The notes under the pieces were generated by a model that saw only the letters and a list, made by a program, of their open reading frames with translations, was not told where the DNA came from and ran no database searches. The translations under genes were made by a program, and so were the position numbers. From Bacteroidales bacterium (GTDB lineage: Bacteria; Bacteroidota; Bacteroidia; Bacteroidales; UBA10428), in the NCBI GenBank assembly GCA_016929525.1, contig JAFGIP010000055.1, forward strand, positions 1 to 49,238: DNA of 49,238 bases. Direction: 5' to 3'. This document shows, piece by piece, positions 1 to 49,238 of the stretch (position 1 is the stretch's first letter; each line of letters starts with the position of its first letter).

Positions 1-91
1 ATGATTGGCCAACCATTTTAAATCAATTAACAATTATATTTGAAAATAGAATTTAAAGGGATGACACACTTAAATGAACACTCCCGAGTTA

Positions 92-901
92 TTAATGATT
101 AAGGGAAATAACAACAAAGGCTTCAGCCGGAAGAGCCCTGTAAATGGTCCTGAGATCATCAACAGGTATACTTATTTTAACTGTAGGGCTATATTCTTGT
201 TTTTTTAAACTGATGAATCTGCCTAAAGCCTTTACGGATCCGGAAACTTGAATCCTTTTATAAAACCAAAATCTTACCCATTTGTTTTTAAAGCCTGCTT
301 TATATTCCTGCTCAAATATCAGTTTAATTCCATATTCAAGCTTAAACTGAACGAATGCCGGGTTTTGAAACAGTGTATCCGGTTTCCATGCATTTAAAAT
401 AGCCTCTAAGGTGTCTTTGGGGGCATGACGCACAACTACTGGTTCTTTAACAATTGTTGCAAACTGTGAATTTATTTTAAGGGGTTGTTCGAACAACTTA
501 ATATACTGTTTATTGGTCAGTTGATTAAACAATTTATCCTCTTCAAACCTGTTAGTACGAGCCTGGTGTATTTTAACTCCTTTAATGTAGAGACAAACAG
601 TGCTATCGCTCAAATTAACTGTCATCTGAATTGAATCTTTTTCTGATAGCTTAAGCAAGGCTTCTCTGAAGGTCTTTTCTTTGACCATTTCAGATAAATC
701 CGGATGATCCCATATACTGTCAAACTCAGCATTAAATAAAGAGTCTTCCGATGCAGGTCTTCTAAACTCATTTATTTTATGTAAAGGGGAAACAGCAACC
801 TGAACCAATAATGTAAATAAAATAATTAGAACCGGGTACAGAATCCTTTGTAAAAGGTTTAGATTCTTAATATTATCAATAACTCTCTTAGCTAATTGCA
901 T
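92..901 (-). CDS. membrane-anchored, probably catalytically inactive L,D-transpeptidase-like protein
   Basis: This is the last gene of the minus-strand L,D-transpeptidase cluster, 10 bases after the previous stop. The reading frame extends upstream to 976, but that would overlap the preceding gene; the ATG at 901 gives a 269-residue protein with one N-terminal membrane segment (about residues 18-38). Two stretches resemble the YkuD fold of its neighbours: SDSTVCLYIKGVKIHQA (like the neighbour's ASNEFSLYKGTQVIKS) and the C-terminal DDLRTIYRALPAEAFVVI (like ENLELVYRSLSVGSKVFI). The catalytic HGC(I/A)RL-type motif is absent. I infer a degenerate YkuD-like protein facing the periplasm, perhaps a partner or regulator of the active enzymes. 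The similarity was aligned by eye only, so the call is tentative; a plain hypothetical protein is the alternative. Confidence 0.6.
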   Translation of the reverse strand: MQLAKRVIDNIKNLNLLQRILYPVLIILFTLLVQVAVSPLHKINEFRRPASEDSLFNAEFDSIWDHPDLSEMVKEKTFREALLKLSEKDSIQMTVNLSDSTVCLYIKGVKIHQARTNRFEEDKLFNQLTNKQYIKLFEQPLKINSQFATIVKEPVVVRHAPKDTLEAILNAWKPDTLFQNPAFVQFKLEYGIKLIFEQEYKAGFKNKWVRFWFYKRIQVSGSVKALGRFISLKKQEYSPTVKISIPVDDLRTIYRALPAEAFVVISLNH

Positions 902-911
902 ACTACAGATA

Positions 912-1673
912 TTAATAAATGAATACTTTGGAACCAACTGAAAGTGATCTGTAAACCAGCTCGAGGTTTTCGTCATTCAATCTTATACAACCGTGGGTTA
1001 CAGGTAAGCCCAAAAATCGCTGATACAAGGTGCCATGTATAAGATACCCATGTCCCAGACTGAGGGCATAATCACCTAAAACCCCATACTCGAAACGTGA
1101 ATAATGATTAGCTGACGGAACAGGTATCCCTTCTTCAATAAAAGCCCAGTCAGGTTTTTTCCAGACCGGTGAAGTAGTTTTATACTGAATCCTGAATTCA
1201 CCTTTGGGTGTTTTAAACATCCATTGTTGCTGGTCTCCGTTTTTTAAAAGTATATAACTTCCTGTTGAACATTTATCAGATTTTATTACCTGAGTCCCTT
1301 TATATAATGAAAACTCATTTGAAGCACTGTTAATGACCAGATAATATGATCTCGGTGTTTTTACAACTAGTTTTTTATCGAGAAGAATGATCTCTTTTTT
1401 AATTCTTTCCTGAGCATTATTAATCTCATCCAGACTAATATTAACGACATCATTTTTAAAATTCATATTTAGCATAATAATAAGTCGGATAAATAAAGGG
1501 ATTATGAATATCAGGGCAATTGAAAATATTTCCGGATAATAACTTTTAACTAACAACAGGGCTTTGTCAATCAATATTCCGATATAACTCAGTGCTCTGC
1601 TTTTGAATATAATGATTATTTCAACCTGTTTCTTAATGAATTCTGGTCGAAAAATACTGTTTAAATTCTTCAT
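912..1673 (-). CDS. L,D-transpeptidase (YkuD domain), membrane-anchored
   Basis: A 253-residue protein with one membrane segment (about residues 49-70) followed by a YkuD catalytic domain (about 105-253). The active-site block reads HGTLYQRFLGLPVTHGCIRL, containing the conserved His and the SHGCIRL-type nucleophilic cysteine. Enzymes of this family form 3-3 crosslinks in peptidoglycan or attach proteins to it, acting in the periplasm. Its ATG overlaps the stop of the upstream gene by four bases (ATGA), so the two are almost certainly translationally coupled. The family is secure; whether it makes crosslinks, anchors a protein or trims is not visible. Confidence 0.9.
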   Translation of the reverse strand: MKNLNSIFRPEFIKKQVEIIIIFKSRALSYIGILIDKALLLVKSYYPEIFSIALIFIIPLFIRLIIMLNMNFKNDVVNISLDEINNAQERIKKEIILLDKKLVVKTPRSYYLVINSASNEFSLYKGTQVIKSDKCSTGSYILLKNGDQQQWMFKTPKGEFRIQYKTTSPVWKKPDWAFIEEGIPVPSANHYSRFEYGVLGDYALSLGHGYLIHGTLYQRFLGLPVTHGCIRLNDENLELVYRSLSVGSKVFIY

Positions 1674-2779
1674 TGTTTATATGAAAATAATTCATGCAAA
1701 GGCTTAACAGACCCTACAATGGTAACCTTTGTTCCTTCAGTGCAAACTGAATACAGAATGTCCATATCGAAATTGGTCAGGGCAATGCAACCGTCAGTCC
1801 AGTCAATCCCCTTTCCTCCGTTTCCATGTATTTCAATCAGGTTGCCTATTTCAGCGTCCTGCTTAATAACCCCGTTTTTTTTATTAAGCAAAAACCGCTT
1901 TTTATCTTCTTCGTTTGGGTAATCAATTAAAAAAGCTTTATAATAACGGGTAGCTCCATTTGTTTTTTTACTCACAATCTTATATAAACCTTCAGGTGTC
2001 GATTTATCTCCCTGTTGATTTTTATCGCCTATCCAGTTGACTCCCAGTTCAATTTTAAAGTCGTGAATCCTTCTGCCATTTTTATAAAGAATACATTTCC
2101 GGTTATATTTGTCAACAATAATGCAAAAAGTCTTATGCTTTTTTGAACTGGAAATTGTTTGGTCAATCCAAGACTGCCATAATTCATATTGTTCGAAATA
2201 TTTTACGAGCTTGTTCTCATATTTTTTGCTCAACACTGTTATTAATGTTTCTAAAGATTCAAGTTTCGATTTGCACAAATAATAATTGGCCTGACTGTAA
2301 GCCAGGATTCCTTCATTTAAGAGTAATTTGCTTTTAGCAAGTTCTTCCCTATCTTCACTGCTTAACGGCAGGTTCCCGAATCTTTTATCAAAATTCTGCA
2401 CTTTCTTTTCAAGAACAGGTATCCAGGTTCTAAGCATTTCTTCAATACCAAGGATTCTGTTATTAGTTGTAACAATTGCCCTGTTTGCAAGCTTCAAAGA
2501 AAGTTCAGAAAATTCCCTTGCCTGATCATAATTTCGGAATATGATCAGTTTCTCATTTTCCTTTTGCCATGCTGCCATTGCTGAATCATAATAATCTACC
2601 GCATTCTGAAAGAGATTTTGAGCATGCAAATTTGCATTTATTTTCATGGCTTCTGTGATCTGTCTCCTTGCTTGGTCGATTTCACTTAATGGTGGTTCTT
2701 TAACAAATACTTTGATTAAAGTAACTGCAAAGAGAACAATTGGAATAATTATGAGAATATAAAGAAGGCGTTTTTTCAT
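1670..2779 (-). CDS. L,D-transpeptidase with N-terminal helical (DUF4398-like) domain
   Basis: A 369-residue protein: a short membrane anchor (about residues 5-25), a long helical segment (about 30-205), then a YkuD domain (about 215-360). The catalytic region reads EIHGNGGKGIDWTDGCIAL, with the conserved His and a DGC in place of the usual HGC. The start of the helical segment (EIDQARRQITEAMKINANLH) resembles the mature N-terminus of the lipoprotein encoded just upstream (EIDAANAAIEEAKTAGADIY). Expected role is periplasmic peptidoglycan crosslinking or protein attachment. It is translationally coupled to the next L,D-transpeptidase gene. A terminator-like hairpin separates it from the lipoprotein gene, so it probably also has its own transcription or depends on readthrough. 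Confidence 0.87.
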   Translation of the reverse strand: MKKRLLYILIIIPIVLFAVTLIKVFVKEPPLSEIDQARRQITEAMKINANLHAQNLFQNAVDYYDSAMAAWQKENEKLIIFRNYDQAREFSELSLKLANRAIVTTNNRILGIEEMLRTWIPVLEKKVQNFDKRFGNLPLSSEDREELAKSKLLLNEGILAYSQANYYLCKSKLESLETLITVLSKKYENKLVKYFEQYELWQSWIDQTISSSKKHKTFCIIVDKYNRKCILYKNGRRIHDFKIELGVNWIGDKNQQGDKSTPEGLYKIVSKKTNGATRYYKAFLIDYPNEEDKKRFLLNKKNGVIKQDAEIGNLIEIHGNGGKGIDWTDGCIALTNFDMDILYSVCTEGTKVTIVGSVKPLHELFSYKQ

Positions 2780-2801
2780 AGTGAAATTTATATGCTTTTA
2801 T

Positions 2802-2830
2802 AAAAAACCCCGACTGGCAACCAATCGGGG
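2802..2830 (-). terminator. Rho-independent terminator after the lipoprotein gene
   Basis: On the minus strand a GC-rich stem CCCCGA/TCGGGG, extended inside by TGG/CCA around a three-base loop, is followed directly by six T. It lies 26 bases after the stop of the lipoprotein gene. Confidence 0.85.
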
Positions 2831-2855
2831 AAGTTCATCATATTCGCAACCACGC

Positions 2856-3470
2856 TTACGATTTTTTGCCTTTTACATTTGCTTTATATTTGGCAATTAC
2901 CTCGGTTAACTCTGCATTGATTGAGTTCGCTTTTTCTTTTGCAGCTTTTGCTTTATCAAGAGCTGTAAGGTATTCACCACTTTCAAGCATACTATTTGCT
3001 TCATTAATGCTGGTTTCAACAGCATTGAGTTCATCTTTTATTGCAACAAGTGCAGAAGTGCCTTCTTTACCCTTCGGAGCCTCAAGTATTAACTGACGAT
3101 TAGTTTCTACCAATGTTTTTACTTCGGCAATGGTATTTTCAATCTCAGTTTTAAGTTCTGCCTTACGGGTTTCAGTTTTTTGTTTAACTTCCTGAGCGTA
3201 TGCAGTTATACCTGACAACTGATCTTTTAAAGTCGAATAATTCTTGATGAATTTTGATTTCTGTGCTTCAATGTTGGCCATAACAGCATTCAAAGAATCT
3301 TGCAAGGCAATATAATCTTCATGGACATAAATATCAGCACCTGCAGTTTTAGCTTCTTCGATCGCAGCATTAGCTGCATCAATTTCAGCCTGTGGCACTT
3401 TTGAGCAACTTGCTAATAAAAGCGCAGTAAGAACTAAGGTTAAAAAACCCAAAGAAAATTTGTTTTTCAT
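2856..3470 (-). CDS. helical coiled-coil outer-membrane lipoprotein
   Basis: A 204-residue protein with a lipoprotein signal peptide ending in the lipobox LLASC (Cys22). The rest is almost entirely charged/alanine-rich helix with heptad character and many Lys and Glu, ending in KANVKGKKS. The first 40 mature residues resemble the helical domain of the L,D-transpeptidase encoded downstream, in the style of DUF4398-type proteins. It sits directly upstream of the L,D-transpeptidase cluster and is followed by a strong terminator, which suggests separate and possibly abundant expression. A structural envelope role or a link to peptidoglycan is an inference from position and shape; no enzymatic motif is present. 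Confidence 0.75.
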   Translation of the reverse strand: MKNKFSLGFLTLVLTALLLASCSKVPQAEIDAANAAIEEAKTAGADIYVHEDYIALQDSLNAVMANIEAQKSKFIKNYSTLKDQLSGITAYAQEVKQKTETRKAELKTEIENTIAEVKTLVETNRQLILEAPKGKEGTSALVAIKDELNAVETSINEANSMLESGEYLTALDKAKAAKEKANSINAELTEVIAKYKANVKGKKS

Positions 3471-3553
3471 TTAATTAAGTGATTAATCGTTTAAAATTTT
3501 TTGATTTTTGATATTAAGACGGTCAATAGGGTTAAGGTAACAAACAATACTAA

Positions 3554-3988
3554 TTATTTTTCATTCTTAAGTATCTCAATGTTTTTACCTTCATAATCAC
3601 TTTTTAAAACAACCGTCTTATTATTATTCTCAATATTAATTCTGATAAAACTTTCAGAGCTGTTTGTTTCGACCTTCTCGCAGTATGAAATTATTCCATA
3701 GGGAAAATTATTACTCACATACTCTTGCAATACTGAAGTTAAATCCAGTTCCGATATAACTTCTGAGGTTTCCTTCCATAATCCTTCATTATCAAATACA
3801 GCAGTACAAAAACTTCCATTTAAATAGAATTCTACAAAAAACAGATCGTTTTCCCCATACCAGTTATCAATTTTTGTATTAGGGTATTTACTCTTGAAGG
3901 CTGATTCTATCTTTTGAGGAAAGAACTCATTCTGAGCGTATAAGGTTACGCTAAGTATTAAAAAAGCAAATAATATTATATTTTTCAT
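3554..3988 (-). CDS. secreted PepSY-like protein
   Basis: A 144-residue protein with a Sec signal peptide (cleavage near TLYAQ/NE). The mature part has the PepSY-like (PF11396/DUF2874-type) pattern: a start such as PQKIESAFKSKYPNTKIDNW, then a beta hairpin (FFVEFYLNGSFCTAVFDNEG), then an E/D-rich helix and a second beta unit. Such proteins are common and secreted in Bacteroidota; their molecular role is mostly unknown. It is divergent from the ECF sigma gene 69 bases away, so the two may share a regulatory region. Confidence 0.7.
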   Translation of the reverse strand: MKNIILFAFLILSVTLYAQNEFFPQKIESAFKSKYPNTKIDNWYGENDLFFVEFYLNGSFCTAVFDNEGLWKETSEVISELDLTSVLQEYVSNNFPYGIISYCEKVETNSSESFIRINIENNNKTVVLKSDYEGKNIEILKNEK

Positions 3989-4030
3989 ATGATAAAGAAT
4001 TAATGTTATAACTATTAAGACGATTCAATT

Positions 4031-4038
4031 TAAATTTG
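4031..4038 (+). promoter_or_regulatory. candidate -7 element (TAnnTTTG) for the ECF sigma gene
   Basis: TAAATTTG, a perfect match to the Bacteroidota -7 consensus, lies 20 bases before the ATG of the sigma gene. No clear TTTG was seen at the -33 position, so this could be a weak or activated promoter. Confidence 0.4.
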
Positions 4039-4057
4039 TAACACCTATTTAAAAAAA

Positions 4058-4627
4058 ATGAGAGACGAATCTCTGAAATCTCTAAGTGATACTGAAATTA
4101 TCAACAGAATCAGAACTGACAATGTGACCAAGTATTTTGAGATTCTGTACAACCGTTATCATAAGAAGGTTTTGGATAAATGTTACAGCTTTGTTAAAAA
4201 CAGACAGACTGCCGAAGAACTGACAGAAGATATTTTTTCAAAAACATATGAGAAACTGCCTTCATTCAAACAGCTCTCCTCTTTTTCTTCATGGCTGTAT
4301 TCAATAACCTATAATCATTGTATTGATTATCTGCGAGAAAAGAAAATACTTCATTACCCTAACTGGAGTCGTGAAAATGAGATACCTGAAATAATTGATG
4401 AAACTGAAGAAAATTTTGAATATATCAATTATGAAAACCTGCTTGTGATCCTCGAATTAATTCATACTGAAGAAAAGGCGCTGCTGCTTATGAAATACAA
4501 GGACGATTTATCAATGAAGCAGATAAGTGCAGCGCTAAGAATAAGCGAAGATGCAGCTAAAATGAGACTTAAAAGAGCTAGGACAAGGGTTATATACTTA
4601 TATAAAGAGAAATTTCTGAATAATTAG
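4058..4627 (+). CDS. ECF-type RNA polymerase sigma factor
   Basis: A 189-residue sigma-70 family protein. Region 2 is visible at about residues 20-90 (EILYNRYHKKVLDKCYSF, AEELTEDIFSKTYEKLPSF, SWLYSITYNHCIDYLREKK) and region 4 at about 130-180 (ALLLMKYKDDLSMKQISAAL, SEDAAKMRLKRARTRV). It directs RNA polymerase to a specific promoter set. No classical FecR-like anti-sigma gene is next to it; instead PepSY-like proteins lie on both sides. Start: ATG with a TAnnTTTG box just upstream. Its signal and regulon cannot be read from the sequence. Confidence 0.92.
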   Translation: MRDESLKSLSDTEIINRIRTDNVTKYFEILYNRYHKKVLDKCYSFVKNRQTAEELTEDIFSKTYEKLPSFKQLSSFSSWLYSITYNHCIDYLREKKILHYPNWSRENEIPEIIDETEENFEYINYENLLVILELIHTEEKALLLMKYKDDLSMKQISAALRISEDAAKMRLKRARTRVIYLYKEKFLNN

Positions 4628-4678
4628 AATTTGTTACTTATATATAGTTGTCACGTCAAGATATAAATTGAAGTTAAA

Positions 4679-5077
4679 ATGGATGATTTTCTGAAAAAAG
4701 TTATTGAAGGAAGCGGAATCGAGCCATCAACAGTATGTCTGGACGCTTTTAATCAAAACTTTGAAAATGCTGTAAATGTGGAATGGTTTAGCAGAGGGGA
4801 GTATTTCGAGGCTATTTTCTATAAAGATAACCTAGAACATATTGCCATGTTTAATTTAAACGGCGGACTTATAGAATATAAAGTTAATCTGCCGAAAGAA
4901 TTTCTTCCGGAAACGATAAAAAATATGTTGGAAGAAAAAGGTGAAATTATGAATGTAGTAATGATAAATAAAGGCAATACGGTTGAATATGAGGTTATAG
5001 TAAGAGACAAAGAACTGAACCGTATATTGGTTATTATTTCAGAAATTGGCAGGATTCAGGAGGAAAGAAAATTATAA
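4679..5077 (+). CDS. PepSY-like protein without signal peptide
   Basis: A 132-residue protein 51 bases downstream of the sigma gene on the same strand. It has no signal peptide or membrane segment. The central part (AFNQNFENAVNVEWFSRG, then YFEAIFYKDNLEHIAMFNLN) follows the same hairpin pattern as the secreted PepSY-like protein on the other side of the sigma gene. It is probably cytoplasmic and co-transcribed with the sigma factor, so a regulatory relation (possibly anti-sigma-like) is worth considering, but nothing in the sequence proves it. Confidence 0.6.
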   Translation: MDDFLKKVIEGSGIEPSTVCLDAFNQNFENAVNVEWFSRGEYFEAIFYKDNLEHIAMFNLNGGLIEYKVNLPKEFLPETIKNMLEEKGEIMNVVMINKGNTVEYEVIVRDKELNRILVIISEIGRIQEERKL

Positions 5078-5101
5078 GCCTTTATGCATTTAAAATAAAA
5101 A

Positions 5102-5799
5102 ATGAAAGGCACAGCACAAAATACAAAGAAACTAAAACAACTAAGTCTTTCCTGACTGATCATAACACCTGGAATTGTATATGGTGATATAGGAACATCT
5201 CCATTATACGTTGTTAAAGCTATTTTTGGAAATATACAGTTAATCGACCAAAATATCATTTTGGGTAGTGTTTCATGCATATTTTGGACATTAACTATTC
5301 AGACCACTTTAAAATATGTACTGATTACTTTAAATGTAAGCAACATAGGGCTGATATTTATTGGTTTCTGCATACCGAAATACTGGACGAGCCATATACC
5401 TGCGAATATAAAGTAACACCTTTATCACAGGGGAAAATCATTAAGGTGAATTTATACCTGGGCTTTAAGGTTGAATCGCGGATAAATTTGTTATTCAGAA
5501 AAATAAGGGAGGATATGTCAAAAATCAATGAAATTCAGTCAGTATCTCAATATCCGTCTTTAAAAGATGTTCCTGTCTCCTGGGACTGCAGATATTTTAT
5601 AATTAACAGGGCCTTGACCTCAGATCATGCATTTAATTTCCGGGAAAGGTTAATTATGTCGATGAGTGACCTGTTCAGGTACATTGCTATTCCCGAGTCC
5701 AAGTCTTATCTTATCGACTCGAGGAATTTTATTTTCGAAAAAGTACCGCTGGGTAAACCCGGTAAGTTAAATTTTCCTTTAAAACGAAGACCAGCATAA
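5102..5799 (+). pseudogene. kup: Kup-type potassium transporter, internally deleted remnant
   Basis: The 5' part, from ATG 5102, encodes the start of a Kup/HAK potassium transporter: [20 protein letters not shown] followed by a helix ending in [11 protein letters not shown]. It carries an in-frame TGA at 5153. From about 5335, in another frame, the conserved Kup C-terminal region appears ([20 protein letters not shown], then LGFKVESRINLLFRK) and continues to the normal C-terminus at 5799 (FIFEKVPLG). Intact family members are about 600-650 residues; nearly all of the membrane core (roughly 1.2 kb) is missing. Stop codon, frame change and deletion together make this a dead gene. The 175-codon open frame at the 3' end is only the remnant of its cytoplasmic tail. 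Confidence 0.88.
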
Positions 5800-5896
5800 T
5801 AAGATCATTTCACCTAAAATTGAATAATAAATCCATCATTTTATAGTTACCACTATCTCAAGGTTACGTCTAAATATTGAATTAAATATTAAAATT

Positions 5897-6001
5897 ATGT
5901 TATTTGAAGATAGTGCTGAACAAAAACGAGGAAACAGAATCGCCTGGATAATTGGTATGGTCTTAATAACATTATTAATACTGGCATTAATCATTATTTA
6001 A
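5897..6001 (+). CDS. small single-span membrane protein (34 residues)
   Basis: ATG-initiated frame encoding a short charged N-terminus (residues 1-15) and one strongly hydrophobic helix (IAWIIGMVLITLLILALIII). The hydrophobic design is typical of bona fide micro-proteins. It lies alone between the kup remnant and the BASS transporter gene. No known family recognised; it could also be a chance open frame. Confidence 0.45.
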   Translation: MLFEDSAEQKRGNRIAWIIGMVLITLLILALIII

Positions 6002-6145
6002 ATATCTGGGAGCATTATTACTTCTTCTATGATTTATTAAAATTTGTATATTAATTTAAACCTGATTCAATATTCAAACATGATTAATATTTAAACAGCT
6101 TATTGTATATTCAACACTTTGTTAGAATCTGGAAGATACAATTTA

Positions 6146-7072
6146 ATGAACAGGTTTTTACATTACTTTAACAAAGGCATTGTTTTCTGGGTAGCAGGTT
6201 TTGGACTGCTTGCTTTTTTAATACCCGAATCATTTTCCTGGCCCGGAAAATCTATAAATATATTCTTTGCTCTTGCCATGTTTGGTATTGGATTGGTCAT
6301 CAAAGGCGAAGAATATAAAAATATTGCGAAATCACCTCTGAAAATTGCTTTTGGTGTAATCTGCCAGTTCACAATAATGCCATCGCTGGCACTTTTCACC
6401 AGTACATTATTTGGTCTTTCTGAGGCATGGACACTGGGCTTAATTCTTACCGGCGCAGCTCCCGGTGCCATGACCAGCAACGTTATTTCATATCTTTCTA
6501 AAGGAGATGTTGCATATTCGGTATCACTTACTGCCGTTGCAACTTTACTTTGCCCTGTACTAACTCCGTTGTTAACAATGCTTCTGGCAGACACAAAAGT
6601 ACCTGTCCAGTTCTTTCCAATGTTTAAGACAATAATTATGGTCGTGGTGCTGCCTCTTGTATCCGGGTTTCTAATAAGAAAGTACTTTCCTCGGTTTACC
6701 AATACATTAAAAGAATGGCCCTCAACATTGTCAGTTATCGCAATAGTAATGATTACTTCTTATGTTATTGCTGTAAATAAAGAAAACCTGGGGCTTGCAA
6801 CACTGATTATAATTTGTGCTGTTGCATTTCATAATGCCTTTGGAATGATAGCCGGCTATTTTGCAGGTTTTATCGCAAAACTCAGTCACTTACATCGTAA
6901 GACTCTTTCAATTGAAATTGGAATGCAAAATGCCGGTCTTGGAGTTGTTCTGGCTTTAAATCATTTTGAAAAAGCAGTTGCTGTTCCGGCTGCAATATTT
7001 ACTATATGGTGTATTTTTACAGCATCGCTACTGGTTTATGTATGGTCTTTTATTGAAGTCCGGAATCTGTAA
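6146..7072 (+). CDS. bile acid:sodium symporter (BASS) family transporter
   Basis: A polytopic membrane protein of 308 residues from ATG 6146; a TTG at 6119 in the same frame is less likely because it only adds a non-hydrophobic leader. It has about nine to ten membrane helices and BASS-family motifs: TGAAPGAMTSNVISYLSKGD (sodium-site region) and the late IEIGMQNAGLGVVLA (family EXGXQN). Members move bile acids, pantoate, pyruvate or other organic anions with sodium; the substrate here cannot be assigned. The next gene starts four bases after its stop, so they form a unit. Confidence 0.88.
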   Translation: MNRFLHYFNKGIVFWVAGFGLLAFLIPESFSWPGKSINIFFALAMFGIGLVIKGEEYKNIAKSPLKIAFGVICQFTIMPSLALFTSTLFGLSEAWTLGLILTGAAPGAMTSNVISYLSKGDVAYSVSLTAVATLLCPVLTPLLTMLLADTKVPVQFFPMFKTIIMVVVLPLVSGFLIRKYFPRFTNTLKEWPSTLSVIAIVMITSYVIAVNKENLGLATLIIICAVAFHNAFGMIAGYFAGFIAKLSHLHRKTLSIEIGMQNAGLGVVLALNHFEKAVAVPAAIFTIWCIFTASLLVYVWSFIEVRNL

Positions 7073-7075
7073 AAC

Positions 7076-7474
7076 ATGAAAAGAATATTAACGAAAAGAA
7101 ATATCACCCTATTCATAATCCTTATTATCATTACTATACTTGGTTTTGTATCAAAGCTATATAAAGGTCCGCTAGAGCAGACTATTAATGATAAGCTTGC
7201 GGGACTGTTCTATGTTGTTTTCTGGTCACTTCTGACAGGGCTTTTTATTTCTAAGAAAGAAATTAAAATAGTTACTGTTGTGCTGGTTATTACAATCCTG
7301 CTGGAATTCTTTCAATTATATTCCAATCCATTTTTAGCGATAATTCGCAGTTCATACCTTGGAAGGGCTATTATCGGATCACAATTTAGCTGGTTAGATT
7401 TTCCTTTTTATACAACAGGAGCCTTTATTTCGTTGTTAATACTTATAAAGGTTGATAATTTTAACAGAGAATAA
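7076..7474 (+). CDS. DUF2809/VanZ-like small membrane protein
   Basis: A 132-residue protein with about four membrane helices. The features FVSKLYKGPLEQTINDKLAG and VLVITILLEFFQLYSNPFL match the DUF2809 family (small inner-membrane proteins of unknown function). It is almost contiguous with the BASS transporter gene, indicating co-transcription. Confidence 0.75.
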   Translation: MKRILTKRNITLFIILIIITILGFVSKLYKGPLEQTINDKLAGLFYVVFWSLLTGLFISKKEIKIVTVVLVITILLEFFQLYSNPFLAIIRSSYLGRAIIGSQFSWLDFPFYTTGAFISLLILIKVDNFNRE

Positions 7475-7479
7475 CTGTT

Positions 7480-7869
7480 TTAATCTTCAATATCACTGAG
7501 ATGCAAATTGAGTGCTCTGGCTGATATCTGTATTTCCCATACAGATAATCCCAATGAACATATAAGTAACAGAAGGGCCACACCGAAAATAACCTCTGCA
7601 ATAAGCGACAGATCAATATACAGCAAAAACATACAAAAAACGCATAGCAACAGACTTATAATTCCCAGAATCTGCATATATCTTATAAGGCTGATTCTAA
7701 GTCTCAGATTTTTAATTTGTCCGAATAAAATTGCGGTGCGATTTTCCTTATATTTTGCATGCAGATTTCTTACCAGCTGCGCTATTGTAAGAAAACGATT
7801 GGTATATGCTAATAATAAAAGCGATATTGCCGAAAACAATACCGCAGGTGTCGTTAAAGATAGTTTCAT
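7480..7869 (-). CDS. DUF2721 family membrane protein
   Basis: A 129-residue protein from ATG 7869; a TTG five codons upstream is the only longer start. It has an N-terminal helix (TTPAVLFSAISLLLLAYTNR), a cytoplasmic basic loop (AKYKENRTAILFGQIKNLRL) and two further helices, the layout of DUF2721. Function unknown. It is convergent with the DUF2809 gene with only five bases between stops. Confidence 0.75.
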   Translation of the reverse strand: MKLSLTTPAVLFSAISLLLLAYTNRFLTIAQLVRNLHAKYKENRTAILFGQIKNLRLRISLIRYMQILGIISLLLCVFCMFLLYIDLSLIAEVIFGVALLLLICSLGLSVWEIQISARALNLHLSDIED

Positions 7870-7912
7870 GTAGTTTTTTTGCAAAGATAAAAACTACCCG
7901 GAAAAACAGGAT

Positions 7913-8401
7913 CTATTTCAGGTATTTTGCCAGTGTTTCAATAAGAAAAGTATATCTTATTGGCTTAGGTAAAAAATCATCACATCCAACCGCAATACAG
8001 TTTCTCCTGTCCTCTTCCATTGCGAATGCTGTCTGAGCTATTATTATGATATCTTTTCGGAACGATTTAATACTTCGTGTTGCCTCAAGACCATTCATCA
8101 CCGGCATTTTTATATCCATCAGGATCAGGTCTATCTGTGGATTGACTTTTGTCAATTCTACTGCTTCTTTGCCGTTTTTTGCATGTAAAATTTTGGCATT
8201 TGTCTTTAATAATGCAGTTTCCAGATAGACAAAATTTGTATTTTCATCTTCAGCAATCAAGATTGTATAATCCGACCAGTTATATTCTGCATTTGAAGAC
8301 TTAATAACAGGAGAATTTTGAGAATGATTTTTATTCATGAAATGAGTACTTTTCTCTTCACTGGAATTATGTAATCCCAAGGGTTTGGTTAGTAAAAACA
8401 T
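7913..8401 (-). CDS. stand-alone response regulator receiver protein
   Basis: A 162-residue protein with a variable, polar N-terminal extension (residues 1-42) and one receiver domain (about 45-162). Conserved positions are visible: acidic pair E51/D52, phosphoacceptor D96 in LILMDIKMPVMNG, T124, and K146 in LPKPI. There is no output domain, so it would act by protein interaction, as in receiver domains detached from hybrid kinases. A second ATG at 8338 (residue 22) is an equally possible start. No kinase gene lies next to it. Confidence 0.87.
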   Translation of the reverse strand: MFLLTKPLGLHNSSEEKSTHFMNKNHSQNSPVIKSSNAEYNWSDYTILIAEDENTNFVYLETALLKTNAKILHAKNGKEAVELTKVNPQIDLILMDIKMPVMNGLEATRSIKSFRKDIIIIAQTAFAMEEDRRNCIAVGCDDFLPKPIRYTFLIETLAKYLK

Positions 8402-8559
8402 ATTCGTGTAAGGTTAAACTTTTTCTGTATACGGTGGTATTTTCAGAAAAGTTTGTTTTTTACATGAATATGTATTTTTCTTCCATAATGATACTCATTG
8501 ATTCATCAAAAAACAAATTTATTTATCAATAACATAAAGTAACTTCTGAATTTAACTGA

Positions 8560-9477
8560 TTATTTTATTTCACTCAGGTTATAAGGAGTCATCTGATATA
8601 CATAATAATTCAGCCAGTTTGAAAATAAAAGGTTAGCATGACTTTTCCAGCGTACTCTTGGCATTTCTGAAGGATCGTTGTTATGAAAATAATTCTTTGG
8701 TATTTCAATTTCCAACCCTTTCTTCAGATCACGTTCATATTCTTCTTTTAACGTAGTCGGATCATATTCGGCATGACCTGTAATATATATTTGCCTGCCA
8801 TTTTTTGAAGCAACTAGAAAAACACCAGCATCCTCCGATTCAGCTATAATTTCGAGATCATCGATCTTTTCCAGGTCTTCTTTTCTGATTTCTGTATGCC
8901 TTGAATGAGGAGCCTGGAATACTTCGTCAAATCCTCTGATCAAAGGGCATAAAGAATTATTAATTGAATGATCAAATATGCCAAACATTTTTTTCGGAAG
9001 TTTGTATTTCGGTATGTTATAGAAGTAATTTAACCCGGCTTGCGCACCCCAGCATATATACATAGTGGATGTTACATTATGCAAGGTCCATTCCATAATT
9101 TTCTTTAATTCTTCCCAGTAATTCACATCTTCGAATTCAAGATGTTCAATAGGAGCACCGGTAATGATCATACCATCAAACTTTTGATCTTCTATCTGAT
9201 CGAAAGTCTTATAAAATGCCTGTAAATGATCTATCGGCGTATTTTTTGAAACGTGATCAGCTGTATGAAGTAATACAATTTCAACCTGTAGCGGCGTATT
9301 CGAAAGTAAACGCAAAATATGGGTTTCTGTAGTAATTTTTAATGGCATAAGATTAAGAATGACCACTTTAAGAGGCCTTATATCCTGATGAACAGCCCGG
9401 GTCTCCTTCATTACGAAAATATTTTCTCTTTCAAGAACTTTTACTGCAGGTAGTTTATCCGGAATATTTAATGGCAT
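8560..9477 (-). CDS. metA: homoserine O-acyltransferase MetA, predicted acetyl-specific
   Basis: A 305-residue protein collinear with MetA throughout. It acylates homoserine, the first committed step of methionine synthesis, in the cytoplasm. The catalytic Cys142 is in [14 protein letters not shown] and the His235/Glu237 pair in ITGHAEYD. At position 111 it has Glu ([16 protein letters not shown]); in characterised MetA enzymes Glu111 goes with acetyl-CoA and Gly111 with succinyl-CoA, so I predict an O-acetyltransferase despite the usual succinyltransferase label. It is a single-gene unit with a TAnnTTTG box 24 bases upstream. No SAM riboswitch was recognised in the short leader. Confidence 0.95.
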
Positions 9478-9500
9478 ATTTATATTTATTTGGTAACAAA

Positions 9501-9508
9501 ATTAGGAT
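9501..9508 (-). promoter_or_regulatory. candidate -7 element of the metA promoter
   Basis: On the minus strand TAATTTTG, matching TAnnTTTG, lies 23 bases before the metA ATG. No clear TTTG at -33. The implied leader is too short for a SAM riboswitch. Confidence 0.4.
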
Positions 9509-9609
9509 ATATATCGTTAAGAATAATGATTTGCATTTTGATTATTTCTTATTTAGAATTTAACCTTCTTAAAACAATAACCCCTAACTATCTGATATTC
9601 TTTATTTAA

Positions 9610-9617
9610 TATATTTG
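9610..9617 (+). promoter_or_regulatory. candidate -7 element for the OB-fold secreted protein gene
   Basis: TATATTTG, a perfect TAnnTTTG match, ends 44 bases before the ATG at 9662. No convincing -33 element was seen. Confidence 0.35.
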
Positions 9618-9661
9618 GCATTCTATTTGCAAATTTTATTTTGAAACAAAAAATTCAGGCT

Positions 9662-10600
9662 ATGAGAAAATTGATAATAATATTGGTTATGCTTTTAATA
9701 GCAGCAACAGCATATAATCAGTCTTCGAGGAGGACTACCAATAACAGGACTGCCACAACAACTGATACACAGACAGCTACTCGCAGTAATAATGAATCAG
9801 TAAGCAGAACACGTAATAATACATCTGCTAACAGGAGTTCTAATGAAGTGAGAAATAGTAATCAGACCAGATCGAACAGAACTTCTACTGCCACTTCAAG
9901 AAATAATAACAGTGACCGTTCCGAGTTTGTTACCAATAATAACAGTAATGGTGGTCAAAATACAAATTCCAATACTCAGAGAAATATTACTACAACCCGC
10001 ACTGCCAGAACAACAAACAACAGAGCTCAAAGTTCATATACTGCAAGGACTACTAATAGCAGTAATCATACATCTGTACGTGCAAACCACACAGTTTATC
10101 AGTCACCGCGAACATATACCCAGCGTCACGCTGTTTCACACTATTATCGCCGTGCACCAGAACCGCGAGAATACAGAGCTGTTCATTATGCATACAGGGC
10201 TCCTGTTCATGTAGATGTTATATGGACGCCGGTAATACATAATCACTATATCCGAATTTATCCATTTGTAACACACTGGAACATAAGCTATGGTTACCAT
10301 ATTAGGACAATATCAGCATATGATACAGATTACTATAGAGGTGATTTTATGAATGTTTACGGAAGAGTTACAGAGGTTTTTTATTCACACTCAACCGATG
10401 AATATTTCCTCTATTTTGGACCATATTATCCATATCATGATTTTACTGTCGTAATACCAGGTTATATTGCACGTCATTTTAGTCGACGACCGGAAAGATA
10501 TTTTACACGTCAGCATATTGTGGTAACCGGACTTATCACAGAATTCAATGGTAAACCAGAAATTGTCGTCAGAGAATCATTCCAATTAAGACTTTACTAA
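9662..10600 (+). CDS. secreted protein with N/T/S/R-rich linker and C-terminal OB-fold-like domain
   Basis: A 312-residue protein from ATG 9662; the frame opens earlier at a TTG (9641), but the signal peptide begins at MRKLIIILVMLLIAATAYNQ. Residues about 20-150 are low-complexity, dominated by Asn, Thr, Ser and Arg, and probably disordered and basic. A Tyr/His-rich stretch follows (about 150-235). The last 80 residues have the look of a small beta-barrel (OB-like): MNVYGRVTEVFYSHSTDEYF, LYFGPYYPYHDFTVVIPG and VVTGLITEFNGKPEIVV. This type of domain occurs near nuclease or nucleic-acid-binding exported proteins. A strong terminator follows. Function unknown. Confidence 0.7.
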   Translation: MRKLIIILVMLLIAATAYNQSSRRTTNNRTATTTDTQTATRSNNESVSRTRNNTSANRSSNEVRNSNQTRSNRTSTATSRNNNSDRSEFVTNNNSNGGQNTNSNTQRNITTTRTARTTNNRAQSSYTARTTNSSNHTSVRANHTVYQSPRTYTQRHAVSHYYRRAPEPREYRAVHYAYRAPVHVDVIWTPVIHNHYIRIYPFVTHWNISYGYHIRTISAYDTDYYRGDFMNVYGRVTEVFYSHSTDEYFLYFGPYYPYHDFTVVIPGYIARHFSRRPERYFTRQHIVVTGLITEFNGKPEIVVRESFQLRLY

Positions 10601-10631
10601 TCAATATAACATAGATTAAGTTTTCTCATAG

Positions 10632-10666
10632 AAAGGGTTGCCGGATTTCGTCAACCCTTTTCTTTT
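10632..10666 (+). terminator. Rho-independent terminator
   Basis: Perfect 9-bp stem AAAGGGTTG/CAACCCTTT with an 11-base loop, followed by TCTTTT. It lies 31 bases after the stop of the OB-fold protein gene and marks the boundary to the decayed reductase gene. Confidence 0.85.
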
Positions 10667-10681
10667 GTACTCTCAGCAACT

Positions 10682-11099
10682 TATAAGGAAATTAATTCCG
10701 GAGATGAGGTATTCATAACAAAATCATGCGGTAACTTTTCAATAGCAGGATATTCTGATTACCTAATAGCAACAGGCATAACACCATTCATATCCGCAAT
10801 CAAATCAGGTCATCGGAGTAGAAAAGTATTAATTCATGAAAGCAGATCAGAAGAAGTTTTTACTATTCAGAAATCCTGAAGGGTTTATTGGAACAAGAAT
10901 ATAAAATGCTATATCAGAAACTCAAAATATGAATTCTTCAAAGGATGTGTAACCAAATATCTTATATCCTGTAGATTGTTGCCCAAGTATATTAAATATT
11001 ATCTTTGTGGAAGTACTAAAATGATTATTAACACAAGTAAGTTGCTTATTGGCAGAGGGGCTCCTTTCCAAAATATCCATTTAGAAATATTCTTTTTAC
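10682..11099 (+). pseudogene. ferredoxin-NADP reductase-type oxidoreductase, 5'-truncated remnant
   Basis: One frame across this stretch reads as the NAD(P)-binding half of a flavodoxin/ferredoxin reductase: GDEVFITKSCGNFSI, YLIATGITPFISAIKSG, KVLIHESRSEEVF, then after an in-frame TGA at 10877 FFKGCVTKYLIS, YIKYYLCGSTKMIINTSKLL and the family's C-terminal ending FQNIHLEIFF. The FAD-binding half and start codon are missing, a few residues before the ATGITP motif are lost, and the normal stop after EIFF is gone, so the frame runs into rlmN. A TTG-21-TATCTTTG promoter-like element (10976-11007) sits inside the remnant and might now serve rlmN. Confidence 0.75.
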
Positions 11100-12143
11100 A
11101 TGATTCAGAAACAAGTTCTTTTAGGAATGACAATTGGTGAAATACAAGAATCCACTAAAGCTTATGGATTTAAAAATTATATTCCAAGAGAAATTGCTCT
11201 TTGGATTTATAGGCGAGGGGCAAAATCGTTCGATGAAATGACTAACATTTCAAAAAAGAATCGTGAAATTCTGAATGAAAATTTCGAATTAGGACTTTCG
11301 CCGCCTGTTAAGGAAACATTATCATCTGATGGATCAAAGAAATACCTTTTTTCAGTTCCTTATGAAAAATATATTGAAGCTGCTTATATACCTGAAGGTA
11401 AAAGACACACATTATGTATATCATCACAAATTGGATGTAAACTGGGCTGTCTGTTTTGTATGACCGGCAAACAAGGATTTCAGGGTCAGTTAAGCAGTAA
11501 TGAGATTCTCAATCAGGTCATAAGTTTACCTGAAAGAGAAAAGATAACAAACCTTGTTTATATGGGCATGGGAGAACCATTCGATAACACCGACCAGGTG
11601 CTTAAAACTTTAGATATATTAACTGCTGACTATGGACTTGCAGTTAGTCCGCGAAAAATTACCGTATCTACAGTCGGACTAATTCCAGGCATGAAAAAAT
11701 TTATTGGAGAAAGCAGATGCCAGTTAGCCGTAAGTCTCCATAGTCCTTTCGATAATGAAAGATCAATGCTTATGCCAGCACAGAAAGCTTATTCTATTCA
11801 AAACATTATTAAACTGCTTAAAGAACACGATTTTGAAAAGCGACGAAGAATATCTTTTGAATATATACTTTTTAAAGGGCTTAACGATAGTGATCGTCAT
11901 GTCAAAGAACTGACCAGATTACTAAACGGTTTACGCTGCAGAATAAATCTAATACGCTTTCATATGATACCCGGAACACCTCTGAAAGGCACAAGTGAAA
12001 AAGAAGTTCAGGATTTCAGAGATAAACTGGACTCAAAAGGTATTACAGCTACGGTTCGTAAGTCGCGTGGTGAGGATATAATGGCTGCTTGTGGATTGTT
12101 ATCAACAAGTGAATTGCTGAAAAATAAACAGTCAGCAGAATAA
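11100..12143 (+). CDS. rlmN: 23S rRNA (adenine2503-C2)-methyltransferase RlmN
   Basis: A 347-residue radical-SAM methyltransferase that methylates C2 of A2503 in 23S rRNA (and often A37 of some tRNAs). The iron-sulfur cluster motif is CKLGCLFC (Cys113, 117, 120); the SAM region MGMGEPFDN follows. The methyl-carrying cysteine is Cys331 in GEDIMAACGLL. Length is normal for the family. It starts at the ATG just where the reductase remnant ends, suggesting that a deletion or decay event brought the two together. Confidence 0.95.
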   Translation: MIQKQVLLGMTIGEIQESTKAYGFKNYIPREIALWIYRRGAKSFDEMTNISKKNREILNENFELGLSPPVKETLSSDGSKKYLFSVPYEKYIEAAYIPEGKRHTLCISSQIGCKLGCLFCMTGKQGFQGQLSSNEILNQVISLPEREKITNLVYMGMGEPFDNTDQVLKTLDILTADYGLAVSPRKITVSTVGLIPGMKKFIGESRCQLAVSLHSPFDNERSMLMPAQKAYSIQNIIKLLKEHDFEKRRRISFEYILFKGLNDSDRHVKELTRLLNGLRCRINLIRFHMIPGTPLKGTSEKEVQDFRDKLDSKGITATVRKSRGEDIMAACGLLSTSELLKNKQSAE

Positions 12144-12187
12144 ATTGGAGTATAAAACTTCTTTAAATTTACTTACTGTTAAAAAAG

Positions 12188-12892
12188 ATGATATACCTGG
12201 TTTTAAACAAATTACAGATCAATATTCTGACTTTTATATTGCTGCATATGTATTTAAATAGCAGTTTTGGGCAGTACAGGTATGGAATTCAGCTAGATGA
12301 AAATACAATGACAGTTGTAAGTTCTCGTGGAGGTAACCTCTATAGCGGTATTGATAATTATTTCAGAATTTCAGAAGTTATTACTGAGGATTATGATACT
12401 GTATTAGTTCATAGTACTAATGGTGCTCCATTGCCAGATAGTAACGATTTAGTTCTTCTCATTCCTAATCGTCCCGGTAAAGTAAGACTTACTTATTATG
12501 GAGTATCCGGTTATGATACAACTACAATTGGTTATCAACATTTTATGGTGCGAAGAGTTCCGGAACCCAAAATGCTTATTGACGATCGACCAATATCCAC
12601 GCCAGGTATAATTGCTAAAAGATATCTGTTATACTGCGACAGCCTTGGGGTTTATTTTAGTGATGACATTATTGGTTCAGAATATTGGCTAAGAGTTAAG
12701 GAATTTACGTTAGGTTATAATTATGGCGGATTTCATGTATCTCATCTTAATCCATCAAATAAAATGACTTTAAGAACAAGACAAATATTATATCGAATTG
12801 GACCGGATAGAACAATTAGTATTAAACTCACTGTTGAAGCTGAAGGGGATATTATGAGAGAACTTCCTATCTATCGTCTGACAATCTATTGA
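12188..12892 (+). CDS. secreted protein with an isolated GldM/PorM C-terminal-type domain
   Basis: A 234-residue protein with an N-terminal hydrophobic segment (LTFILLHMYLNSSFGQ) that looks like a signal peptide or anchor. The rest resembles the last periplasmic domains of GldM/PorM, the T9SS motor subunit: TVVSSRGGNLYSGIDNYFRI, the linker HFMVRRVPEPKMLIDDRP, and a final immunoglobulin-like block ending RYLLYCD to ELPIYRLTI. Full GldM is about 500 residues with an N-terminal motor helix and gldL next to it; both are absent here. It is therefore a stand-alone GldM-C-like protein, possibly an accessory partner of the T9SS machinery or just the same fold reused. It ends tail-to-tail with the next gene, overlapping by seven bases. 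Confidence 0.68.
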   Translation: MIYLVLNKLQINILTFILLHMYLNSSFGQYRYGIQLDENTMTVVSSRGGNLYSGIDNYFRISEVITEDYDTVLVHSTNGAPLPDSNDLVLLIPNRPGKVRLTYYGVSGYDTTTIGYQHFMVRRVPEPKMLIDDRPISTPGIIAKRYLLYCDSLGVYFSDDIIGSEYWLRVKEFTLGYNYGGFHVSHLNPSNKMTLRTRQILYRIGPDRTISIKLTVEAEGDIMRELPIYRLTIY

Positions 12893-13851
12893 GCTTGTTG
12901 AAACGCCAAGGCTTTTTTTATAGTAACTTTATTATCATTAATATAAGCAACAACAAAGGCACGTGGCACCCTGCAACGTATTCTTAGCTGGTTAGCATCC
13001 TTAAAATTATCGAATGAGCCAATCTGGTATTTATACCACTGACCTTCTTTTATCTGCATAACAGTATCTTCACCTGTATAAAACGTTCTTATGTATTCAT
13101 CAGTAAGAATTACAGTGTGGGCTGCAATCTGAACCCTGTATTCAACTTTCACAGTATCCTTTACATTTACAGGTTTTGGTTTTTTCTTAAAGATATCATC
13201 AGGAGGTAACTTCACGGATGGATCGTTGAAAAAACGGGCGAGCTCTTCATCAGAAACATCATCGTCCCAGCCATAATTATATTCCACGGGAAAATCCTGG
13301 TAAATTTGAAGTGCTCTTCCTTTATTTCTTATGGCTTTTTTTTCAAGCTCAAGTGCCTCATGCATTTTATACTGAATCCATTCAGGTTTGTCAGCTTCAA
13401 GCAGGAATTCTCTAATTCGATTTGATCTTCTTATGGTTTGCTCAGCTTTTCTTTCATAATATTTTGCTTTATTAAGTCCTGAAGCATAATGGTTCATTTT
13501 TCTCATTTCCAGCTCAAACTTCCCACAGTTTTCATCAAAAACAGTATATATCATAAGACTACCCTCTTTGTACTCTTCAGATGCATCAATAAGATTCTTG
13601 ATAGCACGACGGTATACAGGGTCAGTTCCTTCCATTTTTATTGTATCATCTATGGTCTCTAAAACTGCCAGTGATTCCCTTTCTATACTGAATGCTTCAT
13701 TCAGTATTTCAACTCCTTTTTCAATGCGTTTTTCATCAATAACCTCAATTTTAATGTTAAGTTCTCTTCTAAAATCCTTAACAGAGAATTCCTGAGAAAA
13801 GCAATTACAATTAACATATATGAATACGGATACAAATAATAATCTAATCAT
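12886..13851 (-). CDS. secreted helical protein with C-terminal SPOR-like domain
   Basis: A 321-residue protein from ATG 13851; the frame opens at a TTG (13875), but the signal peptide starts at MIRLLFVSVFIYVNCNCFSQ. The middle (about 30-200) is helical and rich in Glu/Lys. The C-terminus (about 240-315) is a SPOR-like module: EYRVQIAAHTVILTDEY, WYKYQIGSFDNFKDANQLR, RAFVVAYINDNKV. The same module recurs inside the OmpA protein encoded upstream. SPOR domains bind denuded peptidoglycan, so a wall-associated periplasmic role is likely. The two twin micro-genes lie between these two SPOR-containing genes on the same strand. Confidence 0.7.
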   Translation of the reverse strand: MIRLLFVSVFIYVNCNCFSQEFSVKDFRRELNIKIEVIDEKRIEKGVEILNEAFSIERESLAVLETIDDTIKMEGTDPVYRRAIKNLIDASEEYKEGSLMIYTVFDENCGKFELEMRKMNHYASGLNKAKYYERKAEQTIRRSNRIREFLLEADKPEWIQYKMHEALELEKKAIRNKGRALQIYQDFPVEYNYGWDDDVSDEELARFFNDPSVKLPPDDIFKKKPKPVNVKDTVKVEYRVQIAAHTVILTDEYIRTFYTGEDTVMQIKEGQWYKYQIGSFDNFKDANQLRIRCRVPRAFVVAYINDNKVTIKKALAFQQAQ

Positions 13852-13954
13852 TCTTCGATGATAAACAGATTTCAAAATAATGTTTTATCACCCAAAAATA
13901 GCTATTCGGATATGTAGTTTCAAAGATTTAGGAGGAATAAAATTGAAAATCTGA

Positions 13955-14053
13955 CTAATCGGCTAAATCGTTTGAGATTTCTGGAGCCTCAATGACAAAA
14001 TATCCAATGATGAGTAATGAGATGAGCGGAACTGATAAAATCAACAACCACAT
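13955..14053 (-). CDS. micro-protein A: single-span membrane peptide (32 residues) with APE-(I/V)-SNDL tail
   Basis: ATG at 14053 to TAG; 32 residues: a hydrophobic helix (MWLLILSVPLISLLIIGYFV) followed by a short acidic tail IEAPEISNDLAD. It has a paralogue 280 bases upstream (14335-14427) sharing the end of the helix and the tail (GY-x-V-x-x-APE-I/V-SNDL). Each gene has its own promoter of identical design, which argues strongly that both are real genes. It might be read through into the SPOR-like gene downstream, since no terminator follows. Family unknown; a faint likeness to KdpF-type small subunits (GYLVY…PE) is noted but not relied on. Confidence 0.72.
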   Translation of the reverse strand: MWLLILSVPLISLLIIGYFVIEAPEISNDLAD

Positions 14054-14080
14054 GATCAACTGAATTAAATATTAACAGTA

Positions 14081-14119
14081 CAAATTTAATCATTCGTCAA
14101 AGAATAACAAACATTCGTC
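14081..14119 (-). promoter_or_regulatory. promoter A with tandem GACGAATG direct repeats
   Basis: On the minus strand: -33 element TTTG (14108-14111), 19-base spacer, -7 element TAAATTTG (14081-14088). Two exact copies of GACGAATG flank the -33 box (14112-14119 and 14091-14098), start-to-start 21 bases, i.e. two helical turns. The second promoter at 14459 has the same elements at the same spacing. The repeats look like a binding site for a direct-repeat-recognising regulator. Confidence 0.75.
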
Positions 14120-14271
14120 AAAAATATTTACGTATTAACGGGTGAGATTTGCTTTTATTAGATGTTTAACAGTGATGGCAAATATTATATGTTACATTAT
14201 ATATTGTTTGATCATATATTATAATAGATAGCTTTTATCCCTAATTAGTATGCAGACCGCAAGGTCATAAA

Positions 14272-14303
14272 TAAAAAAAACGATGAACATAAATTCATCG
14301 TTT
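14272..14303 (-). terminator. Rho-independent terminator of micro-gene B
   Basis: On the minus strand a 10-bp perfect stem AAACGATGAA/TTCATCGTTT with a six-base loop is followed by a run of T. It lies about 30 bases after the stop of micro-gene B, so B is a monocistronic unit. Confidence 0.8.
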
Positions 14304-14334
14304 GCCAATATGGTTTCGTTACTAATTTAGTTTT

Positions 14335-14427
14335 CTAAAGATCGTTTGATACCTCAGGTGCTGAATAAACCAGATATCCTAAAAATGCGATCGATGCGAC
14401 TGGAATAGCTATGGCCAAGAATATCAT
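14335..14427 (-). CDS. micro-protein B: single-span membrane peptide (30 residues) with APEVSNDL tail
   Basis: ATG at 14427 to TAG; 30 residues: helix MIFLAIAIPVASIAFLGYLV, tail YSAPEVSNDL. It is a diverged paralogue of micro-protein A (14 or so identical positions concentrated in the last 15 residues). It is bracketed by its own promoter (14459-14497) and a perfect terminator (14272-14303), the layout of an independent, deliberately expressed micro-gene. Function unknown; an inner-membrane regulatory or subunit peptide is the natural guess. Confidence 0.75.
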   Translation of the reverse strand: MIFLAIAIPVASIAFLGYLVYSAPEVSNDL

Positions 14428-14458
14428 TTCTGTAAATTTTAGAGTTTAAATCTAAAGA

Positions 14459-14497
14459 CAAAAATAATCTTTCATCATTAAAAAACAAACATTCGTC
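14459..14497 (-). promoter_or_regulatory. promoter B with tandem GACGAATG-type direct repeats
   Basis: On the minus strand: TTTG (14486-14489), 19-base spacer, TATTTTTG (14459-14466). GACGAATG is at 14490-14497 and a 6/8 copy, GATGAAAG, 21 bases on at 14469-14476. Element order and every distance equal those of promoter A. Expected start of transcription is about 25 bases before the ATG of micro-gene B. Confidence 0.75.
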
Positions 14498-14551
14498 AAA
14501 AAAAAATGTTACTTAACATACAATTTTTGACTTGTTGAATGCTAATTGGAA

Positions 14552-16846
14552 CTACTTTTTATATACAATAATTTCTGCACGGCGATTTGCTTTATGCACT
14601 GCGGGTGAGCAGTCGTAATAACAAAATTTTCTAAGTTTTTGCTCACCAAAACTTAATTCTGTAATTCTCTCCTCGCCAATGCCTGAAGAAATAAGATATT
14701 CTTTAATATATTTTGCCCTCTCTGTAGCAAGGCCCATATTATATGTGTCACTTCCCCGGATATCAGCATGACCATCAATTTCAAAGAATACACTATCATC
14801 ATATTTATATTGTGCCAAGAGCTGATCAATTTTATTAAGTTCTTCTTTTGATACCTTATACTGATCGAAATTAAAGAATACAAGAAGACTTTCTAATTCA
14901 TGCTTCCCGGTATGTTTATTAACCTTCGCAGGTTGTATAGGAGAAATATGTACTTCTTTGATTGCATTCATCAGGTTCAGCTTTGTTTCTCCTTTATAGG
15001 CTGCAATAAAAGCATCTTTTACACCACAACTTTTCCGTAAATTATTTGCTTCATAATAGGAGGTATACTCTCCGATAGCGTATTTATACCAACCCTCTTC
15101 CTGAAACATAAATATATCTCTTCCACCTTTATAGATATTCTTTAATAAATTTTCGCTTAACGGATGTCTGCTCGCAGCAATTTGTACCCTGAAAATTGTC
15201 CCCCTCGCTGGTAAAACTTCCCTTTTCTCGGTTATCATTTCTACTGGTTCCTCCATAATTTCTTCTTCAATCACAGAAGGTTCAATAATCTCTGGTTCAG
15301 GTTCTTTGAAAATTTCCGGCTTTGGACTTTGAGGTTCGCTATCAGGAAGTTTTTCTATTGGATATTTTCCCATATCCACCTCATGAAGACCTACAGCCTC
15401 TGATGAAGCAATGTAAACTTCAAAGTTTTTCATCCTATAACCCTCTCTCCACACTGTTAAATCGTATTTATCATCCGCCTGACCAACAATATTAAACCGG
15501 CCGTTATCTGCAAGTGTAAATTGCGAATTAACATCTCCTTCTTTTTTTATATCTATAGAAATATTCTTAAGATTGTCACCTGTTCTATCATCTGTAACTT
15601 CACCAAATGCTCTTATTTGAGAAATTTCAAAATAATATAAATCTGTTAATGAATTTTCTTCATCTCTGTTTGAACTTAGATAGCCATAACTTTTATCCTC
15701 AGATAAAATGAGACCTATATCATCGAAATTTGAGTTAAGCGGGAAACCAAGATTTTTAGGCAGCGTTGTTGGTTTATTTAAATTGGTATAATACAGATCG
15801 TAACCTCCCAGTCCGCCATGACCAGTTGATGCAAAAATTAGTATGCTGTCATTTATCAGCTCCGGGTAGCGTTCATCACCCAGTGTGTTCACAAACCCAG
15901 GAATCAGTTCCGGTTTTTCGTAACCGTAAGAGTTTCGTTTTGTAATATATAAATCCCAGTCTCCTGATCCAATGTCTGTTACTGCTGAAAAAACAAGAAT
16001 ATGACCCGTATTATTTACCGCAGGGTCTGCAATCTTGAATTCAAACGATTGAATAAGAATTTGTTCTGCATTTGAAATGCTTCTTCCATCCTCCTCCAAA
16101 AAAGAGCGCATTAGATGACCCTTCTTATTGTCATCATCAGTTATTACCTGCAACATTTCACCCGTGATATCAGCTATGGCAAAACCATTTAAATTCCTTT
16201 TATTGGAAGTTTTACCTGAAATATTCTTTAATGACCTATTTTCAGGGTTATCTTTTTCAAAAAAGTAAATATCTCTGTTTAAAGGTTCACTTTGAAAATA
16301 TTTTCTGCTTGACTCAAAAAGTAACTTATCCTGATATAGTTTTGGGTTGTAATCTTCTCCTGTGCTATTCATACACAATTTACTTAATTTAACAAAAGAT
16401 GAGTCCAGGTAATATTTGTCTATATCTTCAATGCTGCTGATAAAACGAAGCACTCTAGGGTCATTCTTCTCCATAAGATTATTATAACTCATGAAATAAC
16501 TCCTTGCTTCATCAGAGCGACCAATTTTTAAAAGGAGATTGCCATATTCAAGAAACAGGGAAGGCTCTACATTATCCGATTTAAAAAATATCTGGTTATA
16601 ATACTGGTCAGACAAATTATATTCTTCCATCTTATCATAACAACGTGCAGCTTGTAAATAACAATATTCTGAATAACCGCCTACTTCCTTTGACTCTTTT
16701 ATGTAATATTTAAGTGCCTTATTATAGTTTTGCTCGGCATAAAATTCATCTGCTTTAATGAGATATTTACTGCCTTGCTGTGCATGATTATTCAAATGAG
16801 TATACAGTAAAAAAAGAGAAATAAAGATAGATTTATAAAGATGCAT
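14552..16846 (-). CDS. multidomain OmpA-family protein (TPR, PD40-type repeats, SPOR-like, OmpA)
   Basis: A 764-residue protein from ATG 16846, where the signal peptide MHLYKSIFISLFLLYTHLNN begins; ATGs at 16876 and 16894 are in frame but precede it. Domains in order: TPR-like repeats (about 30-120), a PD40-type beta-propeller (about 170-420, e.g. GDERYPELINDSILIFASTG and GGLGGYDLYYT), a carboxypeptidase-regulatory-like beta sandwich (about 425-490), a Pro/Glu linker, a SPOR-like module (FRVQIAAS, WYKYAIGEYTSYYEANNLR) and a C-terminal OmpA peptidoglycan-binding domain (DGHADIRGSDTYNMGLATER). It anchors the outer membrane to the wall. The propeller/OmpA plan resembles PorE/Sov-associated T9SS proteins, but without the partner genes here that role is only a possibility. 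The insertion of a SPOR-like module before OmpA is unusual. Confidence 0.85.
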   Translation of the reverse strand: MHLYKSIFISLFLLYTHLNNHAQQGSKYLIKADEFYAEQNYNKALKYYIKESKEVGGYSEYCYLQAARCYDKMEEYNLSDQYYNQIFFKSDNVEPSLFLEYGNLLLKIGRSDEARSYFMSYNNLMEKNDPRVLRFISSIEDIDKYYLDSSFVKLSKLCMNSTGEDYNPKLYQDKLLFESSRKYFQSEPLNRDIYFFEKDNPENRSLKNISGKTSNKRNLNGFAIADITGEMLQVITDDDNKKGHLMRSFLEEDGRSISNAEQILIQSFEFKIADPAVNNTGHILVFSAVTDIGSGDWDLYITKRNSYGYEKPELIPGFVNTLGDERYPELINDSILIFASTGHGGLGGYDLYYTNLNKPTTLPKNLGFPLNSNFDDIGLILSEDKSYGYLSSNRDEENSLTDLYYFEISQIRAFGEVTDDRTGDNLKNISIDIKKEGDVNSQFTLADNGRFNIVGQADDKYDLTVWREGYRMKNFEVYIASSEAVGLHEVDMGKYPIEKLPDSEPQSPKPEIFKEPEPEIIEPSVIEEEIMEEPVEMITEKREVLPARGTIFRVQIAASRHPLSENLLKNIYKGGRDIFMFQEEGWYKYAIGEYTSYYEANNLRKSCGVKDAFIAAYKGETKLNLMNAIKEVHISPIQPAKVNKHTGKHELESLLVFFNFDQYKVSKEELNKIDQLLAQYKYDDSVFFEIDGHADIRGSDTYNMGLATERAKYIKEYLISSGIGEERITELSFGEQKLRKFCYYDCSPAVHKANRRAEIIVYKK

Positions 16847-16893
16847 TGAATTGCTGCAGTTTAACGTTTCAGGCATTACGAAGTTTAAACACA

Positions 16894-19221
16894 TTAACTA
16901 ATAAAGGGTTTTATTTTATCAATTAATTTATTAATGTTTGCTCGTGTATTATCATCAAAATCTTTGATTGTGAGTCTTTTATTTTCACAATAGTTTAAAA
17001 ATTGCGATGCTAGCACTGTCCGTGATAATCCGTTTTCTATTATATATTCTGAATTCTTTGAGGTAATTCCAACCCGCGTTTGCAAAACATATTTTTTAAA
17101 GTCAAGTGTTGAAAAAACATCTTCAGGATATTCGAAATCCTTTAGTTGAAGCAGTCTTTTTTTCTGTTGTTCTTCGTTATTGAAAAATACCGATCTGCTT
17201 AATTCATTCAGAATTTCATCTGAACGGTTCCTGCCTAACAACAGGATGGTAAATCCCAGCTTCCATCCAAGGAGTATATTTGTAAGCAAAGGAATATTAG
17301 TTAAACCTGTAGACGGGATAAATGATGGCTGAATTGTTTCTCCTGCCAGACTGTAAAATGCATTTAAATAATAGTAGCAAATTGTATCTTCAACGATGAA
17401 ATTATTTTTATCGCGAATAAAATCCTGGTTATTCACTTTTACTCCAAGAAGAGAATAAATTGGAGATAATGTATCTGATGATGCTGAATACAGTGATTGC
17501 GCATCTATAATTAATGATTCACTCTGATCATCGCTTTCATTTGCCCTCTGAACAGCAAGAATGCGGTAAAGTTTATTTACATCAACAAGATGTGGGGAAT
17601 GCGTGCAATAAACAATCTGCATTGTATTTTTAAGGTCTTCAAAAACCTTTAAAACATCTTCCTGAGCTCTTGCATGTAAACTTAATCCGGGTTCATCTAT
17701 TAATAACACTCTTGATAAGTGATTGGATTTTGCTGTCGATTTCAGTTCAAGATAAAAAGATAAGAACCAACGAACTCCCCTGCTTCTTTGTTTAGGATAC
17801 AAACGTTCCTGCTTATCTTTAATCCAAAACTCGAGATAGGGTTTGCCGCTCTTTTCAGGATGTGTATAATCGTAATGTTCCAATTCGAAGTTAAGTTGGA
17901 TTTTATTGTCTTTACCAACATTCTGACTCCAGTAATCCTGAAAATTAATGGTAATTTCTCCGTTAAGGTTCTCAATTTTCTGTTTTAGAATTCTGTGATT
18001 CTTCTCTCTGAAAAATGCAGCATTTAAACCAGCTATAAGTAAAAAATTCCTGGCAGCTTTAAACCCCTCTACATGAGTCTTCTCATTCAGAATATCTTCA
18101 AGATCAATTTTATTTGGCAGAAGGCTGCTGAAATCTTCAAAAAATTCAAATACCGGAATGTATTTAAAAAACAGATCCCCCATATTAAATATTGAGTACT
18201 GCCTGTTCTCTAATGCAAGCTCATCTTTCGCAGCTGCTTCGGCAATTCTATAGGGCTCTCCTGCCAAAACCCTCGCAGATATTGCCTTTTGTAAAGATGA
18301 AAACTCCTGTAATTCCTCATGTCTTTTTTCAGCAACTGCTATTTCATTCTTTATTTGTTGAAGCTTGCTGTAAACAAGTTTCTGATCTTTTTGATCTGTG
18401 GAAATTTCATATTGATGTTCAATGTCTTTTCTTCTATTTATTAGTGATTCAAGCTCCGTTGATGCATTAAATGCATTTTGAATACTCTCATTACATTGTT
18501 TGCAAACTGTAACTTTTTCAGAAAGCTGTTGGGTTTCCTGCTTTGCTTTTTCGAATAGCTCAAGTCTGTCTTTAAATTTTTCCTCAGCTTTGTCATATGC
18601 TTTCCGGGCTGATTCCAGTTCTTTTTCGGCAATCAGTTTATCATCTGGCTGTTTAGCTTTTTTAAATGCTTTTCTTTTCTCTTCAAACGTTTTTCTAAGG
18701 TTACTAAGTTCTTCCTGAGCACTGTCCTTTACTTGCTCTGCCAGCTCCATTTCTTTAAAGGTCTTCTCAGCCATTTCAAGTAACTTCTCGATCTCTTCCT
18801 GTGTTTTTTGTTCTATAGCCGTTTTTTCCAGCTCACGTGCTTCATAATAATTCATTATTTCATGATCTGTAACCAGAAGCAAACTAGTTCGATCCTCTTT
18901 CCATTTTCGTGTTATAGTAAACTGTGTTGCAGATTTTAAGTATTCTTTAAGTTTTTCCGGAATTCTGTCTACCTCAAGAATTTCAAATAACGATTTGTAG
19001 TCAAAATCGAACTTACAGCTTACTATTGGAAAAGACAGATCGCTGCGCAATACATCTTCGCTTATACTACCTTCATAAAAACTTTGGAGTGCTTCCAATA
19101 CTGAAGTTTTCCCCGATTCATTCTGTCCTATCAACGCCGTGATATTATCATGAGCCAGGTTACACCAGCCGGAATGTATTATCGATCTGTAATTCTGTAT
19201 GTTGAATGAAAGCAGTTTCAT
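16894..19221 (-). CDS. OLD-like/RecF-type ABC ATPase with coiled coil and zinc-hook-like CxxC
   Basis: A 775-residue protein. Walker A is GQNESGKTS (32-40); after it come a head segment, a long coiled coil (about 125-320) with a central CKQC (Cys240/Cys243) at the likely apex, a signature-like region RSRGVRWFLSFY (479-490), Walker B VLLIDEPG (505-512) and the switch His in YCTHSPHLVD (539-547). The C-terminus (about 605-775) is placed like the Toprim domain of OLD nucleases and begins with NFIVEDTICYYYL, but the expected DxD-type motif is replaced by LLLGRNRSDE. A DNA-processing or phage-defence role is likely for the family; nuclease activity is doubtful. Its stop overlaps an in-frame ATG of the OmpA gene, so co-transcription is possible. 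Confidence 0.82.
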   Translation of the reverse strand: MKLLSFNIQNYRSIIHSGWCNLAHDNITALIGQNESGKTSVLEALQSFYEGSISEDVLRSDLSFPIVSCKFDFDYKSLFEILEVDRIPEKLKEYLKSATQFTITRKWKEDRTSLLLVTDHEIMNYYEARELEKTAIEQKTQEEIEKLLEMAEKTFKEMELAEQVKDSAQEELSNLRKTFEEKRKAFKKAKQPDDKLIAEKELESARKAYDKAEEKFKDRLELFEKAKQETQQLSEKVTVCKQCNESIQNAFNASTELESLINRRKDIEHQYEISTDQKDQKLVYSKLQQIKNEIAVAEKRHEELQEFSSLQKAISARVLAGEPYRIAEAAAKDELALENRQYSIFNMGDLFFKYIPVFEFFEDFSSLLPNKIDLEDILNEKTHVEGFKAARNFLLIAGLNAAFFREKNHRILKQKIENLNGEITINFQDYWSQNVGKDNKIQLNFELEHYDYTHPEKSGKPYLEFWIKDKQERLYPKQRSRGVRWFLSFYLELKSTAKSNHLSRVLLIDEPGLSLHARAQEDVLKVFEDLKNTMQIVYCTHSPHLVDVNKLYRILAVQRANESDDQSESLIIDAQSLYSASSDTLSPIYSLLGVKVNNQDFIRDKNNFIVEDTICYYYLNAFYSLAGETIQPSFIPSTGLTNIPLLTNILLGWKLGFTILLLGRNRSDEILNELSRSVFFNNEEQQKKRLLQLKDFEYPEDVFSTLDFKKYVLQTRVGITSKNSEYIIENGLSRTVLASQFLNYCENKRLTIKDFDDNTRANINKLIDKIKPFIS

Positions 19222-19380
19222 CAGTCGGTCTATACTTTTATATCAGTAATGTAATAACTAGTTTTAAGGCGTTGGAATTGTGGAAAAGTACAAAAAAAAG
19301 ATCACTGCCTCACGTGAAAACCAGAAGAATATGTTCACAAAAATCGGTTAATAACTTATTCTATACAAAATCTGAAACAG

Positions 19381-20205
19381 TTATTTATGATAGCGCATTC
19401 CAAAGATCAAAATATCATCAAGTTGAGGTATCCGACCTTTCCACTTTTCTACAGACTCTTTTAATTCTTTTTTCTGCGAATGCATAGGCATTGAATTAAT
19501 ATTCAGAAGAAGATTTCTAAATGGCCGGTATTTAAATTTCTTTCCCTTCGGGCCCCCAAACTGATCAGCAAAACCATCTGAAAACAAATATATCATGTCA
19601 CCTTCATCAATATTCACAATATGGTTTGTAAATGATGTTTCTTCTTCAGCACCTACTCCGATAGGCATCTTATCACCGGGTATTTCTATCAGTCGATTTG
19701 AGTTTTTAATTACATACATAGGATTAAAAGCACCAGAGAACTGAAGTATATTTTTTTGAGGTTCAATAATACAAAGTGCCATATCAATACCATCCTTTTG
19801 TTCGCTTTCTTCGCCTGTCTGATTTAAAGATTTCATGATGTGTTCACGAAGTGTATTTAAAACTCCTGAGGCTGAAGTACAATCGCTCCTGCCTACTATC
19901 TGATTTAAAACAGAAATACCAAGTATACTTAAGAAAGCACCTGGAACACCATGACCGGTGCAGTCGGCAACAGCTAAAAATAGCCTGTCGTTTCTGCGAG
20001 CCATCCAGTAAAAATCACCACTTACGATATCCCGGGGCAGATATAACAGAAAGTGCTCAGGAAAGTATTTTTTAAGCTGATTTTCGGTCGGTAATATTGC
20101 TTTCTGAATATAACTGGCATATTTCAGACTCTCTGTAAGTTCTTTTTTTTGCTTTTCGAATCTGATATTAATATCATTTAATGTATCTTTCTTTGAATGG
20201 CTCAT
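19381..20205 (-). CDS. SpoIIE/RsbU-type PP2C serine phosphatase
   Basis: A 274-residue soluble protein: a short coiled-coil N-terminus (about 1-30) and a complete PP2C_SpoIIE domain (about 40-274). Metal-binding and family motifs: YLPRDIVSGDFYW, VADCTGHGVPGAFLS, GDMIYLFSDGFADQFGG and QLDDILIFGMR. Such phosphatases act in partner-switching or downstream of sensory kinases; here no sensor domain is attached and no anti-sigma partner is nearby, so input must come in trans. Start ATG is 159 bases upstream of nothing coding on this strand; divergent to micro-gene C. Confidence 0.9.
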   Translation of the reverse strand: MSHSKKDTLNDINIRFEKQKKELTESLKYASYIQKAILPTENQLKKYFPEHFLLYLPRDIVSGDFYWMARRNDRLFLAVADCTGHGVPGAFLSILGISVLNQIVGRSDCTSASGVLNTLREHIMKSLNQTGEESEQKDGIDMALCIIEPQKNILQFSGAFNPMYVIKNSNRLIEIPGDKMPIGVGAEEETSFTNHIVNIDEGDMIYLFSDGFADQFGGPKGKKFKYRPFRNLLLNINSMPMHSQKKELKESVEKWKGRIPQLDDILIFGMRYHK

Positions 20206-20257
20206 GAATGAAAAATCTTGTAAATACAGGTATAAAAGCCACTTTGTTTACAATTCA

Positions 20258-20290
20258 TTTGGCATAAGTGCTTAAATACCCTTAAATTTG
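20258..20290 (+). promoter_or_regulatory. Bacteroidota-type promoter for micro-gene C
   Basis: TTTG (20258-20261), 21-base spacer, TAAATTTG (20283-20290). It lies about 60 bases before the ATG at 20351, which is itself preceded by AAGGA. Confidence 0.55.
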
Positions 20291-20350
20291 ATTATCAAAG
20301 ATATAGATAAGGAGGAATTAATTTCATTTTTTAATCGACAATAAGGACTA

Positions 20351-20503
20351 ATGAGATTGTTATTATTGATATTTTACATCTTTTTCTGTTCGTTTGGGCT
20401 GATGTACCTGTTGGTAATTTTTGCCCCTGAATATGTCGAAGATAAAAATGGAAATTTAATACCCAAAAAAGATGCTATAAAGAAGAAATTGGCGAATACC
20501 TGA
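20351..20503 (+). CDS. small single-span membrane protein (50 residues)
   Basis: ATG at 20351, preceded by an AAGGA-type ribosome binding site and a good TTTG-21-TAAATTTG promoter. It encodes a hydrophobic helix (LLLLIFYIFFCSFGLMYLLV) then a charged tail beginning FAPEYVEDKNGNLIPKKDAI. The helix-then-APE junction echoes micro-proteins A and B at 14 kb, though the tail differs. Its 3' end overlaps the 3' end of the opposite-strand gene by 29 bases. Function unknown. Confidence 0.55.
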   Translation: MRLLLLIFYIFFCSFGLMYLLVIFAPEYVEDKNGNLIPKKDAIKKKLANT

Positions 20504-22439
20504 CCACGATTATATCGTTCCGATAAGTAAATAATAAGACTGTCCCTTTTATATCAGAAAGTGCTTTAAGCGATTCAATATTTCCACTTATTTCTTTTAC
20601 ACCCATCATATTACCATTCGCTGAGAAAGTCTTAATTTTTATACCGCCTGTTTTGTTTTCCATTACCAACAGATTTGACTGTAAGCTGCAAATATCGCTT
20701 ATTGTCTGGGTCATTTCTGATTTTTCATAATCCTGAAACCATATCTTATTTCCTGATAGTGAATACTTAGCATAGAATATAGTACCATTATTATACCCTG
20801 TAATATAACTTTCTCCGGAGGGACTTACAGCACAACTTGTTGAGGTTAGCTTTTCCGGAACAGTATTTTCCCAAATCAGATATCGTTTATTATCGAGCAT
20901 GGTAATCCAGTTCGAACCTGCCATTAAAATATTACCGTTGTTCGTTATTTCAATATCGTTTACAGAACCCTGACCCGTATATATTCGCTGACTTACTTTT
21001 TTTGCATCGGTATTAAAAATAGTAACAGCATATTTGCCAGCCGTTGTATCCGTCTGAACTGATCCGCCTATATAAATTTTATCATCCGGACTTATAGCGC
21101 ATGCATTTATTTTTAATTTGCCAAGATTCCTGTTCCATAATTTCTTACCATCACTTCCAAGTTTGTACATCCACCCTGCCCAGGAGCCACTATCTGCCGA
21201 CAGATAAGTATAACCTAAAGCTATAATATCTCCTTTTGAATCAACAAGTAATGAACTGATACTATCTTCATATAACTGCCCTACAGTTTTATTCCAAAGC
21301 ATTTTACCTGAAGCATCAAGTTTAATTACCCAGGTGTCCGAATAAGTGGTATCATTATCGCGTGTATTACATGCGATAACATAACCTCCATCGGGAGTTG
21401 CTGCGACAGCTCCTGCAGATTCGATCCTGTTATTATTATCGAAACCTTTTGACCAAAGCATTGCAGGGTTAGAGAACGCATTCTCAACAACAAACTTCTG
21501 ACCTATTTCAGACGCTTTCAAATTAAATATATCAACAAAATATCTTCCATCCGGGTACATTTTAATGAATTCGTTATAGGCGTCGATTGATTTGATTCGT
21601 TTCGCCTTTTCATAAAGCAGTTGCTGCTGTCTGGTTTTTGCTTCCGATACTTCCAGTGCATCGGGATAAGCATCAATGAAATTTTCATATGCCTGTAAAG
21701 TATTTATACGACTTACCTCTGCATATGCCGCAGCATTTCTAAGTTTAATAGCCGACTGAACAAATTCTGATTCCGGGTAAGCTGCAATATAACTATTAAA
21801 AGCCGTTACCGTATTTTTCGATTTTGCATCATCAAATGCCAGTTTATTTATATATTTCTGGGCTTTCTCAATCTGGGCTGCATCCGGGAATTTTTCAATA
21901 AACTCCCTGTAGCCCTGTAAAGTATTCATCTTTTCATATTTTCTGAATTCAAACTGGTTACGAATATGAATAACATTATCGTAATGCCTGAAATCCGGAT
22001 AACGATCCAGTACTTCATAGACAGCATCGAGATTGTTTTCTTCACGAACATATTTTATCAGTCTTGCTTCAATTGCATCAACAGCAATTCCAATTTTCTT
22101 TTTAACCGGACGGCTTGTTCTTCTTACTTCAGTATTTAAGAAATATTCACCAATGATTTCGATATCTTCCTGTGATAAATTATCTGTTTTGCCCTGTATC
22201 CTTTCTATATACTGCCAGCTATCTATTACATCAAACAATGGTGACTGCTCATCAGCTAAAACCAGGGCCATTCCAAAGTTTGCACCTATATTATCGCGAT
22301 CTTCTGATACAGCTTTAGCAAAACTTTCTTTTGCTTTATCATATTCCTTTTTTTCAAGATTTTTAAAACCCTTTTTGATGTTTTGAGCACCCGAGAGAGT
22401 GCATATAAGAAGTAAAATTATCGTTAGTATCTTATTCAT
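20475..22439 (-). CDS. secreted protein with TPR-like repeats and a beta-propeller
   Basis: A 654-residue protein from ATG 22439, where the signal peptide MNKILTIILLLICTLSGAQ begins; the frame has an earlier ATG at 22475. Residues about 20-65 form a TPR (FKNLEKKEYDKAKESFAKAV). Then four copies of an approximately 35-residue unit with a Y-x-x-FI-x-x-YPD core occur (YREFIEKFPD, FNSYIAAYPE, YENFIDAYPD, YNEFIKMYPD). The second half (about 340-650) is a WD40/PQQ-like propeller with repeats such as GGYVIACNTRDND, DTWVIKLDASGKMLWNKTVG and SWAGWMYKLGSDGKKLWNR. It is probably a periplasmic or surface scaffold. It lies 86 bases downstream of the SprB-repeat OmpA gene on the same strand and is likely co-expressed. 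Confidence 0.75.
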   Translation of the reverse strand: MNKILTIILLLICTLSGAQNIKKGFKNLEKKEYDKAKESFAKAVSEDRDNIGANFGMALVLADEQSPLFDVIDSWQYIERIQGKTDNLSQEDIEIIGEYFLNTEVRRTSRPVKKKIGIAVDAIEARLIKYVREENNLDAVYEVLDRYPDFRHYDNVIHIRNQFEFRKYEKMNTLQGYREFIEKFPDAAQIEKAQKYINKLAFDDAKSKNTVTAFNSYIAAYPESEFVQSAIKLRNAAAYAEVSRINTLQAYENFIDAYPDALEVSEAKTRQQQLLYEKAKRIKSIDAYNEFIKMYPDGRYFVDIFNLKASEIGQKFVVENAFSNPAMLWSKGFDNNNRIESAGAVAATPDGGYVIACNTRDNDTTYSDTWVIKLDASGKMLWNKTVGQLYEDSISSLLVDSKGDIIALGYTYLSADSGSWAGWMYKLGSDGKKLWNRNLGKLKINACAISPDDKIYIGGSVQTDTTAGKYAVTIFNTDAKKVSQRIYTGQGSVNDIEITNNGNILMAGSNWITMLDNKRYLIWENTVPEKLTSTSCAVSPSGESYITGYNNGTIFYAKYSLSGNKIWFQDYEKSEMTQTISDICSLQSNLLVMENKTGGIKIKTFSANGNMMGVKEISGNIESLKALSDIKGTVLLFTYRNDIIVVRYSPISSL

Positions 22440-22525
22440 AATGGCTGATTTTTTAAGTCTGTTTTTATGTATCATAAGTTTAAAGTCAGGAGTAAACTAT
22501 TTCTGATATCTGACTTCATGCATAT

Positions 22526-23917
22526 TTATTTTTTAAGCAACGTAAATTCTACCCTGCGATTTACCGCTTTCCCTTCTTCAGTGAGATTTGTATCTATTGG
22601 TTTGCTCTCACCATATCCTACAGCACGCATCCTTTCCTGTGATACCCCCTTACTTTTCAGATACTCAACAACTGACCTGGCTCGTCCTTCCGATAACTTT
22701 TGATTATAGCTGTCCGAACCATCACTATCAGTGTGCCCTCCGATTTCTATCAGCGATATCTGATTTGATCTTACGAAGTATGCTACCTGGTCAAGTTCTG
22801 CGAATGAAGCAGGCAGCAAAGTAGTTTTATTGAATTCGAAAAAAATATTTTTAAGTACCAGTGATGAACCTTCTTCAATGGTTTGTAAACCTTCTTCAAA
22901 TACATCATCAACCACCTCCGGCTGCGTAAAAACAACTTTTCCTGTTGCCTGGCAGTTAAATGCATCGTAAGCGGTATATGTATAGCTGCCTGCCGGCAGT
23001 CCGTCCAGAATAGCACCTTTTGATCCGTTTGACCATTCAACCCGATAAGGTGGAGTGCCCCCTACCATAGCAATTTTTATATATCCGTCATTCAATTTCT
23101 TTGGTATTGTACCAGTCACAGGATTATAACCCCCTGTATAACTGGTGTCAATAACCTCCGCTTCAAAATCGTGATGAACGCAAGGACAGTCTGTACAATT
23201 TTCCAATGGTCTTATAATTACATCATCGATATAATAGTATGCATATTCCTTATCCATAAGATTTTTCATATTCTTATCCGTTGCTACATAATTAGTTTCA
23301 TCGTATGATTTAAAATTCCCTAGAATAAAATATTTTTCATCACCCGAGGCTTCATATACAGTACAGGTTGTTTCCCATTCATCAATATTATCAAGAAAAA
23401 GTCCTGCTTTATTGTTAATCTGTGGTTTGTATGGCAAGTTAACTTTCAGGTCGTTTCTGACCTCAATCTCACTAAAAAATATACTTAGCTGGTCAACAGC
23501 AAATTTCGAATAAGATGCCAGTTTATATGAATATGTAACACAATACTTATTTCCTGAGATAAGCGGTGATTTCAAAGTACCCTGTACATACTCACGATAA
23601 CCATCATCTGTACCACTCAGAATAGCTCCTGCATAAGCATCACCTGTAGCAGGCTGACTTTCACCCGCAAAATTCTTTGGAACTCCTACCATACGCGGGG
23701 CACATCTGTTAAAATAGTCAGGCGTAGCAATTGTCGGATAGGTCCAACCGGGAATAAGTTTATGGCTCAGGTCCTGTGGCGTATATCCTTCAGGACATTC
23801 TTTATACTCCTCGAAACTATAATTCTCCACAAGGTTTTCTGATTGATTGTAGACTATGAGAGGAGAAGAAATAAAAATTGCTGTAATAATCCAACGAACT
23901 AAATTCTTATTATGCAT
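22526..23917 (-). CDS. OmpA-family protein with an N-terminal carbohydrate-binding-like domain and a SprB repeat
   Basis: A 463-residue protein from ATG 23917 (signal peptide after MHNKNLVRWIITAIFI); an ATG at 23938 adds seven residues. The N-terminal half (about 25-245) is a jelly-roll-like domain beginning NLVENYSFEEYKECPEGY, of the kind often found ahead of OmpA in this phylum. A single SprB-type repeat follows (GGTPPYRVEWSNGSKG, LPAGSYTYTAYDAFNCQA). The C-terminal OmpA domain (about 350-463) has EIGGHTDSDGSDSYNQKLSE and GYGESKPIDTN for peptidoglycan binding. It links outer membrane to wall and may display a binding domain. Confidence 0.87.
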   Translation of the reverse strand: MHNKNLVRWIITAIFISSPLIVYNQSENLVENYSFEEYKECPEGYTPQDLSHKLIPGWTYPTIATPDYFNRCAPRMVGVPKNFAGESQPATGDAYAGAILSGTDDGYREYVQGTLKSPLISGNKYCVTYSYKLASYSKFAVDQLSIFFSEIEVRNDLKVNLPYKPQINNKAGLFLDNIDEWETTCTVYEASGDEKYFILGNFKSYDETNYVATDKNMKNLMDKEYAYYYIDDVIIRPLENCTDCPCVHHDFEAEVIDTSYTGGYNPVTGTIPKKLNDGYIKIAMVGGTPPYRVEWSNGSKGAILDGLPAGSYTYTAYDAFNCQATGKVVFTQPEVVDDVFEEGLQTIEEGSSLVLKNIFFEFNKTTLLPASFAELDQVAYFVRSNQISLIEIGGHTDSDGSDSYNQKLSEGRARSVVEYLKSKGVSQERMRAVGYGESKPIDTNLTEEGKAVNRRVEFTLLKK

Positions 23918-24016
23918 GACCAATGGTTTAGTTAACATTATTTACTCTAAAATAACGAAATTAGATCATGCGGTCAACTTTAAATCGTTATTTATTTAAA
24001 AGTCAACAGTAATATC

Positions 24017-24048
24017 TTGGTATTAATTATTTGTTAGACTTAATTTTG
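24017..24048 (+). promoter_or_regulatory. candidate promoter of the O-methyltransferase gene
   Basis: TTG (24017-24019), 21-base spacer, TAATTTTG (24041-24048). It is 16 bases before the ATG at 24065, implying a very short leader. Confidence 0.4.
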
Positions 24049-24064
24049 TTTAAAACGATATATT

Positions 24065-25099
24065 ATGATTCTTCCCGATTTAAAATCTTTACCTGCCACA
24101 AGCCCGGAAATAATTATACGATTACGTGACAGTATTTATGCTGCTGACTTACTTTTCACCGCTGTTTGCCGGTTAAACTTTTTTACCATAATAGCAAAAA
24201 AACCAGGGACATTTAAAGACATATGTAGCACTTTCAAAATACATCCCCGGACTGTTGATGTTATGCTCACATTGTTTAAATCATACGGATTAATTGAAGT
24301 AAAGGAAGATAAATTTTATGCAACCCAACTTACTCTTGATCACCTTACTGATAGTTCAGCATGGTGCCTCATTCCATATCTTTCAACCCATACTGCAAGA
24401 CCTATAATTGACCAAATGCATGAAGTGCTCAGATCAGGTGAACCGGGTCACTGGGGAGGAAAAGAAGATGGGCAGGACTGGGCAACAGCAATGGAGCAGG
24501 AAGATTTTGCCAATAACTTCACAAGAGGAATGGACAGCCGTGGAGCTGTATTCGCACCTTCATTAACGAAAGTATTTGATTTTTCCGGATACAAATCATT
24601 TATCGATATTGGAGGTGCATCCGGTATATATGCGGCGGTAGTTAAATCATATCACCCTGATATGAAAGTAGCTGTTTTAGAAAAACCACCTGTTGACCAG
24701 GTTGCCCGCCGCTCCTTAAAAAACAGAGGTTTGGATAAAAAGATTGAGGTATTTGGTGCAGATATGTTTAAAAATGAATTACCGAAGGGATACGATATTC
24801 ATTTTTATTCTCATGTTCTGCATGACTGGAATTCGGATCAGAACAGGAAGATCATTTCCAACTCATTCCGAAATCTGAATCACGGTGGAATTATTATGAT
24901 CCATGATGCACATCTTAATCCCGAAAAAACAGGACCCGTGTCGGTTGCAGAATACTCCGTATTAATAATGTTCTCTACACATGGAAAATGTTATTCTTTA
25001 AGTGAAATAAAACAACTTCTGACCGGGTGTGGCTTTGTTGATGTATCCTATAAAGAAACTGTAGGAAATCGAAGTATAATCACAGGTAAGAAGATATAA
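24065..25099 (+). CDS. SAM-dependent O-methyltransferase (plant/ASMT type)
   Basis: A 344-residue protein with an N-terminal winged-helix dimerisation domain (about 15-100) and a Rossmann methyltransferase domain (about 150-344). SAM motif: FIDIGGASGIYAAVV; the following acidic position lies in VAVLEKPPV; the catalytic-type His is in YSHVLHDWNSDQ. Members methylate hydroxyls of small aromatic or polyketide-like molecules; the substrate is unknown and no biosynthetic cluster surrounds it. Confidence 0.88.
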   Translation: MILPDLKSLPATSPEIIIRLRDSIYAADLLFTAVCRLNFFTIIAKKPGTFKDICSTFKIHPRTVDVMLTLFKSYGLIEVKEDKFYATQLTLDHLTDSSAWCLIPYLSTHTARPIIDQMHEVLRSGEPGHWGGKEDGQDWATAMEQEDFANNFTRGMDSRGAVFAPSLTKVFDFSGYKSFIDIGGASGIYAAVVKSYHPDMKVAVLEKPPVDQVARRSLKNRGLDKKIEVFGADMFKNELPKGYDIHFYSHVLHDWNSDQNRKIISNSFRNLNHGGIIMIHDAHLNPEKTGPVSVAEYSVLIMFSTHGKCYSLSEIKQLLTGCGFVDVSYKETVGNRSIITGKKI

Positions 25100-25189
25100 A
25101 AACACTTTTGCCTAAATTTTCTGATAAAAATTGTCAGGTTTTTCTGTTTAATTCAACTACCATAATTAATTAAGTGAAAATTTACGATT

Positions 25190-25630
25190 ATGGAAATGAT
25201 AAAAGATTTACTGCAAATTACACTTAAACTGGAAAAGCTTAAGGACATTCCGTTACTTGCAATACGCTTTATACTGGCCTATGGATTCATAACACCTGCT
25301 ACCTTAAAATGGAGAAATATAGAAGGAATAGCCAGATGGTTTGATAAGATGAACTATCCTTTCCCTGCATTAAGTGCATATCTTTCGGCAACTACTGAGG
25401 CACTTGGGGTTATTTTGTTGTTATTAGGACTGGCTACACGATATATATCGATACCGCTTATTATAGTTATGCTTGTTGCTATTCTTACAGTACATCTTGG
25501 GAATGGCTTCGATGCAGGTGATAACGGCGCAGAAATTCCCATTTATTATATCATAATGTTGTTTACACTTATTATTTATGGCCCTGGTAAGATTAGTATC
25601 GATGAATTAATCAGAAGAAAATTGAAATAA
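25190..25630 (+). CDS. DoxX family membrane protein
   Basis: A 146-residue protein with four membrane helices and DoxX features: LLAIRFILAYGFITPATLKW, GIARWFDKMNYPFPALSAYL and TEALGVILLLLGLATRYISI. DoxX-type proteins are linked to quinone or redox metabolism but most are uncharacterised. It is 90 bases after the methyltransferase gene on the same strand. Confidence 0.85.
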   Translation: MEMIKDLLQITLKLEKLKDIPLLAIRFILAYGFITPATLKWRNIEGIARWFDKMNYPFPALSAYLSATTEALGVILLLLGLATRYISIPLIIVMLVAILTVHLGNGFDAGDNGAEIPIYYIIMLFTLIIYGPGKISIDELIRRKLK

Positions 25631-25729
25631 TTACCACGTACTTCTATTATCAACGGGACCAAACCTGAAATCTATTTCATATGCCATAAACCGGTATTAT
25701 GGACTTAAACTCTTTCTGGAATCACCCGG

Positions 25730-26488
25730 CTAATCGCATAAATCCCTGATCATCTTCTCCATGCGAAGAAAATGAGAGCCCTTCCAGTAAACCTTTTTGC
25801 AGTTTTTACATAGATAAAATTCTTTGAAAATTCTGAAGGTATCTTCATCTACCATGAGCTTTATTTTATTCTTTTCAACCTGCTCCAGTAATGAATTGCA
25901 GGTCATACATCGTGAAAACGACTTAAACTGACTGTTCAGGTCAAATTTCTTCACAACTTCACGTAACTGCTCATGCTTTTCGATTGCACGCACATAATAA
26001 CCATAATTCACCTCCTTTGATTTTAAGAGAACTTTATCACGGGTTAGAATAATTCTGTGCTGGCTGGCTGCAATGGATATTATTTCAGGATCCTTAAAAT
26101 CATTATCATAAAGTGTATCAAAACCCAGCATACGAAGATATTTTGCCAGCTTGCCAAGGTGGGCATCCAGAATGAATTTTGTTACTCTCAGGGGTGGCTT
26201 GTTTGTTATTTTAACCGGTGAGATATCCAATGTTTCAAATACCGGATAAACTGAAATATTATCCTCCTCCTGCACCATATAACTCAGGTCAACAGGTTCG
26301 CCGTTTGAAAGGACAAGATCTACTTCCGATAAGGGGACGCCAAATGATTCTAATAACTCACGAACAGTAACCGGAGTTTTAAAAGAATGCTTAAAAGATC
26401 TTTGTTTCCGTGAACCTGGTATAAAATCATTTAGCTCTGCATAGAATCGAAAATAAGCAGACTTTCTTATGTCAACTCCATCATTCAT
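25730..26488 (-). CDS. Mut7-C RNase-type protein with N-terminal ubiquitin-like domain
   Basis: A 252-residue protein. The N-terminal about 90 residues have the ubiquitin-like Mut7-C-associated fold (FKTPVTVRELLESFGVPLSE, NISVYPVFETLDIS). The C-terminal Mut7-C domain (about 105-250) shows KFILDAHLGKLAKYLRMLGF and a PIN-like RIILTRDKVL, then a zinc ribbon with CMTCNSLLEQ and CKNCKKVYWKGSHF. Predicted to be an RNase or RNA-binding PIN-like protein. Both domains are the standard arrangement for the family; the cellular target is unknown. Confidence 0.88.
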   Translation of the reverse strand: MNDGVDIRKSAYFRFYAELNDFIPGSRKQRSFKHSFKTPVTVRELLESFGVPLSEVDLVLSNGEPVDLSYMVQEEDNISVYPVFETLDISPVKITNKPPLRVTKFILDAHLGKLAKYLRMLGFDTLYDNDFKDPEIISIAASQHRIILTRDKVLLKSKEVNYGYYVRAIEKHEQLREVVKKFDLNSQFKSFSRCMTCNSLLEQVEKNKIKLMVDEDTFRIFKEFYLCKNCKKVYWKGSHFLRMEKMIRDLCD

Positions 26489-26608
26489 TTATGGCTGATT
26501 TTATTTTCATCTTTTTAAAATTTTCAAAAAATTTGAATACTAGCAATCGGGACAGGAACTCACATAAGTTTTAATCATTTATCTGTATTAATTTAGAATG
26601 ATTTAGAT

Positions 26609-26974
26609 TCATGTTCGCTTCATTTTATGAAACACATAGATATAGGCAATCAGGTTAACGGCGATAACTATCAGTCCTAATATCAACTGAAGATTTCGTG
26701 TCAGGAATGTAGGGTATAAAACCGGATTGATATACTTTTCAATAAAATCACCGGAATAAACTTCAGAACCTCCCAGATTTCTGAAGTAGTTTTCCAGTGG
26801 CGTAAGCGGACAAATTTTATCCAGAAATTCGATTAATGCCCCCCATACAACTGCCGGTATATGCAACCATATCACCTTTCTCCATCTCAGTGCCAGAAGA
26901 GCACCGAATAAAACAAAGATGATAAATATAAGGTGAAGAACGACAATGAAGCCCGATAATAATTTGAATAGCAT
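26609..26974 (-). CDS. DUF2784 family membrane protein
   Basis: A 121-residue protein with three membrane helices. The family pattern is visible: LHLIFIIFVLFGALLALRWR, then the loop ICPLTPLENYFRNLGGSEVY with GDFIEKYINPVLYP. Function unknown. Single-gene unit. Confidence 0.85.
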   Translation of the reverse strand: MLFKLLSGFIVVLHLIFIIFVLFGALLALRWRKVIWLHIPAVVWGALIEFLDKICPLTPLENYFRNLGGSEVYSGDFIEKYINPVLYPTFLTRNLQLILGLIVIAVNLIAYIYVFHKMKRT

Positions 26975-27298
26975 ATCTCAAAGTTAATGCGAGTATTCTG
27001 TTTTAATCAAAGCATTTTGTAATAAATATTAATTACATAAGCTATAAATATAGTGAGTTCCTGTTTTAACTTTATTGAAATATTTGTACATTGTAAACGT
27101 TAAGTGGAAGCCAATATTTTGGGCGTTATTAAGGAATAAAAAAATGTAAATAATCAACTATTATCAACACTGTTAAATTACCGAAATAATGAACTTTATC
27201 AGAAACTTTATTTTAATTATCAAGAAATACAGCAAAACAGAATATAGTCAAGTCTAACCAATTTACAATATTGAAATTTAAACCCAAATATTTTAATC
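26975..27298. other. intergenic stretch, no gene seen
   Basis: An AT-rich stretch between two divergent genes (DUF2784 and the patatin-like gene). I see no open frame of interest, structured RNA or clear TAnnTTTG promoter. Confidence 0.6.
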
Positions 27299-28366
27299 AT
27301 GAAAAAAGTACGGATATTATCGCTTGATGGAGGAGGAATAAGGGGTATTATTCCTGCGACCATCCTTGAATATGTCGAAAAAAGACTCACTGATATAACA
27401 GGCAATGCAAATACAAGAATTGCCGATTTTTTCGATTTGGTCATTGGCACCAGTACCGGCGGAATTCTTGGTTGTTTTTACCTGACCCCGCATCCGGGGA
27501 AAAATAAAAAGAATCCCACAGCAAAATACACGGCTGCCAAGGCATTGGAATTCTACTCAAAAAAAGGATATAGGATCTTCAATGAATCAAAACGAAAAAG
27601 CTGGCTTGGTCTTAGGCAGTTAGTCAATGCCACTGAATACAGTCCAAAAAATCTGGAACTGATATTCGATGAAGAATTTGGTAAATTAAAAATGAGTGAG
27701 CTATTAAAACCATGCATTGTAACTACCTATGATTTGATTAATAAAACATCTTTTTTCTTTAACAGCAGAGAAGAGAAAGAGAAGAACAGAGACTTTTATG
27801 TAAAAGATGTTGTTCGTTCAACGTCGGCAGCACCAACGTATTTTCCTCCGGCTGTGATAAATAATCTGGCTACCAAAAAAGAAATGGTAAATATTGACGG
27901 GGGAGTTTTTGCAAATAATCCAACCATGTGTGCATACGCAGAATGCAGAAATACCATTTTCCCACAAGCCAAATATCCCGGTGCAGCTCAAATGCTTATT
28001 CTCTCAATAGGTACCGGTGGAGGGCAATTTGATTTACCAAAAGTTGATAAATCCGGCAACTGGGGAGTAATAAACTGGGCAAAATCAATACCTGATATTA
28101 TGATGGATGGAAGTATTGATACAGTCGATTATCAGCTGAAAGAAATATTTGGCACATTACAAAAAGAACATCAGTTTAATTATAAACGTGTTGATGTCCC
28201 GCCGGAAAAAAGAAATTATTCAAAGAAAATGTCGGATGCTTCCGGACAAAATATAGAAGCACTGAAAATTGCAGGACAGGAAGCTTTGAAAAGTGCCCTA
28301 AAAGAAAGTAAAGATGGATATGGTTTAGACAAATTTATTGATCTTCTTATTGAAAATGCTCCTTAA
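27299..28366 (+). CDS. patatin-like phospholipase
   Basis: A 355-residue patatin-domain lipid acyl hydrolase. The oxyanion motif DGGGIRG (10-16), nucleophile Ser52 in GTSTGG and catalytic Asp200 in NIDGGVFANNP form the Ser-Asp dyad. No signal peptide, so it is probably cytoplasmic. Overall layout resembles CapV-type effectors of CBASS defence, but no CD-NTase, Cap2 or Cap3 gene is beside it. It is a lone gene; a housekeeping lipase is equally plausible. Confidence 0.9.
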   Translation: MKKVRILSLDGGGIRGIIPATILEYVEKRLTDITGNANTRIADFFDLVIGTSTGGILGCFYLTPHPGKNKKNPTAKYTAAKALEFYSKKGYRIFNESKRKSWLGLRQLVNATEYSPKNLELIFDEEFGKLKMSELLKPCIVTTYDLINKTSFFFNSREEKEKNRDFYVKDVVRSTSAAPTYFPPAVINNLATKKEMVNIDGGVFANNPTMCAYAECRNTIFPQAKYPGAAQMLILSIGTGGGQFDLPKVDKSGNWGVINWAKSIPDIMMDGSIDTVDYQLKEIFGTLQKEHQFNYKRVDVPPEKRNYSKKMSDASGQNIEALKIAGQEALKSALKESKDGYGLDKFIDLLIENAP

Positions 28367-28457
28367 TCCGTTTTAAAATATTATAAAATGAAGTAAGGAT
28401 TATACTTGAAACAGAATTTATAAACTTTTGTACACTGTTTATATTAACATAATTCTG

Positions 28458-29600
28458 TTAAACCACCCATCTTCTTATCTTCAGGCGCATAGCTTCTTCA
28501 ATGGGTTTATCGGCAACCAGTGCAAGGTATCCCCCTGCCCCTGCCCCGCTGAGTTTCCAACCTAAAGCCTTGTACTTATATCGATCGACAATGGAACTGA
28601 TCTTCTTATTTATCATATTTGGGAACATTCTGACCTGTGCTTCGAATGATTCTCTTAATGCTTCTCCGAATGATCTCAGATCTTTTTCCATTATTGCATC
28701 CCAGCAATCGTCAGCTGCTTTGGCAAGTATTTGAATATTATCCCTTGTTATCTGAGTGTTAACCAACAAATCGGTACCTGCAGGCCTTGACCACAATGTT
28801 ACCATAAAGAGATGTTTTTCAAGCCAGCTAAGTATATCTTCATCGTAGACTTTTTCGATCCTTGCCGGCCAGTATTCACCGATATAAAAATGTCTGCATA
28901 ATCCGGGAACACAAATACCTATTGCATCCTGTGCACCTGATATCAGTTCATTACCAGGTTTGTTTTCATAGCGGAACAATATCTCTGCAAGTTTTTCCGG
29001 TTTGTCCAGTGGTAATGCATAAGGCCAGATGTTTTTCGCAGCATTTCTTGTGGATGTCGACATACCGCTTCGTTCATTGTATTCAATAATGGGTTCTAAC
29101 GATATGGTTATTGCCCAACCCGGATAAATATTTGATAACATAGGCTGATCGATCCACGTACCTGCCAAATCGAGTCTGTAAGGTAACTGACAACTTAACT
29201 CCGACCTTAACACTGTTGTAGAACGTGCGGGCAAACCTGCATCAGGAATTCTTTTCAGGATGATATACTCAATACCAAGTTCTTTGCAGAGTTCTTCTTT
29301 TGCAGGTGAATGTCCGTCTTCATTTACTATTAAACGTTCTGGTTTCAATCTTCTCAGGTCATCGATAAAATCGAGTATGCCACTACCGCTGTTTATAAAT
29401 GCATCCTTTACATAACGAACCGATTTCACCATATATAACCTTTCCTGGTCGGATTGAACAGTATGCCTGCCTTTTAATTCTTCTATGGTGCTGTCTGAGC
29501 CTATACCAACATATAAGTCGCCATATTGTGAAGCTTCTTTAAAAAAGGCAACATGCCCACTGTGCAGCATATCGTAACAACCCGAGACAAAAACTTTCAT
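28458..29600 (-). CDS. fusion of a cytidylyltransferase-like domain and a GHMP-kinase-like domain
   Basis: A 380-residue protein. Residues 1-130 are a TagD/RfaE-type nucleotidyltransferase: VFVSGCYDMLHSGHVAFF (HxGH at 13-16) and, near the end, PARSTTVLR in place of the ISTT motif. Residues about 138-380 resemble a GHMP sugar kinase: PYRLDLAGTWIDQP (motif 1), ELISGAQDAIGI, and the glycine-rich LSGAGAGGYLALV (motif 3). The usual central PxxxGLGSSxA phosphate-binding motif is not visible and the domain is short, so kinase activity is uncertain. The stop of the FucP-like permease lies 20 bases upstream, implying one operon. I infer salvage of a monosaccharide to a nucleotide sugar, by analogy to Fkp, but the substrate is unknown. 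Confidence 0.78.
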   Translation of the reverse strand: MKVFVSGCYDMLHSGHVAFFKEASQYGDLYVGIGSDSTIEELKGRHTVQSDQERLYMVKSVRYVKDAFINSGSGILDFIDDLRRLKPERLIVNEDGHSPAKEELCKELGIEYIILKRIPDAGLPARSTTVLRSELSCQLPYRLDLAGTWIDQPMLSNIYPGWAITISLEPIIEYNERSGMSTSTRNAAKNIWPYALPLDKPEKLAEILFRYENKPGNELISGAQDAIGICVPGLCRHFYIGEYWPARIEKVYDEDILSWLEKHLFMVTLWSRPAGTDLLVNTQITRDNIQILAKAADDCWDAIMEKDLRSFGEALRESFEAQVRMFPNMINKKISSIVDRYKYKALGWKLSGAGAGGYLALVADKPIEEAMRLKIRRWVV

Positions 29601-29620
29601 GCTTAACTCTATTTAAAATA

Positions 29621-30937
29621 TCAGCGATTGTTATTAAGATGCAATTTTAATACATCATATTTTCTGCAACGATACGCAAAAATTGCTACTACTACAAAAC
29701 ATACAAATGGTAATATAAATGAAATATTTTCGGCCGGTATATTAAAAACTATATCCAGATCTATAATTGCACCCTGCAAAGGAGGCATCAACGCTCCCCC
29801 GACAATGGCCATTATGAGTCCTGCTGCGCCCAGTTTAACATCATCTCCCAGACCTGCCAGCGAGATAGCATAAATAGTCGGGAACATTAAAGACATAAAT
29901 GCTGATGTGGCTATAAGACAATACAAACCTCCCATCCCCAGAATAAATATTGTTCCGGCCGTAGTTATCATTCCACCAATCGCAAAGAATTTAAGCAGTT
30001 TGTCCGGATTAATATACTTGAGCAAAGCTGTACTTATAAATCGCGAAGATACAAACAGACTCATGGCCATAATATTGTAATTCTGTGCTGTGGCTTTATT
30101 AATACCCAAATTCTCAGCATATTGTATAATAAATGTCCAGCACATGATCTGTGCAGCAACATAAAAAGTCTGGGCAATAACCCCTTCCCGGTATCTTTGT
30201 ATTTTTAACAACCGCTTAAATACGACAGCAACATTTGAATGGTCTGAGCTTTTGTATTCAGTCATTTTATGTATCCAGATCAGGATCAGAATTACCAGCA
30301 CTGCCATACCCAGTAAAAGATACGGATTGCGAATGATTATCAAATCATGAGCACGTATTTCTGCTTTTTCTACAGCACTTTTCAGAGGATATAAAAGGTT
30401 GCCTGCCGCATCTCGTTCGTCCGATATTAAAGCATCAAGAATGAGTTTTGAAGCAATGACCATTCCTGTCAGGGAGCCAATAGGATTAAAAGACTGTGCC
30501 AGATTAAGCCTGCGTGTTGCAGTTTCGCTGTTTCCCATTGAAAGGATATATGGGTTTGCCGTTGTTTCGAGGAAAGCCAGTCCGAAAGTAAGGATGTAAA
30601 GTGCTATTAAGAAGAAGGAAAATATTTCAAATTTAGCTGCAGGATAGAAAAGAAATGCCCCTGTAGCATAAAGTACAAGACCTACCATTATACCCTTCTT
30701 ATAAGAATATTTCCTGGCGAAAAGTGCGGCAGGTAATGCCATGGTAAAATATCCGCCGTAGAAAGCCAGCTGAACAAGCGATGCCTTTGCATTTGATATT
30801 TCAAGCAATGTTCTAAAGGCTGCCACCAATGGGTTTGTGATATCATTGGCAAACCCCCAAAGTGCAAAAAGACTTGTAATAAGTATAAATGATAACAAAT
30901 GCTTTCTTTCAACTACTTTGCTAATTCCCTCCTTCAT
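29621..30937 (-). CDS. FucP-like MFS sugar permease
   Basis: A 438-residue, 12-helix major-facilitator protein of the FucP/glucose-galactose type. Typical features: FALWGFANDITNPLVAAF near the N-terminus, FLETTANPYILSMGN, and LNLAQSFNPIGSLTG. It is a proton-coupled monosaccharide importer; L-fucose, galactose or glucose are all possible. It precedes the nucleotidyltransferase/kinase-like fusion by 20 bases. Starts at ATG 30937 with AAGG upstream. Confidence 0.9.
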   Translation of the reverse strand: MKEGISKVVERKHLLSFILITSLFALWGFANDITNPLVAAFRTLLEISNAKASLVQLAFYGGYFTMALPAALFARKYSYKKGIMVGLVLYATGAFLFYPAAKFEIFSFFLIALYILTFGLAFLETTANPYILSMGNSETATRRLNLAQSFNPIGSLTGMVIASKLILDALISDERDAAGNLLYPLKSAVEKAEIRAHDLIIIRNPYLLLGMAVLVILILIWIHKMTEYKSSDHSNVAVVFKRLLKIQRYREGVIAQTFYVAAQIMCWTFIIQYAENLGINKATAQNYNIMAMSLFVSSRFISTALLKYINPDKLLKFFAIGGMITTAGTIFILGMGGLYCLIATSAFMSLMFPTIYAISLAGLGDDVKLGAAGLIMAIVGGALMPPLQGAIIDLDIVFNIPAENISFILPFVCFVVVAIFAYRCRKYDVLKLHLNNNR

Positions 30938-31197
30938 ATGTGCAAATCCTTATATTAGAATTGCTAATATATTGGTTTATTTTAAAATTGGATTAATCCG
31001 GAAATTTCTTATATATAGTCCATAGTAAAATGCTCATTCCAATGGCTTAATTAAAAATGAAAAGTACTACTATAACTGTAAATAATTGCTATATTCCAAT
31101 TTATCAACACGAAATTTGTACATATTGTAAGCTAATTAAATAAAAATATCGTCTAAACATTAATTAATAATGATATCCAACCTAACATGTCAGAAAA

Positions 31198-34100
31198 ATG
31201 AAAAATTTTTCAGGACCACTCATCAGGTCAGTTTTAAAACCTGCAACAGGTCTTATTTCTATCATCTTCCTGTCAACATTTATCACTTCAATACAAGCAC
31301 AAAACATTAATGAATCTGTATACATCCCAAAAACAGACATTAAGAATTTTCAACCTGTTGATCATGATAAAATATATGAACATATTGTTACAACTGAACC
31401 TTGCAGCATAACACCGGTACAAAAAAAAATCATAGTACAATTCAAAGGCGAAAGCATTGCTGACATATATAAAAAAGGAATTACAAAAACCGGTTTTGAA
31501 AAGGAAGTGCAACGTGTTAAGGTTAACCAGGATCATATCTTTAAATTATTTGAAAGTGATATAACCAAAACATTTAAGAGAGGCACATCCGGAGGAGCTG
31601 ATTTTACAATAAAGCCTGTATTAGAACAGGAATATCGAAAATTGTATTTCGGTCAGGCTGTAAAGGTCGACAGCATGATGATCCCTGAAATATTGCAATT
31701 ACCCTATGTAAAAAATGTTTATCCTGATAAAGTAGCAGAATTATACCTGCACGAAAGTGTTTCCCAGATCAATGTTGACAGTATCTGGAATGAACTGGAA
31801 TGTGAAGGTGACGGTATCAGAGTAGGTATTATCGATACCGGTATTGATTACAACCATCCTGCACTTGGCGAAGGTTTTGGATCGGGATATAAAGTAGCAG
31901 GAGGTTACGACTTTATAAATGAAGATAATGACCCGATAGATGATAACAGTCACGGTACCCACGTTGCGGGAATTATTGCCGGCGATAATGACTCTATCCG
32001 GGGAGTTGCACCCAACGCAACTTTATATGCACTAAAAGTATTGGATGCCCAGGGATATGGAAATTTCTCTGATATTATGAGTGCAGTGGAATATTCAGTT
32101 GACCCTGATAATAACGATAATTTTTCTGACAAACTGGACGTTGTAAACATGAGTTTAGGAGGTTATCCTTCTGAAGAAGATCCTTTGGCAGATGCAGTTG
32201 AAAATGCAGTTTTTCTCGGTGTTACATATTGTATAGCTGCCGGGAATGACGGAAGATGGGGAATAGGCTCTCCGGGTTGTTCACCCTCAGTTATAACTGT
32301 GGGGGCAGTTGATAAAAATGACTCTATTGCTTATTTTAGCTCACTCGGGCCAACCACATATACAAACCTCTTAAAGCCTGATGTTGTTGCACCGGGAATC
32401 GATATCTATTCCAGCATAATAAATGGCGAATATCAAAAATACAACGGAACTTCCATGTCATGTCCCCATGTTACCGGTGTCTGTGCACTACTCAAAAAGC
32501 TACACCCCGACTGGGATCCGGGAATGGTTAAATCATCTGTTATGTCTACTGCCACAGATCTTGGTTTATTCAAAACACAACAGGGTGCAGGGCTTGTTAA
32601 TGCATATAAAGCAGCACAGGTAAATACTTTTATTAATAAACCTGTTATAAGTTTTGGTGAAAATACGTTACGTAACAATGCTGTCTGGACAAGCACCCGG
32701 TCGATAATGATTTTCAATAGTTCAGATTCCGATCTTACATACTCATTTAATATTCCGAATCCTGTTCAGGGTATAGATATTAACTTCAGTGATAATAATT
32801 TTATAATTGCATCAGGTTATGAGTATGAAGTATATGTAACCATAACAGTCGAAAATTCGTTGCTTGAAACCCCGCCACCACAAACACATTCAGGATATAT
32901 AGATATTTATTCCGGATCATTTATGCTATCGGAAGGAGATAAAAATTATAATATTAACTGGTATTTTGTTAAGGGAATTAAAATTACTGTCGAGATTGAT
33001 GATAATTATAATTTATTTGTCATAACAAATGGAGTTATATCAGCAAACTATGGTCTATATGAAGCAGTTCCGGATAAATTTATGTTACCCGATGGTGAAT
33101 ATACAGTGATCGCTGAATTCTATGAAAGCCTGTATGGAAATATTACTGAATACCCTGATTTTTATTATAAAATCATTAATAAAGTAATTATTAAAAGCAT
33201 CTCAACCGATTCAGATACAGTGATTTCTGTTAGTAATGATGACGCTGTGAACAGAATTGTCTTTGCAACGGAAGATGAAAATGGGAGTCATTATACTGAC
33301 AATCTGCTTAAATGGCGTGTAACAGGTATAACAATCAATGATTCATTGCATTACGAACTGTCTAATTTCACCGATCCGGACCCTTCCTTATTTTTTGCCT
33401 TCTATTTCAAACATTTTTCTAACAATAACATTTATTCACAAAACAGAACGTGGGCGGAGGAAGAGTGCGTAATAAAGTCTTTTGATACGTTATACATCTC
33501 AAACCTTAATGATAATATGAAAATATCTGTAGGAGAGACTCGCCTGCATCTTGGAGAAGAATATACTTTCTGCCATAATGCAACCGATCCTTTTTACGGT
33601 TTCCATACCGACTTCGAATTAACCGGCAATGCGAAAAAATACAAAATGATATCATTCAGTGATCCCGAAGCTGAATACAGGCCTGAGTGGGCACCAAAAT
33701 TATATCAGAAAGAAAACGATTATAAGATAGGATGGTCTTTTATGACGATTTATTTAGCCAATGAAGATCCGTTAAAAGAATTTAATATCTATATGCCTTC
33801 CGATGAAGATCCGGTAGACGATCACTACTATCAATTTTCGCTATATAGAAAAATTCCATCTGAGACAGATGAAAGTTATGATGTTAAATCAATATCATCT
33901 CCTTTACGATGTGTGAACAACAGTTTCTATTTTGGTAATGAGAATACACCGGATAAGCTGTACTTTAATCCGGGCGATACAATCACCTATGGAAAAGGTA
34001 TCTATTATCAGCGATCAGTACCAAACAACAACGATTATCCTGAATATTGCTCAATTATAATCGGCATTAAAAATTACGGCCCGTTCAACGAGGATGAAGT

Positions 34101-35274
34101 ATTGAATTTCCCGATAAGAAAGTGGACTCTTTATAATGAAGAGAATACACTAATAGATTCTGCCGAATTTCAGGGATTTGCATTTTCAGACCAAGAACCC
34201 GGTAAATATAAGGTAAAAACAGAAAATCCAGGTTTGTATACAATTTATGATATGGAAGGAGTTAATACGCTGAACATGCATTTTGACCTTAGAAATGAAG
34301 ATCCTGATCCTCCTTACCTTTCATCGATATATTCAATTAAAACAAACGGTAAACAGGATTGCATCTTCGAAAAAAGTGATACTGTTATTTTCAGGTTTGC
34401 TGTTTCAGATATTGATATTTTCAGAAATGGTGATAAAATATTTAAACCCGTTGTTAACGATTCAACAAGTATTATGTTTAAAGAACACTTTTCCGGAGAA
34501 TGGACCTGTGCTTCAATTGATTCGATCTCCTATGATGATGAAACCGGTATAATCTATCAGGCACATTTTGAAGACACAAATTATGATATAGCCTACCTTG
34601 ATCTTAAGATAAGTGCTGCTGATGAAGCTGGTAACTGCATGGAGCAAATATGGTCACCTGCTGTTTTTATAAAGGATATAATCCCCCCGGTTGCTTATGA
34701 TGATGAGTACTCCGTTATCTTCTCGCGATCATTCCGGACGCCCGAACCTGTTACAATAAATGATGAAAATGGTTTTGGGAAATATACCGAGCTTGAGGCA
34801 GAGATTGTTGACAGCACCAAATACGGACATATTGTTTTATATGAAGACGGATATGCTGCTTACAGACAATCCCGGGAATATTTTGCCGTTGATTCGTTCA
34901 CTTACAGGGTTAAAAATGAGAAGTACAAATCAAACACTGCTACTGTTAAATTCAATGTGCAAATGCCAAATGCCTTATACAACAGTCACGTTGATGAAGA
35001 AATGAACTTCTCAATGCTTGTTTATCCAAATCCTGCTGTAGATGACATTAATATTCACATTACATCATCCGGTAATGAAAAAGTATGTATTACAATGTAT
35101 GATTTAAGCGGACAGAAGATTGCCATAATCTATAATGGTTATTTGAATACCGGAAATAATCATATCGGATGGAATCTGCACAGCAGTCCGGGAATTAATA
35201 TTAAAAACGGATTATACATTATTAAAGTACAAGGTGATTCATTCACAAATAACCGGAAAGTTACAATTCTGTAA
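31198..35274 (+). CDS. very large secreted subtilisin-like protease with T9SS sorting domain
   Basis: A 1358-residue protein: signal peptide (to about residue 35), an I9-like propeptide region (75-180), and an S8 protease domain (about 195-480) with the triad Asp213 (GIIDTGIDYNHPAL), His252 (NSHGTHVAGIIAG) and Ser419 (NGTSMSCPHVTG), plus oxyanion Asn350. After it come about 750 residues of beta-rich regions of no recognised family, then a cadherin/Big-like block (PPVAYDDEYSVIF, about 1165-1260) and a type-A T9SS C-terminal domain (about 1275-1358: LVYPNPAVDDINIHI, ending NGLYIIKVQG and RKVTIL). It should be secreted by the T9SS and anchored or released outside. An isolated gene. Confidence 0.92.
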   Translation: MKNFSGPLIRSVLKPATGLISIIFLSTFITSIQAQNINESVYIPKTDIKNFQPVDHDKIYEHIVTTEPCSITPVQKKIIVQFKGESIADIYKKGITKTGFEKEVQRVKVNQDHIFKLFESDITKTFKRGTSGGADFTIKPVLEQEYRKLYFGQAVKVDSMMIPEILQLPYVKNVYPDKVAELYLHESVSQINVDSIWNELECEGDGIRVGIIDTGIDYNHPALGEGFGSGYKVAGGYDFINEDNDPIDDNSHGTHVAGIIAGDNDSIRGVAPNATLYALKVLDAQGYGNFSDIMSAVEYSVDPDNNDNFSDKLDVVNMSLGGYPSEEDPLADAVENAVFLGVTYCIAAGNDGRWGIGSPGCSPSVITVGAVDKNDSIAYFSSLGPTTYTNLLKPDVVAPGIDIYSSIINGEYQKYNGTSMSCPHVTGVCALLKKLHPDWDPGMVKSSVMSTATDLGLFKTQQGAGLVNAYKAAQVNTFINKPVISFGENTLRNNAVWTSTRSIMIFNSSDSDLTYSFNIPNPVQGIDINFSDNNFIIASGYEYEVYVTITVENSLLETPPPQTHSGYIDIYSGSFMLSEGDKNYNINWYFVKGIKITVEIDDNYNLFVITNGVISANYGLYEAVPDKFMLPDGEYTVIAEFYESLYGNITEYPDFYYKIINKVIIKSISTDSDTVISVSNDDAVNRIVFATEDENGSHYTDNLLKWRVTGITINDSLHYELSNFTDPDPSLFFAFYFKHFSNNNIYSQNRTWAEEECVIKSFDTLYISNLNDNMKISVGETRLHLGEEYTFCHNATDPFYGFHTDFELTGNAKKYKMISFSDPEAEYRPEWAPKLYQKENDYKIGWSFMTIYLANEDPLKEFNIYMPSDEDPVDDHYYQFSLYRKIPSETDESYDVKSISSPLRCVNNSFYFGNENTPDKLYFNPGDTITYGKGIYYQRSVPNNNDYPEYCSIIIGIKNYGPFNEDEVLNFPIRKWTLYNEENTLIDSAEFQGFAFSDQEPGKYKVKTENPGLYTIYDMEGVNTLNMHFDLRNEDPDPPYLSSIYSIKTNGKQDCIFEKSDTVIFRFAVSDIDIFRNGDKIFKPVVNDSTSIMFKEHFSGEWTCASIDSISYDDETGIIYQAHFEDTNYDIAYLDLKISAADEAGNCMEQIWSPAVFIKDIIPPVAYDDEYSVIFSRSFRTPEPVTINDENGFGKYTELEAEIVDSTKYGHIVLYEDGYAAYRQSREYFAVDSFTYRVKNEKYKSNTATVKFNVQMPNALYNSHVDEEMNFSMLVYPNPAVDDINIHITSSGNEKVCITMYDLSGQKIAIIYNGYLNTGNNHIGWNLHSSPGINIKNGLYIIKVQGDSFTNNRKVTIL

Positions 35275-35424
35275 ATACTGAAGTAAAGCAAATCGCTTTT
35301 TTAAATTTTACCCCTGAATATTAAGTTTAATATTGAAGAAACATAAATACCAAGAATTCTTTTTATCATTTAATTATTTCGGATTTATATCCGGACTGGC
35401 AAAACGCTAGTTTTCCAGAAACAG

Positions 35425-35544
35425 TTAGTCCCACTCACCAATGGTAATCTCCTGTGCTTCGGTAAGTATCACTTTCTCATCAATAAAAACATTTTTATAA
35501 GTCCCTATATAAGAAGAACCTGTCAAAGTATGTGTCCTGCTAAC
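35425..35544 (-). pseudogene. short remnant of a glycoside hydrolase C-terminus (GH13-like)
   Basis: On the minus strand a 39-codon frame reads VSRTHTLTGSSYIGTYKNVF and ends TEAQEITIGEWD before a stop at 35425. The spacing TG-x-Y-K-N-V-F … E-I-T-I-x-x-W-D resembles the final beta domain of alpha-amylase-type hydrolases. No start codon or upstream homology could be traced past two adjacent stops. It sits just downstream of the trehalase gene. The assignment is weak. Confidence 0.35.
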
Positions 35545-35627
35545 ATCAGAATTTCATTAATATATTCCTATAGTTTTTATCTTGTGAAATTAATTCCTGA
35601 AGAGGGCTTTTTTTGGTTTATTCAATT

Positions 35628-37190
35628 TCATCTTACTTTCTTCATTTCCATTTCCTGCAACTTAATCAGCACTCCATTCGTCCAGCCGAAACCGTCCTGC
35701 AGAGGATATTCTCCACCCCCGCCCGGCTTCAGGTCAACAACATTATATTTTTCAAGCATTTTACCTGTTTCTTTATAAACGGCAATATTCAGATCCATCC
35801 ATTTTATTGCTATTTCCCCCGAGAGCTTATAAAAACTATAATTCTCCAGAGCAATGTACGTCATCCACTGCAAGGGAGCCCAACCGTTAGGACTGTCCCA
35901 TTGCTGACCGGTAATGTTGTTAGTAGTAACAACACCATAATCTTTTAAAAGATATTCTTTCAAACACGCGACAGATCTTTCAGCCTGTTCTGCAGATGCA
36001 ATCTTAAAAAAAAGCGGGTAAATTCCGGCCACGGAAATAACATCGGTCTGATTACCTGTTACCCAGTTATAATCAAAAAAATAACCCTTCTCTTCATTCC
36101 AGCAATACTTTATTATCATATCTTTCCGTGTCTTTGAAACATTGTTATAATGCTTTGACATTTTAATATCACTCTTATAACGGTAAGCCACTGACAATAC
36201 TCTTTCAAGATTATATAAAAGACAGTTCAGATCAACAGGAATTATACTGGTAGTCATAATTGTCTCAAGGGTTTTTCCATCCTTCAGCCAGCGACTGCTG
36301 AAATCCCATCCTGATTCTGCGGCAGCCCTCAGGTTCCTGAAAATCAATGAATCCTGCCCTGCGTTATTAAATACTAAAATGTCCTCTTTGTAAGCTTCAG
36401 GTCTGGGCTTTTTTAGTGCATCCCAGTAACGGTTCAGATATTTTTCATCAGTAATCTTAACAACGTGCATTGACGATCCGGACTTACCAATATCGTCCTT
36501 CCCTTTCATCCAATACTGATATTCCTTTTCGAGAAACGGAAGATATTCCGTGAGAAACAATGAATCTGCTGTTTCTTCAATCAACAGTTCTATCATTAAA
36601 GAAAAGAACGGAGGTTGCGACCTGCTTAAATAATAAGTGCGATTCCCGTTTGGAATATGACCGTAACGATCGATCAGGTATGCAAAATTATCTGTCATAC
36701 TTTTGATCAGATCCACTCTGTCGCCTGCCTGTAATCCGAGCATGGTAAAATAGCTGTCCCAGTAATAAATTTCATTAAATCGACCACCGGGCACAACGTA
36801 TGGATACTTCAGATTAATAAGAGAAGAATTTGTCTGAACTCCGGGTTCTCTTGTCAACACAGGCCATAATTTTTCAATATGGTCAGATATATAGAGATTT
36901 GAATCGTTAATAAAATCAGTTCTGGCAGAAGTTACCGTATCAAAGTTTTCTGTAACAAAATCCATCAGGTTAAAATTGTTAGTTATTTTAAGCTGTTTGT
37001 ATAAAACAATTATTGAATCAGCAGATATCAAAGGGATACAATCCGGAAATTTTTTGGAATCATTATAAACACCCTGCATCTGAACGTCTTCGAATAAACG
37101 GGGATACTCATCTGCAGGATTAATCTGACAATAAATATTTAAAACAATAATTTGAATCAGGATTAAACCTGTTGTAAAAATAAATCTCAT
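35628..37190 (-). CDS. treA: periplasmic trehalase (GH37)
   Basis: A 520-residue protein from ATG 37190, beginning with the signal peptide MRFIFTTGLILIQIIVLN; the frame's earlier ATG at 37235 adds an implausible leader. Both trehalase signatures are intact: PGGRFNEIYYWDSYF and QQWDSPNGWAPLQW. It hydrolyses trehalose to two glucose in the periplasm. The glycine-rich end PGGGGEYPLQDGFGWTNGV is also characteristic. Confidence 0.95.
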   Translation of the reverse strand: MRFIFTTGLILIQIIVLNIYCQINPADEYPRLFEDVQMQGVYNDSKKFPDCIPLISADSIIVLYKQLKITNNFNLMDFVTENFDTVTSARTDFINDSNLYISDHIEKLWPVLTREPGVQTNSSLINLKYPYVVPGGRFNEIYYWDSYFTMLGLQAGDRVDLIKSMTDNFAYLIDRYGHIPNGNRTYYLSRSQPPFFSLMIELLIEETADSLFLTEYLPFLEKEYQYWMKGKDDIGKSGSSMHVVKITDEKYLNRYWDALKKPRPEAYKEDILVFNNAGQDSLIFRNLRAAAESGWDFSSRWLKDGKTLETIMTTSIIPVDLNCLLYNLERVLSVAYRYKSDIKMSKHYNNVSKTRKDMIIKYCWNEEKGYFFDYNWVTGNQTDVISVAGIYPLFFKIASAEQAERSVACLKEYLLKDYGVVTTNNITGQQWDSPNGWAPLQWMTYIALENYSFYKLSGEIAIKWMDLNIAVYKETGKMLEKYNVVDLKPGGGGEYPLQDGFGWTNGVLIKLQEMEMKKVR

Positions 37191-37264
37191 AATATGCACA
37201 ATTTTATTTCTAATATACAAAATAAGCAGGATCATACTTCATCGCATGTCTTATATAAGCTTTT

Positions 37265-37387
37265 ATGTATAAAAAGTCCCATGTATATGCACCTGCTCCT
37301 CCTGGGGTAACAGATGAAGATGCTCTTCCTATTCAGGAGTTTGTTGCCGATAATATCTTCAATTATAACGAATGGGACGAGCTTTAA
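37265..37387 (+). CDS. short open frame (40 residues), possibly a gene remnant
   Basis: ATG at 37265, residues MYKKSHVYAPAPPGVTDEDA through VADNIFNYNEWDEL. It has no hydrophobic helix and looks like the tail of a larger protein rather than a complete micro-protein. In-frame stop directly upstream. Family not recognised. Confidence 0.3.
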   Translation: MYKKSHVYAPAPPGVTDEDALPIQEFVADNIFNYNEWDEL

Positions 37388-37503
37388 TTCAATAGATTAA
37401 AATATCATTATTTCTGAACTTTTTTTTGGGTTTATGGTTAATTAGTAATGCGAAATGATTAAGCACACATTCATAAGACTACTAATCAATTATGCCAGCA
37501 ACC

Positions 37504-40029
37504 ATGAAAAAAAAAATCTATTATCATGTTTATGTGTCGTTAATTATTATATCATTGACCAGCTTAACAGCAGTTCAGATAAATGCTCAGCAAGAAAACT
37601 GGAACCTTGCCGTAAACAGTATAATATCAGCTTCGGGATTTTCAGACAATGATATACCTGAGAATCTTATTAATGCAAACAGCCCTCTATGCTGGACGGT
37701 AGAAGGAGGTGGCTTTCAATGGATCGAAGTACGTTTCAGGTATCCTGTTACACTTGAGGCATTCAGCCTGACAATAGGGCATGAATATGCAGGAGAACCA
37801 ATCGACTTATTCGGGAGAAATTCAAACAATGAATATTTTCTGATTCACCATTTTGAGAATGAAACATTGGCCGGTGATACGGCAATAATGTATGAATTTC
37901 CCCAGAGTTATGAAGAAATTGAGCTTTTGCGCCTTGAATCGCCGGAAAGTCCTTTATTACTTTGCTGGAGAGATCTTGGATTAACAGGTTATATTCCCGG
38001 ATTCGACCCGCCTCCTGATGGTTTTGAGCTGATATGCAACTCAGCACCGGATATCATATATCACAATGCAAACATTATAACAATGGATGAAGCCTTGCCT
38101 TCTGCAGAAGCGATGGCAATTAAAGCTGATAAAATAATCGGTGTTGGAACCAATGAAGAAATGTTTGATCTTGCAGTTCCTGCTTGCCCGACTTCAACGA
38201 TAAATCTAAATGGATTGACTGTATTACCGGGATTTAACGACAATCATAATCATGTATTTACATGGCCGGAAGAAATATGCAAACCTACAGGAGATACTAA
38301 TTATCCGGCACTATTAGACCGTGTACAAAATATTGCACACTTTGGTTGGACCAGCATTTCCGACATGGCATTTGGTGTACCACAGGATGGATCACGAGAA
38401 CATGTATACAATGCTTTGGGATTCGATCTGCGGGGACAGTTACCTTTTCGGTTAAATGGTTATTTTGGAAGTGTATTTGATCTTGAGACTTTCGATTTTT
38501 TGGCAGATTCAGGGCGATATGCCGGAAGGCAATATTCGGGACATGTGCGAACTCCAGGAATTAAACTTTACATCGATCATCCACTTGGAGTAGATGCCGG
38601 TTCATATAGCCAGGAAGAAGTGAATGCACTCGTGGAAAGAGCCCGGGACTTCGAATGGCAAATCGCTGCACATGCAGTGAATACAGAAGGTATTGAAAAA
38701 ATTCTGACTGCATATGAATTAGCGCTTGGGCCGGATAATAATCTGAACACGCGCTACAGGATTGAGCATGCCGTTAAGGTGTCAGATGATCAATTCAACC
38801 GGATGAATAATAAGGGGATTATTGCATCGTTCCAGCTACTTGGACCTCCTGACTGGCCGACTCAGCAAACGCATATTGATTTTATCAGTAGTACCAATCC
38901 TGAATGGCAAATGCGCTGGAGAGAATTCATTGACTCAGGAGTACCATCAGTCGGAAGTACTGATTACCCATTTAATAATGCACCTTGTAATTATTCTCCG
39001 TTCAGGGTAATTTATGAAGGCGTAACGCGTGAAGGTTACATTGAAAGGGAACATGCCGACTGGGAACTCAACCAGCGGTTAACAGTTGAGCAGTGTATTA
39101 AATTGCTGACCATCGATGGGGCATATGCAACTTTTGAAGAAGATAAAAAAGGCAGCATCACGCCGGGTAAATGGGCTGACTTCGTTATCGTTTCTGATGA
39201 TCCTCTCAGTCTTTCCGATCCGGAGGAACTATTGAATATTGAAATACTCCAGTCAGTTGTCGGAGGCATAACCGAATATTGTAATAGTACTGTTGTTCCG
39301 CCTGTCTGTGAATCATCGGATCTGTTCAGTATTAACTCAGCATTGATAAGCACGTCTGATTATCTGGAAGGTAATACCCCTGATCTGGCTTATGATAATG
39401 ATGAAGAGACATATTGGAATGCCAGCGACTATCCGCCACAGTGGATACTTATCGATCTGCAGCAAAACTACCATATTGAAAGCATTGACCTGGTGGTTGA
39501 TATGTGGCCCGAAGGGTATACAGTGCATCAGTTATATGCAAAAGACGATCAGTTCTCTTCCGATTTTGAGCTTCTGCAAGAATTTGCCGGTAATACAATA
39601 AACTACCAACACCTTACACATTTCCTCTCTCCTTCCGACGGCCCGTACAGGTTTATAAAAGTATTAACCACCGAAAGTCCGTCGTGGGTTGCCTGGAAGG
39701 AGATTTATATTGAAAAATCTGCTGTCTCAGTAAATCAGACTGCAAACGAGAATCAGATTAAAAATATATCTGACATTGTTGTAATGCCTGCACCTATTAA
39801 CGAATCAAGCGTGTTGAAATACAGCCTGGGAGTTGATATGACTGTTAAAGCTGTCATGGCCAGTATTGATGGTCGAATAATAATTCCACTTTTCAATGAA
39901 TTTCAGCTAAGGGGAGAACAATTATTTAAACTGGATAAAAACATCATGAAGTTGCCAAAAGGAGTTTATATGCTATATCTCGAAACAGAAAACGGGATTT
40001 ATATTGTTAAGGTAAGTAAAGTGATTTAG
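37504..40029 (+). CDS. secreted amidohydrolase (YtcJ-like) with two discoidin-type domains and T9SS tail
   Basis: An 841-residue protein from ATG 37504 (signal peptide MKKKIYYHVYVSLIIISLTS). Order: an N-terminal F5/8-type domain (about 35-165), an amidohydrolase-3 metal-dependent hydrolase (about 180-615), a second F5/8-type domain (about 625-755) and a T9SS-type tail (about 765-841, ending YIVKVSKVI). Metal-site features include FNDNHNHVFTWP, IAAHAVNTEG, YRIEHAVKVS and the Asp in SVGSTDYPFNN. YtcJ-type enzymes usually are cytoplasmic single-domain amidases; a secreted form carrying two carbohydrate-binding-like domains is unusual. Substrate unknown. Confidence 0.85.
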   Translation: MKKKIYYHVYVSLIIISLTSLTAVQINAQQENWNLAVNSIISASGFSDNDIPENLINANSPLCWTVEGGGFQWIEVRFRYPVTLEAFSLTIGHEYAGEPIDLFGRNSNNEYFLIHHFENETLAGDTAIMYEFPQSYEEIELLRLESPESPLLLCWRDLGLTGYIPGFDPPPDGFELICNSAPDIIYHNANIITMDEALPSAEAMAIKADKIIGVGTNEEMFDLAVPACPTSTINLNGLTVLPGFNDNHNHVFTWPEEICKPTGDTNYPALLDRVQNIAHFGWTSISDMAFGVPQDGSREHVYNALGFDLRGQLPFRLNGYFGSVFDLETFDFLADSGRYAGRQYSGHVRTPGIKLYIDHPLGVDAGSYSQEEVNALVERARDFEWQIAAHAVNTEGIEKILTAYELALGPDNNLNTRYRIEHAVKVSDDQFNRMNNKGIIASFQLLGPPDWPTQQTHIDFISSTNPEWQMRWREFIDSGVPSVGSTDYPFNNAPCNYSPFRVIYEGVTREGYIEREHADWELNQRLTVEQCIKLLTIDGAYATFEEDKKGSITPGKWADFVIVSDDPLSLSDPEELLNIEILQSVVGGITEYCNSTVVPPVCESSDLFSINSALISTSDYLEGNTPDLAYDNDEETYWNASDYPPQWILIDLQQNYHIESIDLVVDMWPEGYTVHQLYAKDDQFSSDFELLQEFAGNTINYQHLTHFLSPSDGPYRFIKVLTTESPSWVAWKEIYIEKSAVSVNQTANENQIKNISDIVVMPAPINESSVLKYSLGVDMTVKAVMASIDGRIIIPLFNEFQLRGEQLFKLDKNIMKLPKGVYMLYLETENGIYIVKVSKVI

Positions 40030-40042
40030 CCTCATTAACAAA

Positions 40043-41926
40043 TTATTCTGCACCCACAAGCACTGCGGCCCAGTCGTTTTCTGAAATTGTTTTCCCAGAA
40101 GGAAATGCCGGCAGTTTCAGTTTACCCTGCCTGTCGGTTAAAAGGTATCCGCTTCCCATGTTTGTCCATTCCCCGTTTCTTGGGTTATACCATTGTGCCT
40201 TATATTTACTATCAGCATCTAGATTTGAAATAGTCTGCTGTCTGGCCAGTTTTTCAAAATATAGCAACACGATCCTGTTATCGGGCGATTTGAGCATATA
40301 CGACCATTCGTCGAGCACATCGGAATCGTTACGTGGCTGTGAGAGATCATTGTATGTAACGATCATGTTCTGATAGTTTTTTCCCTGACTGTCTATAAAC
40401 TGTTTAAACCAGAGACCCTGTTTAAGGGCATCATTATTCAAAGCCGCCCAAATCTTTGGCCAGGGAGCAGGATCGCCAATATAAGGTTCTTCACCAACCG
40501 TACAACCTCCAAAAGCTCCGGTACCAAATACATGTCCGCCGAGTGCTCCTGAAAAGAAATTTGAATACATATGGGTACGGCCAAAATAATTATCCCGCTC
40601 GCTGTTCGGGATGATATCCTCACCTCCTGCCCTGTTCCAGGGAACATCGTGCAGAGGGTAATAGGGTTCATTGTTAAAACCCGGAACGGGAGGTACAGCA
40701 TTATAGAATTCTTCAATATTAGTCAGTATTCCATGACCGCGGTTGGTATTTCCCCCGCTATGACAAGTCAGATATGGAGCTATATCAACATGTCCCAAAT
40801 ATCTGAGAGAACTTATTACGATCATGGCTGTAACAGGTTGTTCGAAAGGCATAGGCCCGTATTTTAAATGATAATAGGAAAATGCACCCTTCAAATCATC
40901 AATTGATGCTCCCGGCTGCCACCAGTCCCAATGAACAAGACTAAAAATGAAATTGCATGCACCATATCTTGCTTTGATATAATTTAAATACCTGGCAAAC
41001 GATTCATTAAAATCGTGATAATGTATCCATGGGGGTAACTGGTCGCGCCTGACAGTTTCGATATATGGAACAAAACCGTTCTCCCACAGATAATCCATTT
41101 TTTTATCCATACTCTGCCAATATGCAGGGTTAATACTATCATAGTTAGCACACATGTCTGTCTTGCCTGCACATTTTCCCGGATAGAAAAATGGCATGTT
41201 ATCCTCTTCATCATGCATGTCCTTTACCTTTTCACCGAGCGGTCCTTTTCCCCATGCTTCAGCTTTCCTGATGTATATACCATTATCATCCTGTACGACT
41301 CTGCCTTCTACATCAATTTTCCAGTTCGGGAAAGAAGCAATCATAGCAACCGAATTGTATCCATGCCTTTTCAGCCACTGAATGCCTCCTTCGAAACTCC
41401 AGTTTTCTTCAGAAGGAATATAATCTTCGGGAATGTCAATTCCACCCTTATAAGGGTATCGCCATGTCATGGCAGCCCACCAGGTATCTGCAAAAAGATA
41501 GAAAGGTGTACCATCCGCATAGATGAATGCATGAGGAGCATCCGGGTTTGTACGGATAAACCCGCGGTAATTCGGATTGGTTTTTAATTCATCTTTTGTT
41601 CTTTTAACGGCAATAAACCGACCAGAATGGTCTGCCAGTCCGGGATCATCAACATTTGCATAAGAATTCCACGACCATTTACCAGGCTCTGTGGCTACTA
41701 ATCTCACCTTAAAGCTTCTGCCACCATCCCAGAAACCCCATACTTTCTTATTAAAGTTCGGTCCGGTAAGCTGAATCCATATTTCTATATCAGTATAAGG
41801 GTTATCATATTCGGCATCCGATATGAATTCCAACTCAATCTTTTCCCAAATTTTTACTGTATCTTCTGCTGAAGTAAAGGATACGCTCCAGACAAGGATT
41901 AAAAGGACTGTATATACTGTTTTCAT
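40043..41926 (-). CDS. secreted DUF5060/DUF4038 glycoside hydrolase-like protein
   Basis: A 627-residue protein from ATG 41926 (signal peptide MKTVYTVLLILVWSVSFTSA); the frame opens further up at a TTG. N-terminal DUF5060-like beta domain (about 25-110), then a TIM-barrel-type DUF4038 domain (about 130-480; FYLFADTWWAAMTWRYPYKG, WLKRHGYNSVAMIASF) and a C-terminal beta domain. It resembles GH140-type enzymes acting on plant-type polysaccharides; substrate not determinable. Converges with the amidohydrolase gene. Confidence 0.82.
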   Translation of the reverse strand: MKTVYTVLLILVWSVSFTSAEDTVKIWEKIELEFISDAEYDNPYTDIEIWIQLTGPNFNKKVWGFWDGGRSFKVRLVATEPGKWSWNSYANVDDPGLADHSGRFIAVKRTKDELKTNPNYRGFIRTNPDAPHAFIYADGTPFYLFADTWWAAMTWRYPYKGGIDIPEDYIPSEENWSFEGGIQWLKRHGYNSVAMIASFPNWKIDVEGRVVQDDNGIYIRKAEAWGKGPLGEKVKDMHDEEDNMPFFYPGKCAGKTDMCANYDSINPAYWQSMDKKMDYLWENGFVPYIETVRRDQLPPWIHYHDFNESFARYLNYIKARYGACNFIFSLVHWDWWQPGASIDDLKGAFSYYHLKYGPMPFEQPVTAMIVISSLRYLGHVDIAPYLTCHSGGNTNRGHGILTNIEEFYNAVPPVPGFNNEPYYPLHDVPWNRAGGEDIIPNSERDNYFGRTHMYSNFFSGALGGHVFGTGAFGGCTVGEEPYIGDPAPWPKIWAALNNDALKQGLWFKQFIDSQGKNYQNMIVTYNDLSQPRNDSDVLDEWSYMLKSPDNRIVLLYFEKLARQQTISNLDADSKYKAQWYNPRNGEWTNMGSGYLLTDRQGKLKLPAFPSGKTISENDWAAVLVGAE

Positions 41927-42152
41927 GATACTCGTTTTCAATTAATTCAAATATCAATATTATTAAATAATTCTAATTCATTTCATATCTGTTTAACGGC
42001 TAACCTTCAGAACCCATTTATTTGGTATCGTTATAATTATTTTCCGTAATCAATATTATTCCAAAATTGTAACTTGCTGATCAATATACAATGCATTTTA
42101 TAATTCATTAAATTCAATAAATTGAAAATCCACTACATTCAATGGCAAAACC

Positions 42153-44009
42153 ATGAAAAGAAATAAAGGAAAATCATTTTATACAGGAATACTATATCTT
42201 CTTTTAATTGTTCATTTATCATGCGGCGGGCCCAATGAACAAACTTATCACCTTTGGAACAAACACACTTTTTTGTTTATCGGACCTGAACTGACAGAAG
42301 AACAGAACACATATCTCAATTACAAATTACAGGTTTATTTTACCCATAAGGCTTCAGGTAAAGTCTATAACATTCCCGGATTCTATGCCGCCGACGGGAA
42401 TGCTTCAGAAACCAGTTCAACAGAAGGTAATGCGTGGAAAGTGCATTTTGTTCCTGATGAAACCGGTGAATGGACGTATGAAGTCTCCTTCAGAAAAGGC
42501 GATAAAATAGCAATTTCCCTTGCAGCAGATCAGGGTGAAAGCGCAGGATATTTTGATGGAGAAACCGGTAAATTCACGGTAACAATGTCGGGTATCGAAC
42601 CTAAAAGCAGGGATTTCAGAGGAAAAGGAATGCTGCGATATGTTGAAAAGCATTACCTGCAGCATGCCGGAAACGGGCAATATTTTATTAAAGGAGGCGC
42701 AGGCAGTCCGGAAAACTTTTTGGCTTACAGTGACTTTGACGGCACTTTCGATAATGGAGGAACAACATATCCTGCCCTGGGTGATAACCAGTTACATGAG
42801 TATTTACCTCATTTGAAAGACTGGAGACCCGGAGACCCGGTTTGGAAAGATACTCTGGGAAAAACAATAATCGGTGCAGTGAATTATATTGCCGTGAAGG
42901 GACTGAATGCCGTATACATTGTAACCATGAATGTGAAAGGCGATGGCGAAGATGTATGGCCGTGGACAACTCCCGATAGCAGAACAGTTTTCGATGTAAG
43001 CAAGCTCGAACAATGGGAAATAGTTTTTGATCATATGGACAAACAGGGTATCATGAAAGATATTCTGCTTACCGAAACTGAAAACGAAAACCTTTTTGAA
43101 GCACTTGACGGAGGTGATTTTGCATTTACACGCAAATTATATTACAGGGAAATGGTTGCCCGTTTTGGACACCATCTTGGAATAAGCTGGAACCTGGGAG
43201 AGGAAAATGGTCATAATGGTACAGGTGAAACCCCTTACAAAAATCCCAATACCGATGAGCAGCGGAAAATGTTCTGCATATATTTACGCAGTATTGATGC
43301 TTACAAACACCATATCGTTGTTCATAACTGGCCGGATGATGAAGAAATATTATATGCTCCTTTACTGGGTTTTAGTAGTTTTGAAGGTGTTTCATTACAA
43401 CTTAACGATAACTACTACAATGAGGTTTTAAAATGGGTAAATGCTTCGGATCTTGCAAATCATCCATGGATAGTGGCTGTTGATGAACCGCTGGGCTGGG
43501 AGTTTGGTTTGAGACCCGATAAAGAAGATCCTGAGCATAACATACCCAGAACCGACGTTTTATGGCCCGTTTTATTTGCCGGCGGAGCCGGAACAGACTG
43601 GTATTTCGGATGGCAAAACAATGCCCCGACAAGCGATCTTTCAAATGAAGACTGGCGTTCGAGAAATAATATGTGGGAACAGACCAGAATTGCCCTTGAT
43701 TTTTTTGAAACTTACCTGCCGTTCCACGAAATGAAAGCAGCGAATTATTTGTGCGATAATTCAGACGCATTGGTCTTTGCAAAAGAAAATGAAATATATG
43801 CAATATATATGAAAGATCCCGATGCAGTACAACTGAATCTCGGTAAAACAAATAAAAAATACAGCATCAGATGGTATGATCCCCGGAAAGGTGGTGATCT
43901 GCAAGCCGGCACTGTAGATTCAGTATTAGCTGAAGGAACAGCTTCAACAGGTTTACCTCCGGATAACAGGAATAAAGACTGGATATGTCTGTTGAGAGTC
44001 TCTGATTAG
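42153..44009 (+). CDS. DUF5060-domain lipoprotein, glycoside hydrolase-like
   Basis: A 618-residue lipoprotein: lipobox VHLSCGG with Cys24. DUF5060-like beta domain (about 30-150) followed by a TIM-barrel-like domain containing SWNLGEENGHN (about 346-356), which looks like a clan-A acid/base glutamate, and a C-terminal beta domain. It is divergent from the other DUF5060 protein and likely works on the same polysaccharide at the cell surface. The lack of a close named family keeps the substrate open. Confidence 0.8.
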   Translation: MKRNKGKSFYTGILYLLLIVHLSCGGPNEQTYHLWNKHTFLFIGPELTEEQNTYLNYKLQVYFTHKASGKVYNIPGFYAADGNASETSSTEGNAWKVHFVPDETGEWTYEVSFRKGDKIAISLAADQGESAGYFDGETGKFTVTMSGIEPKSRDFRGKGMLRYVEKHYLQHAGNGQYFIKGGAGSPENFLAYSDFDGTFDNGGTTYPALGDNQLHEYLPHLKDWRPGDPVWKDTLGKTIIGAVNYIAVKGLNAVYIVTMNVKGDGEDVWPWTTPDSRTVFDVSKLEQWEIVFDHMDKQGIMKDILLTETENENLFEALDGGDFAFTRKLYYREMVARFGHHLGISWNLGEENGHNGTGETPYKNPNTDEQRKMFCIYLRSIDAYKHHIVVHNWPDDEEILYAPLLGFSSFEGVSLQLNDNYYNEVLKWVNASDLANHPWIVAVDEPLGWEFGLRPDKEDPEHNIPRTDVLWPVLFAGGAGTDWYFGWQNNAPTSDLSNEDWRSRNNMWEQTRIALDFFETYLPFHEMKAANYLCDNSDALVFAKENEIYAIYMKDPDAVQLNLGKTNKKYSIRWYDPRKGGDLQAGTVDSVLAEGTASTGLPPDNRNKDWICLLRVSD

Positions 44010-44120
44010 CAGAATCTTAATCTGTCGTTCCCACTTCCAGACATTATTTAAATCACCGGCACATAGCTTATTATTTATTTAAATTAGTTAACTTAAATAG
44101 TCGTTAACCATTATTTCAGT

Positions 44121-45818
44121 ATGAAATTTAAAGATCTGAAAACGGGGACAAAACTTGCTCTGAGTTTTGGACTGATTATTTTTCTCACTTTAGCTATCGT
44201 ATTGGTTTCCGTTTATAGTCTCAATGAGATCGAAGAAAAAAGTACCAGTTATAATATTGTTCTCAATGCCCAGAAAGATTTTCTTATAGCCAATTCCTGC
44301 ATGGAGGCTTATTTAAACGAGAAGGACTCGGTACAATATTTAAATTGTTCCGTTTATATCGATTCGGCCACCCATTCACTTGTTGAATTAAAATCAAGGT
44401 TAAAAGGAAAATACCTTCCAATGATTGATGGATTGATAATAAAACTGACTTACTATAAAGATCTGATGCAACAAAATCATGATGCCATTGAAGCGCAAAA
44501 GGAAATATATGGCGACCGGCGCAAGATGAGAATAATATTTACGGACTTAACAGAAAAATATAATATTTCAAGACATCATGATGTGATCTATTACTTTAAC
44601 CGGGGAAGGTTATACGCAGTATATCTGCTGTCCTCCAACGACAGTTTATATTATAATGAAGTTGTCAGATACATTGATCTGGCTTTGGAAGAAGCACGAA
44701 AAATTAACAACCGGCCTATCATCGAAGCACTTGAAGATTATATGGTATCGGTAACAGAAAATTATGATCTGGCACTTAAGATCAGGGATGTTAAGAACGC
44801 TCAGATAGTTCTTGGTAAGGAAATACTCGAGAAATCAGGTAATATGATCAATCACATTGAAGCTTATCAGGAAAAGGTTCGAGAATCGACCAAAATTTCG
44901 ATGTTGATATTTTCAATAATTACAATTGTGATCAGCATCGTTATCAGCAGAATAATCGTTGTTCATATGACCAACAAGCAGCAAATTATAGAACAAAAAA
45001 ACGAAGAATTAATTAAACAGGCTGAGCTTCTGGGGGAAAACAATGCCTTACTTGAAGAACGCCAGCAACAAATAGAAGAACAATCTGAGGAGATAATGGC
45101 CCACAGAGATCAATTAAGTAAGCTAAATGCTACAAAAGACAAGCTGTTTTCTATTCTTGCCCATGATCTGAAGAACCCGTTCAATACCATACTCGGTTTT
45201 AGTGAGCTGTTATTAATTAAAATTCGAAATTACCCTTTGGAAAAAATTGAATATCAGGTCAAACTTATAAGAAATTCAACAAAGTATGCATATAATTTAC
45301 TTGAGAACCTTTTACAATGGTCCAGATCACAGAGAGGAATTATCAGTTTTGAGCCCGAGATCATCAGAATATCAGAATATGTCGATAACGAATTAAAAAG
45401 CCTCAGACAACAGGCAATTTCGAAAGAAATTACAATTGAAGAAAAAACTGAAAATGATGAAAAGATCATTGAAGCCGATCCTAACATGATCAGTATAGTT
45501 GTACGCAACCTGATATCCAATGCTATAAAATTCAGTCACAAGGGGTCAAAAATTGATATTAAGCTGCAGTTTACCGATGACGCATTTATTTTCTCTGTTA
45601 AAGACAGAGGAACCGGTATGACGGAAGAAAAAAAGAATCAACTGTTTAAAGTAATTGAAAATATAAGTACTTCAGGAACAGACGGAGAAAAAGGAACAGG
45701 TCTGGGATTGCTTGTATGCGCCGATTTTATAGAAAAACATAAAGGTAATATCGTGGTAGAAAGCGAAGAAAATGTTGGCAGTACATTTTCTTTTAGTATT
45801 CCATACGTACAGAAATAA
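44121..45818 (+). CDS. membrane sensor histidine kinase
   Basis: A 565-residue protein with a helix at about 15-35, a roughly 220-residue periplasmic sensor region (helical, no named domain recognised), a second helix (260-282), a coiled coil, then HisKA and HATPase domains. The phosphoacceptor is His348 in SILAHDLKNPFNTILGF. Catalytic boxes: NLISNAIKFSH, DRGTGMTEEKK and TGLGLLVCADFI. It lacks an attached receiver. No response regulator is next to it. Confidence 0.92.
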   Translation: MKFKDLKTGTKLALSFGLIIFLTLAIVLVSVYSLNEIEEKSTSYNIVLNAQKDFLIANSCMEAYLNEKDSVQYLNCSVYIDSATHSLVELKSRLKGKYLPMIDGLIIKLTYYKDLMQQNHDAIEAQKEIYGDRRKMRIIFTDLTEKYNISRHHDVIYYFNRGRLYAVYLLSSNDSLYYNEVVRYIDLALEEARKINNRPIIEALEDYMVSVTENYDLALKIRDVKNAQIVLGKEILEKSGNMINHIEAYQEKVRESTKISMLIFSIITIVISIVISRIIVVHMTNKQQIIEQKNEELIKQAELLGENNALLEERQQQIEEQSEEIMAHRDQLSKLNATKDKLFSILAHDLKNPFNTILGFSELLLIKIRNYPLEKIEYQVKLIRNSTKYAYNLLENLLQWSRSQRGIISFEPEIIRISEYVDNELKSLRQQAISKEITIEEKTENDEKIIEADPNMISIVVRNLISNAIKFSHKGSKIDIKLQFTDDAFIFSVKDRGTGMTEEKKNQLFKVIENISTSGTDGEKGTGLGLLVCADFIEKHKGNIVVESEENVGSTFSFSIPYVQK

Positions 45819-46029
45819 TTAAATACCGAACCTTAACTGTATCAATTAAGATTCAATTTAAATCATTATTTATAACTTACACCTGAATAATTGAAAATTG
45901 CTGTTTTTATATACAATGTATAAATATCAATTATTAATAATTTAAAGTTTTACCGTTAAAACAAAAATGTATTCTCTGATAAAGTTTTTGTTACAAACTA
46001 TCTATTAACCTTTAAATACTAAATATATT

Positions 46030-46575
46030 ATGAAACGTCTGTCTAATCTGTTATTTGTATTTTCATTATTACTCGCAAGTAATTTTTCAAATGCACAACA
46101 CAGAAGTGAATTACATGAACCTGCCGGTCGGGGCGATCTTGAAGCAGTGAAAGAAAAAATTGAGAACGGTGCTAAAGTAGATAAAAAAGATATTGCCGGT
46201 CAGACACCATTAATGTATGCAGCTGAGGGTGGAAGCATAGAAGTAGTTAAATATCTGGTTGAAAAAGGTGCAGATGTAAATGCTGAATCAGGCAGTAAGG
46301 GCCGGGGTACTGCACTTATTTATGCAGCTGCAGCCAACCGGTTTGAAGTGGTAAAATATTTACTGGAAAATGGTGCCGATATTAACGCAACTACTCCTTA
46401 TCAGAATGAAACCGCATTGGTTTGGTCGGTGGCAATGGGACACACAGATGTGGTAAAATTGTTAGTTGAAAAAGGTGCCGACCAGGAAATAAAAAACAGG
46501 AGCGGTCAAACCGTAATGGATCTTGCAAAACAATCAGGTAAGGAAGATGTGGTAAAGATTCTTCAGGGAGAATAA
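46030..46575 (+). CDS. secreted ankyrin-repeat protein
   Basis: A 181-residue protein with a signal peptide (cleavage near FSNAQ/HR) and about four to five ankyrin repeats filling the rest (GQTPLMYAAEGGSIEVVKYL, GTALIYAAAANRFEVVKYLL, ETALVWSVAMGHTDVVKLLV). A periplasmic or exported protein-binding module; partner unknown. Confidence 0.9.
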   Translation: MKRLSNLLFVFSLLLASNFSNAQHRSELHEPAGRGDLEAVKEKIENGAKVDKKDIAGQTPLMYAAEGGSIEVVKYLVEKGADVNAESGSKGRGTALIYAAAANRFEVVKYLLENGADINATTPYQNETALVWSVAMGHTDVVKLLVEKGADQEIKNRSGQTVMDLAKQSGKEDVVKILQGE

Positions 46576-46693
46576 ATGGGCTCTGATGTAAAAAGTCTAA
46601 AATAATAAACCATTACAACATTAATATCATAAATAAATCATATACCGAAATAATAAGATATTGCTATAAGAAATAAGAATGTTGTACAGACCA

Positions 46694-46747
46694 GGAAGAT
46701 ATTTTCGTTTTGTCTTTTAGTAATAATTATCTTTTATAATATCTTCC
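46694..46747. repeat. 10-base inverted repeat with 34-base loop
   Basis: GGAAGATATT at 46694-46703 and AATATCTTCC at 46738-46747. No T-run follows on either strand, so it is not a standard terminator. Confidence 0.5.
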
Positions 46748-46897
46748 ATAAATTAATAAATAATTCTTTTAACAAGGATCATTGAACAACTATGTGATTC
46801 TGTTATTTGCAACCGAGTCTTGTAATAGTGTCAAATAATACATAACAAGCTGTTTACAATTATTATTATTTAATTGGTATTCAGTATAATTAAAAGG

Positions 46898-47019
46898 TCA
46901 TCTATGATCTTGCACTCGTGATTTATTGCTCCTTCCATTTTTTTTTACTTTGAAACGACAAATTTCATGGTCGATGTTATTTTACAGGTAATTTTTAAAT
47001 AGTACAATCATCGATGATC
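46898..47019 (+). promoter_or_regulatory. two operator-like palindromes upstream of the amylase gene
   Basis: TCATCTATGATC (46898-46909) and TCATCGATGATC (47008-47019), the latter inside a perfect 12-base palindrome ATCATCGATGAT, 110 bases apart and upstream of the amylase ATG. The central CG resembles LacI-family sites. No matching regulator gene is in the window, so this is a suggestion only. Confidence 0.35.
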
Positions 47020-47071
47020 CAAAATAATCCTTTCACATAATATATCCAGATATTAACTAAAAATTGAAACA

Positions 47072-49238
47072 ATGAAAATTAAAGAATTTGTGCACTCTGT
47101 TCACAGAGTTGCAAATAAACTAATCATCATGCTTCTTATTCTGCATGGAGCGGAAAAAGATACATTATCCCAGCCCAACCAGGATGAACAGCGAATATTA
47201 ATGCAGGGATTCTACTGGGACTGCTTTGATGAAGCAGGAGCCGGAAATTGGTGGAACTTCATGAGCTCTAAAACAGGCAACCTGTCGTCAGCAGGCATTA
47301 CCGAAATATGGTTACCCGTATCCAATAAAGCGGTGAACGATCCATCGATGGGTTATGATACCTATGATTACTTTGATCTGGGAGAATTCAACCAAATGTC
47401 AGGGGTTGAAACTTTCTTTGGCAGCCGTGCAGAACTGGAAAGCCTGATTTCCGTTATGCATAATAACGGGATGAAGGCATATGCCGACGTTGTATTCAAC
47501 CATTGCACAGGTGGTACGATGGAAAACAATCCCAATACAGGAGGACAAACAGCAACCTCGTTTGTTCCTGCCAGCGGAAGGTATGAATTCCATTACAACG
47601 ATTTTCATCCCTCCACCTATGAATCATCAGACGAAGGAGTTTTTGGCTCCTACCCTGATATATGCCATGCAAATCCGCATGTGATGACAGTTTTAAAAGA
47701 CCTGCAAACCTGGTTAATTAATACCATCGGGTACGATGGCTTTCGCTACGACTGGACCAATGGCTATCACCCATGGGTGATCAGAGATCTTCAGAATAAT
47801 CACGGGGCATTTGGCGTAACCGAATACTGGATGCAGGATAAGAATACTTCATTACAGTACCTTGCCAACATTGAATATACATCGAATGTTTTCGATTTTC
47901 CGTTATTCTATCACCTCAGGGATATGTGTAATAATACCGGCGGCGGCTATGATATGAGGAATCTGTGGAATGCAGGTATTGTGACATCACAACCAAATTA
48001 CGCGGTTACTTTCCTTCAGAATCACGATACCGATAAAGAAACAGCATACCAGATACCGAATGAGCAAAAAATGCTTGGGTATGCATACATTTTAACCCAA
48101 CAGGGACTACCCACAGTATTCTGGAGAGATTATTATAATTACGGTCTGGCTAAAAGCGGCACGCCCAATGGTATTGATCAGTTGATGTGGGTACGTAAGA
48201 ACCTTGCAACAGGAAGCGCTACCCAACTTTATGCAGACGAAGACCTTTTTATCATGCAGCGAAACGGATCGCCCGGACTACTATTAGCTATTAATGATAA
48301 CAACTCTGTTGCAAAAACAGCAACTGTTCAGACCAAGTGGACAAACACAACCCTGAAACCTTTTGCCTGGTACAGCACAGTTAGTACGGCAACACCGCAA
48401 TGTATAACAACAGATGCCAACGGAAATGCAACCGTTTCACCAGGGTTAAGAGGATTTGTGATTTATGCGCCTGACCCAAATAACCAATCTCCTGTTGGAG
48501 ATTGCGGAGATATTCCTGTTACACATCAACCAGCCATGAATATTGGAGGCACATTTAATTCATGGAATTTAAGCACTCATCAAATGACATTGGTTAATGA
48601 AGTTTGGCGGGCAACAGGTGTTCAGATTGATGCCGGCGACCACGAATTTAAATTTGTTAATACGAGTGACTGGAGTGGAATCGACTGGGGTGGTGCTAGT
48701 GGATTTTCAGGTACAGCATCTGTTACGACAGGTGGCGGCCCGAATATTACTATTAGTATAACAAACAGCAGTACATTTACCTTTACTTTTGATGATCAGA
48801 CATTGTATTATACAGTTACTGACGAAGGTTCTTCAAATGTTTCGGTAACAGGAGTCAGTGTTTCACCAACAAGTGCTATTTTAAGTGTTGGTGATACTCA
48901 ACAGCTTTCAGCAAATATATCACCTTCTAATGCTACAAATCAATCAATAACCTGGAGCAGCAGCAATACCGGAGTTGCTACGGTTAACTCAGTTGGATTA
49001 GTCACAGGTGTAGCAGCAGGAACGGCAACCATCACAGTAAGTACGAATGATGGTGGTTATACAGCCACATCATCAATAACAGTGACTTCAACATCAGTAC
49101 AAACTCCTTACGCCGGAACAATAGCCATACCCGGTATCATAGAAGCAGAGAACTATGATAATGGCGGCGAAGGAGTTGCATACCACGATAACGATGCTTC
49201 TAACAACGGAGGACAATATCGTACTTCTGAAGGTGTCG
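47072..49238 (+). CDS. secreted multidomain alpha-amylase (GH13), truncated by the window end
   Basis: ATG at 47072; the frame stays open to the window end (at least 722 residues). A possible signal segment (about 17-27) is followed by a GH13 catalytic domain (about 40-470). Conserved regions: DVVFNHCTGG, nucleophile Asp227 in GFRYDWTNGYHP, acid/base Glu251 in VTEYWMQD, and Asp319 in FLQNHDTDKE. In region II the Lys-His usual after the nucleophile is Thr-Asn-Gly. After the barrel: a starch-binding-like domain (FNSWNLSTH, about 490-590), a Big_2 domain (VSVSPTSAILSVGD, SITWSSSNTGVATVNSVG) and the beginning of a CBM6 (GIIEAENYDNGGEGVAYHDN). Likely a T9SS or Sec cargo; the sorting end lies outside the window. 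Confidence 0.92.
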   Translation, partial: MKIKEFVHSVHRVANKLIIMLLILHGAEKDTLSQPNQDEQRILMQGFYWDCFDEAGAGNWWNFMSSKTGNLSSAGITEIWLPVSNKAVNDPSMGYDTYDYFDLGEFNQMSGVETFFGSRAELESLISVMHNNGMKAYADVVFNHCTGGTMENNPNTGGQTATSFVPASGRYEFHYNDFHPSTYESSDEGVFGSYPDICHANPHVMTVLKDLQTWLINTIGYDGFRYDWTNGYHPWVIRDLQNNHGAFGVTEYWMQDKNTSLQYLANIEYTSNVFDFPLFYHLRDMCNNTGGGYDMRNLWNAGIVTSQPNYAVTFLQNHDTDKETAYQIPNEQKMLGYAYILTQQGLPTVFWRDYYNYGLAKSGTPNGIDQLMWVRKNLATGSATQLYADEDLFIMQRNGSPGLLLAINDNNSVAKTATVQTKWTNTTLKPFAWYSTVSTATPQCITTDANGNATVSPGLRGFVIYAPDPNNQSPVGDCGDIPVTHQPAMNIGGTFNSWNLSTHQMTLVNEVWRATGVQIDAGDHEFKFVNTSDWSGIDWGGASGFSGTASVTTGGGPNITISITNSSTFTFTFDDQTLYYTVTDEGSSNVSVTGVSVSPTSAILSVGDTQQLSANISPSNATNQSITWSSSNTGVATVNSVGLVTGVAAGTATITVSTNDGGYTATSSITVTSTSVQTPYAGTIAIPGIIEAENYDNGGEGVAYHDNDASNNGGQYRTSEGV

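What the first reader, a model, noticed from the sequence alone, without database searches (positions are those of the whole stretch)
13955..14497. Twin micro-membrane-protein genes with matched promoters and direct-repeat operators
Two genes of 32 and 30 codons encode single-span membrane peptides that share the helix end and tail (GY-x-V-x-x-APE-I/V-SNDL). Each has a Bacteroidota promoter (TTTG-19-TAnnTTTG). In both, GACGAATG repeats flank the -33 box at a 21-base period and sit at the same distance from the -7 element. B also ends in a perfect terminator. Conservation of protein and regulatory architecture together argues for a real, co-regulated system, possibly induced by an activator of the LytTR or similar direct-repeat-binding type. 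It lies between two genes that share a SPOR-like module. Seen directly: sequences and spacings. Inferred: co-regulation and function.
Basis: seen in the sequence. Interest (0 to 1): 0.82.

Follow-up and report, generated by a model that had tools for sequence, protein, structure and literature searches.

The report
Micromembrane peptides under a LytTR regulator
Two tiny, conserved membrane-peptide genes in an uncultured Bacteroidales bacterium carry the same phased repeats as the gene of one LytTR response regulator and genes for large secreted surface proteins, so they look like part of an undescribed surface-control circuit.

Summary
Peptides A (32 aa) and B (30 aa) belong to an undescribed microprotein family in 18 of 23 genomes of the window's family, under purifying selection. 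All 19 testable copies have paired TTGACGAA repeats at a 21-bp period (0.09 expected).

The likely binder: the same repeats sit in the leader of one stand-alone REC-LytTR response regulator (14 of 15 leaders in register; 10 paralogous leaders score 5-7 mismatches) and at Ig/PKD and beta-helix surface-protein genes. In the 7 genomes without the regulator, its neighbour htpG is missing or at a contig edge.

So "LytTR-type, co-regulated" is supported by sequence. "Activator" is not: the arrays overlap the peptide core promoters and lie downstream of the regulator's own -7 box, suggesting repression there. The peptide's job is inferred: a small inner-membrane accessory or modulator. No wet evidence exists.

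The parts
13955..14053 (-). microprotein A, 32 aa, single membrane span, tail APEISNDLAD
   Evidence: purifying selection; one long helix, mean pLDDT 86
14335..14427 (-). microprotein B, 30 aa, paralogue of A (tail APEVSNDL)
14093..14121 (-). operator A: TTGACGAA-N13-TTGACGAA (half-sites 14121-14114 and 14100-14093)
   Evidence: 19 of 19 testable family promoters have the pair
14081..14088 (-). -7 box of A, TAAATTTG, 4 bp after the last repeat; -33 TTTG at 14111-14108
   Evidence: the -33 box is seen in the genus only (by eye)
14471..14499 (-). operator B: TTGACGAA-N13-ATGATGAA (second half-site degenerate)
14459..14466 (-). -7 box of B, TATTTTTG; -33 TTTG at 14489-14486
14278..14303 (-). intrinsic terminator after B (11 pairs, 4-nt loop, T tail)
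   Evidence: 7 of 20 copies, B included, have such a hairpin within 30 nt of the stop
14552..16894 (-). upstream gene: OmpA-domain protein, PorE-like below cut-off, with the same module
   Evidence: OmpA and a sub-threshold carboxypeptidase-regulatory match in Pfam; NCBIfam PorE 177.9 bits against a cut-off of 600
16894..19221 (-). AAA_15/SMC-type ATPase gene; relatives (recognised by eye from the C-terminus) lie upstream of the peptide gene in 16 of 16 genomes with an intact upstream flank, with the OmpA gene in between in the window's genus

Best explanation
A and B are two copies of a conserved family of ~30-aa single-pass inner-membrane proteins (20 intact copies in 18 of 23 genomes). They are transcribed from their own promoters under an array of 21-bp-phased TTGACGAA half-sites. 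The array is most likely bound by one stand-alone REC-LytTR response regulator (own genome G000:C117:24570-25268, near htpG), whose own leader carries the same array. Shown by sequence: the peptide family, the arrays, and their recurrence at the regulator and at surface-protein genes. Inferred: binding; repression of the peptide genes and of the regulator itself, because the array lies over the core promoter or downstream of the -7 box; possible activation at some Ig/PKD adhesin genes, where the array lies farther upstream; and the peptide's job. My choice for the job: a small accessory or modulator in the inner membrane, made when the regulator lets go, acting on a membrane partner of the surface programme. 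Partner candidates are the regulator's unknown kinase (a feedback peptide) or the neighbouring ATPase, SPOR-like or PorE-like proteins.
For: Peptide family. Selection: dN 0.055-0.15 against dS 0.81-1.49 in four closer pairs. Operators: 19 of 19 testable promoters, 0.09 expected, half-site TTGACGAA nearly invariant over 38 half-sites. Family-wide search at up to 1 mismatch: 68 places against 16 for the reversed control, in 22 of 23 genomes. By reading: 20 at the peptide genes (16 genomes), 10 in the regulator leader, 11 at beta-helix-type secreted proteins, 8 at Ig/PKD adhesins, 6 near a tsaD-like gene, 2 before a SpoIIE phosphatase gene, 2 at other secreted or glycosidase genes, 6 inside frames, 3 other. 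Regulator = PF00072 + PF04397, in 16 of 23 family genomes. Leader repeats: 10 of 15 at up to 1 mismatch, 12 of 15 at up to 3, 14 of 15 in the same register; 10 paralogous LytTR leaders, from six other family genomes, give 5-7 mismatches at best. The 7 genomes without the regulator also lack htpG (5) or have htpG at a contig edge (2). Published LytTR sites: repeats of 9-11 nt separated by 11-13 nt, no common consensus (PMC4847170, passage). Outside the family, G409 has a divergent peptide with three phased TTGAC-type repeats and a 77%-identical regulator. In G005 the decayed B copy has also lost its repeats (best 7 mismatches).
Against: No binding or expression data. The gap from the last repeat to the -7 box drifts from 4 to 6 bp between genera. 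In the own genome the regulator's leader site has 3 mismatches, and 3 of 15 leaders have 4-5. The peptide was not found in 5 of 23 genomes, including G010 (98% complete) and G011 (94%), which do have the regulator, so the regulon does not need the peptide. Outside the family the leader repeats mostly fade: 3 of 78 other named loci at up to 2 mismatches (one search kept the best 80 of a capped list). The autoregulation described for LytTR systems in PMC6193735 is positive, not negative. Adhesin sites lie in both orientations, so repression cannot be the whole story.
Confidence: 0.7

Rival explanations
1. The same LytTR regulator binds the repeats but activates the peptide promoters.
For: Many known LytTR regulators activate (recalled; the systems in PMC6193735 do). 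Outside the genus the -33 box is absent, which would fit an activator-dependent promoter. A third repeat extends upstream in G012 and G014. At 3 of 4 genus adhesin sites the array ends 22 bp upstream of a CGTATA element.
Against: One half-site lies in the spacer 4-6 bp before the -7 box, and in 6 of 19 promoters a further weaker half-site runs through the -7 box. Known LytTR activator repeats sit about 10-11 bp upstream of -35/-33. The regulator's own array lies downstream of its -7 box, though that box shows no clear -33 partner either.
Confidence: 0.33
2. A different DNA-binding protein (another LytTR or an AraC-type regulator) binds the repeats, and the REC-LytTR gene is only one of its targets.
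For: A site in a regulator's leader shows control of that gene, not that its product is the binder. The genomes hold several other LytTR regulators.
Against: LytTR regulators are known to autoregulate (PMC6193735, passages). Ten paralogous LytTR leaders lack the repeats. Repeat length and spacing fit LytTR. The regulator is found wherever its locus is assembled.
Confidence: 0.13
3. The peptide is a working part of the neighbouring ATPase locus, for instance the membrane end of an AriA/OLD-like ATPase system or a small subunit of an envelope complex, rather than a signalling modulator.
For: The ATPase gene lies upstream in 16 of 16 genomes with an intact upstream flank, even where the downstream gene has changed (recognised by eye). 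The ATPase scores against AriA over the whole model.
Against: The peptide has its own promoter and, in 7 of 20 copies, a terminator-like hairpin within 30 nt. Conserved adjacency across the family may simply be inherited.
Confidence: 0.35
4. The peptide is a small hydrophobic toxin of a type I toxin-antitoxin pair.
For: About 30 aa, one span, tandem copies in two genomes, operator-controlled promoter.
Against: No Rfam match at gathering threshold in window 12500-17500. The invariant APE motif, a tail that is acidic in 17 of 20 copies and long-term purifying selection do not suit a plain pore-forming toxin.
Confidence: 0.05

Closest known systems
LytTR response regulators with phased direct repeats (YpdB, VirR and, by recall, AgrA)
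   Same: LytTR DNA-binding domain (PF04397) and two to three direct repeats with ~21-bp period, as described for LytTR sites
   Different: Half-site TTGACGAA. The arrays overlap the core promoter or leader instead of lying ~10 bp upstream of -35. Targets here are surface proteins and microproteins.
Bacteroides LRS-like operons (PMC6193735, passages)
   Same: LytTR-type repeats (11 bp with 11-bp spacer) with a Bacteroidota TAnnTTTG promoter, and a membrane-protein gene in the circuit
   Different: There the regulator itself spans the membrane and its partner carries NfeD-like and DUF2154 domains. Here the regulator is soluble REC-LytTR, on another contig than the 30-aa peptides, and the repeats are not upstream of -33.
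MgrB (47 aa), feedback peptide of PhoQ/PhoP
   Same: a small membrane protein in the regulon of a response regulator (PMC8404706, PMC2789325: starts of abstracts in the listing)
   Different: no sequence relation tested; kinase unknown; likely repressed rather than induced by its regulator; action not shown
KdpF (small subunit of the Kdp potassium pump)
   Same: size, single span; 1 of 20 members matches the NCBIfam KdpF model at E 0.026
   Different: E-value not significant, no kdp gene recognised among the neighbours read, invariant APE motif

Membership tests
LytTR response regulator (the proposed binder) | REC domain followed by LytTR DNA-binding domain | tested here: met
   PF00072 1e-18 and PF04397 2.7e-21 on the G012 protein; own-genome orthologue 85% identical
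LytTR response regulator (the proposed binder) | 9-11-nt repeats with 11-13-nt spacer (about 21-bp period) at targets | tested here: met
   19 of 19 testable peptide promoters; 14 of 15 regulator leaders in register
LytTR response regulator (the proposed binder) | direct binding of the regulator to the repeats | not testable with these tools
   only comparison of sequences; no biochemistry
LytTR regulatory system (LRS) of PMC6193735 | regulator and inhibitory membrane protein in one operon | tested here: not met
   regulator on contig C117, peptides on C93 of the own genome
LytTR regulatory system (LRS) of PMC6193735 | repeats ~10 bp upstream of the -35 box | tested here: not met
   repeats flank the -33 box in the genus, last repeat 4-6 bp before the -7 box
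MgrB-type feedback peptide | small single-span membrane protein controlled by the response regulator | tested here: inconclusive
   span predicted by hydrophobicity and a helix model; control inferred from operators only
MgrB-type feedback peptide | inhibits the cognate kinase | not testable with these tools
   kinase unknown
KdpF | significant match to the family model, kdp gene context | tested here: not met
   best E 0.026 in 1 of 20 members; no kdp gene recognised by eye among the neighbours
type I toxin | toxic hydrophobic peptide with an antisense or trans RNA antitoxin | tested here: inconclusive
   no Rfam match at gathering threshold in 12500-17500; toxicity not testable

The most novel reading that the evidence does not exclude
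A Bacteroidota feedback circuit: an htpG-linked LytTR response regulator represses itself and a ~30-aa membrane peptide while controlling large T9SS-type surface proteins, and the peptide acts back on the regulator's kinase or on surface-assembly machinery. This would be an MgrB-like membrane peptide in Bacteroidota, with control by a core-promoter-overlapping LytTR array.
Probability: 0.3. Interest if true: 0.72.

Novelty: new variant of a known kind. Interest (0 to 1): 0.6.

Why it matters
In the rows listed by seven paper searches I saw no study of this LytTR regulator, its TTGACGAA operator or this peptide family; most subscription papers are not held. If right, a family-wide regulon can be read straight from sequence: one regulator, a defined operator, surface proteins, and a microprotein too short for most annotation. 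That gives a concrete entry into how Bacteroidales switch their surface proteins, and a testable membrane peptide in a phylum where I recall few such peptides. Operators that cover the core promoter would also extend what is known of LytTR geometry.

Tried and rejected
Chance or non-coding frame: rejected. Own-genome search at 3 mismatches and a degenerate own-genome pattern (31 places against 9 for the control; their neighbours were not read beyond those already known) are too loose to call a regulon on their own. A site before the window's SpoIIE gene (20205-20475) was looked for and not found, although 2 relatives have one. Order-wide peptide search: 12 of 393 genomes matched at E <= 0.01, 5 of them in the family; of the 7 outside, five loci were read and only G409 looked real, while the G227 and G300 hits were not read (frames of 426, 427 and 300 aa). 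Rfam: nothing. Solved structures: none for the peptide profile. Scanning the 20 peptides gave only weak single-span look-alikes (best Pfam E 0.007, PsbM, 3 of 20). The helix model adds little. One search lists 22 of 23 genomes at E <= 1; I count 18 after reading context and dropped G002, G010, G011 and G019 as chance; G003 had no match.

The CGTATA element near all 8 adhesin sites is unexplained; it is near 5 of 13 beta-helix/secreted sites (0.88 expected) and near none of the 10 regulator, 6 tsaD or 2 SpoIIE sites.

My notebook gives 14 for the control; recounted, it is 16 (8 + 8), and the report uses 16.

Full report
What is there. The window (G000:C93 of a 4.06-Mb, 122-contig genome) has two minus-strand frames, A (14053-13955, 32 aa) and B (14427-14335, 30 aa), between an OmpA-domain, PorE-like gene and a gene that shares a C-terminal module with it. 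Two loci named in a public collection are the same contigs as two genus members: MAG UBA10428 = G002 and Zod_Metabat.800 = G008, both labelled Bacteroidales. Gene names trmH, htpG, tsaD and tamB below are recalled from sequence by eye; no family scan was run on those proteins.

The peptides are real genes. Same-genus orthologues of the OmpA gene brought in loci with peptides ending APE[IVL][ST]N[DE] at the same place. A profile search of 23 family genomes, read in context, gives 20 intact copies in 18 genomes: two copies in G000 and G001, one in each of the others; G005 has one intact and one decayed copy. Not found in G002 (66% complete), G003 (69%), G010 (98%), G011 (94%), G019 (87%). The core is LLxLxPxxSLxxLGYLVxTAPE; A23-P24-E25 is invariant in 20 of 20. 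All 20 start with ATG; 19 of 20 have a stop and the twentieth runs into Ns. Of 12 pairs compared, dS was computable in 7 (dN 0.05-0.29, dS 0.81-2.6); in the other 5 dS was saturated and dN 0.22-0.28. The 19 residues before APE have Kyte-Doolittle means of 1.95-2.84; tails are acidic in 17 of 20 (charge -3 to +1), which suggests N-in/C-out topology (inference). AlphaFold gives one long helix plus a short tail helix, mean pLDDT 86. No known family fits.

The operator. Upstream of 19 of 19 testable copies there is a TTGACGAA pair at 21 bp with up to 3 mismatches (16 with up to 1); 0.09 expected from 300 dinucleotide shuffles each. Over 38 half-sites TGA is invariant and CGAA nearly so. G012 and G014 have three repeats. 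An exact TAnnTTTG follows in 17 of 19. The gap from the last repeat to this box is 4 bp in the window's genus except G005 (5), 5 in G012 and G014, and 6 in the other genera (some read by eye). In G001A, G018, G012, G021, G016 and G022 a further half-site (1-3 mismatches) follows at the next 21-bp step, through the -7 box; taken alone this is weak evidence. B's second half-site is degenerate. In G005 the decayed B copy has no repeats left.

The likely binder. A family-wide pattern search (up to 1 mismatch) gives 68 places against 16 for the reversed control. I fetched and read the neighbours of the places not already known to be at peptide genes. Ten are in the leader of the same gene: a 233-aa REC-LytTR response regulator (domains), with a trmH-like gene upstream in 9 of the 10 and, where the stretch reached it, a ~280-aa gene and htpG downstream. 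The own genome has it at C117:24570-25268, with GACGAATG-N13-GATGAAAC in its leader. Of 15 readable family leaders, 10 have up to 1 mismatch, 12 up to 3, and 14 have the site in the same register (the other, G016, has only a degenerate stretch there); a TATATTTG-type box comes first and the repeats follow, just before the ATG. Ten paralogous LytTR leaders, from six family genomes in which the orthologue was not found, have best scores of 5-7 mismatches. Seven of 23 genomes seemed to lack the regulator. Five of those also lack htpG, and in the other two htpG lies at a contig edge, so these are most likely assembly gaps. Outside the family clear relatives of the regulator continue at 52-77% identity, but leader repeats are clear in only 3 of 78 named loci at up to 2 mismatches (best 80 of a capped list). 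L184 and G409 show drifted TTGACAAA-like repeats at 21-bp steps (by eye).

The rest of the regulon. By reading, the 68 places divide into: peptide genes 20 (16 genomes), regulator leader 10, beta-helix-type secreted proteins 11, Ig/PKD adhesins 8, near a tsaD-like gene 6, before a SpoIIE phosphatase gene 2, other secreted or glycosidase genes 2, inside reading frames 6, other 3. The last two groups (9) do not exceed the control of 16. Nine target proteins were scanned: L118 and L126 are Ig_7 (L118 also PKD), and the other six adhesins are classed with them by their N-termini, by eye; L114, L147, L108 and L143 are beta-helix (three with cadherin domains), and L115, L116, L119 and L148 are classed with them by eye; L114 and L147 carry the T9SS sorting tail; L107 is SpoIIE, L144 a rhamnosidase, L149 gave nothing. 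All 8 adhesin sites have CGTATA on either strand within 70 bp (0.49 expected), function unknown.

One case outside the family. G409 (another family) has MIWLILSLVSFALVGYCVLQAPE..., directly preceded by three phased repeats (TTGACACA, TTGACAAA, TTGACAAA), and a 77%-identical regulator. The peptide hit alone is weak (E 0.0089 in one of 393 genomes); the repeats and the regulator make it convincing to me. Its start codon overlaps the last repeat, so its promoter must be arranged differently.

How it works. LytTR sites are described as 9-11-nt repeats with 11-13-nt spacers and no common consensus (PMC4847170, passages), which this array fits. LytTR activator repeats lie about 10 bp upstream of -35, and 11 bp upstream of the promoter in Bacteroides LRS-like operons (PMC6193735, passages). 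Here the peptide arrays cover the core promoter and the regulator array lies downstream of its -7 box, so I favour repression for both (about 60:40 for the peptide, stronger for the regulator), although the autoregulation described in PMC6193735 is positive. At 3 of 4 genus adhesin sites the last repeat ends 22 bp before CGTATA, which could be activating. This is inference from geometry.

What the peptide does is open. The ATPase gene is upstream in 16 of 16 genomes with intact flank, which favours a partner at that locus. Control by a response regulator recalls MgrB (starts of abstracts). The regulator occurs without the peptide in G010 and G011, so the peptide is an add-on, not a core part of the switch. 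Terminator-like hairpins lie within 30 nt of the stop in 7 of 20 copies, B included; A has none and may read into the downstream gene.

Literature. In the rows listed by seven searches I saw nothing on this regulator, operator or peptide; I read passages of two papers and only listings of the others. Most subscription papers are not held.

Noticed in passing
L117, L118, L122, L150, L126, L127, L134, L141: All 8 Ig/PKD adhesin sites with the repeats have CGTATA (either strand) within 70 bp (0.49 expected); it may be a promoter element of another sigma factor. In several g4 peptide promoters the -7 box reads CGTATATTTG.
   Followed up: partly
L128, L130, L135, L137, L140, L145: Six g4 genomes have TTGAC(C/A)AA-N13-TTGACGAA next to a tsaD-like gene, in most with a TamB-like gene nearby (names by eye); the same place in each, so perhaps a real target.
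   Followed up: partly
L013 (G005:C138), 4099-4158: A decayed second peptide copy keeps the APEV tail but has lost most of its membrane span and all operator repeats.
   Followed up: yes
window 19381-20205: SpoIIE phosphatase distantly like SiaA (181 bits, cut-off 700) upstream of the ATPase gene. In G012 and G011 the repeats precede such a gene; in the window they do not.
   Followed up: partly
window 16894-19221: AAA_15/SMC-type ATPase resembling AriA/OLD, upstream of the peptide gene in 16 of 16 intact flanks; C-terminal part not explained.
   Followed up: no
G013:C41 (L147): Two adjacent ~1055-aa secreted proteins (the scanned one is beta-helix with a T9SS tail) each have a three-repeat TTGA-type array upstream, in opposite orientation to the gene.
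   Followed up: partly
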